From Oligoflexales bacterium (lineage in GTDB: Bacteria; Bdellovibrionota_B; Oligoflexia; Oligoflexales; RGVZ01), in contig CANLUT010000002.1 in NCBI GenBank assembly GCA_947494335.1, positions 372,001 to 436,000 on the forward strand: a stretch of DNA of 64,000 nt. Reading direction: 5' to 3'. Of the stretch, positions 1-64,000 are shown piece after piece. The position numbers and the translations under genes are program-made. How positions within the stretch are numbered: the first letter of the stretch is position 1; each line of letters begins with the position of its first letter. The notes under the pieces are model-generated. The model was not told where the DNA came from. It worked only from the letters and a program-made list of their open reading frames with translations, and made no database searches.

Positions 1-397
1 GGGCCGGCTTTAATCGTTTTTCTGATTTCTTTAGCACTGGGCCTACTCTGATGGCGATGGATAGCTCTTCTATGCGAAGGCTTGCAGACGTTCCGGGACC
101 GATTTCGAAAATCTTGCGACTTGGTTTTGCCGCTTGTAACACATAAGAGCCTCTGCTATTGGCAATAACACCGTTCCATGCCACGTTTGGATTTAGGATC
201 AGTCCGGACTTTGTATTTTGAATAATTTCTAATTGATCCCACCGCGGCCACACCACGGATCTGATATTCGAAAACCAGCCCTTACCGGCCGTCACACCGC
301 GAGCCCTAGATAGAGGCCTAGAGTAAGAACCAAGCTCTGCGCCGCCCCAGAAGACAGTTACCTGAAGAAAGTTTTTGCGATCTTTTTGCGAGGTCAT
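1..397 (-). CDS. AgmX/TonB-like motor-associated protein, N-terminal part (runs off window)
   Basis: The frame is open from an ATG at 395-397 to the window edge, giving 132 residues of an incomplete protein. It starts 18 bases after the second ExbD-like gene and is the fourth member of that run. The visible part has no signal peptide. It reads like a compact beta-rich domain of FHA type, with Val/Ile-Thr-Val-Phe-Trp near the start and Gly-rich turns. In myxobacteria and relatives, genes in this position after MotA/TolQ- and ExbD-type genes encode AgmX-like proteins with a C-terminal TonB-like domain. That assignment rests on context; the diagnostic C-terminus lies outside the window. Confidence 0.6.
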   Translation of the reverse strand, partial: MTSQKDRKNFLQVTVFWGGAELGSYSRPLSRARGVTAGKGWFSNIRSVVWPRWDQLEIIQNTKSGLILNPNVAWNGVIANSRGSYVLQAAKPSRKIFEIGPGTSASLRIEELSIAIRVGPVLKKSEKRLKPA

Positions 398-415
398 ATT
401 CTATTGCTCCAGAGC

Positions 416-934
416 CTATCGCAGAATCCGTGTCTCAAATCCATATTTTGTAAATCCCGCCTCTGCAAGTGCGTAAATAACTGGGCGAATATGATGGAAG
501 TTCAGGTGTTGATCGACCGAGAGCGCGACGATGGTGTCGTTCTTTGTGATCTGACCTTTTAAGATCGATTTTTCAACGACGTCTCTAGCGGCCAACGTGA
601 GATAATCGCGAAGAGGGCGAAGTTGGTCTTGAGAGGGACCTGAAAGAGACCATGAAAAGGTTAGACCATTAGTCGTCCTAACGACAATCTGTTCTTTCTT
701 AGTCCCAATACTTAGCCAAACACCTGAGTGATTCGAAATATCTGTCTGATGTTCAAGTGGACTGGCTACCCCAAATAGCCGTGTAGATAGTTCCAAGTTG
801 GTATAAATAGTGAGTACCGTTACGGCCATAAAAGGTATAATCAACGTATAGATTTTGAACGAGCCATCGTCGAATAGCCTTTCCTTTTGCCGCAAAAATG
901 CAGATATGGCTTTGCCGAGCTTGTGAGTCCTCAT
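416..934 (-). CDS. ExbD/TolR-like biopolymer transport protein (second copy)
   Basis: This 172-residue protein has a short basic cytoplasmic N-terminus, one membrane helix at about residues 28-48 (phenylalanine/isoleucine/valine-rich) and a periplasmic domain, the ExbD/TolR layout. ExbD proteins form the inner core of proton-driven ExbB/TolQ/MotA-type motors. The segment near residues 115-140 (Thr-Ile-Val-Ala-Leu-Ser-Val-Asp) matches the family pattern in which a beta strand ends in an Asp. Its start codon shares bases with the upstream ExbD-like stop codon (ATGA at 931-934), so translation is probably coupled. The helix lacks an obvious Asp at the usual proton-site position, so it may be a structural partner of the first copy. 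Family call good, partner assignment inferred. Confidence 0.7.
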   Translation of the reverse strand: MRTHKLGKAISAFLRQKERLFDDGSFKIYTLIIPFMAVTVLTIYTNLELSTRLFGVASPLEHQTDISNHSGVWLSIGTKKEQIVVRTTNGLTFSWSLSGPSQDQLRPLRDYLTLAARDVVEKSILKGQITKNDTIVALSVDQHLNFHHIRPVIYALAEAGFTKYGFETRILR

Positions 935-1500
935 AAAAGACCTCCGCCGATCATCACGTGGCTAAATTTTTTCGCCCTCTTTAGAGATTCGACGACACCT
1001 GCAACGACAGCTACAGGGACCTCCGGATCCGGCACGACAACAACAAGCCCGTCAGATCGAATAGACCTCTTTCTCGTTCGTTCTTCGGACCACTGCTCCA
1101 CTTGACGAAGTAAGCTATCAGTCTGAGGCGAGCCAGAAATATGTGGGATGATAAATTTATTTCGAACATCGTCGCGTTCGTTGGAAAATGAATTCATATC
1201 GCCAAAAATCATTTCACTTGTTGTTATGCCAATGGCCAGCGTCTGCGGACTTATGGTGTTCGCAGTGGTTTCCCTTAATGTGTGGAGCCCCTTGTCTTCA
1301 ATGGGAAACTGGGCCACAGGGATGTCAAGAGAGATGATTCCGTACACTCCGCCTACAGAAATAACTCGGATTGAATAGGATAAGAAAAGTAGTAAACCGC
1401 AAACAGCAAGTGTCAGCAGCACCGACTCGTTAATGATCGATTCAGATAATCTCTTCTTCGTCCTTGATATTTTGGACGACAGCGTCTGCGACGTTTGCAT
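931..1500 (-). CDS. ExbD/TolR-like biopolymer transport protein (first copy)
   Basis: I chose the ATG at 1498-1500, giving 189 residues. A longer frame back to 1641 lies wholly inside the ExbB-like gene and translates to low-complexity, non-family sequence. The protein has a basic N-terminus, one membrane helix at about residues 24-44, and a periplasmic domain containing the strand Gly-Leu-Val-Val-Val-Val-Pro-Asp near residues 152-159, typical of ExbD/TolR. The coding start overlaps the end of the ExbB-like gene by 59 bases and the stop overlaps the next ExbD-like start in an ATGA, so the three genes form a tightly coupled operon. The pair probably makes a heteromeric ExbD core as in AglS/AglV. 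This is family-level inference. Confidence 0.7.
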   Translation of the reverse strand: MQTSQTLSSKISRTKKRLSESIINESVLLTLAVCGLLLFLSYSIRVISVGGVYGIISLDIPVAQFPIEDKGLHTLRETTANTISPQTLAIGITTSEMIFGDMNSFSNERDDVRNKFIIPHISGSPQTDSLLRQVEQWSEERTRKRSIRSDGLVVVVPDPEVPVAVVAGVVESLKRAKKFSHVMIGGGLL

Positions 1501-2251
1501 CCGATGGTGCTCCTTGCGTTGTGGCGATAGGCTGGGCTGCCAGTGCTGGTTCTGCTGGACTTGATACTGGCATCTGCATGTGCATTTGCATCGGCTCTGC
1601 CATGGCGACTGGCATGACGCTAGCCACCTCGGCAGGTACAAGTATGTTGCCTAAAACGGTCACGCCGTAGTGCATTTTTTCCGTAAGTCGGATTGCCATT
1701 CCTTTCACGAGATAATAGCCAACCAGAATGAGCATACTCAAAAGCACACCGAAAGCGGCCGGATTAAGTGACCTAGCCACTTCACTACCAAGACTTGCCT
1801 GCTTTTGAGCCGTATCAAGTACACTGACGGCGTGAAATGTATTCCAAAGAGAGTCGATGGCGCCAAGGATACCGGTTAACATAATGAGCGTTGATAGAGC
1901 TACGAGTGCTCCGACGCGAGCTTCGATGCGTGGGAGAAAATCTATGGTCTCCTCTTCAATAGTGCCGCGAATTGTTGTTGGATCAACTTCGGCTGCTTCA
2001 AGCGCGCGACGAGCAATTCCAGGCAAGGAGGTGCTGCTGACGCTTTTGCAAAAACTAAGGGCTCGACTGGTATCTTCGCTGGAGAGAAGCTTCTTAAGAT
2101 TTGTTAAAAACTTATTGAAGTCGATATGATAAACGAGCTGCAGCATTATAATTCGTTCAAACGTAATGGCCGTCGCCACAAATCCTAAAAAAAGCATCAG
2201 TGTCAGATAGCCATTGCCACGCTGAAAACTGGCTGCAATTTCTCCAAACAT
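1442..2251 (-). CDS. MotA/TolQ/ExbB-type proton channel protein
   Basis: I chose the ATG at 2249-2251 because a strong ribosome-binding site (AGGGAGG) lies 4-5 bases upstream; a start at 2338 would add 29 residues with no such site. The 269-residue protein has a membrane helix at about residues 13-35, a cytoplasmic loop containing 'PGIARRALEAAE', then two helices near 110-130 and 160-185. That is the ExbB/TolQ topology, and Gly-Ala-Leu-Val-Ala-Leu-Ser-Thr to Leu-Thr-Gly-Ile-Leu-Gly-Ala resembles the family core. It should form the stator channel driving the ExbD partners downstream. The C-terminal tail (about 190-269) is unusual: Ala/Pro-rich with a Met-His-rich stretch (PMQMHMQMP). Confidence 0.8.
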   Translation of the reverse strand: MFGEIAASFQRGNGYLTLMLFLGFVATAITFERIIMLQLVYHIDFNKFLTNLKKLLSSEDTSRALSFCKSVSSTSLPGIARRALEAAEVDPTTIRGTIEEETIDFLPRIEARVGALVALSTLIMLTGILGAIDSLWNTFHAVSVLDTAQKQASLGSEVARSLNPAAFGVLLSMLILVGYYLVKGMAIRLTEKMHYGVTVLGNILVPAEVASVMPVAMAEPMQMHMQMPVSSPAEPALAAQPIATTQGAPSDANVADAVVQNIKDEEEII

Positions 2252-2387
2252 CAAGCCTCCCTGTCGTCGAGATCGAACTCGATAAATATTTCCTAATTCA
2301 ATTGTAGCCTTAGGTAGGAATAAGAACAAAAATCTCAATCATAGAGTGAACGACAAAAAACGTAAGATTATTCAGTGAAATTAGATG

Positions 2388-3926
2388 TTAATTGCCAGAA
2401 TCATCGGGGGGTGGGGATTTTTTCTGAGTGCTTGTTTTCTGGGTTAAACGTCCTGAGCTCCATGCCTTGGTAAAAGCATTAACAACATCGGGATCAAAAA
2501 GCTCTTTTTCACTAACGAGACGATCAACAGCGTCACTCTCGTCAAGAAATCCGCTGTAGGAGCGACCGCTTACCATGGCATCAAATACATCAGCAACCGC
2601 TACGATTCTCCCGAAAAAAGGAATATCTTCGCCGGCAAGGCCATCTGGATAGCCAGAGCCGTCCCACTTTTCATGATGATATTTAATTCCTGAAATAAAA
2701 CGTTTTACGTTCGGCAGGTGCGAAACAATATTTGCGCCGATCACTGGATGCTGCTTCATCTCTTCGTACTCATCCGGATTTAATAGTGCCGCTTTCCTCA
2801 GGATCGCATCGGGGATTCCAATTTTGCCAATATCATGACAAAGTGCGCTCATGAGCAGGAGCTTTTTGACCTCCCGATCAAGATTCATTTCCTCAGCAAT
2901 AGCCATCGAGTAGCGGCTAACTCTTTCAGAATGCCCATGGGTATAAGTATCCTTTGCCTCCAATGTCGCAATCATAGCTTCAATCATGCCAACACTGTAA
3001 TTATCCAAATCCTGACGAAGGGAAAAAGCGTCAATCGATGGAGCAGCCCTTTCAAGTAAAAATCGAATAGCATCCGTTGAGGACGGCGGCGCGCCAGCCG
3101 CAATGTTGTCGACCTCAAAGTGCACCAAGCATAGAAGGTCTCCTTGGTGCAGCATCGGTAGTATAAATCTATGGCGAGCGACATGGGTTGTCCCTGATGT
3201 CTGAGGGCTTAAAATGACACCCTGTTTGCGCGCAATAACGCCTTCAATGGCTCTTTTGGAAAAAAAGAATTTCGATTGTTTTCCGGTATGCCTTGATGAA
3301 ACGGGTATAAGCTTTCGACTGGCGCGGCTCCAGAGAAATATTACCGAACGAGAAACGTCTGGGTAAAGAAAGTGAATGCTCTTCAAGACGCTGGCGCAGC
3401 ATTCTTTGAGTCCGTCCGTCGCTATAATATTTGAGTGAGCGTCAAATATCTTTGATAAAACCTCAGCGCCTAGTGCTTGAGTACTGAGCTCCAAATCTGA
3501 CCCAAGACGTCTTGCTTGAGCGGAGCCCTCGCCGTCTTGCAGCGCAGAAATTTCAATAGGTCCGCTGATTTCATCAAAGTCAGCGCCGATTGCCATGTGA
3601 TCTAGATCCAGAAGTTCGGTGGCTAAATCGATCTGGGCCTCTGGTGTGAGAAAAACTATTTCAGTGTCACCAACAAGAATCTTATCGCCGCTATTGATCA
3701 CGGAGTTAATAACTTTGTCACCATTGAGCCATGTGCCATTTTTGCTATCAAGATCCTCTAGAATATAGAGCTGATCTCGCTTTTTTATTCGTGCGTGATA
3801 TCGACTAACCCGTCCATCATCTATGGGAATAATGGATCCTGCGTCTCGGCCGATCGTCGCAGGCCAGTGGACTATGGTTATACGTCGGCCAGCTTGCTGG
3901 CCCCTTGTGATAATCGCTATTGCCAC
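2388..3926 (-). CDS. FHA-GAF-HD-GYP signalling protein
   Basis: This 512-residue cytoplasmic protein starts at a GTG. Residues about 1-95 are an FHA phosphothreonine-binding domain with Gly-Arg-Asp (26-28), Ser-Arg-Tyr-His (41-44) and Asn-Gly (63-64). Residues about 150-300 resemble a GAF sensor domain. Residues about 315-490 are an HD-GYP domain with His-Asp (364-365) in CHDIGK, later His residues and the GYP triad at 425-427, so cyclic-di-GMP hydrolysis to pGpG or GMP is likely. The FHA domain suggests recruitment by a Ser/Thr kinase or a phosphorylated partner. It lies 136 bases upstream of the ExbB/ExbD motor genes on the same strand, so it may control that motor; this link is inference. 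Confidence 0.85.
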   Translation of the reverse strand: MAIAIITRGQQAGRRITIVHWPATIGRDAGSIIPIDDGRVSRYHARIKKRDQLYILEDLDSKNGTWLNGDKVINSVINSGDKILVGDTEIVFLTPEAQIDLATELLDLDHMAIGADFDEISGPIEISALQDGEGSAQARRLGSDLELSTQALGAEVLSKIFDAHSNIIATDGLKECCASVLKSIHFLYPDVSRSVIFLWSRASRKLIPVSSRHTGKQSKFFFSKRAIEGVIARKQGVILSPQTSGTTHVARHRFILPMLHQGDLLCLVHFEVDNIAAGAPPSSTDAIRFLLERAAPSIDAFSLRQDLDNYSVGMIEAMIATLEAKDTYTHGHSERVSRYSMAIAEEMNLDREVKKLLLMSALCHDIGKIGIPDAILRKAALLNPDEYEEMKQHPVIGANIVSHLPNVKRFISGIKYHHEKWDGSGYPDGLAGEDIPFFGRIVAVADVFDAMVSGRSYSGFLDESDAVDRLVSEKELFDPDVVNAFTKAWSSGRLTQKTSTQKKSPPPDDSGN

Positions 3927-4116
3927 GAGTTAGCTACCGATAAGATCCCAGAATTGTTAATAATGAAGAGATAGTTGTTCAAATGATAAAACCTCAGACT
4001 ATGGTTAAAGTCCTGTTCGGGTGATTTAGAAAAAAATTTAGTTATATGCTGCGCGGTCTCAAGAAGTGGAAAAAAGTACCGAAAAACCTCTCACAGTCTT
4101 TTGGTGAGGATTAATT

Positions 4117-4572
4117 GTGAAAGCTTTATTGATTTTTTTTCTTGCGCTTGGATTGTCTGTAGCGGGCAGAACCTCATTAGCTAGCCCCGGTATGGCCAAA
4201 GACGGTGCAAAGGTATTCATTATCGAATCAAAGGAAAAACCGGCAAAGGTACTTCCTGCGGCGAAAGCTTCCGAGGGTGAGGGTGTTATGATGCGGATGC
4301 CAAATCTGGATGCGCAGTCCGTATTGAGTGTGCCGAGCGAACCCGCCAAAAAATCGTCAACAAAGCAGATCTCTGATAAACGGATGAAATCCCGTGCAAA
4401 GTCAGAAAAGAAGTTTGAACGAAGCTCAATCAAATTTACCCGTGCCAAAATTCAAGGCGCACTTCGTATGCCGCGCGTAAATTTTACAAGAGTCGGTCCA
4501 GCGGTTGATATAAGAGAGGAAATGCCTGATCTCGATTTCAATTCTAAGACTTTGACAGATAGCGGCTTTTGA
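4117..4572 (+). CDS. small exported protein of unknown function
   Basis: I do not recognise this 151-residue protein. The GTG start at 4117 has a GAGG ribosome-binding site seven bases upstream. The N-terminus is a clear signal peptide (Lys, then a Leu/Phe-rich core, then Ala-Ser-style cleavage sequence near residue 22). The mature part is basic and low in complexity, rich in Lys, Ser, Ala and Met-Pro pairs, with two similar 'RMP..D/N' motifs, and no predicted globular domain that I can see. It is probably periplasmic. The PAP2 phosphatase gene follows in about 53 bases and may be cotranscribed. Confidence 0.65.
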   Translation: MKALLIFFLALGLSVAGRTSLASPGMAKDGAKVFIIESKEKPAKVLPAAKASEGEGVMMRMPNLDAQSVLSVPSEPAKKSSTKQISDKRMKSRAKSEKKFERSSIKFTRAKIQGALRMPRVNFTRVGPAVDIREEMPDLDFNSKTLTDSGF

Positions 4573-4625
4573 ATTTTAGGAATTTATGAGAGTCTGTAAT
4601 CTACGATTTGAAGGCGGAGCTCGTC

Positions 4626-5207
4626 GTGGAATTAGAGATTTATCTTTTTCGCTTTATTAATGATCTCTCCCATCAGTTGATCATACTGGATCAGTTGATG
4701 AAAAACTTAAGCCTTCCTCATGTGTGGGTGTTTGTTGCGATGGTCTTATTTGTCTTTGGTCTAAGGACAAAAGACGGCAGGCTCTTAGGAGCACTTTTGT
4801 CAGCACTGATTGCACTTGCCATCACGGATCTTATATCATTTGAAGTCATCAAGCCTCTGATCGCCAGAGAGCGACCTTGTTGGCTTTTAGCCAATGTAAA
4901 ACTATTTGATGGCCGATGTGGAGGCAGTTATGGATTTACATCGAATCACGCCGCAAACGCATTTGCGGTGTGGACCATTAGCGGGAAAACCTACGGATGG
5001 CGGTCCCTTCAGGCTCAGATCGTGCTTATTTTGGCCACAGCCATTTGTATAAGTCGAATTTACCTAGGCGTTCATTTTGTTGGCGATGTTGTTGGCGGAG
5101 CCATTCTTGGATTCTCCGTAGCTTCATCTTTATGGGCATTAGGTCTAAGCAAGATCAGTCGTCGTTTTACCAATCTTGCTAAGAAATCACCTGACTCAGC
5201 TCAGTAA
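4626..5207 (+). CDS. PAP2-superfamily membrane phosphatase
   Basis: A polytopic membrane protein with the three phosphatase motifs of the PAP2 (phosphatidic-acid phosphatase type 2) family: KPLIARERP, then Thr-Ser-Asn-His (in place of the usual PSGH), then SRIYLGVHFVGD. Such enzymes remove phosphate from lipid phosphates such as undecaprenyl pyrophosphate, phosphatidate or phosphatidylglycerol phosphate on the outer face of the inner membrane. I prefer the GTG at 4626 (193 residues) because GGAG lies six bases before it; a TTG at 4608 is in frame but has no ribosome site. About five membrane helices are visible. The substrate cannot be read from the sequence. Confidence 0.85.
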   Translation: MELEIYLFRFINDLSHQLIILDQLMKNLSLPHVWVFVAMVLFVFGLRTKDGRLLGALLSALIALAITDLISFEVIKPLIARERPCWLLANVKLFDGRCGGSYGFTSNHAANAFAVWTISGKTYGWRSLQAQIVLILATAICISRIYLGVHFVGDVVGGAILGFSVASSLWALGLSKISRRFTNLAKKSPDSAQ

Positions 5208-5209
5208 AG

Positions 5210-7345
5210 TTACGCTTCGTCGGCAAAGTAGCGATCACCGCGCTCAGCCATTTCGACGAGTGACTTTGCTGGTTTGAAGCGGGAACCATACTTACTCTCG
5301 AGGCGGCGCATTCTCTCCACGATGTTGCGAAGCCCCTGCGCGTCCATATATTTAAACGGTCCGCCCAGAAAGGGCGGGAACCCAACTCCAAAAACGCTGC
5401 CAATATCTCCCTCATAAGGCGATGGTAGGACCTTGTCTTCGAGACATAGAATCGATTCATTAATGTAACCAAGAACGCATCGATCAATTAGCTCGTCTCT
5501 GTTGAGGCTTCTTGATGGTGTGACCTTGATCAGCGAATAAATTTCCTCGTCTACGGATCCCCGCTTCCCATTCTCATAATGGTAAAATCCTTTACCATTT
5601 TTACGGCCTAGGCGTCCGCTTTCTGCAATTGGCTTAAACTGATCCGGTGTTTTAAAACGGTCTGGCCATGCAGCTTCCATGGTTTTGAGAACATGCATGC
5701 CAATGTCAAGGCCAACTTCATCAATCAAAGTGATAGGTCCAACCGGCCATCCAAACTCTGTTAGGGTGTCATCGAGATAGTCAATCGCAACACCCTCGCC
5801 AAGCATCATGGAGGCTTCGGCAAGGTAAAAAGACAGCGCACGGTTTACATAAAATCCAGGGCTATCTTTGACGATAATGATCGTTTTACCCATTTGATTT
5901 CCGAGCTCTACAATTCTAGCAACTGCCCAAGGGGCTGTCTTTTCAGCAACAACGACCTCAAGAAGTGGCATTTTCTCAACGGGAGAGAAAAAATGCATTC
6001 CTACGACCCGCTCTGGGGACGCAGACTTTTCAGCGATACTTTTTAGCGGGAGAGCTGAGGTGTTTGATGCAAAAATCCAATCTTTTTGACAGCCGCTTTC
6101 AAGTCCAGCGAGGATTTTCTGTTTTAGACTAATCTCCTCAAATACAGATTCGATGACGACGTCGAGCTGATTAAATCCGGTTGGCGCAAGTTGGGGGCAA
6201 ATCTGTGCCAATTTGCTGTCTGCTTGAAATGATTTAAGACGCCTTCTTTTGACCTTCTTATAAATAAAATCACGCGCACTTTTCATCAGGCGCCCGAGGG
6301 CGTCCTTGTTAGGATCGCTCACAGAAACCCGAACGTCCCGGTCAGCAAGCACAGTGGTTATGCCTGCGCCCATGAACCCGCCACCGATAACGCCTACGGA
6401 GGACACTTTTAAGCCGTTTGGAAATCGCTCTTTCCCAGAATCTTTATAGGGATGCTTCTTAATAGCATTCGACGCGTGGAAAAGGTGGACAAGTGATTTA
6501 GATTCCGACGTTTGCGTCAGGTCTCCAAAATGCTTAGCCTCAAGAGCCAAACCTTTTTCAAGACTCATTTCAAAACCAGAAAAAACGGCATCAAGTGCCT
6601 TGTAGGATGCCGGATAAAATCCCTTAGTTTTTTCGGTGACCGCTTCTTTGGCCTTGATCGCCATAATTTTACGACCGACCAAGTTGCCTTCAAGCGCAAT
6701 TTGCGCCAACGCTTTCTTTGGCACGAGCCCAGCGGGGCGTTTTTGAGCGGCAAGCTTTTTTGCCTCTCTAAGTAAAATGTTTTGGTGAACACATGCATCG
6801 ACAAGGCCCATTTTGACCGCCTTGTTTCCGTCAACACGCTTTCCAGTGAGAATCATGTCGAGTGCAGTAGCGATTCCGATGAGGCGCGGCAGTCTTTGTG
6901 TCCCACCCGCACCTGGAATGAAGCCAAGTTGGATTTCGGGAAGACCTAATTTTGTCTTTTCGTCAGATGTTGCGATGCGCCAAGAACATGCCAATGCCAG
7001 TTCAAGACCTCCGCCAAGGCAGGCACCATGAATGGCCGCAACAGTTGGTTTGCCTAGTTTTGAGAATCGATGCAGGATTTCTTGCATCGCCAACGAACCT
7101 TGCTCTGCGTCCTTTGCAGACTTAAATTTTGCGATGTCTTCGATATCAGCGCCAGCTATGAACTGGTCTTTTTTTCCGCTGATAAATACAACGCCAGAAA
7201 TATCATTATCTTCAGCCAATTGATTTAAGACATGATTTAACTCGCGCAGCACCACTTCGCCAAGCGTGTTGGCCTCCTTGTCTGTGCGTTCAAATGTTAC
7301 GATGGCTATTTTGTCTTCTTTTGTAACTTTATAAAAGTGAGTCAT
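5210..7345 (-). CDS. fadJ: fatty-acid oxidation complex alpha subunit (enoyl-CoA hydratase / 3-hydroxyacyl-CoA dehydrogenase)
   Basis: This 711-residue protein has the two-part FadB/FadJ layout and about FadJ's usual length. Residues about 1-190 are a crotonase domain with the oxyanion-hole segment IHGACLGGGLELA. From about 315 there is an NAD-binding fold with GVIGGGFMGAGI, followed by GMHFFSPVEKMPLLEVV, the 3-hydroxyacyl-CoA dehydrogenase signature. It hydrates enoyl-CoA and oxidises the 3-hydroxyacyl-CoA in beta-oxidation. The start has GAGGA nine bases upstream. The thiolase partner gene ends 17 bases upstream, as in fadIJ operons. It converges tail-to-tail with the PAP2 gene, with only two bases between. 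Confidence 0.93.
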   Translation of the reverse strand: MTHFYKVTKEDKIAIVTFERTDKEANTLGEVVLRELNHVLNQLAEDNDISGVVFISGKKDQFIAGADIEDIAKFKSAKDAEQGSLAMQEILHRFSKLGKPTVAAIHGACLGGGLELALACSWRIATSDEKTKLGLPEIQLGFIPGAGGTQRLPRLIGIATALDMILTGKRVDGNKAVKMGLVDACVHQNILLREAKKLAAQKRPAGLVPKKALAQIALEGNLVGRKIMAIKAKEAVTEKTKGFYPASYKALDAVFSGFEMSLEKGLALEAKHFGDLTQTSESKSLVHLFHASNAIKKHPYKDSGKERFPNGLKVSSVGVIGGGFMGAGITTVLADRDVRVSVSDPNKDALGRLMKSARDFIYKKVKRRRLKSFQADSKLAQICPQLAPTGFNQLDVVIESVFEEISLKQKILAGLESGCQKDWIFASNTSALPLKSIAEKSASPERVVGMHFFSPVEKMPLLEVVVAEKTAPWAVARIVELGNQMGKTIIIVKDSPGFYVNRALSFYLAEASMMLGEGVAIDYLDDTLTEFGWPVGPITLIDEVGLDIGMHVLKTMEAAWPDRFKTPDQFKPIAESGRLGRKNGKGFYHYENGKRGSVDEEIYSLIKVTPSRSLNRDELIDRCVLGYINESILCLEDKVLPSPYEGDIGSVFGVGFPPFLGGPFKYMDAQGLRNIVERMRRLESKYGSRFKPAKSLVEMAERGDRYFADEA

Positions 7346-7362
7346 TAGGTCTATTCCTCAGA

Positions 7363-8685
7363 TCAAATTCGTTCAAGTAGCATGGCACCGGCCATCCCGC
7401 CTGCAGCACAGATAGCAATCACGCCAAGATTTTTGTCTTTACGGACTAGCGAATTGGCCAGCGTCATCGCCAGTCGCGCACCTGTTGCTCCAAAGGGGTG
7501 TCCAATTGCAAGAGCACCGCCGTTTACGTTTAGCTTGTCTTCTGGAATCGCACCAAACGCTTTAGTTAGGCCAAGATATTTTTGACAATACTCAGCAGAG
7601 TCCATTGATTTAAGGCAGCTCAAAACCTGTGCTGCGAATGCTTCATGAATTTCAAAAAGATCAATGTCTTTAATTTCAAGACCATTTCGTCTAAGAAGAT
7701 GCGGTATCGCTATAGCAGGTCCAATGAGAAGCTGGTCATGGGGATCAACACCTACAAAGACAACATCTCGGATCAGGGCCTTTGTCTTTAGTCCTGCTGA
7801 TCGCGCAAAGGCTTCATCTGCAATGAGGCAAGCCGCACTCCCGTCTGTCAGGGCCGACGCATTCCCAGCGGTGATGGTTCCATACTTCTTGTCAAATGCA
7901 GGGCGGATTTTTGCGAGAGCATCAATGGTCGTGTCGCCACGTATAATGTTGTCTTTATCCACACACGCTTGGTATTTTGGCGGCGCCCAGACGGGGATGA
8001 TTTCCTCCGCAAATATGCCAGCTTCCTGTGCAGCAGCAGCTCGAAGGTGAGACCTGACTGCAAACTTGTCCTGCTCTTCTCTAGAGATATTATTTTTCTT
8101 GGCCATGATCTCTGAGTGTTCGCCCATGGTTAGGCCAGTTAATGGCTCGCTAACACTGGGGGGCTTTGGAACCCAAGCGCCTGCAGAAAACTCGGAGAGC
8201 AATGCGATTCTTTGAGCCGGTGATTTAGCTTTATTTAATTTCACAAGAAACCGGCGCGCTTCTTTAGAGTAGACGATGGGAGCGTCACTTAGGCATTCAA
8301 CGCCGCCTGCGATAATGGCTTGACTGTGACCTGCCATAATTGAGCGTGCGGCATCGGCGATCGTTTGCATGGAGCTAGTACATGCTCGGTTGAGGCTATA
8401 TCCGTGAATGTGCGAAGGGAGTCCGAGATTGATGATGGCGTCTCTCGCCACATTGCCATTTTTTGTTTGCGGGGCGACAACGCCACACGTGATTTCATCC
8501 AGATCCTCAGGATTTATTCCAGACTTTTGAATGAGTCCAGTAACGTTTCTGCTGTAAAGTTCAAGCGTGTCACACTCTTCAAAGGCGCTGAACGATTTCA
8601 CAAACGCTGTTCGCGCACCTTCTACAAATACTGGTCGCTTGTTGCCTGGCTTACTGGTGCGTGCGTACTTGCTCACCAATGTCAT
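7363..8685 (-). CDS. fadI: acetyl-CoA acyltransferase (3-ketoacyl-CoA thiolase)
   Basis: A 440-residue thiolase close in length to FadI. Visible catalytic parts are the nucleophilic Cys in NRACTSSMQ (about residue 102), the His in the GGALAIGHPFGATGAR segment near 395, and the second Cys in CAAGGMAGA near the C-terminus. It cleaves 3-ketoacyl-CoA with CoA to acetyl-CoA and a shortened acyl-CoA, acting with the FadJ-type subunit encoded just downstream. The start ATG has an AAGGAG site at good spacing. A PilZ-domain gene precedes it by 22 bases on the same strand, so the three probably share a transcript. Confidence 0.93.
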   Translation of the reverse strand: MTLVSKYARTSKPGNKRPVFVEGARTAFVKSFSAFEECDTLELYSRNVTGLIQKSGINPEDLDEITCGVVAPQTKNGNVARDAIINLGLPSHIHGYSLNRACTSSMQTIADAARSIMAGHSQAIIAGGVECLSDAPIVYSKEARRFLVKLNKAKSPAQRIALLSEFSAGAWVPKPPSVSEPLTGLTMGEHSEIMAKKNNISREEQDKFAVRSHLRAAAAQEAGIFAEEIIPVWAPPKYQACVDKDNIIRGDTTIDALAKIRPAFDKKYGTITAGNASALTDGSAACLIADEAFARSAGLKTKALIRDVVFVGVDPHDQLLIGPAIAIPHLLRRNGLEIKDIDLFEIHEAFAAQVLSCLKSMDSAEYCQKYLGLTKAFGAIPEDKLNVNGGALAIGHPFGATGARLAMTLANSLVRKDKNLGVIAICAAGGMAGAMLLERI

Positions 8686-8707
8686 AAGTTACTCCTTCGA
8701 TAGATCT

Positions 8708-9097
8708 TTAAAGAACCTGCGCTTTAACTTTTTCAATTATCTGACCTAAAAATGCAACTTGTTGGGGCTCCGCTAACTCAAAGACGCCTCCCATGCGCAT
8801 TTTGCTGTCATCAAACCATTTAACTGTTATGCGTAACAAGATGTCACTTGGCCCTGAAATCTCAAAAGGCGACAGCGGGATTGTCATCCAAAAGGACTCA
8901 TCAGCTTTGCAGTGGAACTTTCCCGTAAACTCTATTTTGAATCCGTGCGTACTGAGATCCAATAAAACAGCGCTTTGAACTCCAAGTGGCCACCACCGGT
9001 AGCGCCTAACTTCGACAAGTGCATGCGAAATATATCGTTCAGGACGATTGTTTGATTGTTGGGAGCCTTGTTGCTCAGCCAAGATGGACTCCTTCAT
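8708..9097 (-). CDS. PilZ-domain protein
   Basis: I chose the ATG at 9095-9097 (129 residues). An upstream in-frame start at 9184 would lie above the likely promoter at 9142-9169. The region from about residue 20 matches PilZ: an Arg-Pro-Glu-Arg-Tyr start, the strand VLLDLSTHGFKIEF (the D-x-S-x-x-G part of the motif), and a C-terminal strand MRMGGVFE. Only part of the RxxxR element is present (Arg-Arg-Tyr-Arg-Trp-Trp), so c-di-GMP binding is plausible but not certain. It is the first gene of an apparent operon with fadI and fadJ, an odd pairing that might tie lipid use to c-di-GMP. Confidence 0.75.
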   Translation of the reverse strand: MKESILAEQQGSQQSNNRPERYISHALVEVRRYRWWPLGVQSAVLLDLSTHGFKIEFTGKFHCKADESFWMTIPLSPFEISGPSDILLRITVKWFDDSKMRMGGVFELAEPQQVAFLGQIIEKVKAQVL

Positions 9098-9119
9098 GCC
9101 GAAGCCACGACAGGCCCCG

Positions 9120-9149
9120 TTGAATCGTTCAGTGTTAGGATTGTATAAT
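9120..9149 (+). promoter_or_regulatory. sigma70-type promoter for the GlpD-like gene
   Basis: TTGAAT (9120-9125) and a consensus TATAAT (9144-9149) are separated by 18 bases, pointing toward the GlpD-like gene at 9241 with a leader of about 85 bases. It overlaps the minus-strand promoter. Confidence 0.5.
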
Positions 9150-9169
9150 GAAAGTCTGAGCGGTAGCAA
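9142..9169 (-). promoter_or_regulatory. sigma70-type promoter for PilZ-fadI-fadJ
   Basis: On the minus strand TTGCTA (9164-9169) and TATACA (9142-9147) are separated by 16 bases. The predicted transcript starts about 35 bases before the chosen PilZ ATG. The -10 hexamer overlaps a plus-strand TATAAT, so the two promoters compete for the same DNA. Confidence 0.5.
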
Positions 9170-9240
9170 CCGTTCAGAAACCAAGGAGATTTCGACTTTT
9201 TGTAATTCACAAATTCTTTACAACGAACATTGGATTATCG

Positions 9241-10497
9241 ATGGATACTTTATCTAGCACAAAATTAGAGCCCCGTTACCGCGTCGTTATCCTCGGTGGA
9301 GGAATTCACGGTGTCGGCATTGCGCACGATCTGGCAAGTAGGGGGTGGCGCGATGTGCTGGTTGTTGAAAAATCCATCGTCGGATCTGGAACCAGCGCAA
9401 AAAGTACAAAGTTAATCCATGGTGGCCTTAGATATCTCCAGCATCCGAGAGATTTTCCGCTGGTAGCTGAAGGCCTCGAAGAGCGTGCCCTGCTTGTTAA
9501 GCTTGCCCCTGATATTGTTAAACCACTCCCATTTATTTTTCCGGTATTAAAAAAAGGTGGCATGCCGCGTTTTATGGTTAAGATCGGACTATGGCTTTAC
9601 GATGCCCTGTCCATGGGGCGTTCATTGGGTCGTCATGCGTGGCTCAATCCCGAGCAGGCGTTTGAGGAGGCGCCGATCCTGGATAAAGCCGTCTTCAAGG
9701 GTTTTTATCGTTTTTTTGACGGACAGACAGATGATCTGGAGTTAACGAGACGGGTCGCCAAGTCTGCAAAGAAACTTGGTGCGACGATTGCTGAACACTC
9801 AGAGGCCTTGTCTATGACTCATGGGGATAATGGCTGGACCATTACTGTCAGACAAGGGGAGCGAACATCAACAATTACTACTAAATATGTGGTTAACGCC
9901 CTCGGTCCTTGGGCGCATGAGTTTATGGCAAGGGCGAATATAAAACCGAAAGTTGCGGGTATTAATAATCAAGGCACTCACATTATCGTGCGAGACCTTG
10001 GCTTGAAGTCCGGATTATTTTTACAGTCACCAGAAGATAGCCGAATTTTCTTTGTTCTGCCTTGGAAAGGTTACACATTGATTGGCACCACTGAGGATAA
10101 TTTTGATGGACCCGCTGATAACTGCCGACCAGAAGATCATCAGGTACAGTACTTGCTTGAACGCTGTAACAGGTTTTTAGCTGCAAAACTTTCTAAAGAC
10201 GATGTCATTCAATCTTTTTCTGGAATGCGCTGGCTTGCCGGTGATCCGAAAAGCGGGCTTTCCGACACATCAAGATCGCACCTCATTACACAGCACGCCA
10301 CGGGCCATGACGTGCTCTACACCATTTATGGCGGAAAGCTCACAGCTTATAGGGCGCTTTCAAAAGAGGTGGCTGATCTAATTGCTAAATCTTTCGGTGA
10401 CAAGTCCAAGTCATTAACTCATTTAAAAGAGATGTGGGCAGAGCCAGAATCCATGCCGGCAGAGCTTGTGGTTCCTCAGCGATTTAATGTTTTGTAA
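9241..10497 (+). CDS. FAD-dependent glycerol-3-phosphate dehydrogenase-like protein
   Basis: The 418-residue protein has the FAD-binding fold at its N-terminus (VVILGGGIHGVGIAHDLASRGW), followed by the GlpD-type segment SGTSAKSTKLIHGGLRYL, and a C-terminal YGGKLTAYR motif. These place it in the GlpD branch of the DAO superfamily, which oxidises sn-glycerol-3-phosphate to dihydroxyacetone phosphate and passes electrons to quinones at the inner membrane. GlpD proteins are usually about 500 residues; this one stops shortly after the TAYR motif and so lacks the C-terminal helical (DAO_C) domain. The ATG has no clear ribosome-binding site. It could be a shortened GlpD or a relative with another substrate. 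Confidence 0.8.
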   Translation: MDTLSSTKLEPRYRVVILGGGIHGVGIAHDLASRGWRDVLVVEKSIVGSGTSAKSTKLIHGGLRYLQHPRDFPLVAEGLEERALLVKLAPDIVKPLPFIFPVLKKGGMPRFMVKIGLWLYDALSMGRSLGRHAWLNPEQAFEEAPILDKAVFKGFYRFFDGQTDDLELTRRVAKSAKKLGATIAEHSEALSMTHGDNGWTITVRQGERTSTITTKYVVNALGPWAHEFMARANIKPKVAGINNQGTHIIVRDLGLKSGLFLQSPEDSRIFFVLPWKGYTLIGTTEDNFDGPADNCRPEDHQVQYLLERCNRFLAAKLSKDDVIQSFSGMRWLAGDPKSGLSDTSRSHLITQHATGHDVLYTIYGGKLTAYRALSKEVADLIAKSFGDKSKSLTHLKEMWAEPESMPAELVVPQRFNVL

Positions 10498-10560
10498 CTA
10501 GGGACTGGGCAGCAAAGTACTTAGTGAATACTCGTATCCAACGTCTTACGTAGAAAATCT

Positions 10561-11394
10561 ATGGCTGACAGAAAAACATCAAAACCTAAAAAAGTCGCCC
10601 CCAAGCGCCCCATGGGTAAGGTTTTGCAAAGCGTCAGACAGGTCATGCGCATAACACATGTCAGTGAGGAAGAGGCGATATGGCAGTGGGGAGAGCCCAA
10701 GTCCAAAGCACTTCCGGAGATCATTGATGTTGGTATATGGAATATATGGAAGGGTTCAGGTGGCGAAGCGTTTGTGTCGGAGTATCGGCGCATGCTTGCT
10801 AACTGTCATTTGCTGCTTGCTCAGGAAGCATTACTAACCTTAAAGGCTTTAGCACAATTCGCGCCAGCTGGTTATCTCGCGCTTCACGGCGCAACATACC
10901 GCCGAAAAGACGGCATACGTGACGGTGTTATGACGGTTTCTGCAGCCCATGCTGACGGACAGCCCCAAAGAATACTTTGCTTAGCTCCAGAACCTCTTCT
11001 TAATACGACAAAGGCGTCTCTTGTTTCTACTTACAAAATTGAAAACTCAGAAAAAGTTCTGTGTGTCGTCAATATTCACGCGACCCTACTTCGAAGACCG
11101 GCAACCGCCGTCCGCGAGCTGGAGCAGGTCCTGTCATACATCGGTGATCACTCGGGGCCGATACTGTTTGCTGGTGATTTCAACACGTTCTCAAAAGCGT
11201 ACATCAACGAAGTAGATCGCGTTTTATCCTCCATCGGACTGAATCGAGTCTTAATGGAGGGAGATCCGCGCACAACGACAACGGCACTTGATCAGATTTA
11301 TGTTCGTGACATTCAGGTCTTGGATGCTCGGGTTGACACCACATATCAGCACTCGGATCATTTTCCGATCTTGGCGAAACTGAAGCTGAGCTAA
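10561..11394 (+). CDS. endonuclease/exonuclease/phosphatase-family protein
   Basis: A 277-residue protein with the EEP-fold landmarks in order: WNIWKG (N-terminal Asn), LAQEA (metal-binding Glu), VVNIHAT (catalytic His), AGDFNTF (Asp and Asn), LDQIYVR, and SDHFPIL (final Asp-His pair). All catalytic positions are present, so it is probably an active Mg-dependent phosphodiesterase or phosphatase. The lysine-rich first 25 residues and absence of a signal peptide suggest a cytoplasmic or nucleic-acid-associated enzyme. The substrate (DNA, phospholipid head group, other) cannot be decided. It follows the GlpD-like gene by 63 bases. Confidence 0.85.
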   Translation: MADRKTSKPKKVAPKRPMGKVLQSVRQVMRITHVSEEEAIWQWGEPKSKALPEIIDVGIWNIWKGSGGEAFVSEYRRMLANCHLLLAQEALLTLKALAQFAPAGYLALHGATYRRKDGIRDGVMTVSAAHADGQPQRILCLAPEPLLNTTKASLVSTYKIENSEKVLCVVNIHATLLRRPATAVRELEQVLSYIGDHSGPILFAGDFNTFSKAYINEVDRVLSSIGLNRVLMEGDPRTTTTALDQIYVRDIQVLDARVDTTYQHSDHFPILAKLKLS

Positions 11395-11397
11395 TGA

Positions 11398-12588
11398 TTA
11401 GAATGATTTTCTGTAGGCAACTGAGAGCTTGTCGCCAGCCCGTCCAACCGGACTGTCTGGTCCAAAGGTCCAACCTTGCCTTGGCTCTGCTGTGACGCTC
11501 AGCTCAGAACCAGCGGTTCTCATGACCCACTCGCCTCTGGCTTGCTTAGCTGTGTGTGCATAGGTGATGTTGAGTCTGGGAAGATGTGAATGTCCCAAAA
11601 TGTTTACGGCTGATGTTTGAGTCGGCTTAAATTTATAATCAAACTTTCGGCAGATCGACATCTCTGCATAGACGGGTATTTTGATTTCATGAGTCATGGA
11701 TTTCGCGATGTCTGATCTGCCTCCAGCTATAAGCTGCGATGACATTAAGCCATCAACTTGGGTGAAGGTAAATCGAGCTCCAGGTACAGACCCTGTGCTG
11801 ATCTGGTCTGACATAATGGCATCCGCGTCAGCCGCATCAATTTTTATATTGATCTTTGGTGTAGGTAGTCTTCGCCACATGGATGTGTGTTGCACATAAT
11901 CTTGGTCAGATTCAAATTCATCAAACACTTGACGCGCCGAGTTGTTGGAGAGCTTATCAATAGTGTAGATAACCTGAGCTTTAGCTCCAAAATCATGATG
12001 GATGTCAGATATGGTTCCTAGTGTTGCAATTGGCGGCGCGTCTTTTGATGGAATGATATCTGTTTCTACCAATCCATAACGGATCTCAGGGATGTCCTGG
12101 CGACGCGAAATGGACTTCACGGGGTGCTTTAGATCAAGATTAAACTTCATCCCAGAACGAATTTTTTCGATCACAGGAAACTGTTTCCTTGTGTTGACTT
12201 CGATCGCTTTGCGATATTGCTGACTGAGAATTCCAAAAAAAGCCTTTTCATCAGTATGGACGTGCAAGCCCTCGGGAGTGGCTGCCAGAGTTGAAAGTTT
12301 TTTCATTCTTGCCGCACGGGACAATTGTTGTGATGACTCGACAAAAGCCTTTGTCTTAACGTTAGATCCCGACTGCCGAGACGTCATAGTTACGAAAATG
12401 TCTTTAAACCTTGAAGAGAGGACGTCAGCCAGGTCACTCGTTCTAATGAAATCGGATTGCTTCGGCATATTCGCCAAATCCTCCGCGGAATAACGGACGG
12501 TGATCATGTCAGCAGCAAAGCTAGATTGAGATAACACCATCCATGAGATGGCGCTCAAAGTCCTACAAGATTTCACCAAACGATTCAC
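11398..12588 (-). CDS. secreted protein of unknown function
   Basis: The start is a GTG at 12586-12588 with AGGAG seven bases upstream. The longer open frame to 12762 lacks such a site and would bury the signal peptide. The 396-residue product begins with a Sec signal peptide (Arg-Leu-Val-Lys-Ser, hydrophobic core, Ser-Phe-Ala-Ala cleavage near residue 26). The mature protein is mixed alpha then beta: a Lys/Arg-rich helical part to about 150, then alternating strands ending in an aromatic/Arg-rich C-terminus (VAYRKSF), as in some outer-membrane-associated proteins. I do not recognise the family. It converges with the EEP gene with a three-base gap. Confidence 0.7.
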   Translation of the reverse strand: MNRLVKSCRTLSAISWMVLSQSSFAADMITVRYSAEDLANMPKQSDFIRTSDLADVLSSRFKDIFVTMTSRQSGSNVKTKAFVESSQQLSRAARMKKLSTLAATPEGLHVHTDEKAFFGILSQQYRKAIEVNTRKQFPVIEKIRSGMKFNLDLKHPVKSISRRQDIPEIRYGLVETDIIPSKDAPPIATLGTISDIHHDFGAKAQVIYTIDKLSNNSARQVFDEFESDQDYVQHTSMWRRLPTPKINIKIDAADADAIMSDQISTGSVPGARFTFTQVDGLMSSQLIAGGRSDIAKSMTHEIKIPVYAEMSICRKFDYKFKPTQTSAVNILGHSHLPRLNITYAHTAKQARGEWVMRTAGSELSVTAEPRQGWTFGPDSPVGRAGDKLSVAYRKSF

Positions 12589-12862
12589 GCTGCGACTCCT
12601 AGAGTTGTCCCCTGGTCCAAGGCGGTTAGCCTTCAAGATAAAAGGACTCTCGCTGCGAGCTTTTGCAAGGCGTGGGCCAACGGTTGGATGGGCGTAAATG
12701 CCCAAAATAATGGGATTTTTTTTGATTTGAAGCCGCGGCCCCGTTGTCGAATCTTTTGACACTCTAGTGTTGCCTCTAACCCCCTAAAACCGTTATGGTT
12801 AAGAGCTTTTTAGTATGCCCGCTTGTAGACGCGATAAGAGCCTGTAATTAGAGGTGTTTTTT
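12589..12862. promoter_or_regulatory. divergent intergenic region with several inverted repeats
   Basis: This gap separates the secreted-protein gene (minus) from ileS (plus) and should hold both promoters. It contains four short perfect inverted repeats: AAGGC/GCCTT at 12619-12633, CTCGC/GCGAG at 12649-12659, TGGGC/GCCCA at 12689-12704 and ACACT/AGTGT at 12759-12770. The first three would fold in the leader of the minus-strand transcript. No convincing -35/-10 pair stands out on either strand. A run of T at 12715-12722 follows the TGGGC/GCCCA repeat on the plus strand. Confidence 0.35.
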
Positions 12863-15800
12863 ATGAAGTCAGTCCGTCCTGATGTCAATCTGCCAACCAT
12901 GGAGCGCGAGGTGCTCGCCGCATGGCAGTCCCAAGACATTTTTGGAAAGCAGAATGCTAGAAGAAAAACGGCTCCGGAGTTTGCCTTCTATGACGGCCCT
13001 CCGTTTGCAAATGGTTTGCCTCACTACGGACACCTACTTGCCAATACGATTAAAGACATTGTGCCCCGCTATTGGATCATGCGCGGATTTAACGTGGAAC
13101 GAAAATTCGGATGGGATTGCCATGGCGTGCCCGTCGAGTATGAGATTGAAAAGCGCGATAACTTGAAGGGCTCAGGTGCCATCAAAGAGCTAGGCATTGG
13201 GGAGTTTAATGAACGCTGCCGTGCATCTGTTCTTCACTATGCTGGTGAATGGCAGAAGACGATCACGCGTCTTGGCCGATGGGTTGATTGGAATAATCAA
13301 TATAGAACCATGGACAAATCATTCATGGAGTCGGTTTGGTGGGTTTTTGGTGAGCTCTATAAGCGTGGCCTTGTTTACCGAAGTCATAAGGTCGTTCCCT
13401 ACTCGCCAAGGCTGACAGCTGTTCTTTCAAATTTTGAAGCCAATCAAAATTACAAGATGACGCAAGACCCATCAGTGTATGTTCGATTCAAATTGAAGAA
13501 TGAGGACGCATACTTTCTTGCCTGGACGACGACTCCTTGGACTTTGATATCCAACCTCGCGCTCGCGGTTGGCCCAGAAATCGACTACGTGAAAGTCAAA
13601 AACAACTCAGATCAATCAACCTATTGGCTAGCAGAAGCCCGCCTGGATGCAGTTTTCAAGAAGTCAAAGTCTGGAGAGTCTCCGGTAACTGTTCTTGAGA
13701 AAGTAAAAGGTACAGCTTTGCGTGGCAAAGAATACGAGCCACTCTTCCCATACTTTGAAGGACACAAAAATTCTTTTCAGATTTTGGTCGACAACTATGT
13801 GACCACTACAGACGGGACTGGAATTGTTCATCAAGCACCCGCTTACGGTGAAGATGACTTTAGAGTATGCCGTGAGGCTGGCATTGATTTCGTGGATCCG
13901 ATTGATGACGAGGGTCGCTTCAAATCTGTTGTTTCTGAATACGCGGGCATGAATTTCAAGGATGCCGATAAGGAGATATCGAAGCGTCTGAAAACCGAGG
14001 GGAAGCTCATTCGTCAAGAGACGATTGATCATAGTTATCCATTTTGTGATCGCACGGATACCCCGCTGATGTATCGCGCCATCCCGGCTTGGTATGTGGC
14101 CGTTGAAAAAATCGTTCCTAAGCTTGTTGCCAATAACCAAAAAATAAACTGGGTTCCTGGCCATCTAAAAGACGGACGCATGGGCAATTGGCTTGAGAAT
14201 GCACGTGACTGGGCTATCAGCCGTAACAGGTTCTGGGGAACGCCATTACCAATTTGGGTTTGTGACAGGAATGAAGACCACATTGAGGTGTTTGGCGACG
14301 TCGCAAGTCTTGAAAAGAAGTCCGGTCGGCAGCTTGCCGATATTCATAAGCACTTTGTCGACGATATCGCCTTCAAGTGCTCTCAATGCGAAGGCTCCAT
14401 GAAGCGGGTGAGTGAGGTTTTCGATTGCTGGTTTGAATCTGGTAGTATGCCTTATGCCCAGCTGCATTACCCGTTTGAAAATAAAGATCGCCTTGAAAAA
14501 ATATTTCCAGCTGATTTCATCGCTGAAGGCCTGGATCAAACAAGGGGCTGGTTTTACACACTTTCGGTCCTTTCAACGGCTCTTTTTGACCGACCAGCAT
14601 TTAAAAACGTCGTAGTTAACGGCATCATCTGTGATGAGACCGGAAAGAAAATGTCAAAGCGGCACAGAAACTATACTCCTCCCGGTGAGCTGCTTGAAAA
14701 ATATGGTGCCGACGCCACCAGACTTTACATGGTTAACTCGCCAATTTTGCGCGGAGAGGACCTTGTGTTTGCCGATAAAGGCGTGATCGAGACCATACGC
14801 GCCGTCATTCTTCCGTTGTGGAACGCTCAAAGCTTTCTGACAACTTATGCTGAAGCGGATGGCTGGATGCCCTCCAAAGACTTAGCCTCCGGGAAAAGGC
14901 CAACCACCACGATCGAGATGGATCGTTGGATCATCAGTCGTCTGCATACGATGATTGATGGCGTTCATGGTCATATGGAAAACTATCACCTGTACGCCGT
15001 TGTCCCAGTCATACTTGGATTTATTGATGAGCTGACAAACTGGTACATCAGGCTAAATAGGCGTCGTTTTTGGGGGAAATCAAGTGAGGCGACATCGGGA
15101 TTAGATGCGGATCAGAAATCGGCATATGAGACCCTTTATTACGTTCTCCTGGAGTTTACAAAAGTATTTGCTCCATTTGCTCCATTTGTTTCTGACAGAG
15201 TTTACCGCAATCTTACGGAACAGGTTGCGGGGGTCGCTGAGTCCGTGCATTTGACAGATATGCCTATGACCGATCAAAAAGCTATCGACAGGGGCCTTGA
15301 GGAAAACATGGACTTGGTGCGACGAGCGACCGAGCTTGGGCGCTCTCTACGAGCCAAGCATCAGATCAAGACGAGACAGCCGCTTACGTCTTTACTTGTG
15401 ATTACCAGAAACGAAAAAGACAAGGCAGCCATCGATCGTGGCCAGCATATTATTAAAGACGAACTTAATGTGAAGCAGATCGAATTTTCTGCCGATGAAG
15501 CGAAGTTTGTTCGCTTAGGCGTAAAGCCAAATTTAAAGACGCTTGGAAAGAAACTCGGCAGCTCTCTTGGCTCGGTTAGATCAGAGTTTGAAAAATTATC
15601 ACAAGATCCCGCTAAAGTTTCCCAGATGCTCGCATCGGCGGAAGCCGGAGGGAAAGTCCTCATGGCAGGTCACGAGCTTCTTCTCGAAGATTTACTGATT
15701 GAGCGTGGACCAAAAGACGATCGCCTCATTGCTACAGAGTCTGGCGTTACCGTATTGCTTGATACCAAGGTTACGGAAGATCTCTTGCTCGAGGGCTACG

Positions 15801-16045
15801 CAAGAGAGATGGTCAGCCGAATTCAAAATCTTCGCAAAGAGGCAGGACTTCAGGTTACAGACCGAATCCATCTTAAGATCACCTGTGACGGAGATCTGAA
15901 AAAGGCGGCCTCGATTCACAAAGACTACATTATGGCTGAGACCTTGGGCTTAACACAGGAGGTTGTTCAAAGTGTGACTGTGTCCCATAAAGTCCACTCT
16001 GATATTGACGGCGCTACGATTACCATCGGTTTGGTCAAGGCCTGA
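12863..16045 (+). CDS. ileS: isoleucyl-tRNA synthetase
   Basis: A class Ia synthetase of 1060 residues. The ATG at 12863 is preferred because GAGG lies eight bases before it. The HIGH motif is in GPPFANGLPHYGH (about residue 46-58) and the KMSKS loop reads KMSKRHRNY (about 595). The CP1 editing insertion with its Thr-rich segment (AWTTTPWTL) lies at about 210-220. The Lys-Arg form of the loop, a length over 1000 and the lack of a C-terminal zinc finger are features of the eukaryote-like (IleS2) type rather than the E. coli type. It charges tRNA-Ile with isoleucine in the cytoplasm. Its stop codon overlaps the next start by one base. Confidence 0.97.
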   Translation: MKSVRPDVNLPTMEREVLAAWQSQDIFGKQNARRKTAPEFAFYDGPPFANGLPHYGHLLANTIKDIVPRYWIMRGFNVERKFGWDCHGVPVEYEIEKRDNLKGSGAIKELGIGEFNERCRASVLHYAGEWQKTITRLGRWVDWNNQYRTMDKSFMESVWWVFGELYKRGLVYRSHKVVPYSPRLTAVLSNFEANQNYKMTQDPSVYVRFKLKNEDAYFLAWTTTPWTLISNLALAVGPEIDYVKVKNNSDQSTYWLAEARLDAVFKKSKSGESPVTVLEKVKGTALRGKEYEPLFPYFEGHKNSFQILVDNYVTTTDGTGIVHQAPAYGEDDFRVCREAGIDFVDPIDDEGRFKSVVSEYAGMNFKDADKEISKRLKTEGKLIRQETIDHSYPFCDRTDTPLMYRAIPAWYVAVEKIVPKLVANNQKINWVPGHLKDGRMGNWLENARDWAISRNRFWGTPLPIWVCDRNEDHIEVFGDVASLEKKSGRQLADIHKHFVDDIAFKCSQCEGSMKRVSEVFDCWFESGSMPYAQLHYPFENKDRLEKIFPADFIAEGLDQTRGWFYTLSVLSTALFDRPAFKNVVVNGIICDETGKKMSKRHRNYTPPGELLEKYGADATRLYMVNSPILRGEDLVFADKGVIETIRAVILPLWNAQSFLTTYAEADGWMPSKDLASGKRPTTTIEMDRWIISRLHTMIDGVHGHMENYHLYAVVPVILGFIDELTNWYIRLNRRRFWGKSSEATSGLDADQKSAYETLYYVLLEFTKVFAPFAPFVSDRVYRNLTEQVAGVAESVHLTDMPMTDQKAIDRGLEENMDLVRRATELGRSLRAKHQIKTRQPLTSLLVITRNEKDKAAIDRGQHIIKDELNVKQIEFSADEAKFVRLGVKPNLKTLGKKLGSSLGSVRSEFEKLSQDPAKVSQMLASAEAGGKVLMAGHELLLEDLLIERGPKDDRLIATESGVTVLLDTKVTEDLLLEGYAREMVSRIQNLRKEAGLQVTDRIHLKITCDGDLKKAASIHKDYIMAETLGLTQEVVQSVTVSHKVHSDIDGATITIGLVKA

Positions 16046-17085
16046 TGCTGAAGATTTTATGGATGGTTTTTGTTCTTGGTTTGCTGCCATCCTGCTACGT
16101 CACTAAGCAGACTTATAAGCAGGTAGGGCTATTTATGTCCAGAGAGCCTGTCCAAGAGGTTCTTGATAGGAAAGACTTACCCTCCGGTGAAATAAGTAAA
16201 CTTATTTTCTCAAAAGACGTTCTTGCGTTTGCTAGAAGTGAGGGTTTGAAAGTTGGCTCGGCTTACGAGACATACATCCAGTTGCCCGGCAAGGCTGTCT
16301 CTTATACCGTCCAGGCTGCACGCCCCACTGAGATGAAGCTCAAGCAGTGGTGGTTTCCGTTCGTAGGACGTGTTCCCTATATTGGATTTTTTGATGAGTC
16401 AGATCGCCGCAAGGAATCTGAGCAGCTCAAAAAAGAGGGGTACGAAGTTTACGAAGGGTCTGCCACGGCATTTTCTAGTCTGGGATGGTTTTCTGATCCC
16501 ATTTATTCTTCTATGCTCAGGCGTTCAGATGTTGAGTTGGCCCATCTTTATTTTCACGAGCTGACCCACCGTACAATCTGGATTAGTGGTGGCGTAGAAT
16601 TCAACGAAAATCTAGCCGAGTTCGTCGCAGATGTGTTGACGACAAAATTTTTTAAATCGAAATCTCGTGAACCTGAGTTGGTAGTATTTGATCAAGCTAA
16701 TGATGATTACCGCCTCTTTCGTCAGTGGCTTCAAATCTTAAGGGCAGAATTGCAAAAGGATTTGGACGCCAGTACGAAGGCACCCGAATCAGATAGAATC
16801 GCTCGCAAGACGAAAGTTATAGCTTTGGCCGTATCTCAAAAACCTCCGTTTAAGCGAGTCGATTTCGTGGGATCTGCGCCCTGGAATAATGCAAGGATTT
16901 TGGCGGCCGGTCTGTATGCGCCGGATACCGCAAAATTTCGCACGGCCTGGCAATGCTACTTGTCCAAAATCGAGCAAGCAAATATTGGTGGATTCCTAAA
17001 GGAGCTTCGGGTAACTGCCGACAAAACTGATAATGGATTTAGGGCTTTAGACGCGTTGTGTGAGCAGCGCAAGCAGGGTGCATAA
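16045..17085 (+). CDS. lipoprotein zinc aminopeptidase (PF10023-like)
   Basis: A 346-residue lipoprotein: the signal peptide ends in the lipobox LLPSC (Cys17). A zinc-peptidase motif HELTHRTIWISGG followed by FNENLAEFV (about residues 172-196) gives the HExxH ligands and a downstream Glu, the arrangement of the predicted aminopeptidase family PF10023. It probably sits on the periplasmic side of a membrane. The ATG overlaps the ileS stop (TGATG), so the two genes are cotranscribed although there is no obvious functional link. The peptide substrate is unknown. Confidence 0.8.
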   Translation: MLKILWMVFVLGLLPSCYVTKQTYKQVGLFMSREPVQEVLDRKDLPSGEISKLIFSKDVLAFARSEGLKVGSAYETYIQLPGKAVSYTVQAARPTEMKLKQWWFPFVGRVPYIGFFDESDRRKESEQLKKEGYEVYEGSATAFSSLGWFSDPIYSSMLRRSDVELAHLYFHELTHRTIWISGGVEFNENLAEFVADVLTTKFFKSKSREPELVVFDQANDDYRLFRQWLQILRAELQKDLDASTKAPESDRIARKTKVIALAVSQKPPFKRVDFVGSAPWNNARILAAGLYAPDTAKFRTAWQCYLSKIEQANIGGFLKELRVTADKTDNGFRALDALCEQRKQGA

Positions 17086-17091
17086 TAGCCA

Positions 17092-18492
17092 ATGACTGAA
17101 GGAAAACAATCATCTCTGCCGCAAGAGTTTGAGCTTTGGCTTTCGTCAAAGAACTACAAAGCCATGCGCCCTGTTTTAAAATCTGCTGAGCCTGCCGACA
17201 TCGGCGAGCGTCTCGCAGAACTTCCGATCGCGGAACTGGTCGTTATTTTTCGCTTGATACCGAGAGTGCGGCGTGCGCAGGTGTTCGCATATGTGCCGTT
17301 TGAGCGTCAGGAAGAATTGCTTGAAGCTTTACCCGAAGCGGTTGTTTCAACTCTACTTAACGACATGGAGCCTGACGATCGTACGCGGCTTCTCGAGGAC
17401 TTGCCTTTTGAAATTCGCTCACAAATTCTATTAAAGCTTTCTCCCGAAGAACGGAGCATGGCTTGGCAGCTCTTAAGCTACGCAGAAGACTCCGTTGGTC
17501 GTTTGATGAACCCGGAGTTTATTGCTGTTCGTGGCGAGCTGAAGGTCTCTGAGGCGCTAGAATTTATTCGTTGGACAGTGCGTAATTCAGAAGAGCTACA
17601 CAGTTTTCTTTTCGTCATCGACCCAGATGGTAAGTATAAGGGCGAGGTGAGTCTGGCGAGTCTTATTCTTGCAGATCCTCCTACTTTGACTCTTGATCAG
17701 ATTATGGATACAGCAACGGTGGCCTTGTCAGTTACAGATGACAAGGGTGCAGCCGTAGATTTTTTCAGAAAATACGACAAAGCATTTAGCCCTGTAGTTG
17801 ATGCTGACGGTGTGCTAGTGGGTGTTTTGACAGCTGATGACGTATTTGACATCGCTGAAGACGAGGCGACAGAAGACATCCAGCAGTTCGGTGGTACAGC
17901 GATACTTGAGGACAGCTATTTTGAGACGCCAATGCATGTCCTGCTGCGCAAAAGGGCTGGTTGGCTCTGTGTACTTTTTGTCAGCGCTTTCTTTACGCAA
18001 ACTGCAATGAAATATTATGACCAGGCGATCCAAGAATTACGGTTTCTGATCTATTTCGTTCCATTAGTTGTTAGTTCTGGTGGTAACTCTGGAAGTCAAA
18101 CCTCGTCGCTTGTCATTCGCGGCCTTGCCTTGCGGGAAATGGAGCTGAAAGACTGGTGGCGCGTTTTTGGCCGGGAAATTGTGATGGGATTAGTCTTAGG
18201 CTTAATCCTTGGTTCAATTGGCTTTGCGCGAGCCATTATCTGGGATAGGGACCTGACGGTGGCTATTATTGTTGGTCTGGCTCTTGTGGGCGTTGTTTTG
18301 TTTGGATCAGTCGTTGGAGCTCTGATGCCATTTGCTATCAAACGTATGAAGATGGATCCTGCTGTGAGCTCTTCGCCATTCATCGCCTCAGTTGTGGACG
18401 TCGCGGGGATTGCCATTTACTTTAGTACGGCCATTTGGGTCATGCACTATGTAGCTCCTTTAATCGGTCTTGATGTTCCAAGCGGAAAATAG
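17092..18492 (+). CDS. mgtE: MgtE-type magnesium transporter
   Basis: This 466-residue protein has the MgtE order: an acidic helical N domain (residues about 1-130) with repeated Leu-Pro-Glu segments, two CBS domains (about 135-260), a plug helix, then five membrane helices (about 295-466). The signature GGNSGSQTSSL at about 327-337 begins the pore region. It carries Mg2+ across the inner membrane, and the N and CBS domains act as a magnesium sensor that closes the channel. It begins six bases after the aminopeptidase stop, in the same run as ileS. Confidence 0.93.
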   Translation: MTEGKQSSLPQEFELWLSSKNYKAMRPVLKSAEPADIGERLAELPIAELVVIFRLIPRVRRAQVFAYVPFERQEELLEALPEAVVSTLLNDMEPDDRTRLLEDLPFEIRSQILLKLSPEERSMAWQLLSYAEDSVGRLMNPEFIAVRGELKVSEALEFIRWTVRNSEELHSFLFVIDPDGKYKGEVSLASLILADPPTLTLDQIMDTATVALSVTDDKGAAVDFFRKYDKAFSPVVDADGVLVGVLTADDVFDIAEDEATEDIQQFGGTAILEDSYFETPMHVLLRKRAGWLCVLFVSAFFTQTAMKYYDQAIQELRFLIYFVPLVVSSGGNSGSQTSSLVIRGLALREMELKDWWRVFGREIVMGLVLGLILGSIGFARAIIWDRDLTVAIIVGLALVGVVLFGSVVGALMPFAIKRMKMDPAVSSSPFIASVVDVAGIAIYFSTAIWVMHYVAPLIGLDVPSGK

Positions 18493-18494
18493 CC

Positions 18495-19211
18495 ATGTGG
18501 ATTGATGATCAAATTCTTCGGCGGCACGATAAAAGAATTCACTCGGAAATTTTCATTCCCGAGGAAACAATGGTTGTTTTAGGTAGTGGCAATGATCCTC
18601 AGACGGAAGTTAATTTAGAGGCATGCTCATTACGTAGTATCCAGGTGCTACGTCGGTATGGTGGTGGTGGTACTGTTGTGCTTTACCCCGGGTGTGTTGT
18701 GGTGAGTACGGGATGTTGGGTCAAAGACCCCTTTAAAAATAATTTTTACTTTAAGCTATTAAACGATGCAGTAAGAGACGCGCTTGCCGCTAAGTGGACA
18801 TCTCTATCCGGTCTTTCTCAAGCAGGAATTTCAGACATTGTGATGGGTGAAAAAAAGGTCGCTGGTACCTCGATGTTTCGAAGTCGCAACTATCTTCTCT
18901 ATCAGGCAAGCATTTTAGTTGGTCTAGACAGAACTTTGGTTAACTCAGTTTTGCGACATCCTACTAAAGAGCCAGATTACCGCAAGGGTCGATCTCACGC
19001 TGATTTTCTGACGTCACTAATGGAAATCGAGCAAACGATCAAATCAGCTGCGCTGGTTAAAGATGCGCTGGAAAATCATCTTGAAGAAAATTTGTTAAAG
19101 CATCTGGCAGATCAACTGATTGATCCCGTTACGAGCCAGATGCCAGCTCTTCAGGCTAGAATTGTCCGCGCTGAAGAGGAGTCTCAAACAACAGTTTCAA
19201 ACTCCTTGTGA
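18495..19211 (+). CDS. lipoate-protein ligase A family protein
   Basis: A 238-residue protein with LplA/BPL-fold motifs: RRYGGGGTVVLYPG (about residues 52-65, the RRxGGG lipoate loop), then GISDIVMGEKKVAGTS with the catalytic-type Lys (about 107-122), then YLLYQASILVGLD. It should attach lipoate or octanoate to a lipoyl domain. The family also includes LipM-type octanoyl transferases, and the protein is shorter than E. coli LplA because it lacks the C-terminal accessory domain. It starts two bases after mgtE. Its 3' end overlaps the convergent membrane-protein gene by 28 bases. Confidence 0.8.
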   Translation: MWIDDQILRRHDKRIHSEIFIPEETMVVLGSGNDPQTEVNLEACSLRSIQVLRRYGGGGTVVLYPGCVVVSTGCWVKDPFKNNFYFKLLNDAVRDALAAKWTSLSGLSQAGISDIVMGEKKVAGTSMFRSRNYLLYQASILVGLDRTLVNSVLRHPTKEPDYRKGRSHADFLTSLMEIEQTIKSAALVKDALENHLEENLLKHLADQLIDPVTSQMPALQARIVRAEEESQTTVSNSL

Positions 19212-20059
19212 CCCTCTGGAACAGTCTGCAAATGATACATGGCAGCTGTAAACGGTAGCATTACAATCAGGCCTAATGTTTGCCATGTGACATTCAAAAA
19301 CTTGGAGAGCAGCTGGCTGGCATTAATCGTTTGTCCAAATATCTCGATGTCCTTTGCAAAAAATCCAGCTGGTATTTGCATGAGAAGGTCTATCTGAGGC
19401 ACCTGATCAATTAAAAATCCAATGCCAAGCAAGATAGTTAGAAAAAAACCTGCAACGGTGAGAATATTCATGAACGCTGGAACTTTTCCTCCCACACGCG
19501 CAGGCGTCGTATAGTTCAGAAAGATCGTATCAATAGTGGTACGAATACCGCCTTTTGTGCCAGTGACTAGTGTTACTGGAAGCATCACAAGCATCGAAAG
19601 AGTGATGACGGCTACAAACGGAATAATTGACGTGACAGGTATTACAAGCAAAAGAACCAGTAACGCACCAAGGCCTTTGCGGAAAAGCACGATGAGAGAC
19701 CTAAGAGCTACGGAAGAAAGTGGCTCAGGTCTACTTTCAAAATAATCCACTGAGGTCCGAGCCAGCATGAGTATGCCCCAAGCTTTTATGATGCCAAGGA
19801 TCACGTTGGGCAAAGCTAGAGTGGCGAGGCCTCGTGAAACGAGGTGCTCAAGTAGCTCTAGCGGTGTTTTTCCTGACGTCTCTGCAAGGGTAGAGACCGC
19901 AGTTGAGGCGGTCACTTGCCATGCCACAAGATCAAGGATGTCGGGCAAAAGGACGAAAAATAGGGCTATTAAAAACAGATCTTTACGTCTATTTGCGAGT
20001 GCTTCCTTACCGTAGCTCAAAATATCTGAAAGCTGGACTCTTTGAAGCTTGGTGGACAA
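19184..20059 (-). CDS. polytopic inner-membrane protein, unknown function
   Basis: I prefer the TTG at 20057-20059 (291 residues), which has AGGAG seven bases upstream; the ATG at 20074 is in frame but lies upstream of that site. Five or six hydrophobic segments are visible (near residues 30-50, 85-105, 130-175, 205-225 and 260-285 from the upstream ATG). A short basic N-terminus (Gly-Lys-Glu-Ala-Leu-Ala-Asn-Arg-Arg-Lys) precedes the first. I do not recognise the family; it resembles glycerophosphodiester- or DUF-type membrane proteins only in topology. It is divergent from queE with only about 40 bases between starts. Confidence 0.65.
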   Translation of the reverse strand: MSTKLQRVQLSDILSYGKEALANRRKDLFLIALFFVLLPDILDLVAWQVTASTAVSTLAETSGKTPLELLEHLVSRGLATLALPNVILGIIKAWGILMLARTSVDYFESRPEPLSSVALRSLIVLFRKGLGALLVLLLVIPVTSIIPFVAVITLSMLVMLPVTLVTGTKGGIRTTIDTIFLNYTTPARVGGKVPAFMNILTVAGFFLTILLGIGFLIDQVPQIDLLMQIPAGFFAKDIEIFGQTINASQLLSKFLNVTWQTLGLIVMLPFTAAMYHLQTVPEGHKEFETVV

Positions 20060-20100
20060 AAGAATGCTCCTCATCTATAAGGCGGGTGTTACGAGGGATT

Positions 20101-20748
20101 ATGAGCGACACGTTAATCATTACAGAGATATACGCCTCTATTCAAGGTGAGTCTAGCTATGCTGGTCTTCCTTGCACCTTTGTGCGCCTGACAGGCTGTC
20201 CGTTAAGATGCCGTTGGTGCGACACAACCTACGGATTTTATGGGGGCACTGAGACGTCTCTTTCCGACATTTTATCCTCCGTAAAAAAACTTGGTGTCTC
20301 ACTTGTGGAGCTAACTGGTGGTGAGCCTCTTGCCCAAAAAAATTGCCCGAGCTTGGCTAAAGCGCTCATTGACGAAGGCCATAAGGTCTTAATTGAGACT
20401 GGTGGATCTGAGGACGTGAGCTCCCTTGATCCAAACGTTCACATCATCATGGACATCAAGTGTCCCGGAAGCCAGATGCACGAGAAAAATCGCTGGGAAA
20501 ACTTAAATCACCTCAAGCCCACGGATGAAATTAAAATGGTCCTGGCTGATCGTGCTGATTTTGAGTGGGCCATGTTAAAAATAAAAGAGCACCGCCTGAC
20601 TGAGCGCTTTAAGGTTCTTTTAAGCCCTGCCTTTGGACTTCTGAAGCCAAAGGATCTGGCGGAATGGATTGTGGCGGAAAAATTAGACGTGAGACTTAAT
20701 CTGCAGCAGCATAAGTACATCTGGCACCCAAGGGCCAAGGGTGTGTGA
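20101..20748 (+). CDS. queE: 7-carboxy-7-deazaguanine synthase
   Basis: A radical-SAM protein of 215 residues, starting at the ATG at 20101 with GAGGG just upstream; the longer frame from 19903 is antisense to the membrane-protein gene. The N-terminus has the QueE pattern EIYASIQGESSYAG, then the Fe-S motif CPLRCRWC (CxxxCxxC), then ELTGGEPLAQ. It converts 6-carboxy-tetrahydropterin to 7-carboxy-7-deazaguanine in queuosine synthesis. The other que genes are not in the window. The stop codon shares a base with the next start (TGATG), so the aminotransferase is translationally coupled. Confidence 0.93.
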   Translation: MSDTLIITEIYASIQGESSYAGLPCTFVRLTGCPLRCRWCDTTYGFYGGTETSLSDILSSVKKLGVSLVELTGGEPLAQKNCPSLAKALIDEGHKVLIETGGSEDVSSLDPNVHIIMDIKCPGSQMHEKNRWENLNHLKPTDEIKMVLADRADFEWAMLKIKEHRLTERFKVLLSPAFGLLKPKDLAEWIVAEKLDVRLNLQQHKYIWHPRAKGV

Positions 20749-21983
20749 TGACACTGAACCAAGATTTTTTAGACAGACTTAAAATCGTGGAGTGCCATGA
20801 TAGCACTTACCGCCCAGAGAAAAGCCCGCTTGTTTTTTCAAAAGCCAAAGGCTCTCTTATTTGGGATGTCGACGGCAAGGAGTACATCGATCTCTGCGCA
20901 GGATTTGGAGCCCTTGCTTTGGGGCATGCAAGTGAAGCTCTGCTTGAGGTGACTAAAGGGTTTTCAGCAGACCGTCCGATGGTTGAGCATGCCATGGGAG
21001 ATGTCTATCCATCCGAAGAAAAAATTCTTTTCCTAGAAACCTTAAAGTCCCTTCTTCCCTCTAAATATGAAATCGGTGCTTTAGCTCTTGGCGGTGGACA
21101 AGCTGTGGAAATCGCACTCAAGACTGCCATGCTTTACACAAAAAAATCTGGATTCATCGTTTTCGATGACGCTTACCATGGTCTTGATCTCGGCGTTTTG
21201 CCATTAACAGCAAGAGAAGACTTTAGCGGGCCCTTTAAAAATTGGCTTATCGACGGACACGTTGAAAGGCTCCCTTACGGCGCAGGTAATGACCAATTGC
21301 TTTCTGCCATAAAAAAACTAAGCCACTGTGGTCTTGCGGCCATCGTTGCAGAGCCCATCCAAGGTAGGGCTGGCGTAAGGCCGCCGCCAAAGGGTTGGCT
21401 TTCCATGCTGGCAGATGTTGCTCACGCTGCTGGTGGCCTTTTGATTTTAGATGAAGTGTTTACTGGGTTTGGCCGCCTTGGCAAAATATCAACAGCCGAA
21501 GATGTGGACGCAGATATTTCAGCGTTCGGAAAAGCCATCGGTGGTGGTTTTCCCATGTCAGCCTGCTTTGCCAAAAAGAATATCATGGCTGCTTGGCCCG
21601 AGAGCTCCGGTGAAGCGATTCATACAGGCACTTTCTTTGGCCACCCATTTTCTGCTGCTGTGGGACGAAGAACTTTAATCCAAATTAAAAATCAAAATCT
21701 CATGGTGAGATCTTTGGATCTTGGTGACAAAGTAAAAGGATGGCTTTGCGCTGCCATCGGGCATCATCCACTCGTGAAAGACATTAGAGGCCAAGGCCTC
21801 ATGATTGGGGTTGAGTTTGCAAAGCCAGGACTGGCCGCAAAACTAATGGATGATCTTCGTGAAAAAGGAGTCGTCGCTTTGCCATCAGGAAACACAGGTG
21901 CAACGCTTTCGATTACGCCTGCTTTGAACATTCCTGAAGATCTTTTAAAGCAAGGTATTGAGCGCTTAGCTCAGTGCCTCTAA
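20748..21983 (+). CDS. class III PLP-dependent aminotransferase
   Basis: A 411-residue enzyme with class III landmarks: a Gly-Gly-Gln-Ala-Val-Glu phosphate-binding segment (about 115), DDAYHGLDLG (about 140), the LILDEVFTGFGRLG cofactor-binding Asp (about 230-243) and the Schiff-base Lys in FGKAIGGGFPMSA (about 262). Relatives include acetylornithine, 4-aminobutyrate and diaminopimelate aminotransferases; the sequence does not tell me which substrate is used. It overlaps queE by one base and converges with valS, overlapping it by 18 bases. Confidence 0.85.
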   Translation: MTLNQDFLDRLKIVECHDSTYRPEKSPLVFSKAKGSLIWDVDGKEYIDLCAGFGALALGHASEALLEVTKGFSADRPMVEHAMGDVYPSEEKILFLETLKSLLPSKYEIGALALGGGQAVEIALKTAMLYTKKSGFIVFDDAYHGLDLGVLPLTAREDFSGPFKNWLIDGHVERLPYGAGNDQLLSAIKKLSHCGLAAIVAEPIQGRAGVRPPPKGWLSMLADVAHAAGGLLILDEVFTGFGRLGKISTAEDVDADISAFGKAIGGGFPMSACFAKKNIMAAWPESSGEAIHTGTFFGHPFSAAVGRRTLIQIKNQNLMVRSLDLGDKVKGWLCAAIGHHPLVKDIRGQGLMIGVEFAKPGLAAKLMDDLREKGVVALPSGNTGATLSITPALNIPEDLLKQGIERLAQCL

Positions 21984-24623
21984 GTTTTGCTCTAAGCTTT
22001 TTAGCTGACTGGTCATATTGGCAAATTGATCTTTTGTCTGCTGCACAACATCTTCCGGCGCACGATCAGCAAAACTTGGGTTATCAAGTTTTGCTTTTAG
22101 TCCTGCCAGTACTTTTGTGACTCGGTCCCTTTCTCCCGAGAGCCTTTTCTTCTCGGAAGCAATGTCGATCACCCCAGAGGCCGGAATATACGCCTCAAAT
22201 CCCTTACCGATCGTAACCAGAGACTGGCCGGGTCTTGCTATAGTGGGAGAAGCCTTTAGTTCTCCAACCGTAGCCAAGCGTTTCACCAAAGGTGCTACGT
22301 CCATCACGATTTGGCTAAGTGACGCATCTGCTCGCATATGGATGTCGACCGTGTCTTTCGGATTGATCTGAGCCAAGGCCCTTGTTGAGCGAATACCCGT
22401 GATCAAGTCTTGCACTAATGACCACGAGTCACCGGCTTCCTTGAAGCGGATCAGTTTTAAGCCGTCTGGATAGTCGGAAACCACAAGACTTTCAGGTCTT
22501 TGCCAGGATGGGTGAGCCGGGATCTTATGCCAAAGCTCTTCGGTGATAAATGGCATGACTGGTGAGAAGAATCTTAGGATTCCTTCAAAAACGTATACCA
22601 ATACGCTCACGGCCTGTGCCTTCGCTTTTTCGTCGGTTCCTGTCAGGGCTTCTTTTGCGCACTCTAGACCCCAGTCACAGTAACTTCCCCAGGTGAAGTG
22701 ATACATGCGGTTAATGGCTTCATTAACTCTAAATTGAGCGAGAAGTTTTTCTACGTCGTCTGCTGTGCGTGCAAATTCTTCGCAAAGCCATTTACTTGCA
22801 AGGTCCATGCGGCTTGGGTCAAGGGCCTCGATCTTGGCGTCTTTAGACGTGTAACGCATCAGAAATCTTGCGGAGTTCCAAAGCTTATTGACAAACTTGG
22901 CGCCGTGCTCAAAGTCACCGATTTCCATGCGCACGCGTCCGCCAAGTGGCGAAAGTGCTACGCCTGTGAAGCGAAGGGCGTCCGTTCCATGTTTGGCGAT
23001 AACGTCGAGTGGATCGATGCCGTTACCAAGTGTTTTTGAGAATTTGCGACCTTGCTTGTCGCAAATGGTGGCCGCCATATAGACATCTTTGAAAGGAACT
23101 TTACCTTGAGTCCTAAGCCCTACCATCACCATGCGGGCAACCCATAGAAATAAAATCTCGTTAGCTGTCACAAGCGTGTCGGTTGGATAGAAGTAAGAGA
23201 GGTCTTTTGATTTTTCAGGCCAGCCGAAAGGAGATATCGGCCATAGCCAGCTGCTAAACCATGTATCTAGAACGTCCTCATCTTGATGAATCTCGGACGA
23301 GCCACACTTAGAGCATTTGGTGGGATCTTCCATCCCCGTGGTGACGCCGTCACATTTTTTACAGTACCAAATAGGAATCCGGTGGCCCCACCAAATTTGG
23401 CGGCTAATACACCAGTCTTGAATGTTTTCAAGCCAATGCAAATAAGTCTTTTTCCAAAGATCAGGATGAAAGTTAAGCTCTCCATTTTTTGCGACTTCAA
23501 TAGCCGGGACGGCAAGTTCTTTCATGCGCACAAACCACTGCATGGAAAGTCTTGGCTCAATGATAGCTTTCGATCTGTCAGAGTGCGGCACGGCATTACG
23601 GTGAGTCTCGTCTTTAATGAAAAGACCAAGGTCTTTCATTCCTTTGACGATTTCTTTGCGTGCCACGAAGCGGTCAAGTCCCCTAAACTTTTCAGGACAG
23701 TTACTTGCCATGGTGGCGTCGTCATTCATGACGTTAATGAATGGAAGATTGTGACGTTTTCCCATTTCAAAGTCGTTAAAGTCATGGGCAGGAGTGATCT
23801 TCACACAACCTGTTCCAAAATCAGCGGCGACGTAGCTATCAGCGATGATCGGAATAAGTCGGTCGGCAAAGGGAAGTTTGACGTGTTTTCCTACCAGGTG
23901 CTTATAACGCTCATCATCGGGATTGACCGCTACGGCAGTATCACCGAGCATCGTCTCGGGACGCGTTGTGGCAATCGGAATAAATTCACCAGGAAGTTCA
24001 TGAATAGGATAGTTGAAATGCCATAGGGTGGCATTCATCTCAACAGATTCAATTTCATCGTCACTGATGGCAGTTTTTAGAGCCGGATCCCAATTGACAA
24101 GTCTTTGCCCGCGGTAAACAAGACCTTCATTAAATAGCTGAACAAAGATCGCACGCACCGCTTTGCTTAGGTGCGGATCCATGGTGTAGGCTTCGCGGTC
24201 CCAGTCACAAGAAAAACCCATGGAGCGAAACTGTTCGGTGATCATTCCGCCGTATTTATCTTTCCAGGCGTGGAGCCTCTTAAGCATCTCCTCACGGCCT
24301 ATTTGTTGGCGGGTTTTTCCTTCTTCTTTCTCAAGAGCTTTTTCCACCATCATCTGGGTGGCAATACCTGCATGATCGGTGCCTGGTAGCCAAAGCGCAT
24401 TAAAGCCCTTCATTCTTTTCCAGCGCACAAGAATATCTTGAATCGTGTAGGTGGTGCCGTGACCCATGTGAAGCTGGCTGGTCACGTTTGGTGGCGGCAT
24501 CAAAATTGTGTATGGCTTTTTAGGGCTATCTGTTGGTGCTTTAAAAAAGCCGCCTTTCATCCAATAGTCGTACCATTTTTTTTCAAAGGACTTTGGATCG
24601 TACGTGGTTTCCATTTCAAACAT
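21966..24623 (-). CDS. valS: valyl-tRNA synthetase
   Basis: An 885-residue class Ia synthetase. The ATG at 24621-24623 follows a GGGGTG site at about six bases. The HIGH motif is in NVTSQLHMGH (near residue 50) and the ValRS C-terminal coiled coil covers roughly the last 60 residues. The KMSKS loop reads KFSKT, followed by LGNGIDPLD, which is unusual. The CP1 editing insert with ATTRPETMLGDTAVAV is present, as are Cys-x-x-Cys pairs (YCKKCDG, CSKCGS). It charges tRNA-Val. It follows the metzincin gene on the same strand by about 68 bases. Confidence 0.97.
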   Translation of the reverse strand: MFEMETTYDPKSFEKKWYDYWMKGGFFKAPTDSPKKPYTILMPPPNVTSQLHMGHGTTYTIQDILVRWKRMKGFNALWLPGTDHAGIATQMMVEKALEKEEGKTRQQIGREEMLKRLHAWKDKYGGMITEQFRSMGFSCDWDREAYTMDPHLSKAVRAIFVQLFNEGLVYRGQRLVNWDPALKTAISDDEIESVEMNATLWHFNYPIHELPGEFIPIATTRPETMLGDTAVAVNPDDERYKHLVGKHVKLPFADRLIPIIADSYVAADFGTGCVKITPAHDFNDFEMGKRHNLPFINVMNDDATMASNCPEKFRGLDRFVARKEIVKGMKDLGLFIKDETHRNAVPHSDRSKAIIEPRLSMQWFVRMKELAVPAIEVAKNGELNFHPDLWKKTYLHWLENIQDWCISRQIWWGHRIPIWYCKKCDGVTTGMEDPTKCSKCGSSEIHQDEDVLDTWFSSWLWPISPFGWPEKSKDLSYFYPTDTLVTANEILFLWVARMVMVGLRTQGKVPFKDVYMAATICDKQGRKFSKTLGNGIDPLDVIAKHGTDALRFTGVALSPLGGRVRMEIGDFEHGAKFVNKLWNSARFLMRYTSKDAKIEALDPSRMDLASKWLCEEFARTADDVEKLLAQFRVNEAINRMYHFTWGSYCDWGLECAKEALTGTDEKAKAQAVSVLVYVFEGILRFFSPVMPFITEELWHKIPAHPSWQRPESLVVSDYPDGLKLIRFKEAGDSWSLVQDLITGIRSTRALAQINPKDTVDIHMRADASLSQIVMDVAPLVKRLATVGELKASPTIARPGQSLVTIGKGFEAYIPASGVIDIASEKKRLSGERDRVTKVLAGLKAKLDNPSFADRAPEDVVQQTKDQFANMTSQLKSLEQNLEALS

Positions 24624-24691
24624 GAAGGCACCCCATTTCAACACGGTTAGAAACGGAGTTTTATCACAGGATTAGGGGACTTGAAAACCAG

Positions 24692-25555
24692 TCAGTGACC
24701 CGGCTGAGAGCCTTCTTCATCATTTTCTTTAGGCGCAGCACCTGATAGCCCAAAACTGGTCCTGGATTGCATAATTGCACGGGCTGTGGCCTCTGCGTTA
24801 CATGAAGAGCCCTGACAGCCATATATTTTTTGGATGCGCTGAATGTCACCCACCGAAAGTGAGCGATTGGCCATGCCTTCACCGATGAAGATACTTGGAT
24901 TCATGATCGAGCTAGAATCATACTTTTCATCCACGTGGGCCAGGCCCAGAAGATGACCAAGCTCATGGGTGGCCAAACTTTGCATGTCTACTAGCTCCCG
25001 GTCGTCGATCGGTTTTTCAGTTAAAGCATCACTGATAAAGTAGACCTCCGAATTATAGCGGATGTCTGCCGCGTCGATAGTCTCGTAGGCATTACCTGGA
25101 TTATTCCAAATGGTGGTTGCCAAAACCATCCTGCTTTTTCCTGTCTTTGACCAAATGCCATCATTGTATTGCCCGTTTAAACCATCTCTTAGTGATGAAT
25201 AAAGATCCGGAAAACTGTCACCAGTCTTTCCTGCGTGTTTTCCATCGAATGAAAAGAGCGTTCGGCCGACTGCCAACTCCCAGGTTTGAATGGCCGATTT
25301 CAATGCGGAAAATTGAAGAGCTGGCATATTGGTATCCGTCTTGTAACGGATCGGCAGGTTACGCCAGCCTTTCGGCGCATGTAGTCCAAATTCTGGTGAA
25401 TCGGGATCAAAAGAATTAGCGAGCTGTGTGCCCTGTTTCTGTTCATGATCCTCTTTAAGACTCACCTTATAAAACTGCGCACCACATGCAATGAAGTTTG
25501 CAAAGGCTGCGGTGATTGAGCCGGTTATGAGCAAATATCTAGTTAACATCGCCAT
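24692..25555 (-). CDS. lipoprotein metzincin (matrixin-like zinc protease)
   Basis: I use the ATG at 25553-25555 (287 residues), because a GTG start at 25597 would place charged residues before the signal peptide. The signal peptide ends in FIACG, a plausible lipobox Cys. The catalytic zinc motif HELGHLLGLAH (about residue 215) matches HExxHxxGxxH of metzincins and is followed by a Met-turn in SSIMNPS, so the protease should be active. It resembles matrixins more than other clans. The C-terminal tail (Ser-Phe-Gly-Leu... Glu-Gly-Ser) is low complexity. It probably sits in the outer membrane or periplasm. Confidence 0.8.
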   Translation of the reverse strand: MAMLTRYLLITGSITAAFANFIACGAQFYKVSLKEDHEQKQGTQLANSFDPDSPEFGLHAPKGWRNLPIRYKTDTNMPALQFSALKSAIQTWELAVGRTLFSFDGKHAGKTGDSFPDLYSSLRDGLNGQYNDGIWSKTGKSRMVLATTIWNNPGNAYETIDAADIRYNSEVYFISDALTEKPIDDRELVDMQSLATHELGHLLGLAHVDEKYDSSSIMNPSIFIGEGMANRSLSVGDIQRIQKIYGCQGSSCNAEATARAIMQSRTSFGLSGAAPKENDEEGSQPGH

Positions 25556-25797
25556 AATATCTATGACCACCCCTCGTTCAGAATGCATGTTCGGCACAAA
25601 ACGTTAATTTCCTGAGAACCGTTTGGAAGAGCCCTTAATGTAAGGGAGTTTCAGCGCCCGATCCCGAGTTCCGTTTGGGGTGGGAGCCTTTAAGGATGGC
25701 AACACATTCTTTAAATATTTGAATTTATTGATAAATATTGGGACCTCTCAGTGTTTGCTGGCAGTTGGCCGAAGGAGCTTTTAGGAGGGAAAGTCTG

Positions 25798-26523
25798 GTG
25801 GAACCATCGAGGACAACAAAAAATTTTCAGCTAACGGAATCGAGATCCGGGGGGTTTTCCCTTGTCAGTGTCGTCGTTGCAATCGGTTTGGCTGGAATTG
25901 CGATTTACGGAGTTACATCGGGCACGGTCGCCGTCAGAAAGACTCAAAGCAACACAGGCGCTAAAGCCTCATTTCTGTTGGTGCAACCAGCTTTACGAAC
26001 GGCATTGGCTCGAGCGGCAAGGGACTTTGTGTATGAGAAAAAGTGTGGAGATCCAAATAAGGCTTTTTCCGAGAGGATTGCTTCGAGCTTCAAAGACGTT
26101 CGCATTTTGTCCGTAGGAGGCAGTGGTTCAGCAAAGTTCTCTGCAGTTACCACCGTCACGCCGCCGCATAGTAGTTTTTCTGAAGCATCTGCTCGGTGCG
26201 CCGGTCAACGAATTCGAGGATATACTTACCAGCAAGATGGTTCTGGAGATCTACTGTACACCTGCCTTGCGCTGACTGCTGAGACATCATTTAAAGAAAA
26301 ACTGATGAGTTCAAAGAATTCATTTTGGTCCATGAGTAACACATTCCTAGAGGTCCTAGTGTTACCAGTAGATTTGAGGCGGGATGAGCCGCTTACATGT
26401 TTAACGGCAGACTCACCTGGTGGCGGAATTAAAATTTTATATACGGTTTACTATGCGGCAAACGAGAGCTCTGGTGGCAGACCTAATCGAGCCGATGGGG
26501 TTTTTTATGTCACGCGAGAATAA
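25798..26523 (+). CDS. pilin-like protein 1 (type IV/type II minor pilin-like)
   Basis: I use the GTG at 25798, which has AGGAGG eight bases upstream; the earlier in-frame start at 25738 has none. The 241-residue protein has a short basic leader ending in GG, then FSLVSVVVAIGLAGIAIYGV, the prepilin cleavage site plus hydrophobic helix. Position +5 is Ser, not the usual Glu. The rest is a Cys-containing globular domain (Cys near residues 82, 135, 160 and 202). Prepilins with this form are minor components of type IV pili or type II secretion pseudopili. It overlaps the next gene by 17 bases. Confidence 0.75.
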   Translation: MEPSRTTKNFQLTESRSGGFSLVSVVVAIGLAGIAIYGVTSGTVAVRKTQSNTGAKASFLLVQPALRTALARAARDFVYEKKCGDPNKAFSERIASSFKDVRILSVGGSGSAKFSAVTTVTPPHSSFSEASARCAGQRIRGYTYQQDGSGDLLYTCLALTAETSFKEKLMSSKNSFWSMSNTFLEVLVLPVDLRRDEPLTCLTADSPGGGIKILYTVYYAANESSGGRPNRADGVFYVTRE

Positions 26524-27247
26524 TTCAAATGCTGGCATGTCCATTATTGAGTTGGTGGTAGCGCTTGGTATTTTTGGCATTTTAGCCGCAGCGAGTTACC
26601 GCATGTACGGCGAGTTTACTGAGCAGCAATGGTCTGCTAGAAATCAAGTAGTCGTTAAACAAGAGGTAAGCCCTGCCACCGCTGCAATTAACAAATACTT
26701 TCCAGGAGCGATCGTCTTGAATAGCCCTGATAATCCTGTGGCAGATACAAACACCTGGCAATGCAGCGGCGGGGCCTGCAGTTTACGTAGTGACAATAGG
26801 CAAAACGGCATTGAACTGTTGACGTCTTGCGAATCAACTCAAGGGAACAATATCCTAAAAAGGCTTTCGTTTGAAAAATTAGGTACCCTATCGGAAGCTG
26901 ATAACTGCGCCATTTGTCGGACGGGTGAAAGACCAACGCTTGAAATTATTTTTTACAGTGCAGGTACTGCTAGCGGTCGAATGAAGTATCCTAAACAGCC
27001 AGCATCCTCTTTGGATTTAAAAGGGCTTGTTGGTATGAGTATTTGTTTTTCCGTGCCACCGAGAACGACGCCAGATGGGGACGCTTTTGATCAATGGGTT
27101 ATATCATTGGTTCCTGTTTATTTTTCGAGAATTCCAAAGGGGTCCGATTCAGATGACCAACTACAGTCCAAATTTGTATCTGTGCGGGAAAGTCTCATGC
27201 TTGGGCCAATGGAACAGCTCGGTAGCAAGATCAAGGTGATCAAATGA
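26507..27247 (+). CDS. pilin-like protein 2 (type IV/type II minor pilin-like)
   Basis: The ATG at 26507 has GGGG about seven bases upstream. The 246-residue product has a leader ending in Gly, then MSIIELVVALGIFGILAAASY: the canonical prepilin peptidase site with methionine as the first mature residue and Glu at +5, plus the membrane helix. The globular part has Cys residues in the pattern CSGGAC, then Cys pairs later. It is probably a minor pilin or pseudopilin. It starts inside the end of pilin-like 1 and its stop overlaps the next ATG (ATGA), so the three genes form one translationally coupled unit. Confidence 0.78.
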   Translation: MSRENNSNAGMSIIELVVALGIFGILAAASYRMYGEFTEQQWSARNQVVVKQEVSPATAAINKYFPGAIVLNSPDNPVADTNTWQCSGGACSLRSDNRQNGIELLTSCESTQGNNILKRLSFEKLGTLSEADNCAICRTGERPTLEIIFYSAGTASGRMKYPKQPASSLDLKGLVGMSICFSVPPRTTPDGDAFDQWVISLVPVYFSRIPKGSDSDDQLQSKFVSVRESLMLGPMEQLGSKIKVIK

Positions 27248-29166
27248 AAAAAAGTCCTTTCAGCAATCCTAATATTCTTGGTGTGCAGGACATTTTTGGT
27301 CAGTCCGCTCAAAATGGATCGTCAGCCGTTATTTTCACGATATTTTTAAGTGCGGCATCATTCTTAGGCGTAAGTCATTTGGTTAATCAGGCCGTTGAGG
27401 CCAATAAACAAGTCAAAGTTGAGCAGCGTAAGGAGCAAGCTCGGCAAACTCCATTTAACGTGGCGGCCATTGCTAAGCAGCTGGTTAGCCCTGGAGTCGA
27501 CGATGGCTCGCCGGATTGGAGGACGTCTAAAATCGTCACGACTCCAGATATTGTTCCGCGTCTTTATCTCGATCCCTATATAGCATCTCAAGGTGTGATC
27601 GACGGAACCGTACCCATCAATAACTATTGGACGGTAATGCAGGGCCCAGTCCTAAACTCCTATAAAGACAAAGTTTGGGACGAGTCATCGTTTGCTTCCA
27701 ACAAATCGGTCTCTATTTTTTCTGCGGACTCCAATTTGCTTAAGGCAGCTGACATGGAAGATATTTTTGCAAAGGCATCGGTGTCTACTTCTGGAATTGG
27801 GCAGCTGCTTAAGTTGCAAAGGTCGTCTTCCACAGTTCGATACTCCGCAAAAAACTGTAATGCGGCAGGAGAGCCGTCACCAACATGGACGGGATATTAT
27901 TGTGTGGATGCAAAAATTTCGTCGCAAGACAATAGCGCTTTAAGCGGTGGTTCTGGCGGTGGCGTAAATGAGCGTATTTTGGACTTTGGGTTGATTCAGC
28001 CTCCTCCTCCGCCTGTTTGTCATGGGGTTTCGGCGCCTGCCACCTGGTCAAGAGGGGTTAATATTGAGTTATCGGCGGATGCAACGGGTGTTGTTGCTGG
28101 CTACCGCGTTTCTGTCCAAAATTCAAATGGTGACGGTGGACTCGCCTTGGAGCGCCAAGGCATTTACACGGCGGCCAATGGATTGCGAACGAGGGCAAAT
28201 GTCGCAGGAATTTCTATACCAACAGATGACCTCACAGCGTTTCCAGCTGGCGACACAGTAACACTAAAGCTCGAACTCCTGAACCCAACTGGAGCGAGTA
28301 TTGTCGATCCAGATGGTGGCCCGCGGGAGTCTTGCCCTGATATCGTCATCAAAGCGGCAGCTCCTCCACCGCCACCTATCTGTAAAAACATTTCAGCTCC
28401 GTTTAGAGCAGCAGGCACAAACACCTGCTCTATGACGGTTAGCAACACCGGGGGTCCAGTTACTGGCGGTCCTGTGTTGAGCACAACGACTGATTGCACC
28501 GCAGGAACGAAACTCCCAAGTGGAAAAATATTGACTTGTGTACTGGCAGTAGATCCAGTTACAGGACTAAAATCGTCTGTTTCGAATGCAATAATCTCTG
28601 GCGTCACGTGGATGAAGACCGATAATACATGGGTTTCTGACAACATTCCCTGTCCGGTTGGGAGTACGTCGGAGTTCCAGGTTAAGTTGACTGGTCTTGG
28701 CGGCGAAAGCTCTTGTCCAGCTGTGCCAGTATCTAATGACGGGCAAACCTGCACAATTCCGCCCTCGATGGTGGGAGTTAATAATTTAATTACCGGCGGT
28801 AATTACACCTGCAAAGTTAATAGTCGCACGATTAACAATGCTATAGTGTTGCCGATGGATGCTACAGAGATCAAAATTAAGATAACCAGATACGGAGTAG
28901 ACGATTGGAACCCATGCACGTCTTTGAATGGTACGAGCCTCGGTTGTAATCGGGGTGAGAAGACAGTGTGCTCTCCAGGAGGTCCTGGGCCGCGAGTGAC
29001 GGCGTTTAATAAAGACATCAGCTCAATTTTAAAGCCTGGAGCTAACTCGCTCTACGTCGAGTCCTTCAATAAACACACTTTCTGGTCCATGTGGATTGGA
29101 ATCACTGGCACTTACAAGACACAAGGCGCTGCATGTGCACACTCATTGAAGGTCATTGGTCTCTGA
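27244..29166 (+). CDS. large modular pilus-associated protein, GspK/PilX-like N-terminus
   Basis: A 640-residue protein with an AAGGTG ribosome site five bases before ATG 27244. Near residue 28 the sequence QNGSSAVIFTIFLSAASFLG resembles the prepilin helix of PilX/GspK-type minor pilins, which also lack Glu at +5. A first domain (about 60-245) is followed by a Pro5 linker (about 256), a beta-rich module with paired Cys, a second Pro5 linker (about 378), a short Cys-Thr-Ser module, and a C-terminal module rich in Trp, Cys and Asn. It ends in a jelly-roll-like pattern (FNKDISSILKPGANSLYVE). This looks like a pilus-tip adhesin fused to a minor pilin; no exact family recognised. Confidence 0.6.
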   Translation: MKKSPFSNPNILGVQDIFGQSAQNGSSAVIFTIFLSAASFLGVSHLVNQAVEANKQVKVEQRKEQARQTPFNVAAIAKQLVSPGVDDGSPDWRTSKIVTTPDIVPRLYLDPYIASQGVIDGTVPINNYWTVMQGPVLNSYKDKVWDESSFASNKSVSIFSADSNLLKAADMEDIFAKASVSTSGIGQLLKLQRSSSTVRYSAKNCNAAGEPSPTWTGYYCVDAKISSQDNSALSGGSGGGVNERILDFGLIQPPPPPVCHGVSAPATWSRGVNIELSADATGVVAGYRVSVQNSNGDGGLALERQGIYTAANGLRTRANVAGISIPTDDLTAFPAGDTVTLKLELLNPTGASIVDPDGGPRESCPDIVIKAAAPPPPPICKNISAPFRAAGTNTCSMTVSNTGGPVTGGPVLSTTTDCTAGTKLPSGKILTCVLAVDPVTGLKSSVSNAIISGVTWMKTDNTWVSDNIPCPVGSTSEFQVKLTGLGGESSCPAVPVSNDGQTCTIPPSMVGVNNLITGGNYTCKVNSRTINNAIVLPMDATEIKIKITRYGVDDWNPCTSLNGTSLGCNRGEKTVCSPGGPGPRVTAFNKDISSILKPGANSLYVESFNKHTFWSMWIGITGTYKTQGAACAHSLKVIGL

Positions 29167-29199
29167 GGTCGTATCCGTCGTTTGAAAGTTTGACCGTGT

Positions 29200-30966
29200 T
29201 TATTTCGCCTGCGCTTGAACAACGGCCTTGATCCGCCTTACACCCCGGCTTGAGGCTTCTTCTTTTTGAATTTTAAAGCCGCCAAGTTCTTTGGTATTTT
29301 TTACATGCGGGCCGCCGCAAACTTCCGTGGAAAAATCTCCCATGAAGTAAACGTTAACTCTAGCGCCGTATTTGTCTTCAAAAAGTCCGATCGCGCCCTT
29401 TGATTTAGCGTCATCGAGGGACATGTCTTCCAAGTGAATTTCAAGGCCTCGCTTGATTTGCTCATTAACCATCTCTTCAACGGCTTTAATTTGTTCAGGA
29501 GTCATTTTATCAGGGTGACTAAAGTCGAATCGTAGACGCTCTGGAGTAATGTTACTTCCCTTTTGTTCTACGTGTGGACCAAGCACGCGTCTAAGTGCTT
29601 CATGCAGCAGGTGTGTGGCGGTATGAAGCTTAGTGCTTTCTTCTGACGTGTCGGCAAGACCTCCTTTAAAGAGTTTTTCTCCAGCCATGCGGCTTTTTGC
29701 CTGATGCTCTTCAAAGGCCTTATTATAAGTATCGACGTCGACAGTCATGCCGCGTTCACGCGCTATCTCTTGGGTGACTTCGAGTGGAAACCCAAATGTC
29801 TCAAACATGAAAAATGCAAGTTTGCCGTCAATTTGAGTCCCCTGAATTTTGGGAAGCTCTTTTTCAAAATGCTTAAGACCTTGTCCAAGAGCTTTTGAGA
29901 ATTTTTCCTCTTCCTCGCGAATCGCTCCAACAATGCCGCTGCGCTTACTGTCAACTTCTTGGTAGTGACCGTCATATGCTTTAACGAATGCATCAACCAG
30001 TTGGTCGATGTAGTGCGGCTCCATATGAGCCTTATTTGCCAGACGGAATGCGCGACGAAGAATGCGGCGAACGATGTAGCCGGACCCTACGTTACTTGGC
30101 AGTACGCCGTCAGCAATGGCAAACATGGCGGCCTGCACATGGTCAACGATGATGCGCTGCTCTTGAATGGATAGGCCTGAAGCTTTTTGTTTGATGATTC
30201 CCATGGCGTCGTTATAAATCGTAGATTCATAGACGCTTGAAGAGCCACTTAGAATTGAGCAAACACGCAAAAGCCCCATACCAAAATCCACGTTTGGCTT
30301 AGGAAGCTTTACAAAGCCGCCGTCTTTTTTCTTCTCGTACTCCATGAACACGTTGTTACAAATTTCAACGTAACGGCCGCATTTGCATGCAGGCGAGCAC
30401 TCTGGGTTTTTCAGGGTACAGTGATCACGCGTGATGAAAAACGTTTCTGAATCTGGTCCGCAGGGGCCCGCGCCACCGACTGGTCCCCAGAAGTTATCTT
30501 CACGTCCTAGTTTAAACACGCGCTCTTTAGGAATGCCTAATTTTAGCCAAGCGTTGTAACTGACCTCGTCAAAGGGAATGCCTTCTTCTCCCGCGAATAC
30601 AGTGCAAGCAAGACGCTCTGGTTTAAATGGAAGAACCTTGGTTAAAAATTCGTGAGTCCAATGGATTGCCTCTGTTTTGAAGTAATCTCCAAGGCTCCAG
30701 TTGCCGAGCATTTCAAAGAACGTACAGTGCCAGTCATCACCAACTTCGTCGATGTCTTGGGTGCGAATACATTTCTGGGAATTGACCAATCGTTTGCCGG
30801 ATGGATGGGCTGCTCCCATGAGAAATGGAACGAGAGGATGCATGCCGGCTGTGGTGAACAAGACCGTGGGATCGTTTTCTGGTTGAAGTGATCCGGACGG
30901 AATCTGCGTGTGCGCTTTACCTTTGTAGAACTCAATATATTTTTTGCGCAGTTCAGTAGCGTTCAT
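29200..30966 (-). CDS. alaS: alanyl-tRNA synthetase, short form
   Basis: This 588-residue protein has the class II catalytic core with CIRTQDIDEVGDDWH and TFFEMLGNWSLGDYFK (about 65-100), a Cys-rich insertion (NPECSPACKCG, near residue 200) and an editing domain with HTATHLLHEAL (about 449) and CGGPH (about 555). It stops about 30 residues after the editing Cys-His. The standard bacterial enzyme is about 870-890 residues, so the oligomerisation and C-Ala (DHHA1) parts are absent. It aminoacylates tRNA-Ala and should clear mischarged Ser/Gly. The short form is known in Patescibacteria and some other lineages. Whether a full-length copy exists elsewhere cannot be told. Confidence 0.92.
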   Translation of the reverse strand: MNATELRKKYIEFYKGKAHTQIPSGSLQPENDPTVLFTTAGMHPLVPFLMGAAHPSGKRLVNSQKCIRTQDIDEVGDDWHCTFFEMLGNWSLGDYFKTEAIHWTHEFLTKVLPFKPERLACTVFAGEEGIPFDEVSYNAWLKLGIPKERVFKLGREDNFWGPVGGAGPCGPDSETFFITRDHCTLKNPECSPACKCGRYVEICNNVFMEYEKKKDGGFVKLPKPNVDFGMGLLRVCSILSGSSSVYESTIYNDAMGIIKQKASGLSIQEQRIIVDHVQAAMFAIADGVLPSNVGSGYIVRRILRRAFRLANKAHMEPHYIDQLVDAFVKAYDGHYQEVDSKRSGIVGAIREEEEKFSKALGQGLKHFEKELPKIQGTQIDGKLAFFMFETFGFPLEVTQEIARERGMTVDVDTYNKAFEEHQAKSRMAGEKLFKGGLADTSEESTKLHTATHLLHEALRRVLGPHVEQKGSNITPERLRFDFSHPDKMTPEQIKAVEEMVNEQIKRGLEIHLEDMSLDDAKSKGAIGLFEDKYGARVNVYFMGDFSTEVCGGPHVKNTKELGGFKIQKEEASSRGVRRIKAVVQAQAK

Positions 30967-31004
30967 GGCGGCCTAAGCTCCCCAGATGGACAAAATTAAA
31001 TTAC

Positions 31005-31038
31005 AAAAAAGGCACAGAGACCTTTCGGGCTGTGCCTT
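31005..31038 (-). terminator. rho-independent terminator after fkpA-like gene
   Basis: On the minus strand a nine-base-pair perfect stem (AAGGCACAG/CTGTGCCTT, arms 31009-31017 and 31030-31038) is followed by a six-base T run (31005-31010). It lies between the FKBP gene and alaS and should end the FKBP transcript, leaving alaS to its own promoter or read-through. Confidence 0.85.
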
Positions 31039-31062
31039 AGGGATTATCACAATTAGGAGCAA

Positions 31063-31524
31063 TTACTCAACGTTAAGAAGTTCAACTTCAAAAATGAGGG
31101 TTGCATTCGGTGGGATGATGTTGCCAACACCCTTTTCACCATAGCCCAAATTGGAAGGAATGGTTAAACGGCGGCGCTCGCCGACTTTCATGCCTTCTAC
31201 GCCCTTATCCCAGCCTGGAATAACCTGACCTTGGCCCAGGGTGAAAGTAAACGGTGCTTTGCGGGTCTCGCTAGAATCGAAGACCTTACCGTCTGATAGG
31301 CTGCCGGTGTAGTGAACAGTGACTTTTTTACCAGAGGCGGCGGCAACGGTGCCTGTGCCCTGCTTAAGGGTTTCAATTTTGAGGTCTCTCGTGTCGATAG
31401 TAGTTTGGCCTGCAACTTGGCCTGTGGCCACTTGAGGAGCATCATCTTTTTTTGAGCACTTGGTGCAACCTGTCAGCGCGAGTGCCCCAGCAACTGCGAT
31501 CACCGATAGAAACTTCATCATCAT
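31063..31524 (-). CDS. FKBP-type peptidyl-prolyl isomerase lipoprotein
   Basis: A 153-residue lipoprotein with the signal peptide MMMKFLSVIAVAGALALTGC (lipobox Leu-Thr-Gly-Cys, Cys about 20). The FKBP fold is complete from about residue 48: KVTVHYTGSLSDGKVFDSS, QVIPGWDKGVEGMKVGERR and PSNLGYGEKGVGNIIPPNATLIFEVELL. It catalyses proline isomerisation of exported proteins, acting like FkpA but without the dimerisation extension. GGAG lies seven bases upstream of the ATG. A TATAAT (minus strand) at 31561-31566 is a likely -10 element for it. Confidence 0.9.
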   Translation of the reverse strand: MMMKFLSVIAVAGALALTGCTKCSKKDDAPQVATGQVAGQTTIDTRDLKIETLKQGTGTVAAASGKKVTVHYTGSLSDGKVFDSSETRKAPFTFTLGQGQVIPGWDKGVEGMKVGERRRLTIPSNLGYGEKGVGNIIPPNATLIFEVELLNVE

Positions 31525-31560
31525 CTTGCAACTCCGTTTGAAAGTCCATTGGCAAAAAAT

Positions 31561-31566
31561 ATTATA
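31561..31566 (-). promoter_or_regulatory. -10 element for the FKBP gene
   Basis: A consensus TATAAT on the minus strand, about 37 bases before the FKBP ATG. No good -35 hexamer stands out at 16-18 bases, so an activator or weak promoter is likely. Confidence 0.4.
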
Positions 31567-31603
31567 GATATTCTATGTAGTTATCTAGAGTAATGTCCAG
31601 CCC

Positions 31604-32554
31604 TTAATGATTAGAAAGCGCGTCAATTGTCAGCGCAATCTGATCAAAGCTCTTCAGACTGGCACGGTCCGGGCTAAGAAGGGCCGGACAGGTAATATTC
31701 ACCTCACTTAGCCAGCCGCCGATCATGTCTATTCCGGCAAAGATAACGCCGCGCTTGAGTAGAGTCTCGGCAACTCCGGTGGCCACGTCTATGTCTCTGG
31801 CCGTGGGCCTGTAGGGCTCTAACGTTGATCCCGCTCGTGTGTTGGCTAAAAATTCGCCACTTTTAGGCACCTTCAGGCACCAGGACACGGGCTTCCCTGC
31901 CACGGTAAAGGCCCGTACCTCGCCTTTATACACGGCCTCATCAAAGCCTTGGACCATGCGCGACTCCTTGCCATTCATGGTGGCTAAGTGGAGTTTTTCA
32001 GCAAGAACGCGCGCTCCTTCAATATGCTCAACGCCCCGCCCACCATAAAGTCCAAGGGGTTTAATCACAATATTTGAACCACAGCGCTCGCGGGCAAATG
32101 CTAAAAGCTCGTCCGCATCGCTCGAAACGATGGTCGGTTTTGTAAACAGTGGAAAGTCTAGAATCGTAAGCTTTTCATTGATTTCGAGAAGTGCCTTCGG
32201 TGCATTCATGACGGAAACCAAATGGGACACGGAATCTAAAATCCATAAGGTTGCGATGTAATCTAGGTCAAATGGTGGTTCTCGGCGCATGTGAATGGCT
32301 GAAAAGTTTTCTAGATGGCGGCGCTCTGGGGTCTCAAGAGTGAGATCCTGGGGTTTCTTGCCAAAGATGGCCTTCTTAGCCTTCGCAAAAGCTCCAGACG
32401 GATGCAGCGAGCGTGATAATTCGCGGCCTGTGCAAAAGTAAACATCATGCCCCAGTTCATCCAAGGCAAATGCGATTTTAATCGAGGTATCCCAGGCAAG
32501 ATTAAGGCGCTCAAGCGGGTCGATTACAAATAGATGTGATTTTCGCTCTGCCAT
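31604..32554 (-). CDS. gshB: glutathione synthetase
   Basis: An ATP-grasp enzyme of 316 residues, matching E. coli GshB (315). The ATG at 32552-32554 has GGGGGT just upstream; the longer frame from 32623 lacks a site. Landmarks are REPPFDLDYI (about 90-99), FTKPTIVSS (about 137), KPLGLYGGRGV (about 167), GEVRAFTVAGKPV and the metal-binding EVNITCPALL at the end. It joins gamma-glutamylcysteine and glycine to glutathione in the cytoplasm. gshA is not in the window. It is divergent from pgk. Confidence 0.9.
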   Translation of the reverse strand: MAERKSHLFVIDPLERLNLAWDTSIKIAFALDELGHDVYFCTGRELSRSLHPSGAFAKAKKAIFGKKPQDLTLETPERRHLENFSAIHMRREPPFDLDYIATLWILDSVSHLVSVMNAPKALLEINEKLTILDFPLFTKPTIVSSDADELLAFARERCGSNIVIKPLGLYGGRGVEHIEGARVLAEKLHLATMNGKESRMVQGFDEAVYKGEVRAFTVAGKPVSWCLKVPKSGEFLANTRAGSTLEPYRPTARDIDVATGVAETLLKRGVIFAGIDMIGGWLSEVNITCPALLSPDRASLKSFDQIALTIDALSNH

Positions 32555-32555
32555 G

Positions 32556-32584
32556 TTGACCCCCGTAGCGCGGTAAGGTATCCG
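32556..32584 (+). promoter_or_regulatory. possible promoter for pgk-tpiA
   Basis: TTGACC (32556-32561) and TATCCG (32579-32584) lie 17 bases apart on the plus strand, about 65 bases before the pgk ATG. The -35 is close to consensus; the -10 is weak. Confidence 0.4.
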
Positions 32585-32649
32585 ATTAAGACGCCAAAAT
32601 CGGAACGATTTCCATTTTATCACCCCTCAGGGGAACGGAGAACTAATCC

Positions 32650-33837
32650 ATGCAACTTCGCCAAATCGAAGACTTAGAGCTTAATGGCAAAAAGGTTTTT
32701 CTGAGACTTGACCTCAACGTTCCTATCAAAAATGGCAAGATTCAAGATGAAACTAGGATTCGTGAGGCGCTCCCCACGATTAAATACATCCTCGAACGTA
32801 CGAATAAACTCACCATGGCCAGTCACTTGGGCCGACCAAAAAACGGGGGAAGCCCCCAAGATAGCCTTGAGCCTGTGGGCGCAAGATTAAGTGAGCTCCT
32901 TGAGCGAGAAGTGGTCTTGTACCCTGACTATACAAAAGAATCATCGGCGCAGCTTTTGACGTCACTAGGTAAAAATCAGGTCATGCTTCTTGAAAATCTT
33001 CGCTTTCACTCTGGCGAGGAGGCTAACAATATTGATTTTGCTCACAGTCTTGTGGATGGCTATGACTTTTACGTCAATGATGCCTTTGGCACATGCCACA
33101 GAGCCCATGCAAGCGTGAGCGCCGCAGCTGAGCTTCTCTCACCCGAAAGACGTGCTGCAGGCTACTTGATTCAAAAGGAAATCACAGCTCTTGGCAGTAT
33201 CGTGACCAAGCCCGAAGCACCCTTCACAGTGATCATGGGGGGAAGCAAGGTCTCCGACAAGATTGCGGTGATTTTAAATCTTTTGAACACCTGCAATCAC
33301 ATGCTGATTGGTGGTGCCATGGCCTACACATTCCTTAAGTTTAAAGGCATTGATGTCGGCTCTTCTCGCGTCGAGGCCGATAAGATGGACTTGGTAGAGA
33401 CCATCCTTCGCAACGCCGATGCGCGTAAGGTTCAAATTCATCTTCCAGTGGATCATCTCTGTGCCAAGGAGTTTTCAGAGACTGCAGAGGCTGTAGCTGT
33501 TGCCGGTGGGGCCATTCCTCAGGGTCTTATGGGACTAGATATTGGACCTGAGACACAAAAAATCTTTGCTCGCGTGATTAGGGACTCCAAGACAGTTTTA
33601 TGGAACGGCCCAATGGGAGTCTTTGAATGGGACAAGTTTGCTACGGGTACGATGGCTATTGCCGGCGCTATGGCTGAGGTTCGTGGTAAGACGATTGTCG
33701 GTGGTGGAGACTCGGTGTCTGCTGTTCAAAAGTCAGGTTTTGCTGCAAAGATGACGCACATCTCAACAGGAGGCGGGGCGAGTTTAGAGTTTCTCGAAGG
33801 TAAAGTCCTTCCTGGGATTAAAGTTTTGCTCAAATAA
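32650..33837 (+). CDS. pgk: phosphoglycerate kinase
   Basis: A 395-residue enzyme of normal length. Residues about 18-25 (FLRLDLNVP) carry the substrate-binding Asp-Asn, ASHLGRPK (about 58) the second substrate loop, MLLENLRFHSGEE the third, and GGSKVSDKI and the C-terminal GGGDSVSAV and FISTGGGA-type loop (HISTGGGASLEFLEGK) the nucleotide sites. It makes ATP and 3-phosphoglycerate from 1,3-bisphosphoglycerate. GGAG lies nine bases before the ATG. tpiA follows in 29 bases, so both glycolytic genes are probably one transcript. Confidence 0.97.
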   Translation: MQLRQIEDLELNGKKVFLRLDLNVPIKNGKIQDETRIREALPTIKYILERTNKLTMASHLGRPKNGGSPQDSLEPVGARLSELLEREVVLYPDYTKESSAQLLTSLGKNQVMLLENLRFHSGEEANNIDFAHSLVDGYDFYVNDAFGTCHRAHASVSAAAELLSPERRAAGYLIQKEITALGSIVTKPEAPFTVIMGGSKVSDKIAVILNLLNTCNHMLIGGAMAYTFLKFKGIDVGSSRVEADKMDLVETILRNADARKVQIHLPVDHLCAKEFSETAEAVAVAGGAIPQGLMGLDIGPETQKIFARVIRDSKTVLWNGPMGVFEWDKFATGTMAIAGAMAEVRGKTIVGGGDSVSAVQKSGFAAKMTHISTGGGASLEFLEGKVLPGIKVLLK

Positions 33838-33866
33838 ACTCAATTGCAAAAAGAAGGGCTTCCGTT

Positions 33867-34649
33867 ATGCCTCGTAGAAAACTTCTTTGTGGTAACTGGA
33901 AAATGCATAAGACGCGCAGCGAAGCGTCAGAGTTTTTTCACTCGTTTACAAAGCGATTAGGGAATCTGTCCGATGTTACAAGGACGGTTGATGTCGGGTT
34001 TGGGGTCTCGGCTACATTGTTTGACACATGTCTCACTGGTGTACATGGTTCAGGTGTCAAAATTTTGGCGCAGAACTGTCACTTTGAGGCCCAAGGTGCG
34101 TTTACCGGCGAGATTTCTGTTCCGCAGGTTCTTGATGCCAAGCTGAGTGGCTCCATCATCGGCCATAGCGAACGGCGTCAGTACTACAATGAGACGGATG
34201 AGTTCGTTGGCAAAAAATGGAATGCCTTAGCCAAGGCGTCTCTTTTGCCAATCGTCTGTGTTGGCGAGACAAGGCAAGAGCGCGAGTCTGGTAAAACGTT
34301 CGACGTTGTAAAAACGCAAATCGAGCAATCCTTAAAGCAGGTTTCCGCTGATGCCAGAGATAAAGACTTTGTGATCGCTTATGAGCCCGTGTGGGCTATC
34401 GGAACCGGGCTTACTGCCACGCCCGATCAAGCAGAAGAGGTTCACAAGTTTATCCGTGATTTACTGTCAGGCGCCTTTGGTCCTGAGAGAGCACAAGCCA
34501 TTCAGATTCTCTACGGCGGAAGTATGAATGCTGCTAACTGCAAAGAGCTACTTTCAAAGCCTAACATTGACGGTGGCCTCGTGGGCGGGGCATCTCTAAA
34601 AGCAGAAGACTTCGCCTTGATGGTGCAGACGGCAAAAGATTTATCGTAA
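33867..34649 (+). CDS. tpiA: triosephosphate isomerase
   Basis: A 260-residue TIM barrel with all catalytic elements: NWKMHKT (active-site Lys and substrate Asn, about 11-17), GHSERRQYYNE (His about 100), AYEPVWAIGTG (Glu about 173, with the flexible loop) and LYGGSMNAANCKEL (phosphate loop). It interconverts glyceraldehyde-3-phosphate and dihydroxyacetone phosphate, one step from the GlpD-type reaction elsewhere in the window. It belongs to the pgk-tpiA transcript. Confidence 0.97.
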   Translation: MPRRKLLCGNWKMHKTRSEASEFFHSFTKRLGNLSDVTRTVDVGFGVSATLFDTCLTGVHGSGVKILAQNCHFEAQGAFTGEISVPQVLDAKLSGSIIGHSERRQYYNETDEFVGKKWNALAKASLLPIVCVGETRQERESGKTFDVVKTQIEQSLKQVSADARDKDFVIAYEPVWAIGTGLTATPDQAEEVHKFIRDLLSGAFGPERAQAIQILYGGSMNAANCKELLSKPNIDGGLVGGASLKAEDFALMVQTAKDLS

Positions 34650-34706
34650 AGTTACTGGTCACCTGACGAGACCGTGATTGATTTATCAAAAGCATGGAGG
34701 CTTTAA

Positions 34707-35696
34707 GTGGCGATGAGTCAAAAAAATTTATTTTTTTGGTTTTTCTTGATTCTCGCAGGCTTGTCTTCAAGCGCGTACGGCTGTCTTTATTTTAAATCGG
34801 ACATGAAGTTAAGTTCGTTTCGAGAAAACGACCGTGAAGCGCTCATGTTTCATGATGGTGAGGCTGTTAACCTGATCTTAAAGACAGGCTTTTCAGGAAA
34901 GCTTCCCAAAACCTTGGCCTGGGTGTTTCCAGTTGCAAGCAAACCGCTCGGCTACAAAGTCGCGTCGCCACAAATTTTTAAGGTGCTGAATTTCTATTTT
35001 GAAAGAGACAAGTCTAAAGGCTACAGCTTGGCGCGAGGAGTGCCAAAGGGCGCGGCAAAATCGCCGGGCATTAAGATTCATGAGACGGAGTACGTTGGCC
35101 AATATGAAATTATTCCCATTGAGATCTTATCAGAGTCGAGTGGCTTGGAATTAAATGATTGGCTTAAAAATCAAGGCTTCAATGCAAGTCCCTTGGAGAT
35201 TCAAAAGCCCTATTTAAAAAAGGGAACTTTTTTCTTGGCCATCAGAGCAAATCTTTCAGGTGACGACGCGCAACTGGAACCGCTTTGGGTGCGCTACAAG
35301 GCAAGCTCCATGAGTTTTCCGCTTCGTTTTACTCATGACTACCGATCTTTCAATTTGAACCTCTATTTCCTGGCAGAGCAGGGGAAGAAGCATCACCTGC
35401 CAGAAGGACTTGGCTGGGGTGAGTCAACGCGAATGACGATGAAGACGATTTCCAGATATCCTGGTGCATTGAGCCAAGGAGCAAACGAGAAATTAAAATT
35501 CGAAGAAACTGATGACCAGTTTTCAAGTCTGATGAATCTTCTGATTGAATTTAGAGATGTTCAGGCAGTCGAGCAATTTCTAAATCAAAAGAACTTAGTG
35601 CTTACTAAAATGACGATGCAAAACATCAACTCAGAGGCGACAGCCAAACTTTACCGAACCAAAAATCTTAAACGCGACCCGTCTGCTGAGATGTGA
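34707..35696 (+). CDS. exported protein, DUF2330-like
   Basis: A 329-residue exported protein with a GTG start at 34707 supported by GGAGG six bases upstream. The signal peptide (Phe/Leu/Ile-rich, about residues 8-25) ends in Ser-Ser-Ala-Tyr-Gly-Cys. The mature N-terminus (ALMFHDGEAVNLILKTGFSG, then LAWVFPVASKPLGY) fits the pattern of DUF2330 proteins, which have no known function; the match is by memory of the pattern and is not secure. It is mixed alpha/beta and lacks obvious catalytic residues. It follows tpiA by 57 bases. Confidence 0.6.
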   Translation: MAMSQKNLFFWFFLILAGLSSSAYGCLYFKSDMKLSSFRENDREALMFHDGEAVNLILKTGFSGKLPKTLAWVFPVASKPLGYKVASPQIFKVLNFYFERDKSKGYSLARGVPKGAAKSPGIKIHETEYVGQYEIIPIEILSESSGLELNDWLKNQGFNASPLEIQKPYLKKGTFFLAIRANLSGDDAQLEPLWVRYKASSMSFPLRFTHDYRSFNLNLYFLAEQGKKHHLPEGLGWGESTRMTMKTISRYPGALSQGANEKLKFEETDDQFSSLMNLLIEFRDVQAVEQFLNQKNLVLTKMTMQNINSEATAKLYRTKNLKRDPSAEM

Positions 35697-35702
35697 GCTG
35701 CG

Positions 35703-37034
35703 TTACGGGGTGACCCAAGATTCAAATGATCGCCAGGCTCTTGAAACCTTTTCAGCTTGGCGGTCTTTCTTTCCCTGGCCTCTGACTTTTGGAATGGCGG
35801 GTAGCAGTCCAAAGTTTGCATTCATCGGCGAGTAATCACCGAGAGGCCCAACTGTAATATATTGAGCTAATGCACCAAGGATGGTGTCTGCAGGTGGATT
35901 TGCGAAACGTTGCCCTTTAAGTGTAGCCGCGGCATGACGACCAGCCAGTAGACCAATAGCGGCAGACTCTGTGTAACCTTCTACGCCAGTGATTTGACCG
36001 GCGAGAAAAACTCTAGAATTGGTTTTAAAAGATAGGTTATCTGCAAGCGCATCTGGACCTTTGATGTAAGTGTTGCGATGCACTGAGCCAAAACGAAGAA
36101 ACTCAGCCGTCTCTAATCCCGGAATCATCTTGAAGACGCGTGACTGCTCGGGCCATTTCATTTTTGTTTGAAAACCAACTATTGAAAACATGGTGGCATC
36201 AACATTTTCTTTACGAAGCTGAATATTGGCGTAAGGCCAGCGCCCAGTTCTTGGGTCTGTGAGACCTACGGGCTTCATAGGGCCAAAGCGTAACGTGTCT
36301 CGACCGCGTTCAATCATCACTTCAATCGGTAAACAACTTTCAAAATATTTAACGTCTTCAAAATCATGAAGAGGCATTTTCTCTGACGCAATCACGGCGT
36401 CTATGAAGTCGTTATATTCACGATCATTTAGGGGAAGATTAAGATAATCACCGCCGTCATCGCCTTTTTGCCAACGGTCTGCCATGAAGCCTTTAGACAT
36501 GTCGATCGACTCAGCGTCGATTACGGGAGCAATGGCGTCATAAAAATGGAGCCGTTTTGCCCCGCCTGCGAGTTCTAGAATATTCTGGGCTAATTGGTCG
36601 GCCGTAAGAGGGCCAGTGGCAATGATCCAAACCTCATTTTTTTCAGTCAGCTCTTCAACAGTTGGTATGGCGGCGACTTCTTCGTCTACGCGTGTAAATA
36701 AACCTGATGCTTCCAACGCCGTTCTGATGGCTTTGGAAAAAAGCTCTCGATTGACAGCAAGAGCTTGTCCGGCCGGAACGCGGGCCTCTAGGCCCGCCTT
36801 GATGATGAGGCTGTCGAGTGCGAGCATCTCGCGTTTTAAGAGTCCTGGCGCAGAGTCTTCAGCCATTGATTTTAGACTGTTACTGCAAACGAGTTCGGCC
36901 ATGTTGCCCGTCTGATGGGCTGGGGTCATTTTCTGGGGACGCATTTCGTGGAGGGTTACTGGAATCCCCTGGCGGACGACTTGCCACGCGGCTTCAGAGC
37001 CGGCTAGACCCCCTCCGATAACGTGGACTCTCAT
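35703..37034 (-). CDS. trmFO: folate-dependent tRNA (uracil-54-C5)-methyltransferase
   Basis: A 443-residue flavoprotein. The ATG at 37032-37034 follows a run of G (GGGGGGAG) at a good distance. The N-terminus is the FAD-binding VHVIGGGLAGSEAAWQ, followed by TLHEMRP and AELVCSNSLKS, the TrmFO signature with the reactive Cys, and GQITGVEGYTESAAIGL near the C-terminus. It uses methylenetetrahydrofolate and FADH2 to make m5U54 in the T loop of tRNA. It converges with the DUF2330-like gene. The length matches the family. Confidence 0.95.
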   Translation of the reverse strand: MRVHVIGGGLAGSEAAWQVVRQGIPVTLHEMRPQKMTPAHQTGNMAELVCSNSLKSMAEDSAPGLLKREMLALDSLIIKAGLEARVPAGQALAVNRELFSKAIRTALEASGLFTRVDEEVAAIPTVEELTEKNEVWIIATGPLTADQLAQNILELAGGAKRLHFYDAIAPVIDAESIDMSKGFMADRWQKGDDGGDYLNLPLNDREYNDFIDAVIASEKMPLHDFEDVKYFESCLPIEVMIERGRDTLRFGPMKPVGLTDPRTGRWPYANIQLRKENVDATMFSIVGFQTKMKWPEQSRVFKMIPGLETAEFLRFGSVHRNTYIKGPDALADNLSFKTNSRVFLAGQITGVEGYTESAAIGLLAGRHAAATLKGQRFANPPADTILGALAQYITVGPLGDYSPMNANFGLLPAIPKVRGQGKKDRQAEKVSRAWRSFESWVTP

Positions 37035-37187
37035 AATAAGCTCCCCCCATTTGACCTTAAAAAACCCTGCGGACGGGCGGTGTACCACAATAAAAAATGG
37101 CTTTCAAAAGAAAGAACAGGTTGTTAGGCTCAGACGCGATAAATCTTTTTGTCTTTGTTTTTCAGATGTGGGGAGAGCTCCAAGGCC

Positions 37188-37703
37188 GTGGCTGAAGGGT
37201 TACGTGAAAAATCAATATTTGACGGCAGCTTCTGCCAACGAAGATCAAAAGATCTGATCGAGGAAGGTCTGAAGGCGGCCAGTCAGGGGCTCTATGATCG
37301 AGCGACCCGCCGGTTCAAAGATAGCCTGCGCCTTAGTCGATCCGCTGATGCTCTCACCTACTGGGCCTGGGTCGAGTCGTCGAAAGGAAATCTCCACGTC
37401 GCGGCGCATCTTTGTCGCGAGGCTCTCCGTATCGACGGGGAGTTTGGTAATGCTGCCAATGACTTAGGTTCGTATCTTGCGGCCTTAGGAGACTTATCCG
37501 GAGCAGTCACCTATTTTGAGCGCGCAAAAAAATCAGAGCGTTATAGCTCTCGACACTTTCCTTACATGAATTTAGGGCGGATTTATCTTGATCGCGGAGA
37601 GTATTGGAAGGCGTTTAAGGAGTACCGCGAGGCAAATAAAATCTGCCCTGATGATCAAAACATCAGGGCAGCTCTGAGCGAAATCCAAAAATACATTATT
37701 TAG
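37188..37703 (+). CDS. TPR-repeat protein
   Basis: A 171-residue protein of about three to four TPR units: an EEGLKAASQGLYDRATRRFKDS unit, an ADALTYWAWVESSKGNLHVAAHLCREAL unit, a GNAANDLGSYLAALGDLSGAVTYFERAK unit and a PYMNLGRIYLDRGEYWKAFKEYREA unit, each with the Trp/Leu/Gly/Tyr/Ala pattern. No signal peptide is visible, so it is probably a cytoplasmic scaffold. I prefer the GTG at 37188 with GGGGAG upstream; the spacing is long and a TTG at 37149 is also in frame. The true start is uncertain. Confidence 0.7.
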   Translation: MAEGLREKSIFDGSFCQRRSKDLIEEGLKAASQGLYDRATRRFKDSLRLSRSADALTYWAWVESSKGNLHVAAHLCREALRIDGEFGNAANDLGSYLAALGDLSGAVTYFERAKKSERYSSRHFPYMNLGRIYLDRGEYWKAFKEYREANKICPDDQNIRAALSEIQKYII

Positions 37704-37706
37704 AGA

Positions 37707-37904
37707 TCAGTTTTGTTGGTCGCCCCGAATCTGATCGGAAACTAGTCCAAGTAGCTGACTGGAGACACAGATGATGTCTTTAGCTTCGCAGCCTTCGCTT
37801 TGAAGCTGCTTATAGATGGCATCTGCGAGGCTACGTACAGCCTTTTCGTTAAGATTCTGCGTTGCGGAAGCTTTAGTTTTAGACACTTGCGCATTCATAG
37901 ACAT
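37707..37904 (-). CDS. small cytoplasmic protein (65 aa) of unknown function
   Basis: I do not recognise this gene but it is very likely real. AGGAGG lies exactly six bases before the ATG, the best ribosome-binding site in this part of the window. The product is a small, mainly helical protein (Ala/Lys/Gln-rich) with two Cys residues close together (Glu-Gly-Cys-Glu-Ala... Ile-Ile-Cys) and a basic N-terminal 18 residues. It has no signal peptide or membrane helix. Upstream, two perfect inverted repeats lie in the promoter region. It converges with the TPR gene with a three-base gap. Confidence 0.75.
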   Translation of the reverse strand: MSMNAQVSKTKASATQNLNEKAVRSLADAIYKQLQSEGCEAKDIICVSSQLLGLVSDQIRGDQQN

Positions 37905-37962
37905 AGAATTCCTCCTTTGTAGAGCTGCTCTCGGCTCAGTCGTTTACCGCCCATGTCTTTAA

Positions 37963-37981
37963 TGGTACAAGGGATGTACCA
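37963..37981. promoter_or_regulatory. perfect 7-bp inverted repeat, operator-like
   Basis: TGGTACA, five bases, TGTACCA, located about 59 bases before the start codon of the 65-aa gene. On the minus strand a TTGTGG (-35-like) and TAAAGA (-10-like) pair with a 17-base spacer would place this repeat inside the promoter spacer, a usual repressor position. Confidence 0.5.
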
Positions 37982-38020
37982 CAAGTGTGCTCCGAAGTTA
38001 AGGTTTCGTGGCTGGGATTA

Positions 38021-38041
38021 ATTAATAAAAATATTATTAAT
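38021..38041. promoter_or_regulatory. perfect 8-bp AT-rich inverted repeat
   Basis: ATTAATAA, five bases, TTATTAAT. It lies between the 65-aa gene and psd (start 38178), about 137 bases before the psd start. The five-base loop is the same as in the neighbouring repeat. A transcription-factor site is more likely than a terminator, because no GC stem or T run is present. Confidence 0.45.
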
Positions 38042-38177
38042 TTCAATGTGTTATCAATTTAGACCTGTCTATGCGATCCTGATAACCTGTCACCATTTGG
38101 ACACAGATTGGTTAAAAAGAGTGTCTACCAGCGCCAGGCACGACTTTAACAACTTGTAATTATTAAGGAATTTTAAA

Positions 38178-39035
38178 TTGATCAAGGACTATGTACACGC
38201 TTTAGGGCTAATACCTCAGAATGCTTTGAGTTTTGCCGTTGGTGCGATTGTCCGGGTAAAGCTTCCAGCTCCCATGCAGAAGCCGATCAATAAGGCCTTT
38301 GTGAATCTTTTCAAAATAAACATGAAGGAAGCGGACCGTCCTCTCGAGACCTATGAGTCCATTGAAGAGATTTTTACACGAGCTTTGAAGAGCAACGAGC
38401 GGTCTATTAGCGGTTCTTATGTATCTTCTGCCGACGGCGTTCTTGAAATGTCTAGGCCCGCTTCCAACGCCGATGAAGCCGTTCAAGCCAAGGGCATTAG
38501 CTACTCGCTTAGTGACCTTATACTTGGTAAACCCTCTAAATCATTAGATACCAAGTGGTATACGACTGTGTACCTTGCGCCACATAATTACCACCGCGTG
38601 CATTCGCCCTTTACGGGCAAGGTCACTAACCTTCGCTACATTCCAGGTCGCCTTTGGCCCGTCAATCGTCCAGCCGTCAGAGCGATCGGCCAGCTTTTTT
38701 GCCGCAACGAACGCCTGGTCTTTGACTATGAGCTGCCAAATGGCGGCAAGGCGTGGGTCGTGATGGTTGGCGCGCTCAATGTGGGTCGCATGGTGACGCC
38801 CTTGCGACCTGACTTTGTGACTAACGCCTTACACTCGCTGGTTAAAGTCACGCCAAAGTCGGTTGAAATGACGCTACCAGAGCCGGTTACAGTCAAAGCA
38901 GGTGACGAGATTGGAACTTTTATGCTCGGGTCTACAACGGTCGTTGTTTTGGATGGTAAAGCCCTGGAAACACTAAAGCCTAAACAAGTGGACGAATCAC
39001 AAAAAGTTACTATGGGCCAGAATTTGTCACAGTAA
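38178..39035 (+). CDS. psd: phosphatidylserine decarboxylase proenzyme
   Basis: A 285-residue Psd with a TTG start, AAGGA eight bases upstream. The family landmarks are present: SADGVLEM, YLAPHNYHRVHSPFTG (about 135-148), FDYELPNGG and the self-cleavage LGST in FMLGSTTVVV (about 251-254); the Ser becomes the pyruvoyl group. It converts phosphatidylserine to phosphatidylethanolamine on the inner membrane. pssA is not in the window. The degenerate pyruvate-kinase gene follows in 64 bases. Confidence 0.93.
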   Translation: MIKDYVHALGLIPQNALSFAVGAIVRVKLPAPMQKPINKAFVNLFKINMKEADRPLETYESIEEIFTRALKSNERSISGSYVSSADGVLEMSRPASNADEAVQAKGISYSLSDLILGKPSKSLDTKWYTTVYLAPHNYHRVHSPFTGKVTNLRYIPGRLWPVNRPAVRAIGQLFCRNERLVFDYELPNGGKAWVVMVGALNVGRMVTPLRPDFVTNALHSLVKVTPKSVEMTLPEPVTVKAGDEIGTFMLGSTTVVVLDGKALETLKPKQVDESQKVTMGQNLSQ

Positions 39036-39099
39036 CTCTGGTCTGCGATACTAACAGATAAGTGTTTTTTGTTCCCGAAGCCTGGAGGCCTGTGATCTC

Positions 39100-40530
39100 G
39101 TGATTGAAGAAAATGCTCCCCACACCAAGATGGTCTGGTCGTTCTCAAGCCATGTTCTCGATGAGGACCTGGCGCGTCGTATTGCTAATGAACGCGTAAC
39201 AGCGCTTAGGCTTGTCTTTCATGGTGACGCGGAAGATCGTATCCCCAAGTTTATTGAGCAGTTTCGTCAAGCTCACAACCCTAAGTCAGGCGAGCAGGCG
39301 TCGATCATGGTCGACCTTTCCAATGGCGCCCGCGCCCAATTAGCCGGCCTCCAGGAATCAGCTGAGTTGAATTTTGGTGAAAAAATCACGATGTCACCAG
39401 TGTCTTCAAAAGCTGAGTCGCGCTTTAAGGTCCAAGTCCGCTATTGGGATGGTCTTTTTCGTGAAGGTGCCAAGGTATACATGGGCTATGGCCACGTTGT
39501 TTTAAAGGTTAAGTCACTTAGTAAAGACCTTGTGGAGCTAGATGTTCTTCAAGGGGGAACTATCTATCCCAATATGGAGATTCATATTCCCGAGACCCGG
39601 GCAAAGCGTGGTCTCGACAGTATTGACGACAAGCACTTGCAGAAGATCTGTGACTTGCACGTTGAGTATGTGGTGTTACCAGGAACGACTGAGCCTAAAG
39701 AAATCGAGACCTTCCAAAGTCGTCTCGAAAAAATGACGAAAGATCCGCCCTGGACTATTCTCAGGATCGATTCCTTTGACGCCTACAAGCGACTAGACGA
39801 CCTCCTTCCTCTCGTCGACGGTATTTTAATAAGCCGTCGAGAACTTGCGCTAACGACCAATCCCGTTGCGATTCCGATGCTCACCAAAGAGATCAATCAG
39901 AAGGCCGACGACTACGCAAAAATCGTCTTAACGGCCAGTGAGATGCTTGGGTCAATGCGCCGGGGGCCAACCCCAACTCGCGCCGAAGTCAGTGATATTG
40001 CAAATGCCATCAATGACGGTAGTGACGCCCTGGTGCTGTCAGAAGAGGTCGCTCACGGGCCATTTGCCGTACAGGCCCTTCAGGTGATGGACCGCATTAT
40101 CGAAGACACGGAAAAACGAGGCTCAGCAGATCTCAACTGGATGAAGCTGACGCCGTCGATTGAAACGGAGATGGATGCCATCGCCTACAATGCCTATTTG
40201 ACGGCTGAGCGGGTGAGGGCCAAGGCAATCGTCTGCGTAACGAAAGAGGGTAATACGGCTTTACGCCTTGCGAGTTACCGCGCTCCGGTTCCTGTGATCG
40301 CCGTAACGTTTAGCGACAGGGTGGCTAGAAAGCTCTCCTTGGCTCGCGGAGTGCAGTCATTGGTTTTGCGTACTGACCCGAACATTGGTCAGGTTCTTCC
40401 TATTGTTAATGACCAGCTTGTACGTCAAAGTTGGCTAAAACCGGGTGATAAAATTATCTTTGTTTCCATCACCCTGTCCTCAGTAAGTGCCAAGGGAAGT
40501 AATCTGTTTACGGTTCAGCAACTTCAGTAA
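39100..40530 (+). CDS. pyruvate-kinase homologue with altered active site
   Basis: The 476-residue protein keeps the pyruvate-kinase layout: an N-terminal TIM barrel, a B-domain insertion (about 70-160), PTRAEVSDIANAINDG (about 292-307), and a C-terminal domain. Several active-site motifs differ from the family. The usual catalytic Lys-x-Glu is Arg222-x-Asp224 (ILRIDSF), the metal-binding Asp in ARGDLG is Glu248 (ISRRELA), and the N-terminal substrate and potassium motifs (RxNFSHG, TKGPEIR) are absent. It probably lacks normal activity, or has changed substrate. It starts at a GTG. A catalytically normal pyk may exist elsewhere. Confidence 0.8.
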   Translation: MIEENAPHTKMVWSFSSHVLDEDLARRIANERVTALRLVFHGDAEDRIPKFIEQFRQAHNPKSGEQASIMVDLSNGARAQLAGLQESAELNFGEKITMSPVSSKAESRFKVQVRYWDGLFREGAKVYMGYGHVVLKVKSLSKDLVELDVLQGGTIYPNMEIHIPETRAKRGLDSIDDKHLQKICDLHVEYVVLPGTTEPKEIETFQSRLEKMTKDPPWTILRIDSFDAYKRLDDLLPLVDGILISRRELALTTNPVAIPMLTKEINQKADDYAKIVLTASEMLGSMRRGPTPTRAEVSDIANAINDGSDALVLSEEVAHGPFAVQALQVMDRIIEDTEKRGSADLNWMKLTPSIETEMDAIAYNAYLTAERVRAKAIVCVTKEGNTALRLASYRAPVPVIAVTFSDRVARKLSLARGVQSLVLRTDPNIGQVLPIVNDQLVRQSWLKPGDKIIFVSITLSSVSAKGSNLFTVQQLQ

Positions 40531-40588
40531 GTTTGGCGGCTGCCAATCGGCAACAGTCAGACGGAACCTGCCATGTGGAGACTGTGAC

Positions 40589-41653
40589 ATGCAAAGAAGG
40601 CTTTTGGTCATTGCATCCTTTGTTGGTGCGTCTGCGTCGGCTTATGGTCAAGCACTTGCGCCACCACGTGGTCCGGTAAGCTCTGAACATGATGAAGTAC
40701 CTCTTTCGCCACCGATGGCAAGCAAGAGCTCCTCTGGTCCTGGCATGAAAAAGTTCGGCCAAGGCTCATCTGCACAAGGCTTTTATGGAAGCTTTGACCT
40801 TCGACACACCGTCAATGACTACTTTTCCGAGACAGGAAAGCGTCTTAGGCGAGATCCCGCCCTACATGCCAAGCTTAGACTTGGTGGAAAGTTCTATGGA
40901 GACACCATTGACCTGAGTGCCGGATTTGGGGGCACTAAATTACCAGCCTCTCAGCGCGTGTACCAAAATCGCCCAGATATCATGGTGGACGTTTATCCAT
41001 TGAAAAGCCGTTTTATCAACGTGATGTTCTACGCTAACGCGATGTTTCCAGTCCGCTCTTCGGACTTAGATCCAACTGAATTTTCAGACGGTGATCGCTA
41101 TGACCAGGATTATCGCCGCGCAATGGATGCGACCATCATGACGGCTGGGGTTGCCCCAAATGTGAAACTTGAAACCTACACTCGCTTTGGTCGCCTGTTT
41201 GCTCGATTGGGTGCGGACGCATGGACTCGGGTTTACTCAAAGCCACTTTATATTGAAGAAGGAGATGGCTCCCGCGAACTTGGTCTTGTTGATGAGAAAG
41301 CACCGGGTATTACAACGAAATTTGAAGACCGTGCCATGCGTTATGTGCACCAAGAGACCGGAGCTGTCGGATATTCGCCGTCTTTTCTGCAAAAACTGGA
41401 GGCGGAGGTTGCTGGCTATACCGAAACCCGGTATTTGCCAAAGTATTCTTTAAACGCCGCTACCGGCACGTGGGACTATGTTTATGAGCCCGAAAAGATC
41501 TCATTCACCCGAGTAAAAGTTGTGATGGAACTAACGTCGTCGACCACAATTTCCAATGAGCTCTACTATTTACGCAATGGCTTTTTTGCCGAAGATCGCA
41601 TAAATGAAGAAAGGCGCTTTAAGAACATCGTGCGCCTTGCGATTAAGCTGTAA
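40589..41653 (+). CDS. outer-membrane barrel-like protein, unknown
   Basis: The ATG at 40589 has GGAG eight bases upstream. The 354-residue product has a signal peptide (RRLLVIASFVGASASAYGQA, cleavage after Ala-Tyr-Gly) and then alternating hydrophobic/polar strands (FYGSFDLRHTV, LHAKLRLGGKFYGDTIDLSAGFG, FINVMFYANAMF and more) with aromatic residues at the strand ends, as in barrels. It ends in RLAIKL rather than a terminal Phe. I place it in the outer membrane with moderate confidence; no transport role can be named. It is followed by the CYTH gene. Confidence 0.6.
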   Translation: MQRRLLVIASFVGASASAYGQALAPPRGPVSSEHDEVPLSPPMASKSSSGPGMKKFGQGSSAQGFYGSFDLRHTVNDYFSETGKRLRRDPALHAKLRLGGKFYGDTIDLSAGFGGTKLPASQRVYQNRPDIMVDVYPLKSRFINVMFYANAMFPVRSSDLDPTEFSDGDRYDQDYRRAMDATIMTAGVAPNVKLETYTRFGRLFARLGADAWTRVYSKPLYIEEGDGSRELGLVDEKAPGITTKFEDRAMRYVHQETGAVGYSPSFLQKLEAEVAGYTETRYLPKYSLNAATGTWDYVYEPEKISFTRVKVVMELTSSTTISNELYYLRNGFFAEDRINEERRFKNIVRLAIKL

Positions 41654-41669
41654 CACCCACGTTGGACTC

Positions 41670-42263
41670 ATGGCCTCAGATCTATTTATCGAAATAGAGC
41701 ATAAATTTATTGTCGGCAGTGACTTCGATCAAACGAGTTTTTTTAAAAAACTTAGTGGCCTATCACCCGATCGGCAGTCAAAGATCTCAGTAAAGGATAC
41801 CTACTTTGTCTTGGGCCATGATCGTCGGCACGTTTTTAGACATAGATTTGATAAAGAAATTCAGCAATTAACTGTAAAATCTGTTGAATCTGATGCAGCC
41901 GTCAGAACAGAAATCAACATACCTATCGACCAGTCGAAAGGTGATCAAAGCCTCGCGGTTGATGCCTTTATGAAGACGCTTGGAGCTGTCTGGTCAGCTG
42001 AACTTGCCAAAGATGTTCAGGTGGCCTACTTTCACGACTGTGAGATAGTTTTCTACCGGGCAGTTAGCGGCGCAGACACCGTTTATTGTGTCGAGTTTGA
42101 GGCGACCAATCCAGCTTCTGTGGAAAAAGGGCTAGAGGTTTTGGCCAAGTATGAGACAAAGCTTGGCTTTTCTCCGGAGGCCCGCGATAGTCGAAGCCTC
42201 TTTGAGCTGCTCTTGATGAAGAAGGCTCCAAAAGAAATTCAGGCAATGTTCGCAACAATGTAA
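41670..42263 (+). CDS. CYTH-domain protein (triphosphate tunnel family)
   Basis: A 197-residue cytoplasmic protein starting at ATG 41670, with only a weak ribosome site. It begins with the CYTH signature EIEHKF (ExExK), followed by DTYF, FRHRFD and QQLTVKS, and later YCVEFEATNP, the Glu/Lys/Arg pattern of the triphosphate tunnel. Members hydrolyse tripolyphosphate, thiamine triphosphate or inorganic polyphosphate, or make cAMP. The substrate here is unknown. It starts 16 bases after the outer-membrane gene stop, so the two are probably cotranscribed. Confidence 0.8.
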   Translation: MASDLFIEIEHKFIVGSDFDQTSFFKKLSGLSPDRQSKISVKDTYFVLGHDRRHVFRHRFDKEIQQLTVKSVESDAAVRTEINIPIDQSKGDQSLAVDAFMKTLGAVWSAELAKDVQVAYFHDCEIVFYRAVSGADTVYCVEFEATNPASVEKGLEVLAKYETKLGFSPEARDSRSLFELLLMKKAPKEIQAMFATM

Positions 42264-42293
42264 ATGAACCAAGAACTGTAAGAGGTCAATGGC

Positions 42294-42725
42294 ATGGGAC
42301 TAAAAGATCGCATTCAAGAAGACATCAAGACCGCAATGAAAGCAAAAGACGCACCGCGATTGAGCGTTCTGCGGATGGTCATGGCGGAGATCAAAAATCG
42401 CCAGGCGCAGGTTAACCTGCGCGAAGAGCTCGCCGAAGATGAGGTGCTGAAGGTTGTTGGTGCTTATCAAAAAAAGCTGACTAAAAGCTTGGAAGATTAC
42501 CCTGCTGGAGATGCCCGGGAAGCTCTTTTAGGTGAAATCAAGGTTGTAGACGAGTACTTGCCAAAAAAGGCTTCGGAGGCGGAAACCCGGGCTGCCGTGG
42601 ACAAGGTGCTCGCGTCGACGACTGATCGAAATATGGGAGCTGTTATGAAGCTTGTCATGGCAGAACTCCATGGTGCGGGTGACGGACGTTTGGTCAGTCA
42701 GATAATTAAGGAAAAAATTTCCTAA
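42294..42725 (+). CDS. yqeY: YqeY/GatB-tail family protein
   Basis: A 143-residue helical protein matching the YqeY (GatB C-terminal-like) family over its whole length: LKDRIQEDIKTAMKAKD at the start, then LSVLRMVMAEIKNRQ, a YQKKLTKSLEDYP segment, and GAVMKLVMAELHGAGDGRLVSQIIKEKIS at the end. The domain is thought to bind tRNA; in free-standing form its role is not well defined. It is the last gene before the strong terminator at 42809-42849, so the transcript starting near 38178 or later probably ends there. Confidence 0.88.
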   Translation: MGLKDRIQEDIKTAMKAKDAPRLSVLRMVMAEIKNRQAQVNLREELAEDEVLKVVGAYQKKLTKSLEDYPAGDAREALLGEIKVVDEYLPKKASEAETRAAVDKVLASTTDRNMGAVMKLVMAELHGAGDGRLVSQIIKEKIS

Positions 42726-42808
42726 AATACCGAGATTTACGTCAGCGAAGACGAAAAACTGGCGTTTGGTGTTTTGAAAAATTCTCTCACTAGTTGTAAT
42801 GATCTATA

Positions 42809-42849
42809 GCCGTAGAATTTTGAAGTCAAAATTCTACGGCAATTTTTTT
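42809..42849 (+). terminator. strong rho-independent terminator after yqeY
   Basis: A perfect 14-base-pair stem (arms 42809-42822 and 42827-42840, loop AAGT) followed by a seven-base T run. It ends the plus-strand transcript from yqeY and separates it from the downstream exported-protein gene. Confidence 0.95.
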
Positions 42850-42880
42850 GTCAAACTAACGTCCACCATGGCTTACAGGC

Positions 42881-42886
42881 TATAAT
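42881..42886 (+). promoter_or_regulatory. -10 element for the large exported protein
   Basis: A consensus TATAAT, 114 bases before the ATG at 43000. The best upstream -35 candidate (TTGTCA at 42849-42854) is too far away, so the promoter is uncertain. The leader between them contains no clear hairpin. Confidence 0.35.
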
Positions 42887-42999
42887 AAATATGTGGACCT
42901 AGGTTCGTTTTGGCAAAAAAAATATCTAAGGAAAAAAGAACTTCCACCGATAAGTCCGATCATAGTGACGGAAATGTTTTTTGAGATGACCAGACAGCA

Positions 43000-45360
43000 A
43001 TGAAAAATGTAATCGACAAAATTAAAAAATCAGCGACGTTTATTGTTGCGCTGACTTTAAGCGTGCAGCCAATTGTTGCACAAGCTCGCAGTGTCGATTG
43101 GTTAGCCGTGGATCTGGAAACGACGCAACTCGTTGAAGACCCAAGTTTTGGAAGAGCTGCTGCACGTTCGTACTTCGATGACCATCCACAGGAATCAGTT
43201 AGCCTGACCCAAGCTCTGCGAAATGTTCTTGATTCAACAAAATCGAACGATACTCGTTATCTGGTGGAAGCGCTTGTGCTGCCGCAAATCCTGGATGCGT
43301 CTTCATGGCTACAGCAGATGCCAAGAGCGCAAGTGATACCCGAGGAAAAAAATGATCTAGCAGATCAGCGTAAAGTTCGGTGCAGATTTGATTCTGTAGC
43401 AACAAAAGTGATCTGTAATGATGTGAAAAAATCTCAGATAAGTATGGCCGTAAACTTAAACGAAATTCCTAATACGCAATATGCAGCGTCCGTATTTGAA
43501 AGAATTTCTTTACAAGGAAAACATCGCTTGCCTGCGGTGGCTGAGGCTGGCACTCAACCTGAGAAGGCGCAGGAAATGCCCACAGCAATTAAATTAGTAT
43601 CTGGTCACGAAGGTCTAATAACCGTCGACGGTGGGGCGATTGAATTCAGCAAAATTGGCGACGCGAGAACGGTCTCGCTCGATCCAGCTCTTGGGGCTTT
43701 GGACTGGTCCATGTTTGTGCGCAGTGCCGAAAGCCTTTCATGGGATCAAAACGCCCGCGCCCTAAAAGCTCTAAAAACGGGCCCCACGGAAGTATTTGTT
43801 GTGACGCCGGGTCGAATTAGCATCATCAATGTTTTGGTCAAAGGCAGTACACCTGCTAGTGCATCTGCAGTGATAGGACGAAAATCAAAAACAGATGAGC
43901 GGATCCAGGTTGCATCATCGTTGGCAAGTTTAGACGGCCTTGATTATGCAGTAACTCATGGCCCAATTTCAGGTAACCACGGTGGACTCACCAACGAGGC
44001 AGCAGATCTTATCGTTGCAAATGAAGTTACACAACTTGGCGCGTCGGGAATCTCTGGATCAAACTCTTTTTCACGCGCGAAGTCGAAGGTGGCATTCACA
44101 TCAGTTATCTTGAAGGTCGTGGATGATCGGTCAAGTCAAGGCGCTGCAAATTACCCGCTTAGCGGCATTCGCGTGAAGATTGCAGGTACTGAATTTAATG
44201 AGTTGACGAATGGGCGCGGTGAAGTTGAAGTGAGAGATGTGCCAGTTGGATCAAGACTTCTCATCGAGTTGTCTGATAATCGTGGCCACATCATGCCGCA
44301 AATTTCTGACGTTTACATCTCAAGAGACATCACAACAGGAAAAGTTTTGCAACCAGTCGTGACGGCGCGTCGTTTTGCATCAATTGATTTTGCGGCAAGA
44401 GCTGTTGGTGTTGTGCAAGACATGCAAAAATCAAGTCTTTGCGGAACAGTCGCAAAAGGCCGAGATCTTTTAGCGGGACATACGGTCAGCCTAGATGTTG
44501 CCGCCGCAGGTCCTTTCTATTTTAATCATCTTGGATATGCAGATGTTCGCATGTCCAGTACAGGTCGCGATGGTCAGTTTTGTTTCTTTAATATAGAGCC
44601 AGGACCGGCGACGTTGGCGATTCGGTCCTCACAGTCAAGTCAGGTGTTTGCTACAGCCCTGGGTGCTGTGGTTGGCCGGCACCATGAAGAGCGTTTCAAT
44701 ATCGGAGACCTTAAATATGTTGCCGCAACGATGGCTGCGGTTTCAGCGGCAAGCGAGCAACTTGGAAGTGATGTAAATCGCGCTAATCAGCACGATCTCG
44801 TTGAAAACGGCGAAGTTTACGCGGTAGGAAGTGGAGAAACTATGGTTCCGCTTGATGATGGCCGACTCACAACCGCCGAAGCCGTCTGGTCCCATAAGGG
44901 GCGCGTCTGGACTGTTAGCAGTTCGTCGGACTTTGAAACGACAGTCCAAGCCCTTTCTGGGGAGAGCGGTCATGCAGGACAGGTTTTAAAGCTTGTTCCC
45001 AATGGATTTGTAAATGACATGGCTTACTTTGCACACACAACACATAGTGGTGATCTTGGAAGTGTTGTTGTTGAGCATGGTCAGCTTGGTGGTCATGGAA
45101 CGTCCTCAGTAAAGGTTCGCTTGGTTGATGCGTTTGGTCGTGATGTTGGTGACGGTTGGTACTTTGCAGATAGTCCTGTCGCCAAAGCAATATTCTTTAA
45201 CGTTCCACCAGGGCACTATGCGATGCTTGTGGAAACGGAATCTGGGCACTGGATCTCTGCAGACACAGTTCTCGTCTACAGTGATTCTCTATCCTATGTC
45301 AAAACTGGTAGCGCCGTTGAGCGTCGCGCATCTGCAAAAGCTCAGGCGTCACTCGAGTAA
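43000..45360 (+). CDS. large exported protein with beta-sandwich modules
   Basis: A 786-residue protein with a signal peptide (Lys-rich start, hydrophobic Ile/Val/Ala core, cleavage near Ala-Gln-Ala-Arg-Ser at about residue 30). I do not recognise the full-length family. Two beta-sandwich modules of the carboxypeptidase-regulatory/Cna-B type are suggested: about 365-440 (YPLSGIRVKIAGTEF... TNGRGEVEVRDVPVG) and about 475-555 (GRDGQFCFFNIEPGPATLAI), with a third near the C-terminus (FFNVPPGHYAMLVET). Such modules are structural or surface-adhesion folds. Two internal Cys (Cys128, Cys139) could form a disulphide. It appears to be monocistronic, with strong terminator upstream. Probably surface or periplasmic. 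Confidence 0.6.
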   Translation: MKNVIDKIKKSATFIVALTLSVQPIVAQARSVDWLAVDLETTQLVEDPSFGRAAARSYFDDHPQESVSLTQALRNVLDSTKSNDTRYLVEALVLPQILDASSWLQQMPRAQVIPEEKNDLADQRKVRCRFDSVATKVICNDVKKSQISMAVNLNEIPNTQYAASVFERISLQGKHRLPAVAEAGTQPEKAQEMPTAIKLVSGHEGLITVDGGAIEFSKIGDARTVSLDPALGALDWSMFVRSAESLSWDQNARALKALKTGPTEVFVVTPGRISIINVLVKGSTPASASAVIGRKSKTDERIQVASSLASLDGLDYAVTHGPISGNHGGLTNEAADLIVANEVTQLGASGISGSNSFSRAKSKVAFTSVILKVVDDRSSQGAANYPLSGIRVKIAGTEFNELTNGRGEVEVRDVPVGSRLLIELSDNRGHIMPQISDVYISRDITTGKVLQPVVTARRFASIDFAARAVGVVQDMQKSSLCGTVAKGRDLLAGHTVSLDVAAAGPFYFNHLGYADVRMSSTGRDGQFCFFNIEPGPATLAIRSSQSSQVFATALGAVVGRHHEERFNIGDLKYVAATMAAVSAASEQLGSDVNRANQHDLVENGEVYAVGSGETMVPLDDGRLTTAEAVWSHKGRVWTVSSSSDFETTVQALSGESGHAGQVLKLVPNGFVNDMAYFAHTTHSGDLGSVVVEHGQLGGHGTSSVKVRLVDAFGRDVGDGWYFADSPVAKAIFFNVPPGHYAMLVETESGHWISADTVLVYSDSLSYVKTGSAVERRASAKAQASLE

Positions 45361-45389
45361 GCTTTGCCGCTTCATTAAATAAACTGAGT

Positions 45390-46199
45390 CTAAGAGTCTA
45401 GATAGTCTGCCAGCTCTTTAGCGTCTCCGGGTTTCATCTTTTTTGCTATCTCAGCAACCAAATGCAAAGCACCCTCTGCAAATAAAGTTCTATCGAAGGC
45501 TCGATGTGAAATGGAAACCTCTTCTAGGTCACTAATGAAGCGAATGCTGTGTTCTCCGACAACACCGCCTCCACGCACGGCGTGAATACATACGGTGTTC
45601 TTCTCTCTCTTACCTTTCCGTTCAAAGATGACTTTGAGTTTTGGATCGGTTTGCTCGACCACCTTCGCCAAAAAAATTGCTGTTCCACTGGGTGCATCAG
45701 CTTTTCTTGCGTGATGGGTTTCGATGATTTCAATATCAAATCCTGCAGGAGAAAGTGTGCTGACAGCAACTTTTGCAAGTTTTGCCATGGTGGCAACACC
45801 AAGGCTAGTGTTTCCTGCTAGCAGGAGTTTGTGCCGGCCTTTATGGGCCGCCTTGAAAAGCGCCGATCGCTGTTTGTTGTCAAGCCCGGTCGTTCCAACA
45901 AGAACAACTTTGCCGGTCGCATGCTCCAATGCTTTTGTCAGCGAGGATGTTCCTTTTGGTGAGCTAAAATCGATCACGATATCGACTCCCTGCAAGACGG
46001 CAGCGAGAGCTTTTTCGGAAAATTTAAGGACAGCCGTATGTTTTGCGTCAAAGGCCTTAATCTCACGTTCATCCACAGATGAAGCAAGGTTCAGGCTTGG
46101 GTGATTTTTCATTGCGTGAATCAATTGCAGGCCCATGCGCCCCGAGGCACCGTAAATGAGGCAAGACATTTGTGCCGTTGATTTAACTTTTTTTGTCAT
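45390..46199 (-). CDS. dapB: 4-hydroxy-tetrahydrodipicolinate reductase
   Basis: A 269-residue enzyme with the N-terminal nucleotide motif YGASGRMGLQ (about 15-24), DFSSPKG, GTTGLDNKQ and the substrate motif ETHHARKADAPSGTA with the catalytic His/Lys. It reduces HTPA to tetrahydrodipicolinate in the lysine/DAP pathway. I use the ATG at 46197-46199, 16 bases after the dapA stop; an in-frame ATG at 46241 overlaps dapA. It is the last gene in the ArgH-like/dapA/dapB operon. Confidence 0.95.
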   Translation of the reverse strand: MTKKVKSTAQMSCLIYGASGRMGLQLIHAMKNHPSLNLASSVDEREIKAFDAKHTAVLKFSEKALAAVLQGVDIVIDFSSPKGTSSLTKALEHATGKVVLVGTTGLDNKQRSALFKAAHKGRHKLLLAGNTSLGVATMAKLAKVAVSTLSPAGFDIEIIETHHARKADAPSGTAIFLAKVVEQTDPKLKVIFERKGKREKNTVCIHAVRGGGVVGEHSIRFISDLEEVSISHRAFDRTLFAEGALHLVAEIAKKMKPGDAKELADYLDS

Positions 46200-46215
46200 G
46201 AATAGCCTGCATTTT

Positions 46216-47112
46216 TTAGAGGATACTTCGTAGCTGATCATTTGCAGCTTCTATTGTTCTCTTGATAAGCGAGTAATTTTCTTCTGTCACGGGCGCAAGG
46301 GGCGCTCTCAGTGTGTTGCGTCCTAATCCAACAATTTCCAGGGCAGCCTTCAGTGGGCATGGATTCGTTTCACAAAAGAGAACATCAATAGCAGGTAAAA
46401 GAACTTTATGGATTGCCAAAGCCCGGTCATTTTTCTGAGCTGCAAATGCATTAGTTAATGCGACCATAGCTTCTGGAAAAATATTTGATACGACGCTGAT
46501 CACGCCCGTTCCGCCGACGGCAAGGCTTGCCAGATAGGTCGGGTCATCACCGCTTAAGATGTCTGCTTTTGAGCTGTTTACAACGCGGCTATAGAGAGCG
46601 ATATCACCACTCGCTTCTTTGACAGCCGTGACATTCTTAATTCCAGTTAACGTAGAAATAGCTTGCGAAGATAAGCTTTGCGCCGTTCTCCCCGGAACAT
46701 GATAGAGGCATAGGGGAACAGAGACGCTGTCAGCGATCATCTGATAATGTAATTTTAGTCCAGCGAGATTGGGCTTATTATACGGTGGCGTTACGATCAA
46801 AAGACTATCAGCACCAGCCTCTACACATAGTTTTGAAAGTTCAATACTTTGCGCCGTACTGTTGCCGCCACTTCCCGCCATGACTCGGATATTTGCTGGC
46901 AACAGAGCTCTGGCTTTTCTAACTAGAGAGATTTTTTCTTGAACTGTTAACGTCGGTGCTTCGCCTGTAGTGCCACTGATGACAACACCTGACACACCGC
47001 CTTTTGCCTGATGGGCGAGATGCTTTTCAAATGCCGACCAATCGATGGCCCCGCCGTCGGCAAAGGGGGTCGCAATGGCGGTCCATACTCCACTGAATCG
47101 AGCGTTATTCAT
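46216..47112 (-). CDS. dapA: 4-hydroxy-tetrahydrodipicolinate synthase
   Basis: A 298-residue TIM-barrel aldolase. The landmarks are GTTGEAPTL (about 48-56), the Tyr in LYHVPGRTAQ (about 136), and the Schiff-base Lys in VKEASGD (about 164). It condenses pyruvate and aspartate semialdehyde, the first committed step to DAP/lysine, feeding murein. The ATG has AAGGAC upstream. It starts seven bases after the ArgH-like stop and precedes dapB. Confidence 0.95.
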   Translation of the reverse strand: MNNARFSGVWTAIATPFADGGAIDWSAFEKHLAHQAKGGVSGVVISGTTGEAPTLTVQEKISLVRKARALLPANIRVMAGSGGNSTAQSIELSKLCVEAGADSLLIVTPPYNKPNLAGLKLHYQMIADSVSVPLCLYHVPGRTAQSLSSQAISTLTGIKNVTAVKEASGDIALYSRVVNSSKADILSGDDPTYLASLAVGGTGVISVVSNIFPEAMVALTNAFAAQKNDRALAIHKVLLPAIDVLFCETNPCPLKAALEIVGLGRNTLRAPLAPVTEENYSLIKRTIEAANDQLRSIL

Positions 47113-47119
47113 ATTTACA

Positions 47120-48517
47120 TTAGTCCTTCACGGTAACGGGTGTCGGTGTTGAAAGGCGGCGTTCAGAATTACTAGGCTCTTTAAACGGAATTGCAGGCCG
47201 CGGATCAGTCAGGTCAGATACAACCTGGGTCTTTACTCCACATCCACCAAAAAAAATCCCGACTAAGAAGATGGCCATAGGCGCAGAAAATGGAACAGTC
47301 ACGTTGAGCGCCTTGCGAATTTTCTTTGCAGCTTCCATGAATCGTGATTTTTCACTGGCGCCACCAGGGGTGGCCGTTAGGCTGTCGGCTGTTAATGTTG
47401 CGGCAAATTCCAGCGTTTCTTCTTTAAGGTGCGGATTTATTTTCTTAAGCTCAGCAGCGATGAGAATGGTTGGCAGGGCGTTGTGGTTGCGGCAGTAGTT
47501 CATAAGATCACTGGCAGCGCTGTTGGCTTCGGTTGCGGTTGTGCCGCCTTTAATCAAGTTGCATACGACAGCGCGCTCTACGTCTGCTGACAGCAGATCC
47601 AGACCTGCAAGCTTTTCTTTTGGAGATAAGGACTCGGCAAAAAGCTTTGCTGCAATGTTCATGCGCTGATTAAGTACGAACAATTCATGGAGAAAAAATA
47701 GCCTTCTTGTTTCCCATACGTGTAGGTTTGTGCTGATCTCAAATCTCAAACCCGACAGATGCTGGCATTCGGCAGCCAGAATTTCGCAGGCAGCCTCAAG
47801 ATCTTTCATCTTGCTAATACTGGCAGTGTTGTCACGAAGTCCTGCAACGATCTGACGGACGCTGTAAGACATTTCATCAAAGGCAGTGATTATTCTTCTG
47901 ATGGCTCGCTGCTCGGTACGACAGTAGCTTAACGTTTCTGGCTCGAGTCCGCTAAACCCAACCTGTAATGCAATTCGATGCTCTGCTTCATGCTGGTGGC
48001 CGCTTGTGTCAAGAATATCAGCCGGCCGCATCAGCGACAGCTCATGGATGATTGCTTTCAATTCAGTTGCCGTGTCATGGAGAATTTTTGCCGCATTACA
48101 AAGGACCGACGGAAAAAGCTCACGACGCGTTGTCAACGTTTGAGAGTGAGTTATGAAGGGCCTGTTCATGAAGAGTTCAGCTTTTTTTAGGATCTGATCC
48201 GCCCAAGTGGCAAGCGAGGCGCAGCTTTCAGCCAAAATATTTTTGGTTGAAAGACGCATGTGATTCCAGGCAAATCCGACGACTCCGTAACGGGCAGCTA
48301 GAATATTTAAAAATTCAGCGTCGTGGTCTGCCAGAAGTGGAAGAACAGATGTTTGTGCCGAGGCTAGCTGCGGCGTAACAGCAGCAAGAGATAGTTTTAG
48401 ATTTTCAACAGACCGCTCTGAGATCAGTTCTTCGGTGGCCAAGGCGGAAGCATACGATGTAAGGAGGTCAATGGTGGCGGCATTGTCGAGTTTCAAAAAC
48501 GTCGTCCAGTCCTGCAT
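47120..48517 (-). CDS. ArgH-derived degenerate lyase fused to an LptM-like lipoprotein tail
   Basis: The ATG at 48515-48517 has GAGG seven bases upstream; the product is 465 residues. The body, about residues 1-405, aligns along its length with argininosuccinate lyase: ITHSQTL at the GYTHLQ position, HMRLSTKN at the HTxRSRND signature, ASISKMKD at the catalytic SSIMPQKKNP loop, and a C-terminal part with LIKGGTTATEANSA at 'LVxKGVPFREAH' and TPGG near the end. The catalytic loop and RSRND are lost, so activity as a lyase is unlikely. The last 45 residues form a hydrophobic stretch ending in GGC and a Pro-rich tail, like the LptM lipoprotein encoded between argH and lysA in relatives. It heads the dapA-dapB operon. 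Confidence 0.7.
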   Translation of the reverse strand: MQDWTTFLKLDNAATIDLLTSYASALATEELISERSVENLKLSLAAVTPQLASAQTSVLPLLADHDAEFLNILAARYGVVGFAWNHMRLSTKNILAESCASLATWADQILKKAELFMNRPFITHSQTLTTRRELFPSVLCNAAKILHDTATELKAIIHELSLMRPADILDTSGHQHEAEHRIALQVGFSGLEPETLSYCRTEQRAIRRIITAFDEMSYSVRQIVAGLRDNTASISKMKDLEAACEILAAECQHLSGLRFEISTNLHVWETRRLFFLHELFVLNQRMNIAAKLFAESLSPKEKLAGLDLLSADVERAVVCNLIKGGTTATEANSAASDLMNYCRNHNALPTILIAAELKKINPHLKEETLEFAATLTADSLTATPGGASEKSRFMEAAKKIRKALNVTVPFSAPMAIFLVGIFFGGCGVKTQVVSDLTDPRPAIPFKEPSNSERRLSTPTPVTVKD

Positions 48518-48542
48518 GGGCTCTCCTCGTTTAAGCAAGAGT

Positions 48543-48575
48543 TAAAAAAAAGGCTGGTACCCAAGGATACCAGCC
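48543..48575 (-). terminator. terminator after outer-membrane protein; possible attenuator of the dap operon
   Basis: An eight-base-pair stem (GGCTGGTA/TACCAGCC, arms 48552-48559 and 48568-48575) is followed on the minus strand by seven or eight T. It ends the rny-ymdB-outer-membrane-protein transcript. Only 25 bases separate its T run from the ArgH-like start codon, leaving no room for a promoter after it. Confidence 0.85.
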
Positions 48576-48621
48576 CAATCATAAGTACATAGTCAAAGGC
48601 GACGGGTTGCTGGCGCAAACC

Positions 48622-50268
48622 CTAGAATTTTATCGCAAAGCTGCCAAGAAGTCCAAAGCCCATCTGCGCATCTCTCACGCTAGATGTCTTCCAAGCTTTA
48701 CCCGGAGAGCCAACGGCTCCACCAAGTCCAAGCTCAATCTCTCGCTGGTATTGGTAGGTGTACATTAAGTCAAGTTCATAGCCGAGATCTGACCCATAGA
48801 ATCCAATTGGTCTAGTCGTATCTGTTCCTGAATTTAAATAGCTAACCACCGCTTGTGGAGCGGTTTCTAGCAGTCGACCACTGATAGCTTTGATTTCAAA
48901 GTTACCTGACTCCATGTTTTCGTAGCGGTATCCAAGGCTATAGAGGGCTGTGTTGAGGACCCGATCAGGATTGAATACGCCGCCGATGGCATTTTTGCGA
49001 TTTGTTGAACGGCTATTGAAAAACAGCATGGCTGGATGATAGTTGCGGTGAAACGCCATGGCTTGTGCGCGGTTATCTTCTCGCTTGGATTCGCCGATAG
49101 CCGTATTCCGGGCATCAGAGTTGGCCGTGTCATAGTAGTAGCCGTCAGCATCGCCTGGCGCATAAGCGTAGTCAGCAAACACTAGATGGCGACGCAGATT
49201 TCCTTCATTAAACTCTTCAGGTCCGAGAGATGCTCCCGATTTTTGGATTGTATATTCTAATCGCCCGGCGACACCCATGGAGTTCATGTTGTTTGTCACA
49301 ACTGACTCATCTGAAGAGCGCTTACCTCCCATCGCCACGACGGATGGATCAGCTGTTTTTCCAAGACGGAAGATCAGCTCGTTTTTGAGAGAAAATTTTC
49401 CGAAATAAAATCCTGTGTAGAGATCAAAAAACTTTACATCGGTTTTGGAATCTGTCGAAAGGATGTTGGAGAAGTAAATTCCAACTTGCTTGGCAAAAGA
49501 GCCTGGACCTTTTGTTTTCAGATCGTCGTAGGTGATGCCAAAGAAGAGTTGTTCCATATCATCGGAGGCTTCGTCAGGACCAAAGTCTCCTGTTTTGGAA
49601 TTGAAGTCGTTTTGACGCTGCTGATCAGCGACTGGGCTATCGTATGGGTTATCAATAAAAGTCCCAGTTTCTTGAAGCTTGTCTACGCCAAAGGTAAAGC
49701 CAAGATCTTGGTGCTTCTGCATGTTGACGTCACAGGTAACACCGTCAAAGATTGATGCATCAGTGTCAAACGGACGCTTTCCGCTATTTAGAAATGCACC
49801 GATACCGACGTCACGACTGCGGCGACCGGCTGTCAAAATACAATAATTGAAGGCGTATTTTCCGTAAGCTTCACGGATGACGGGAGTAAGAGATGCGTAA
49901 CCATTGTCAAAAACACTTTGATTTCTGCCGTTACAAGACGTGTCATCGGGTTCGCCAGTGGTTGACGAGCGACGTGGTTCACAGGTCTTTGGTCTTGCTG
50001 TATCGCCAAGGTAAAGGCCACTTTGATTTTCGCCAAGACCAAGACGAAGGTTAAAGCTAGCACGGTCGTTGGCTCTCACTTCGCCGTTTAAATCAAGAGA
50101 CACGCGGGTCGCTTGATAGAGGCCGTTACCCTTTTGAAAGTCGGGAGCTACACGAGTTTCACCGATGAGACCGTAGTGTCCATTGCCGTCCAAAAAAAAT
50201 GCTTGAGCTGGTAGAGATGGAACCAATCCCAATGCGAAGACTGTCGTTGCGGAAATCAAGTGCTTCAT
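48622..50268 (-). CDS. outer-membrane beta-barrel protein (porin-like)
   Basis: A 548-residue protein from the ATG at 50266-50268 (GGGGCG seven bases upstream; an in-frame TTG lies two codons earlier). It has a signal peptide (Lys-His-Leu, hydrophobic core, Pro-Ala-Gln-Ala cleavage near residue 22). The mature protein is a series of strands with alternating aromatic residues and ends in Phe after AIKF, the classic barrel C-terminus. Cys residues in the first third suggest disulphide-linked loops. It follows ymdB by 36 bases, so it is probably cotranscribed with rny and ymdB. Its substrate is unknown. Confidence 0.75.
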   Translation of the reverse strand: MKHLISATTVFALGLVPSLPAQAFFLDGNGHYGLIGETRVAPDFQKGNGLYQATRVSLDLNGEVRANDRASFNLRLGLGENQSGLYLGDTARPKTCEPRRSSTTGEPDDTSCNGRNQSVFDNGYASLTPVIREAYGKYAFNYCILTAGRRSRDVGIGAFLNSGKRPFDTDASIFDGVTCDVNMQKHQDLGFTFGVDKLQETGTFIDNPYDSPVADQQRQNDFNSKTGDFGPDEASDDMEQLFFGITYDDLKTKGPGSFAKQVGIYFSNILSTDSKTDVKFFDLYTGFYFGKFSLKNELIFRLGKTADPSVVAMGGKRSSDESVVTNNMNSMGVAGRLEYTIQKSGASLGPEEFNEGNLRRHLVFADYAYAPGDADGYYYDTANSDARNTAIGESKREDNRAQAMAFHRNYHPAMLFFNSRSTNRKNAIGGVFNPDRVLNTALYSLGYRYENMESGNFEIKAISGRLLETAPQAVVSYLNSGTDTTRPIGFYGSDLGYELDLMYTYQYQREIELGLGGAVGSPGKAWKTSSVRDAQMGFGLLGSFAIKF

Positions 50269-50304
50269 ATGCAAACGCCCCTATGCAAAGCTTTTGAAGG
50301 GATC

Positions 50305-51102
50305 TTAACTGTCTTTGGCAGGAAAACGCAACCGATGAACGCCAGTGCAGGCCCCGGAATCTTCATTAATTTCAAATAACATTCCATAAAACCAAAGATC
50401 ATTTTTAGCTGGTTCAAAGTTTCTTTTTTCGCCAGTTCTTAGGCGACGAACGGCCGAGTCTGGGTCAATCCCTATGACACTGTCGTAGGGCCCGGTCATG
50501 CCAAGATCTGTGACAAAACCAGTGTGGTTTTTAAGAATTCTCTCGTCAGCCGTTGGCACATGGCTGTGGGTTCCGTAAACCGCAGATAAGCGACCAGCCA
50601 GATACTGGCCAAGGCCTTGTTTTTCGCTGGTTGCTTCTGCATGAACATCAAGCAACCGGACCTTTACGTAACTAGGCGTTAAATCAAGCATCTTATCGAC
50701 CATGGCAAAGGGGCAGGAGTTTTCGCCCTTCATAAAGACTTTGCCTAGAAGATTCATGACAGCAACCCGGACTCCCGATTTTGACTCGAGGATACGAAGG
50801 CCTTTGGCTGGGTCATCGACGTTGGACATGTTTGCCGGCAGGACAATTTGCGGATGATCGCGAAACTCGTAAATGTCGCGTTTGTCCATCCAGTGGTTGC
50901 CCATGGTCACGCAGTCGACACCGCAGGAGTTAATGAAGTCATCAAAAATTTTGCGAGTGATGCCAAATCCACCGGCTGAATTCTCGCCGTTGACAATGAT
51001 GAAGTCAGGGGTCATCGACTCACGGACCTTGGCTAAACCGACCTGTAAGGCCTGCCTGCCAGGTCGCCCAATAACATCTCCGACCGCTAGAATTTTAATC
51101 AC
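50305..51102 (-). CDS. ymdB: YmdB-family metallophosphoesterase
   Basis: A 265-residue protein with the YmdB (TIGR00282) motifs: GDVIGRPGR (metal Asp, about 8-16), NGENSAGG, GNHWMD, HAEATSEK and THSHVPTAD. The family has 2',3'-cyclic-nucleotide phosphodiesterase activity. Its start overlaps the rny stop, the usual rny-ymdB arrangement, so translation is coupled and a shared role in RNA turnover is plausible. The outer-membrane gene follows. Confidence 0.93.
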   Translation of the reverse strand: MIKILAVGDVIGRPGRQALQVGLAKVRESMTPDFIIVNGENSAGGFGITRKIFDDFINSCGVDCVTMGNHWMDKRDIYEFRDHPQIVLPANMSNVDDPAKGLRILESKSGVRVAVMNLLGKVFMKGENSCPFAMVDKMLDLTPSYVKVRLLDVHAEATSEKQGLGQYLAGRLSAVYGTHSHVPTADERILKNHTGFVTDLGMTGPYDSVIGIDPDSAVRRLRTGEKRNFEPAKNDLWFYGMLFEINEDSGACTGVHRLRFPAKDS

Positions 51103-52658
51103 TTCGCGTAGTCCACAAATTTGCTTTCGCGGATGACTGTAACCTTCACCTGTCCTGGGAAGGTCAGCTCTTGGCGCATCTTGTGGGCAATACTACTTGA
51201 AAGATCCATGACCTGCTGATCTGTCACCTGCATCGGATTAACGATGGCGTGGACTTCGCGACCGGCTTGAATAACGAACGCCTCGTTGATTCCGCCGAAA
51301 TCGCGAACGACTTTTTCCATGTCAGCTAGACGCTTCACGTAAGTTTCAAGGATTTCTTTTCTTGCTCCTGGGCGATTGCCAGAAAGACTGTTGGCTGCAT
51401 AAAGGACGACTGCGTATGGCGTTGCATTGTTGAGATCTTCTTGGTGATGCATGCGAATGGCTTCGACCACCTCGCTTGACTCTTGGTAGCGCTGACAGAA
51501 GTCTGCACCAATTTCAGAGTGATGACCTTCAGTTTCCTGGTCAACAGCTTTGCCGATGTCGTGGAGCAGTCCGCAGCGTTTGGCTTTCTTGACGTTTAAG
51601 CCCATTTCCCCTGCAATGATGCCGCAGATGTGCGCGGTTTCAATACTGTGTTGAAGGACACTTTGTTGTCCTGCAGTACGGTACTTAAGCTTACCGAGTG
51701 CCATGACAAGTTCTGGGTGGAGGTCAGTGATTCCTGTGTCAAAGCTAGCTTGCTCGCCTTGCTCGCGGATGACTAGATCAAACTCACTCATCACGCGCTT
51801 AACCGTCTCGTCAATACGAGCTGGATGAATGCGGCCATCTCCGATGAGACGCTCTATCGTAAGTTTTGCAACCTCGCGGCGAATAGGGTTAAAGCACGAG
51901 ATAATAACGGCTTCAGGTGTGTCGTCGATAATCAGGTCAACACCCGTGGATTGTTCAATAGCTCTGATGTTTCGTCCTTCACGGCCAATGATGCGGCCTT
52001 TCAGATCCTCACTAGGAAGCGCAACAACCGTGATCGTTGAGTCACTGACATACTCGCCACTGATACGCTGCACAGCAAGGCTGACTACAGCCTTCGCACG
52101 TTTGTCGGCTTCCTGCTTGGCGTCTGTTTCGATCTGGCGAATCATCTCCTGCGCGTCTTTTTTAGCCTGCGTTTCGAGGGACTTGATGAGCTCGCGCTTG
52201 GCCTCTTCTTGAGACATGTTGGCGATGGTCTCAAGGGTTTTACGGCTGCTTTCAAGAACTGTTTCGCACTCAACGCTTAGTTTTTGATAGTGCTGCTCTT
52301 CCGCCTGAGCCTTCTTGGTTAGTGACTCGAGCTCTTGTTCTCTGCGGTCAAGCTGACCGAGCTTTTTCTCGAGAGTGTCCTCACGAGACTTTAACTTCTG
52401 CTCAAGCTTATTGATCTCGCTGCGGCGCTGCTTGGCTTCTTCTTCAAATGTATGACGTGATTTTCGACTATCTTCTTTAGCTTCGCGTAGAGCGCCCTTA
52501 ACCATGTCGTCGGCTTCTCGGCGTGCTTCATCAAGAACTCGCTGGGATTCTAATCTTGCATTTTCAAATGCCTGCGTTAGTTGTTTTTTGTGTAGAACGA
52601 ATCCAATGAACAGCATCCCGATGAGGGCGCCAATGATGACAACTAAAAGTGTGGTCAA
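51099..52658 (-). CDS. rny: ribonuclease Y
   Basis: The start is probably the TTG at 52656-52658, which has GGAGGAT eight bases upstream; an in-frame GTG at 52671-52673 lies over the ribosome site. The 519-residue product has an N-terminal membrane helix, a long coiled coil (about 25-200), a KH domain with GRIIGREGRNIRAIE (about 225-240) and an HD domain with LLHDIGKAVDQE (about 365). It starts mRNA decay by endonucleolytic cleavage at the inner membrane. The stop overlaps the ymdB start. A leader with a terminator-like hairpin lies upstream. Confidence 0.95.
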   Translation of the reverse strand: MTTLLVVIIGALIGMLFIGFVLHKKQLTQAFENARLESQRVLDEARREADDMVKGALREAKEDSRKSRHTFEEEAKQRRSEINKLEQKLKSREDTLEKKLGQLDRREQELESLTKKAQAEEQHYQKLSVECETVLESSRKTLETIANMSQEEAKRELIKSLETQAKKDAQEMIRQIETDAKQEADKRAKAVVSLAVQRISGEYVSDSTITVVALPSEDLKGRIIGREGRNIRAIEQSTGVDLIIDDTPEAVIISCFNPIRREVAKLTIERLIGDGRIHPARIDETVKRVMSEFDLVIREQGEQASFDTGITDLHPELVMALGKLKYRTAGQQSVLQHSIETAHICGIIAGEMGLNVKKAKRCGLLHDIGKAVDQETEGHHSEIGADFCQRYQESSEVVEAIRMHHQEDLNNATPYAVVLYAANSLSGNRPGARKEILETYVKRLADMEKVVRDFGGINEAFVIQAGREVHAIVNPMQVTDQQVMDLSSSIAHKMRQELTFPGQVKVTVIRESKFVDYAK

Positions 52659-52672
52659 CGTTATATCCTCCA

Positions 52673-52693
52673 CGTCAGCGAAATCGACTGACG
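52673..52693 (-). promoter_or_regulatory. hairpin next to the rny ribosome-binding site
   Basis: CGTCAG/CTGACG six-base-pair stem with a nine-base loop in the rny leader, ending one base before the GGAGG (52667-52671). Its position could let it mask or expose the ribosome site. Confidence 0.45.
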
Positions 52694-52714
52694 CTTATAA
52701 TTAAAAATATCAAA

Positions 52715-52737
52715 AACCCATGCGACTTGCGTGGGTT
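52715..52737 (-). terminator. terminator-like hairpin in the rny leader
   Basis: AACCCA/TGGGTT stem with an inner GC pair, followed on the minus strand by TTTTTGATATTTTT. It lies between the putative rny promoter and the gene, so it would act as an attenuator rather than as the end of pal. The stem is only moderately stable (one mismatch). Confidence 0.5.
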
Positions 52738-52746
52738 AGATTAGAC

Positions 52747-52776
52747 ATCATAACCCTAAGCTAGCTCCTTGGTAAA
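52747..52776 (-). promoter_or_regulatory. likely rny promoter
   Basis: On the minus strand TTTACC (52771-52776) and TATGAT (52747-52752) are separated by 18 bases. The transcript would start near 52740, giving an 80-base leader before the rny TTG with both hairpins described here. Confidence 0.45.
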
Positions 52777-52808
52777 CGGCAAATCGTTCTCAGGCTGGAT
52801 AAACAAAT

Positions 52809-52872
52809 AGGCCCTTCGCTTCATCCCAAACCCTGGCTGGTAATGCCATTGGGGGACGTAAACGAAGGGCCT
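52809..52872. terminator. compound hairpin between pal and rny
   Basis: A perfect ten-base-pair outer stem (AGGCCCTTCG/CGAAGGGCCT) encloses a five-base CCCAA/TTGGG and a four-base TGGC/GCCA helix. On the minus strand it follows the pal stop by about 36 bases and ends in ATTTGTTT, a weak T run; it is probably the pal terminator, perhaps with other roles. Confidence 0.55.
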
Positions 52873-52908
52873 TTTAACGGTCCTAACGAGTCTTAAGAAC
52901 CTTAAATC

Positions 52909-53397
52909 TTAGTTCTTTGTAACAACAAACTCTGCACGGCGGTTTTTAGCCCATGCTTCTTCAGTGTGGCCTTGAACTACTGGCTTTTCTTCGCCGTAGC
53001 TGATTGTCGATAGGCGGGCGCCTTCTACACCGAGTTGAGCAATGAAGTTCTTAACGGACTGTGCACGGCGCTCACCAAGTGCAAGGTTATATTCAACAGT
53101 TCCGCGCTCATCGCAGTGACCTTCGATCTGAACAACAGCGCTCTTGTTTGCTTTAAGAGCCTCTGCCATTGCTGTGAGAGTCGATTGAGCTTCCGGGCTT
53201 AGGGTGTAATCGTCAAAACCAAAGTAAATGGGAGCGTTGCTTAGCTCTGCACTTCCAGCGGAACCGCTTGGAGAAGCAGGAGTTTCAGATGATGCGGATG
53301 CGGATACTGGCTCAGCAGCCTTCTTTTTGTCGTCTGTACAGCTTGTTCCAAGAACGAGAAGCAGGGCGGTAATCGACAATGTGGACTTCAATAGCAT
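52909..53397 (-). CDS. pal: peptidoglycan-associated lipoprotein (OmpA family)
   Basis: The ATG at 53395-53397 has GAGGAG seven bases upstream. The 162-residue product has a lipoprotein signal peptide with LGTSC (Cys about 20), a Ser/Ala/Pro linker (to about 52), and an OmpA C-terminal domain: IYFGFDDYTLSPEA, VQIEGHCDERGTVEYNLALGERRA and ISYGEEKPV. The Asp and Arg that bind meso-DAP are present. It tethers the outer membrane to murein. The partner Tol genes are not adjacent; the ExbB/ExbD cluster at the start of the window is on the same strand but far away. Confidence 0.93.
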   Translation of the reverse strand: MLLKSTLSITALLLVLGTSCTDDKKKAAEPVSASASSETPASPSGSAGSAELSNAPIYFGFDDYTLSPEAQSTLTAMAEALKANKSAVVQIEGHCDERGTVEYNLALGERRAQSVKNFIAQLGVEGARLSTISYGEEKPVVQGHTEEAWAKNRRAEFVVTKN

Positions 53398-53507
53398 CGG
53401 GTGTCTCCTCATTTAAGACTCATTGGTTTTTGTGGAGTGCAACAGCGTCGCAATGCTTGCGAGCGTGTTTGACAATCCTGATGAAAATAATGTGCCTAGC
53501 ATTCTGG

Positions 53508-53532
53508 AAAAATGCAAGCCCCTCGTGGGCTT
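53508..53532 (-). terminator. rho-independent terminator after mpl
   Basis: On the minus strand AAGCCC/GGGCTT (six base pairs, five-base loop) is followed within three bases by five T (53508-53512). It ends the ldcA-mpl transcript before pal. Confidence 0.7.
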
Positions 53533-53545
53533 AGGCGCAAGCTGC

Positions 53546-55012
53546 CTAAACTCTAACCTTGTCTTTTAATGCGTCCAAAAGTTTGTACTGGATGCCGGAA
53601 AAACTGCCAGCAGACATGAAAATCACGGCATCTCCGGAACCAATGCTTTCGATCATTTTACTCAAGAGGTCATCGTTTGAGTTGAAGGCGTGGGCTTTGG
53701 CGCCGATTTCTCCGGCAAGGGCAACAGTGTTCATTCTTTGATCAGCAGGGATGCGCTTATCCTCAGGGCATGGGCCGATGTAGACGGCATCGGCAAGGCC
53801 GAGCTTTTTCACGTAGTCTTTTTGGAAGGTGTTGCGGCGACTTGTTGCGTTTTTGGGTTCAAAGGCAACGTGTAATCGGCGTTTTGGGTAGACGGCTTTG
53901 AATCCTTCGATCACCAAGCCGACGGCCGTCGGGTGATGGGCGAAGTCTTCAAAGACATCTATGTCACCGGCATGGCCCAAGTGATCGAGGCGTCGCGCAA
54001 CACTTTTAAAGCTGGCGATGGCATTGGCAATTTGCTGACCCGTGACTTTTTTAATAAAGCCACCTTGCGCCAAACTTTCGATGGTGGCCACCACTTGCGT
54101 GATGTTTGCAAGCATGTGAATCCCAGAAAGCGTGGTCTCAATCTTGATATCTCCAAGGGACTTGGTGTGAATGACGGCTTCCCAAATTTGGGTACCGCGG
54201 TTTTTTTCGCGAGCAGCCCACTGACCAAGACAAACATCGGCTGATTTATCTTTGCCGGTGGTCGATACCTTAATCAAACGAGCTTTTGGCTTAATGCGGT
54301 TAAAGATATTTTTTACGCGCGGGTCATCCCAGTTTGCCATGATAGATCCATCGCCTGGGACAAGCTGGGCGACAGCATCAAACTGGGCTTCAATGGCTTC
54401 AACGCTAGCGTAGATATCGGCGTGATCATACTCAATGTTGTTAATGATCAGATGATGAGGATGATAGTGAAGAAACTTTGGTCCCTTGTCGAAAAAGGCC
54501 GTGTCGTATTCGTCACCCTCAATGACAAAGGTCTTTCCGCGTCCAAGGCGAAAGCTTCGCGGGAAGTTATGCGGGATGCCACCGATGACAAAGCCTGGAT
54601 CTCCTCCTAACTCGTTCAGAACGTGCGCCGTCAGAGATGACGTTGTGGTCTTGCCATGAGTCCCAGTGACAACAACACCAACGCGTTTTGATAGAAATTC
54701 ATCACCTGTCAGTTTAGGAAAGCTCGTGTAAGGAACGCCACTTCGAAGGAGTGCCTCGAGCTCTACGTGGCCCCTGGACAAAGCATTGGCGACCACAACT
54801 AAGTCTGGTTTTTCCGACGTAAAGTTTTCAGCAGAGTAGGGTGTCTTTACCGGGATTTTAAGTTCTTCAAGCATGGTGGACATTGGAGGATACATCGCAT
54901 TATCGCTTCCGATCACGCGAAAACCTGCCTCCTGACAAAGCCCGGCAACTGCCGCCATACCTGTGCCGCCAATGCCCATAAAATAAATGGTCGAGCCTTT
55001 TTTTAGTTCCAT
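53546..55012 (-). CDS. mpl: UDP-N-acetylmuramate:L-Ala-gamma-D-Glu-meso-DAP ligase
   Basis: A Mur-ligase family protein of 488 residues. Landmarks are IYFMGIGGTGMAA (N-terminal UDP site), VTGTHGKTTTSSL (P loop, about 105), EGDEYDTAFFDKGPKF, a Mpl/MurC-type sequence, and HHPTAV, the family His. It ligates murein tripeptide to UDP-MurNAc, recycling peptide from the cell wall. It starts at the ATG at 55010-55012. The LD-carboxypeptidase gene lies directly upstream and overlaps slightly on an alternative start, so the pair forms a murein-recycling operon. Confidence 0.92.
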   Translation of the reverse strand: MELKKGSTIYFMGIGGTGMAAVAGLCQEAGFRVIGSDNAMYPPMSTMLEELKIPVKTPYSAENFTSEKPDLVVVANALSRGHVELEALLRSGVPYTSFPKLTGDEFLSKRVGVVVTGTHGKTTTSSLTAHVLNELGGDPGFVIGGIPHNFPRSFRLGRGKTFVIEGDEYDTAFFDKGPKFLHYHPHHLIINNIEYDHADIYASVEAIEAQFDAVAQLVPGDGSIMANWDDPRVKNIFNRIKPKARLIKVSTTGKDKSADVCLGQWAAREKNRGTQIWEAVIHTKSLGDIKIETTLSGIHMLANITQVVATIESLAQGGFIKKVTGQQIANAIASFKSVARRLDHLGHAGDIDVFEDFAHHPTAVGLVIEGFKAVYPKRRLHVAFEPKNATSRRNTFQKDYVKKLGLADAVYIGPCPEDKRIPADQRMNTVALAGEIGAKAHAFNSNDDLLSKMIESIGSGDAVIFMSAGSFSGIQYKLLDALKDKVRV

Positions 55013-55025
55013 GACACGATGACCC

Positions 55026-55919
55026 TTATGTGACAAGTGAACCTGTGGTCCACGTAAGTTTTCCATTTCTGATGATGCCTTGAGAGCCTAAGACAATCGG
55101 GAAATTCGGAGCGATATGACCGAAGTCGTTTGATGCAAACGTCGGTAGTCTATAGCGCTCAAATACTTCATTAAGAAGGACGGGTGCCGAGTCTGGAAGA
55201 TCGCCTCCAAGATCGGTAAAGGCTCCCAAGAGAAGACCTTTAACTCCCTTGAAAAGTCCAGCTTGTTGCCACTGGTTTAGCATCCGGATGATGCGCCCGG
55301 GGTTTTCTCCGATATCTTCAAAGTAAAGAATGTGACCAGCCAAAGTTTTTGGAAGATAGCGCGTACCAATGAGAGACGTCAGTACAGATAGGCAGCCTCC
55401 AAATAAAAAACCTTCAGCCTTGGCGGTGCTTGCTCCAACGGGAGTTGCTGTCAGGGAGCCTGAGTTTTTTTGACCGCGCAAAAGTGTGAACAATTCATTG
55501 ACGTCAGAGTCACCCGATTTTTTCCAAGTTGTTGTAGCAGGCATGGGGGCATGCACCGATTGACGGCCGGTGATCGCGTAGAGTGCAGACTGTACGGCAC
55601 AGACATCGCTGAATCCGATAATTGGTTTTATTTTGGCCTTGGCGACTTGGTCCCACGGCACGAGGTCCAACAGATCACTGGCGCCGTAGCCGCCCCTAGC
55701 CCACATGACGGCGTCGCTTTCCTCTTCAAGAAAGGCCTGATTCAGCGCCGCTGAGCGTGCCCCAACGCTTCCAGCCGTCCACGTCCAGTCTTTATTGGGA
55801 GCAAGGTCCTCAAAAATGACTTTAAATCCTGCCGCCTCGAGTTCGCGTATGCGGCCCGTCAAAAGCCCGTCACGGTCAAGGCTTGATGCTTTTATGATCC
55901 GAATGGTTCTCACGTCCAT
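55026..55919 (-). CDS. ldcA: LD-carboxypeptidase (S66 family)
   Basis: A 297-residue S66 peptidase. The catalytic Ser lies in WARGGYGASDLL (nucleophile region, about residues 73-84), with IGFSDVCAVQSALY, the Glu in LFGGCLSVLTSLIGT and the His in FGHIAPNFP near the C-terminus. It removes the terminal D-Ala from murein tetrapeptide; the resulting tripeptide is the Mpl substrate. The two genes are adjacent and codirectional. The ATG at 55917-55919 has GGGAG 12 bases upstream, a little far. Confidence 0.9.
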   Translation of the reverse strand: MDVRTIRIIKASSLDRDGLLTGRIRELEAAGFKVIFEDLAPNKDWTWTAGSVGARSAALNQAFLEEESDAVMWARGGYGASDLLDLVPWDQVAKAKIKPIIGFSDVCAVQSALYAITGRQSVHAPMPATTTWKKSGDSDVNELFTLLRGQKNSGSLTATPVGASTAKAEGFLFGGCLSVLTSLIGTRYLPKTLAGHILYFEDIGENPGRIIRMLNQWQQAGLFKGVKGLLLGAFTDLGGDLPDSAPVLLNEVFERYRLPTFASNDFGHIAPNFPIVLGSQGIIRNGKLTWTTGSLVT

Positions 55920-56028
55920 GTGAAAACAAATCTCCCAAATGACGGCCGTTTTGTGAAATAATGGGCCGAAATGTTGAATGGCCTAAATATTGGCCAAGGC
56001 CTTATTGTACCAAAATTGGATCTGATTC

Positions 56029-57153
56029 ATGGCATATAAATTTGATTGTCGATATTTCAATGGCTACAAGCCCTGTCAGTTTAAGAGACCGTGTGATGGC
56101 TGTGACCAGTATGCCCCTGTGGCAACGAGGGTCTGCATTGTTTCTTTGGAGGCCTTAGGTGCGGTTCTTAGGTCTACAGTCCTTTTGGAACCCATTCGTA
56201 AAAAATATCCGAAGGCCCATGTAACATGGATCACATATCCATCTGCCAAAGCATTGCTTGAGCATAATCATGAAATCGATCGCTTGATCCTGGTGGATGG
56301 AAAAAACAGCCAACTGCTCGATCATCTCGAGTTTGATGTGCTGATGGCGGTGGATAAGAGTCTTGAAGCAGGATCTCTGGCTGAGCGCATCAAAGCCAAA
56401 GTTAAATATGGATTTGGCCTAGCTCCCGAAGGTTACATTCGGCCATTTAACAAAGAAGCACACTATCAGTTCGATGTCGGACTGGATGATCATTTGAAGT
56501 TTAAAGTAAACCAAAAGCCAGAGACTCAGCAGATCACCGAGTCGATGGCGATGCCTTGGACTAGAAGTGAATATATTTTGGATTTAACGGCAGAAGAAAA
56601 AGCTGAGGTTACACGCCGAAGACAAAAGATTCTGCAACCAGATACCAAAGGAATCATCGGCTATAACACGGGATGCAGTCTGCTCTATCCATACAAAAAA
56701 TTTACGGTTGAGCGCGGCATTGAGGTTATTGCCGAGTGGCGTAAGCGCTTTCCTGACTACACGATTGCACTGCTTGGTGGTCGCGAAGACACCGAGCGCC
56801 AGGAACAAATGAAGGCAGCCTTTGCCTATGATTCGCGAGTGGTCAACACGCCAACAAGTGACGGTCTTCGTAGTGGCATGTTATGGATGGCGACCTCTGA
56901 TATGGTGCTTTCAGGGTGCTCGCTTGGCATGCACATTGCGATCGCCTTAAAAAAGCACGTCATTGCATGGTTTGGCGTGAGTTGTTTGCAGGAGGTAGAC
57001 CTTTATGACCGCGGCGTTCGCCTGCAGTCAGACGTCTCTTGTTCTCCATGTTGGCGCAAAAGCTGTAACAACGAACCAAAATGCTATGACCGTGTTGATC
57101 CTAAACTCATTGCTGACGAGACGGCAAAAATTCTTAGGGAGCTTGAGCGATGA
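56029..57153 (+). CDS. glycosyltransferase family 9 (heptosyltransferase-like)
   Basis: A 374-residue GT9 protein. Family marks include ALGAVLRSTVLLEPIRKKYP (about 43-62), the C-terminal GGREDTERQ, and SGCSLGMHIAIALKKHVIAWFG, the donor-binding region. GT9 enzymes usually move ADP-heptose to the LPS inner core. Before the fold lie four Cys at about residues 7, 16, 22 and 25 (FDCRYF, PCQFKRPC, GC), and the C-terminus has more Cys (SCSPCWRKSCNNEPKC), so a metal site is possible. It overlaps murF by an ATGA. Confidence 0.83.
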   Translation: MAYKFDCRYFNGYKPCQFKRPCDGCDQYAPVATRVCIVSLEALGAVLRSTVLLEPIRKKYPKAHVTWITYPSAKALLEHNHEIDRLILVDGKNSQLLDHLEFDVLMAVDKSLEAGSLAERIKAKVKYGFGLAPEGYIRPFNKEAHYQFDVGLDDHLKFKVNQKPETQQITESMAMPWTRSEYILDLTAEEKAEVTRRRQKILQPDTKGIIGYNTGCSLLYPYKKFTVERGIEVIAEWRKRFPDYTIALLGGREDTERQEQMKAAFAYDSRVVNTPTSDGLRSGMLWMATSDMVLSGCSLGMHIAIALKKHVIAWFGVSCLQEVDLYDRGVRLQSDVSCSPCWRKSCNNEPKCYDRVDPKLIADETAKILRELER

Positions 57154-58565
57154 CAATCGATCACTTTAAGCTTACAAGTGGCTTTGTTCGTGACGCACTG
57201 CGCGGCAAGTCCAAAACAATTACCCAGTCCTTTGATCCAGCAAGGCTGATTCACAAAGTTTCAACTGATTCACGGTCGGTTGGACATGGTGATCTATTTG
57301 TCGCTTTAAAAGGTGATGCGTTTGATGGCCATGACTTTATCACTCAGGCTGTCAATAAGGGCGTTGTTGGGGTGATCTGTGAGAAATATCCTTCAGATGC
57401 TAAGCAAGAAGGCATTGATATTTTCCTTGTCGAGAATTCCTTAGAGTCGTTTCGGTTACTTGCAAGGCATTGGCGCGAGGTCGTTGATCCAACAGTTGTT
57501 GCCGTAGCAGGAAGTGTTGGCAAAACTACGACCAAAGACATGCTGGCAGCGATCTTGTCGGCGAAGTTTAAAAATCTTATTTGGACCAAAGGCAGTCAAA
57601 ACGGCTTTGTAGGCTTGCCCATGACTTTGATGGATATCAAAGCTGACACAGAGGCAGCGGTCATTGAGGTGGGGATTGATGCTCCAGGAGCCATGATCCA
57701 GCATATTGATGTTGTGCGACCTGAAATTTCTTTAGTCACTGCCATTTCTGAAGAGCACTTGGAGTGGTTAAAAGATTTAGAGACGATTGCCAGTGAAGAA
57801 AATCTCATTCTTGAAGAAACAGCGAAAGCTGGAGGCACAAGCATCATTAATCTTGATGATCCATGGATTAAGCCTTTAATGCACTCGATTAAAGCCCACG
57901 GAAAAGTTGGCTTTACGCTTGGCGGTGTCGCCGGACCTCACACAGTTGCCGGCAAACTTCAGGGTAACACGCTCAAAGTAGAAGGCCTTGGGCGGGAATC
58001 ATTTTCCATAAAATGCCCGCTTCCTGGAGAGCATAATGCGCGCAACTTACTCGGCGCCATTACAGCGGCCCTAGTCCTTGGCGTGACCCCTGATGAGATC
58101 GACGAAGGTTTAGCAGGATTTGTCTCAAGTGGTGGGCGCAGTCAGATGGAGTCGCTGGCTAGTGGAGGCAAAGTGCTGTGTGACTTTTATAACGCAAATC
58201 CTGCGAGCATGCGCGCAGCCTTTGATGTGGCAAAAAACTTTCGCGCCAATAAAGGCGCCCTCTGGCTTTGTCTTGGCGACATGAAAGAATTGGGTGCCGC
58301 TGAAGAGGCGCTTCACCGCGGTCTTGCTCAGGATATTAAAGATCTTGGCGCGAACGTTCGTGTCTTATTATTTGGCGAGCGAATGAAGTGGCTTGGCTCT
58401 GAACTTAGAAGAATAGCCCCCGCTATTTTTGTGAAAGATTTTGATAAGATTGAATCCTTGGCCGCAGATCTTCGCGCAGGTTTCAAGGCAGACGACTTTG
58501 CTTTGATCAAAGGATCGCGCTCCATGAAGATGGAAAAGGTTTGGGAAGTGCTAAAGGCCAAATGA
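57150..58565 (+). CDS. murF: UDP-MurNAc-tripeptide--D-alanyl-D-alanine ligase
   Basis: A Mur ligase of 471 residues, a usual MurF length. The P loop is VAGSVGKTTTKDML (about 117-130); STDSRSVGHGDLFVALKG at the N-terminus and GEHNARNLLGAITAAL mid-protein are MurF-type. FYNANPASMRAAF near the C-terminus is the DxYNANPxSMxAA motif that binds the tripeptide. It adds D-Ala-D-Ala to UDP-MurNAc-tripeptide in the cytoplasm. It overlaps the GT9 gene and ends 11 bases before the convergent LtaS-like gene. Confidence 0.95.
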   Translation: MTIDHFKLTSGFVRDALRGKSKTITQSFDPARLIHKVSTDSRSVGHGDLFVALKGDAFDGHDFITQAVNKGVVGVICEKYPSDAKQEGIDIFLVENSLESFRLLARHWREVVDPTVVAVAGSVGKTTTKDMLAAILSAKFKNLIWTKGSQNGFVGLPMTLMDIKADTEAAVIEVGIDAPGAMIQHIDVVRPEISLVTAISEEHLEWLKDLETIASEENLILEETAKAGGTSIINLDDPWIKPLMHSIKAHGKVGFTLGGVAGPHTVAGKLQGNTLKVEGLGRESFSIKCPLPGEHNARNLLGAITAALVLGVTPDEIDEGLAGFVSSGGRSQMESLASGGKVLCDFYNANPASMRAAFDVAKNFRANKGALWLCLGDMKELGAAEEALHRGLAQDIKDLGANVRVLLFGERMKWLGSELRRIAPAIFVKDFDKIESLAADLRAGFKADDFALIKGSRSMKMEKVWEVLKAK

Positions 58566-58576
58566 TTTTGGCTAAC

Positions 58577-60439
58577 TTACTTCTTACCTTTATATAGAAA
58601 TTCAAGCCAGCCGCGGTAGCGCGTTGCTGCGACCCAGTCTGAAATTTTGTCCTCAGGAGTCTCTCCTCCTAGAACTTTTTCTTTGGCAAGATTTTCTCCG
58701 CTCGCTGGTAGGAAAAGATATTGATTGAGATCACTGGCGATGGGCCAAGGACTTCCGTCAAAGAGCGGACGGTCCAGTATTTGACCGTCAGTGTTAATTC
58801 CGGCGATCTCGGCGATAAATGGCGCAATTTGAGTCTGAGCCGTAAATTCATCAACGCGAGGTGGAATTTTGCCCTCGTCTCTTAGCCTCTCAATAATACC
58901 TCCCGTCAGCGTCAGAGAAACGTGTGACAGTAGACGCTGAAATCTATTGGGGTCTGTGCCGTAAGGATTTCTCCACGACGGCTCCAAGTTGCCGTGATCG
59001 CCTGCGATGATGAAAATGGAACGTTCCCAAAGTTGTTTTTCTTTTAGAATACTCACAAAAAGATCTAATGACTCGTCAAAGTATCGGATCGTCTTGTGAG
59101 AGTCGTGAGAGGCAATAAAATTCTTACTATCTAATGTAGCATCACTTGGAATAGCCCACGGGATGTGATTTGTGACAGTTAATATCATTGGCAGAACCAC
59201 CTTGACCCCGGGCTGGCCAGCTATGTCGCTAAGCGTGGCGGCAGATTTTTCCAGGAGCGCAAGGTCACTTATGCCCCAGCCTGTGGAGGGGGTTTTCGGG
59301 GGAAAATCATCTTGGGTCAAAAATTGGCTGACACCTTGGTGAGTCCAAAACATCAGCTGACTATCAAAACGACGATCCCCGCCGTGCATCCAAATCGATT
59401 TGATTTCTTTATGATCACGAACAATAGCTGGCAGACACTTAATGCTGGCATCAGGAAATGACCGCATAAGGGACGTGTCGGTAGCCGATGGGGTGCTACA
59501 CCAGGCAGCCTCTTGGCCTCCGCGGGTCACGGGCCCAGAACTGTAAACATTGGCAAACTTTACGCCCCTCTCCTGGAGTCGATCGATTGCCGGAGTTAGA
59601 CTTTCACCGTCTGATGGGCGAGGACCGGTATCAGCTTCTCGAAGTGATTCCGCTAAAATGATGCCAACAACGACGGCCTTTGACGTCGCCAGGCTCTTAG
59701 AGACTTGTTCTCTTATGGTTGAAACGAAAGGGTTCACAGGTGCCGCTGGCTTAACAAATAGAAGACTTTCCTGGCCAGTGCGTTCAGAAAATAGTTTGAT
59801 TTCATCACTGGTCACACCCTTTAGATGAGGTTTTTTCCAAAGATTCATGTAAAGGGCTTCAATGTAGTTGGTTTGAAGGGGTTCGATCACAAACCAATTG
59901 ACCCGGAGGCGAATGTTGATGGCGTGCGCAACAACAGATCCCAACATCACGCCGACAAATAAGATCAGTAACTTGCGACGCTGTTTATACTTTTTTGACG
60001 ATAAAGCCCAGTAAGCCATTCCAGCAGCACTTGCGCCGATAACGACCGCCGACGGGTTAAATAAACTCGAGCCGTTGGCGGAGATAAACGATTGATCAAT
60101 CAAGTAAGATAGATGAAAAGGGATGATCTGAAACTTGAAAAATTCTACGTAGATCTGATGCCCGGCGGTCAATATGCCCCAAAGCATGAGCCATGCTACG
60201 GTCGTAATTTTTTGTACTGTCTTTGAAAACGTTTTTGGAAAAAACTCGAAAATCCAAAAAGGCATTGCCAGAAGTGATGCCATCCAGATGTCACTTAATA
60301 AGCCTGTCAATCCTTCCTGCCACCAAACGCCGGATTTATCGGCATATTGGCCAGAAAGGTGGGACCACGCCTGGACTCTGTGCAAAATGAACAGCAGAAG
60401 CAGTGAAATTAGAATTTTGATTGTTCGAGTCATCTTCAT
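58577..60439 (-). CDS. LtaS-like phosphoglycerol transferase (sulfatase superfamily)
   Basis: A 620-residue protein with four or five N-terminal membrane helices (to about 180) and an extracytoplasmic alkaline-phosphatase/sulfatase domain. ILAESLRE (metal-binding Glu, about 260), the GPVTRGGQEA segment with the probable Thr nucleophile (about 297), and AGDHGNLEP (about 475) are visible, with TVTNHIPW. LtaS-type enzymes move glycerol phosphate from phosphatidylglycerol; in Gram-negatives relatives modify osmoregulated glucans or other surface glycans. It is divergent from copA. Confidence 0.85.
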   Translation of the reverse strand: MKMTRTIKILISLLLLFILHRVQAWSHLSGQYADKSGVWWQEGLTGLLSDIWMASLLAMPFWIFEFFPKTFSKTVQKITTVAWLMLWGILTAGHQIYVEFFKFQIIPFHLSYLIDQSFISANGSSLFNPSAVVIGASAAGMAYWALSSKKYKQRRKLLILFVGVMLGSVVAHAINIRLRVNWFVIEPLQTNYIEALYMNLWKKPHLKGVTSDEIKLFSERTGQESLLFVKPAAPVNPFVSTIREQVSKSLATSKAVVVGIILAESLREADTGPRPSDGESLTPAIDRLQERGVKFANVYSSGPVTRGGQEAAWCSTPSATDTSLMRSFPDASIKCLPAIVRDHKEIKSIWMHGGDRRFDSQLMFWTHQGVSQFLTQDDFPPKTPSTGWGISDLALLEKSAATLSDIAGQPGVKVVLPMILTVTNHIPWAIPSDATLDSKNFIASHDSHKTIRYFDESLDLFVSILKEKQLWERSIFIIAGDHGNLEPSWRNPYGTDPNRFQRLLSHVSLTLTGGIIERLRDEGKIPPRVDEFTAQTQIAPFIAEIAGINTDGQILDRPLFDGSPWPIASDLNQYLFLPASGENLAKEKVLGGETPEDKISDWVAATRYRGWLEFLYKGKK

Positions 60440-60483
60440 AAAGATAGCATAGCGCGGGCTTCTTAAAAAGTTTGGACCACCTT

Positions 60484-62628
60484 ATGCCAGAGACGAAGAC
60501 AAAGATTGAAATTGGAGGGATGACCTGTGCCGGTTGTGCCTCAAAAATTACTTCCGCCCTGCAGCGCAACCAAGATGTCTCGTCAGCAGTGATCGACTTT
60601 GCGACAAGGTCTGGCTTGGTTGAAGGACAGATATCGAGTGCAGCTATTGAGAGCATCATCACCTCGCTTGGATACAAAGTATTATCGGTCGGAGATAAAG
60701 CCACTGACATTCCAAGCAGTCGAGGTTTCTTCTCCCCAGAGATGAGTCAGCTGATGCAAGGTGGCCTTCTTGCCGTCCCGGTCATGATTGTGGCTATGGG
60801 TCCTTGGCAGCTGACGTATGGTTCCTGGATTCAGTTACTACTCGCAACGGCATTTATCATAGGCCCAGGGCGTGGATTTTTTGTTCGCACGGTAAAGCAG
60901 CTTGGGCACGGTTTTGTCACCATGGATACTCTGGTGGCGATGGGAGTGGGTAGTGCTTGGTTGATGTCAATGGTGATGATGATTTTGGGTCATCATCATC
61001 TTTATTTTGAATCGGCTGTGATGATCGGCTTTTTTATCTTGCTTGGAAAAGCACTGGAAGACTGGGCGCGCAGAAAATCAATCGGCGAGGTCGATAAACT
61101 AGTCAAGCTTAGGCCAAAAACCTTGTGGCGCAAAACTTCTGGCGGTCAACTTGAAGAGGTGCCTTTAGCGTCTGCGGTGATTGGGGATTTAGTGTACTTG
61201 CGCCCAGGAGACATGCTGGCGGTCGACGCCCAGGTTCTTGATGGTAGAGCAAGTTTTGATGAATCAATCCTGACTGGAGAAAGCCAGCCTGTTGTGAAAT
61301 CTTCTGGTGACAGTGTGCCGGCTGGTGCAGTGAACGCAGGCGCAACAGGCATCACTTTACAAATCGTGCGCGTAGGAGCTGAGACCGCCATTGAACGAAT
61401 CATCCAGTTGATTGAAAGTGCTCGCTTGTCGAGGCCGCCAATTCAGGTCATCGCAGATAAAATTGCAGGCATTTTTGTACCAGTCGTTATCACACTCTCG
61501 TTGCTGACTTTTCTCTACTGGTGGGTGATTGCCAACCGGGATGTCCCGGATTCTTTAATGATTGCTCTAAGTGTCCTGGTGGTGGCTTGCCCCTGTGCAC
61601 TTGGACTTGCAACGCCTGTGGCTTGGGTGGCTGGCTTAGGGAAGGCCGCAAAAGCAGGCGTTCTTGTTCGGTCCTATGAAGCACTCGAAACTCTTAGGCG
61701 TGCTAACGTCATTATTTTTGATAAGACGGGCACATTAACGGAAGGTCGACCTAAAGTTGTTGAGTTGGTGGCGACAAAATACTTTCAGCAAGATAGAGAC
61801 CTGGGGGCCATTATTTCTGCTCTTTCTCACTCGTCTCATCCATTGTCCCTTGCCGTACGTCAAAGACTTCGCTCTGACGGTCCACAAACATTTATCCCCC
61901 TTAGTAAGCTGATCGAAGATCGCCCGGGTCTGGGCGCGATCTGTGAGATTAAGTTTGATCCTCCCAAGGTCCTTCGCTTTGGAAGACCTGATTTTGTCGC
62001 AAAAGAATTGCCAACCGAGTGGCAAGCTTTACTTGCCTCGGGAAATCCCGTCGTTGCGGTATCTATGGAGGATAAGCCACTTTGCATTTTTGAGTTGAAA
62101 GATGTGGTGCGAACTGACGCTGAGTCTTACCTGCAAAAAATTAAATCAAAAGGTTTTGATCTTTTTATTGCCTCTGGTGACCGTTCAGTCGTCGTTCATG
62201 AATTGGTAAAATCACTTCCTGCAATATCATCTGCTCGTGGCGAAATGACGCCATCAAGTAAAAAAGACCTTGTCTCTCGTTTACAAAAAGAGGGCAAGGT
62301 GGTGGCTTTCGTAGGTGACGGAATTAATGATGCTCCTGCTTTGGCGGCAGCAGATATTGGAATAGCCATGGGATCTGGGACAGATGTTGCGGCCCATAGC
62401 GCAGGGCTTGTCTTACAGAAGTCTGGTCTTGGTGAGATGCTTTCGGCGATTGAGCTCTCGTCACAAATAACCAAGATCATCAAAGAAAACTTTTTTTGGG
62501 CCTTCTTTTATAATGTCGCCGCTATTCCTGTGGCTATGATGGGACTTGTGACACCCATGTGGGCGGCCTTAGCGATGGCACTATCAAGCTTATCGGTCGT
62601 CATGAACGCTTTGAGACTAAGGCGTTAG
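60484..62628 (+). CDS. copA: copper-translocating P-type ATPase
   Basis: A 714-residue P1B-type ATPase. It has one HMA domain with GMTCAGCAS (about 12-20), eight expected membrane helices, the actuator TGES (about 260), the ion-path motif CPC in VVACPCALG (about 366), the phosphorylation site DKTGTLTEG (about 417), the SHPLS motif (about 456) and GDGINDAPALAAADIGIAMGSGTDVA (about 611). It exports Cu+ from the cytoplasm. I use the ATG at 60484; an in-frame TTG at 60472 is possible. It converges with the HAD gene and overlaps it by 12 bases. Confidence 0.95.
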   Translation: MPETKTKIEIGGMTCAGCASKITSALQRNQDVSSAVIDFATRSGLVEGQISSAAIESIITSLGYKVLSVGDKATDIPSSRGFFSPEMSQLMQGGLLAVPVMIVAMGPWQLTYGSWIQLLLATAFIIGPGRGFFVRTVKQLGHGFVTMDTLVAMGVGSAWLMSMVMMILGHHHLYFESAVMIGFFILLGKALEDWARRKSIGEVDKLVKLRPKTLWRKTSGGQLEEVPLASAVIGDLVYLRPGDMLAVDAQVLDGRASFDESILTGESQPVVKSSGDSVPAGAVNAGATGITLQIVRVGAETAIERIIQLIESARLSRPPIQVIADKIAGIFVPVVITLSLLTFLYWWVIANRDVPDSLMIALSVLVVACPCALGLATPVAWVAGLGKAAKAGVLVRSYEALETLRRANVIIFDKTGTLTEGRPKVVELVATKYFQQDRDLGAIISALSHSSHPLSLAVRQRLRSDGPQTFIPLSKLIEDRPGLGAICEIKFDPPKVLRFGRPDFVAKELPTEWQALLASGNPVVAVSMEDKPLCIFELKDVVRTDAESYLQKIKSKGFDLFIASGDRSVVVHELVKSLPAISSARGEMTPSSKKDLVSRLQKEGKVVAFVGDGINDAPALAAADIGIAMGSGTDVAAHSAGLVLQKSGLGEMLSAIELSSQITKIIKENFFWAFFYNVAAIPVAMMGLVTPMWAALAMALSSLSVVMNALRLRR

Positions 62629-63300
62629 CGACCGCGGAAGGTGCGTAAACCAGCCCTGTGTCAATGCCTCGCCGACGTGTTGGCAGCAAACTTTAGCCCC
62701 TGCATTAATCATGTCGTCGTGAGTGTTCTGTGTAAGAACACCTACGGGCAGCATACCTGCACGAACAGCCGCCGTCAGGCCATGAGGGCTATCTTCAAAC
62801 ACCATAACCCTGTCATGATGCAGGACAGATATTCCTAGAGTTTTTGCACATTTTAAAAACACATCAGGTTCAGGCTTTGGGTGCGAGACGTCGTCAGAGC
62901 CAAACTTTACCTCAACATTGAGTCCGCAGCGCTCTAGCGTGTTTTCAATAAAAGCCCGAGGTGCATTGCTGGCAATTCCATGCGGAATTTTTTCTTGTTT
63001 CAGCCAGGCGAAGGTTTCCAGAACCCCAGGCAGTAGTTTGATTGAAAGCTGACTTTGGCGCAGTGCCTCACGCTTTAAATCTGCCAGCTGAACTTTCAGC
63101 TGGGGTTGTCCCACGCGCTCAGAAAGAATTTGTGCAATGGCCATGGTCGAGCGCCCTGGCAGGCCTTGGGTATCTGTTAGCGGAGTGCCAAACAGTTTTT
63201 CGAAAGCCATTTGCCATGCTGTCAGGTGAACGGCTAAGCTATCAACCACGACACCGTCAAAGTCAAATATAACTCCAGCGGGTGATTGAATGGTTTCCAT
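62617..63300 (-). CDS. HAD-superfamily phosphatase, beta-phosphoglucomutase-like
   Basis: A 227-residue protein starting at the ATG at 63298-63300 (AGGA ten bases upstream). It has the HAD motif DFDGVVVDS (motif 1, Asp nucleophile and second Asp), a cap domain, GIASNAP (motif 2), and KPEPDVFL and VFEDSPHGLTAAVRAGM (motifs 3 and 4). It fits the beta-phosphoglucomutase/phosphoglycolate-phosphatase group. The substrate cannot be told. The start lies only a few bases inside lspA on the other strand. Confidence 0.85.
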   Translation of the reverse strand: METIQSPAGVIFDFDGVVVDSLAVHLTAWQMAFEKLFGTPLTDTQGLPGRSTMAIAQILSERVGQPQLKVQLADLKREALRQSQLSIKLLPGVLETFAWLKQEKIPHGIASNAPRAFIENTLERCGLNVEVKFGSDDVSHPKPEPDVFLKCAKTLGISVLHHDRVMVFEDSPHGLTAAVRAGMLPVGVLTQNTHDDMINAGAKVCCQHVGEALTQGWFTHLPRSLTP

Positions 63301-63877
63301 GTCGTTAGGTTCCTGGCCGGTTCGTAAGATTGCTTGGCTTTTTGTGGTGCTGGCTTTTGTCAGTTTACCCATCGATCAGCTTACAAAATCCCTAAGCCGT
63401 GATCTCTATCTTATCCATGAAGATGATGCTGATACGACGATTTATCAAGGAAAAAGACAAGAGGTTTTAAGTTTAGGATCTGATGAAGCCTGGCTCATCT
63501 GTAATCTTACGTATGTTCGTAACCACGGCGCGTCGTGGGGAATCATGAAAGATCTTTCTGACACCGTCAGGCCAGTTTTGCTCGTTACGTTTGGTTTGTT
63601 TTTTTCGATGATTTTGCTTTTCACGGCGCTTTCGTTTCAAAAAAACGGTGAGTCTGGCGTTGCGTTCAGCCTTGTTCTCATGGTTGCAGGATCTTTAGGC
63701 AATCTGATGGATCGCCTGCGGCTGGGCTATGTCGTTGATTTCATAACTTTGAAGGGACAGGTTTGGGGCCGCGCTTGGGGGCTGCCCAGTTTTAATGTGG
63801 CTGATATGATTATTGTAGTTGCTCTCTTTTGTCTGATCACCATGCTGCTTCGAAAAAATAAATCTTCCCAGCATTGA
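63290..63877 (+). CDS. lspA: lipoprotein signal peptidase II
   Basis: A 195-residue inner-membrane aspartyl protease with four membrane helices. Its catalytic Asp residues are in GNLMDRLRLGYVVDFI (about 133-148) and FNVADMIIVVAL (about 166-177), and the N-terminal DQLTK is conserved. It cleaves prolipoprotein signal peptides at the lipobox, so it acts on several lipoproteins encoded here (the aminopeptidase, the metzincin, the FKBP, Pal). The start may be the ATG at 63290 or 63299. The 5' end overlaps the 5' end of the HAD gene. Confidence 0.93.
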   Translation: MVSMSLGSWPVRKIAWLFVVLAFVSLPIDQLTKSLSRDLYLIHEDDADTTIYQGKRQEVLSLGSDEAWLICNLTYVRNHGASWGIMKDLSDTVRPVLLVTFGLFFSMILLFTALSFQKNGESGVAFSLVLMVAGSLGNLMDRLRLGYVVDFITLKGQVWGRAWGLPSFNVADMIIVVALFCLITMLLRKNKSSQH

Positions 63878-64000
63878 AGTGCTGATATTCACGCTCTCAA
63901 GCTGCTAGAATAGAAAGTCGGTGTCAATTAGATCCTATGGGCCGCGAGGCGTCTTTTGCGTGGATTCATCGATGACGAAGTATGCTTACAGATCAATACT

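Follow-up and report, generated by a model that had tools for sequence, protein, structure and literature searches.

Organisation of the locus

The window (the whole 64,000-nt stretch of the Oligoflexales bacterium genome, G000, that was analysed) carries on its minus strand the genes rny, ymdB and a TIGR04551-like gene, followed by an ORF of 465 aa, dapA and dapB. The ORF (47120..48517, minus strand, as are all features below) opens with an ATG at 48517, 5 nt behind the Shine-Dalgarno sequence GAGGAG (48523..48528); an in-frame TTG at 48538 is a possible alternative start. Residues 1–405 (47303..48517) form a body that is predicted to be a pseudoenzyme with the fold of argininosuccinate lyase (ArgH). 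Residues 409–425 (47243..47293) are a hydrophobic stretch of the lipoprotein signal type, which ends in Gly-Gly and is followed by a Cys. The remaining residues, 426–465 (47123..47242), begin CGVKTQVVSDLTDPRPAIPFKE and constitute an LptM-like lipoprotein tail.

Only 7 nt separate the ORF from dapA (46216..47112; TIGR00674, 5.1e-82), which is followed by dapB (45390..46241; TIGR00036, 3.4e-54). Upstream, the TIGR04551-like gene (48622..50274) is a conserved neighbour that encodes a predicted outer-membrane beta-barrel protein; its AlphaFold2 model is a beta barrel with its best PDB fold matches to AlgE. The preliminary description placed the fusion gene at the head of a dapA-dapB operon. This is plausible, but rny, ymdB and the TIGR04551-like gene precede it on the same strand, with a gap of 104 nt between the last of these and the fusion gene. 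A terminator-like hairpin (48551..48576) of 11 bp, followed by a T run, lies in that gap. The hairpin is strong and ends 33 nt ahead of the fusion start codon, which leaves no space for a promoter behind it; hence, it is possibly an attenuator of the fusion-dapA-dapB unit. Some relatives also have hairpins in front of the fusion gene, and in others the gap is only about 26–32 nt. An Rfam search found no riboswitch in the operon.

Fold of the body

Searches with the single ORF sequence gave nothing significant in Pfam or NCBIfam and one insignificant match in the PDB (E 0.13), and homologues were therefore collected first. Comparison by hhalign of a 30-homologue alignment with 13 genuine ArgH sequences of relatives gave 98.5% probability over 378 columns, as against 0.06–0.25% for the controls DapA, DapB and the TIGR04551-like family. 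AspA and PurB were considered as the parent of the body and rejected, the AspA/PurB-like lyases scoring 0.5%. When the PDB was searched with the 30-homologue profile, delta-crystallins were the best matches (E 1.9e-7), with argininosuccinate lyases lower, and the commonest Pfam match among the homologues was ASL_C2 (PF14698; 7 of 30, best 5.8e-5). The AlphaFold2 model of the product (pLDDT 84, pTM 0.77) has a mostly helical body. In a Foldseek search of the PDB, where an unrelated fold would have contradicted the preliminary description, the opposite was found, all 50 top matches being argininosuccinate lyases or delta-crystallins (E 7.6e-10, TM ~0.6).

Judged from the profiles and the predicted structure, the body has the ArgH fold, and the ArgH layout that had been proposed along its whole length is borne out. 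The C-terminal part had been described as leading to the residues TPGG, but TPGG is restricted to close relatives. The body shares with ArgH (TIGR00838, PF00206 and PF14698) the helical fold, an ASL_C2-like C-terminal domain and, in outgroups, an operon place beside lysA and dap genes. It differs in that the catalytic loops and the Thr/His residues are gone, every ArgH cut-off is missed, the fusion occurs without argG, and a lipoprotein tail is added. Delta-1 crystallin is an ArgH-fold protein kept for a non-catalytic purpose. Delta-crystallin structures in the PDB rank near the top of the matches to the body; however, delta-1 crystallin is an eye-lens protein that is much more similar to ArgH and has no membrane or lipoprotein tail.

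Loss of the catalytic residues

Only 8 of the 55 positions that are invariant in ArgH persist in at least half of the homologues. The regions of H-RSRND and GSSxMP fall into alignment gaps, with no counterpart residues in the homologues, and the motif losses noted from the window sequence are real. Catalytic T159 and H160 are kept in none of the homologues, and across the motifs SRND, THxQ and GSSxMPxKxN there are gaps or unrelated residues; the few strictly kept residues of the body are R272, E356 and K390. With TIGR00838 (cut-off 279.5 bits) no match was obtained in the ORF's own genome, and the best among the 30 homologues had an E value of 0.16. A second ArgH in the own genome was also considered and rejected, the PF00206 match being PurB-like.

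Neither argG nor argH was found in G000 or its genus, which appears to lack the final two steps of arginine synthesis. Sister families elsewhere in the order have both genes, joined in a separate argG-argH operon, in addition to the pseudoenzyme. A pseudogene was rejected, as the homologous frames are open in 33 genomes and pN/pS is low; within the genus the body is under purifying selection, with pN 0.12–0.22 versus saturated pS. From these alignments, the body is best described as an ArgH fold that is devoid of catalytic loops and has probably lost its function in arginine synthesis.

In a tree of the bodies together with ArgH sequences, every body fell on one branch with 100/100 support, and a single origin would be enough to account for all of them. 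The tree did not single out the parent ArgH, either the resident argH or a second copy, because the branch of the bodies is very long.

The lipoprotein tail

The hydrophobic stretch, GGC-GVK and Pro-rich end of the window protein had been likened to LptM (YifL). These features are real and are found across the homologues, contrary to the outcome, a non-conserved tail, that would have spoken against the preliminary description. In all 29 fused homologues that were aligned, a hydrophobic stretch leads into [G/A/S]-C-G-[V/L/I/F]-[K/R], the residue preceding Cys thus being G, A or S in 29 of 29; next comes, typically, an 'S-D-x-x-D-x-R-P-x-I-P-F'-like motif. Four more, divergent fusions (G010, G014, G034 and G037) also have the tail, and CG is invariant in 33 of 33 aligned tails. 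The uncharged stretch before Cys has a median length of 17 residues.

Matches to the LptM models are weak. With PF13627 (cut-off 27.3 bits) the best E value was 0.0077 for a stand-alone form of an outgroup and 0.04–0.07 within the order, all below the cut-off; NF047847 (LptM), with a best E value of 0.0086 on homologues, is likewise one of the tail's best weak matches. Common to the tail and LptM are the hydrophobic stretch, the lipobox, CG(L/V)K and a short Pro-containing end, and in outgroups such a lipoprotein is encoded between argH or TIGR04551 and lysA. The CG(L/V)K start is the best-conserved piece of the tails. In E. coli LptM, Gly follows the lipobox Cys, a salt bridge from K23 to LptD has been predicted, and the protein promotes formation of the native disulfides of LptD (PMC10567701). 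Unlike LptM, the tail scores below cut-offs, has a C-terminal part that does not resemble that of the E. coli protein, and is found outside Proteobacteria, beyond which LptM-like genes were virtually absent in a published survey (PMC10567701). In addition, the signal of the fusion lies behind a 400-residue domain: in the window gene it lies close to the C-terminus, and in the stand-alone forms (G018, G025, G011, G012 and G040) it is the N-terminal signal of a small lipoprotein.

Lipoproteins encoded between argH and lysA in distant genomes (L182:7219-8133 and L184:4333-5688) have the LptM-like starts CGIKAPP and CGHRVPP. They have a long C-terminal part, which in one includes fibronectin type III domains.

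Fused, split and tail-only forms

Relatives of the ORF, sought in 96 genomes, occur all across the order and essentially nowhere outside it; a contig scan had yielded a single close relative only. By profile search, the body is present in 35 of the 43 genomes of the order, and in nearly all the gene lies between the TIGR04551-like gene and dapA-dapB. The 43 genomes comprise 33 with the fusion, two with body and tail as adjacent genes, five with the lipoprotein only and three with neither; a body without a tail was found in none. In G018 the body and an 81-aa lipoprotein are two neighbouring ORFs, and in G025 the separate ORFs overlap by 4 nt. The lipoprotein alone is encoded downstream of the TIGR04551-like gene in G011, G012, G019, G028 and G040. 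A tail-only profile matched 40 of the 43 genomes with E values of 2e-8 or lower, a result that confirms rather than discovers, as the tails of most of those genomes were included in the profile.

Gene orders in outgroups indicate where the fusion came to lie. Canonical argH occupies the same spot in G233 (TIGR04551-argH-lysA-dapA-dapB), and in G085 an lptM-like gene does so (TIGR04551-lptM-like-lysA-dapA-dapB). In G144 and G071, a lipoprotein gene lies between argH and lysA (argH-'CGIKAPP' lipoprotein-lysA-dapF-dapA and argH-'CGHR' lipoprotein-lysA-dapF, respectively). Thus, the window fusion occupies the argH/lptM place of the outgroups, and the intervening lysA is gone. The argH-lptM-lysA order given in the preliminary description is thereby met with in actual genomes, and its proposals that argH kept its place and was fused to a neighbouring LptM-like gene agree with these orders and with the adjacent and stand-alone forms.

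Lipopolysaccharide genes

With PF04453, no LptD was found in any of the 43 genomes of the order. Absence of LptD from the order was nevertheless rejected as false, since LptD_N and PDB profile searches find it. The own genome encodes an LptD homologue of 1059 aa on contig C3 (L196:2826-6005), which matches Pfam LptD_2 above the cut-off and the NCBIfam LptD models below theirs; the profile of this family matched solved LptD structures at 7.5e-27. Three cysteines, a CxC pair and one C-terminal, are invariant in the four LptD copies.

The tail is absent from three small genomes of the order (G015, G020 and G021), which are the only ones of the 43 with neither an LpxC nor an LptD_N match and have possibly lost lipopolysaccharide. 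The association of the tail with LpxC has a raw Fisher p of 3e-4, which is uncorrected for kinship and genome completeness and represents two lineages at most (G015 and G021 belong to one genus), the genomes behind it being 82–86% complete. This pattern suggests retention of the tail for as long as lipopolysaccharide is made, with the body as an optional partner. The new structural or regulatory role that the preliminary description suggested for the body is an inference, and the findings connect the tail with lipopolysaccharide and the outer membrane rather than with murein precursors.

Proposed mechanism and alternatives

We consider it about an even chance that the fusion is a pro-lipoprotein, in which a non-catalytic ArgH body is joined to an LptM-type lipoprotein that aids assembly of a divergent LptD. 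The body of ~400 residues would fold in the cytoplasm, and the hydrophobic stretch near the C-terminus, acting as an internal lipoprotein signal, would enter the Sec machinery. Cys would then be lipidated and the chain cleaved ahead of it, releasing to the outer membrane a lipopeptide of about 24–70 residues that could assist assembly of the genome's own LptD. The body would remain behind and, without catalysis, might delay, tether or control the release. Lipidation, cleavage, partnership with LptD and whatever the body may do, gating included, are steps that we infer, and a lipoprotein signal behind a folded domain of 400 residues is unusual. It is more tentatively suggested, and on the doubtful side, that this applies across the order, with a dead enzyme as cytoplasmic pro-domain and lipoprotein signal peptidase freeing an LptM-like lipopeptide that matures the lipopolysaccharide translocon.

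Two alternatives compete most closely with this reading: the protein may stay uncut as an anchored scaffold, or the tail may serve the TIGR04551-like barrel instead of LptD. In the first, the protein would never be cut and would be an inner-membrane scaffold with a C-terminal hydrophobic anchor; its pseudoenzyme would lie in the cytoplasm and its short tail, possibly lipidated, in the periplasm. The predominance of fusion (33 of the 35 body-bearing genomes) and the purifying selection that acts on the body both suggest that the parts act together. However, every homologue has G, A or S ahead of Cys, as lipoprotein signal peptidase is known to require for cleavage, the uncharged stretch is signal-peptide-like, and the tail persists in genomes that have no body, which makes a permanently uncut protein rather doubtful.

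LptD is perhaps not the partner of the tail, because the constant neighbour of the latter is the TIGR04551-like barrel. The barrel gene adjoins in nearly all loci, and TIGR04551 and lptM are also neighbours in G085, which lies outside the order, and in G012, in which dapA has been relocated. Yet G021 has no tail even though its barrel gene still lies beside dapA, and presence of the tail tracks the lipopolysaccharide genes. The barrel is thus an unlikely partner in place of LptD.

The lipoprotein might also be made separately from an internal translation start, the fused frame being incidental. An ATG lies 12 residues ahead of Cys in the window sequence and in three close relatives, and the 4-nt overlap of the G025 ORFs is as in translational coupling. 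Neither this start codon nor a Shine-Dalgarno sequence is conserved, though: L007, L014 and L031 have no ATG, GTG or TTG within 50 codons upstream of Cys, the positions vary in other homologues, and a signal starting at the internal ATG of the window would have no positive charge. Since no internal start codon is conserved, the fusion is read as one polypeptide, and separate production of the lipoprotein is improbable. That the body has remained a catalytic member of the fumarase/ArgH superfamily, acting on a new substrate, is hardly credible, for in spite of the retained overall fold and the strictly kept R272, E356 and K390, nothing in it corresponds to the SRND and GSSxMPxK loops and conservation of the Thr-His pair is lost.

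Significance of the fusion

The conserved fusion family is real. Each half is of a known kind; what is new is how they are combined and where the lipoprotein signal lies. A small literature search found no account of the two families joined, and no precedent for a lipobox that follows a cytoplasmic domain or for a bacterial ArgH pseudoenzyme fusion. The argininosuccinate lyase-N-acetyltransferase fusions of NF008964 (PRK12308) likewise have an ArgH body joined to a second domain, in their case an acyltransferase domain, but they are enzymes and include no lipoprotein part.

The family points to a possible route of merger, in which the gene for an enzyme of an old cluster lost catalysis, joined its lipoprotein neighbour and was retained across the order, with unfused and body-less forms surviving in some lineages. 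It extends LptM-like lipoproteins beyond Proteobacteria, and the tail is a candidate LptD partner for bacteria whose LptD escapes Pfam PF04453. Signal-peptide predictors that focus on the N-terminus would overlook a signal near the C-terminus, and the fusion is a test case for whether a lipoprotein signal can function when a folded cytoplasmic protein precedes it. If the pro-domain reading is true, release of an outer-membrane assembly factor could be gated by a cytoplasmic domain that once bound a metabolite and is encoded beside dapA-dapB.
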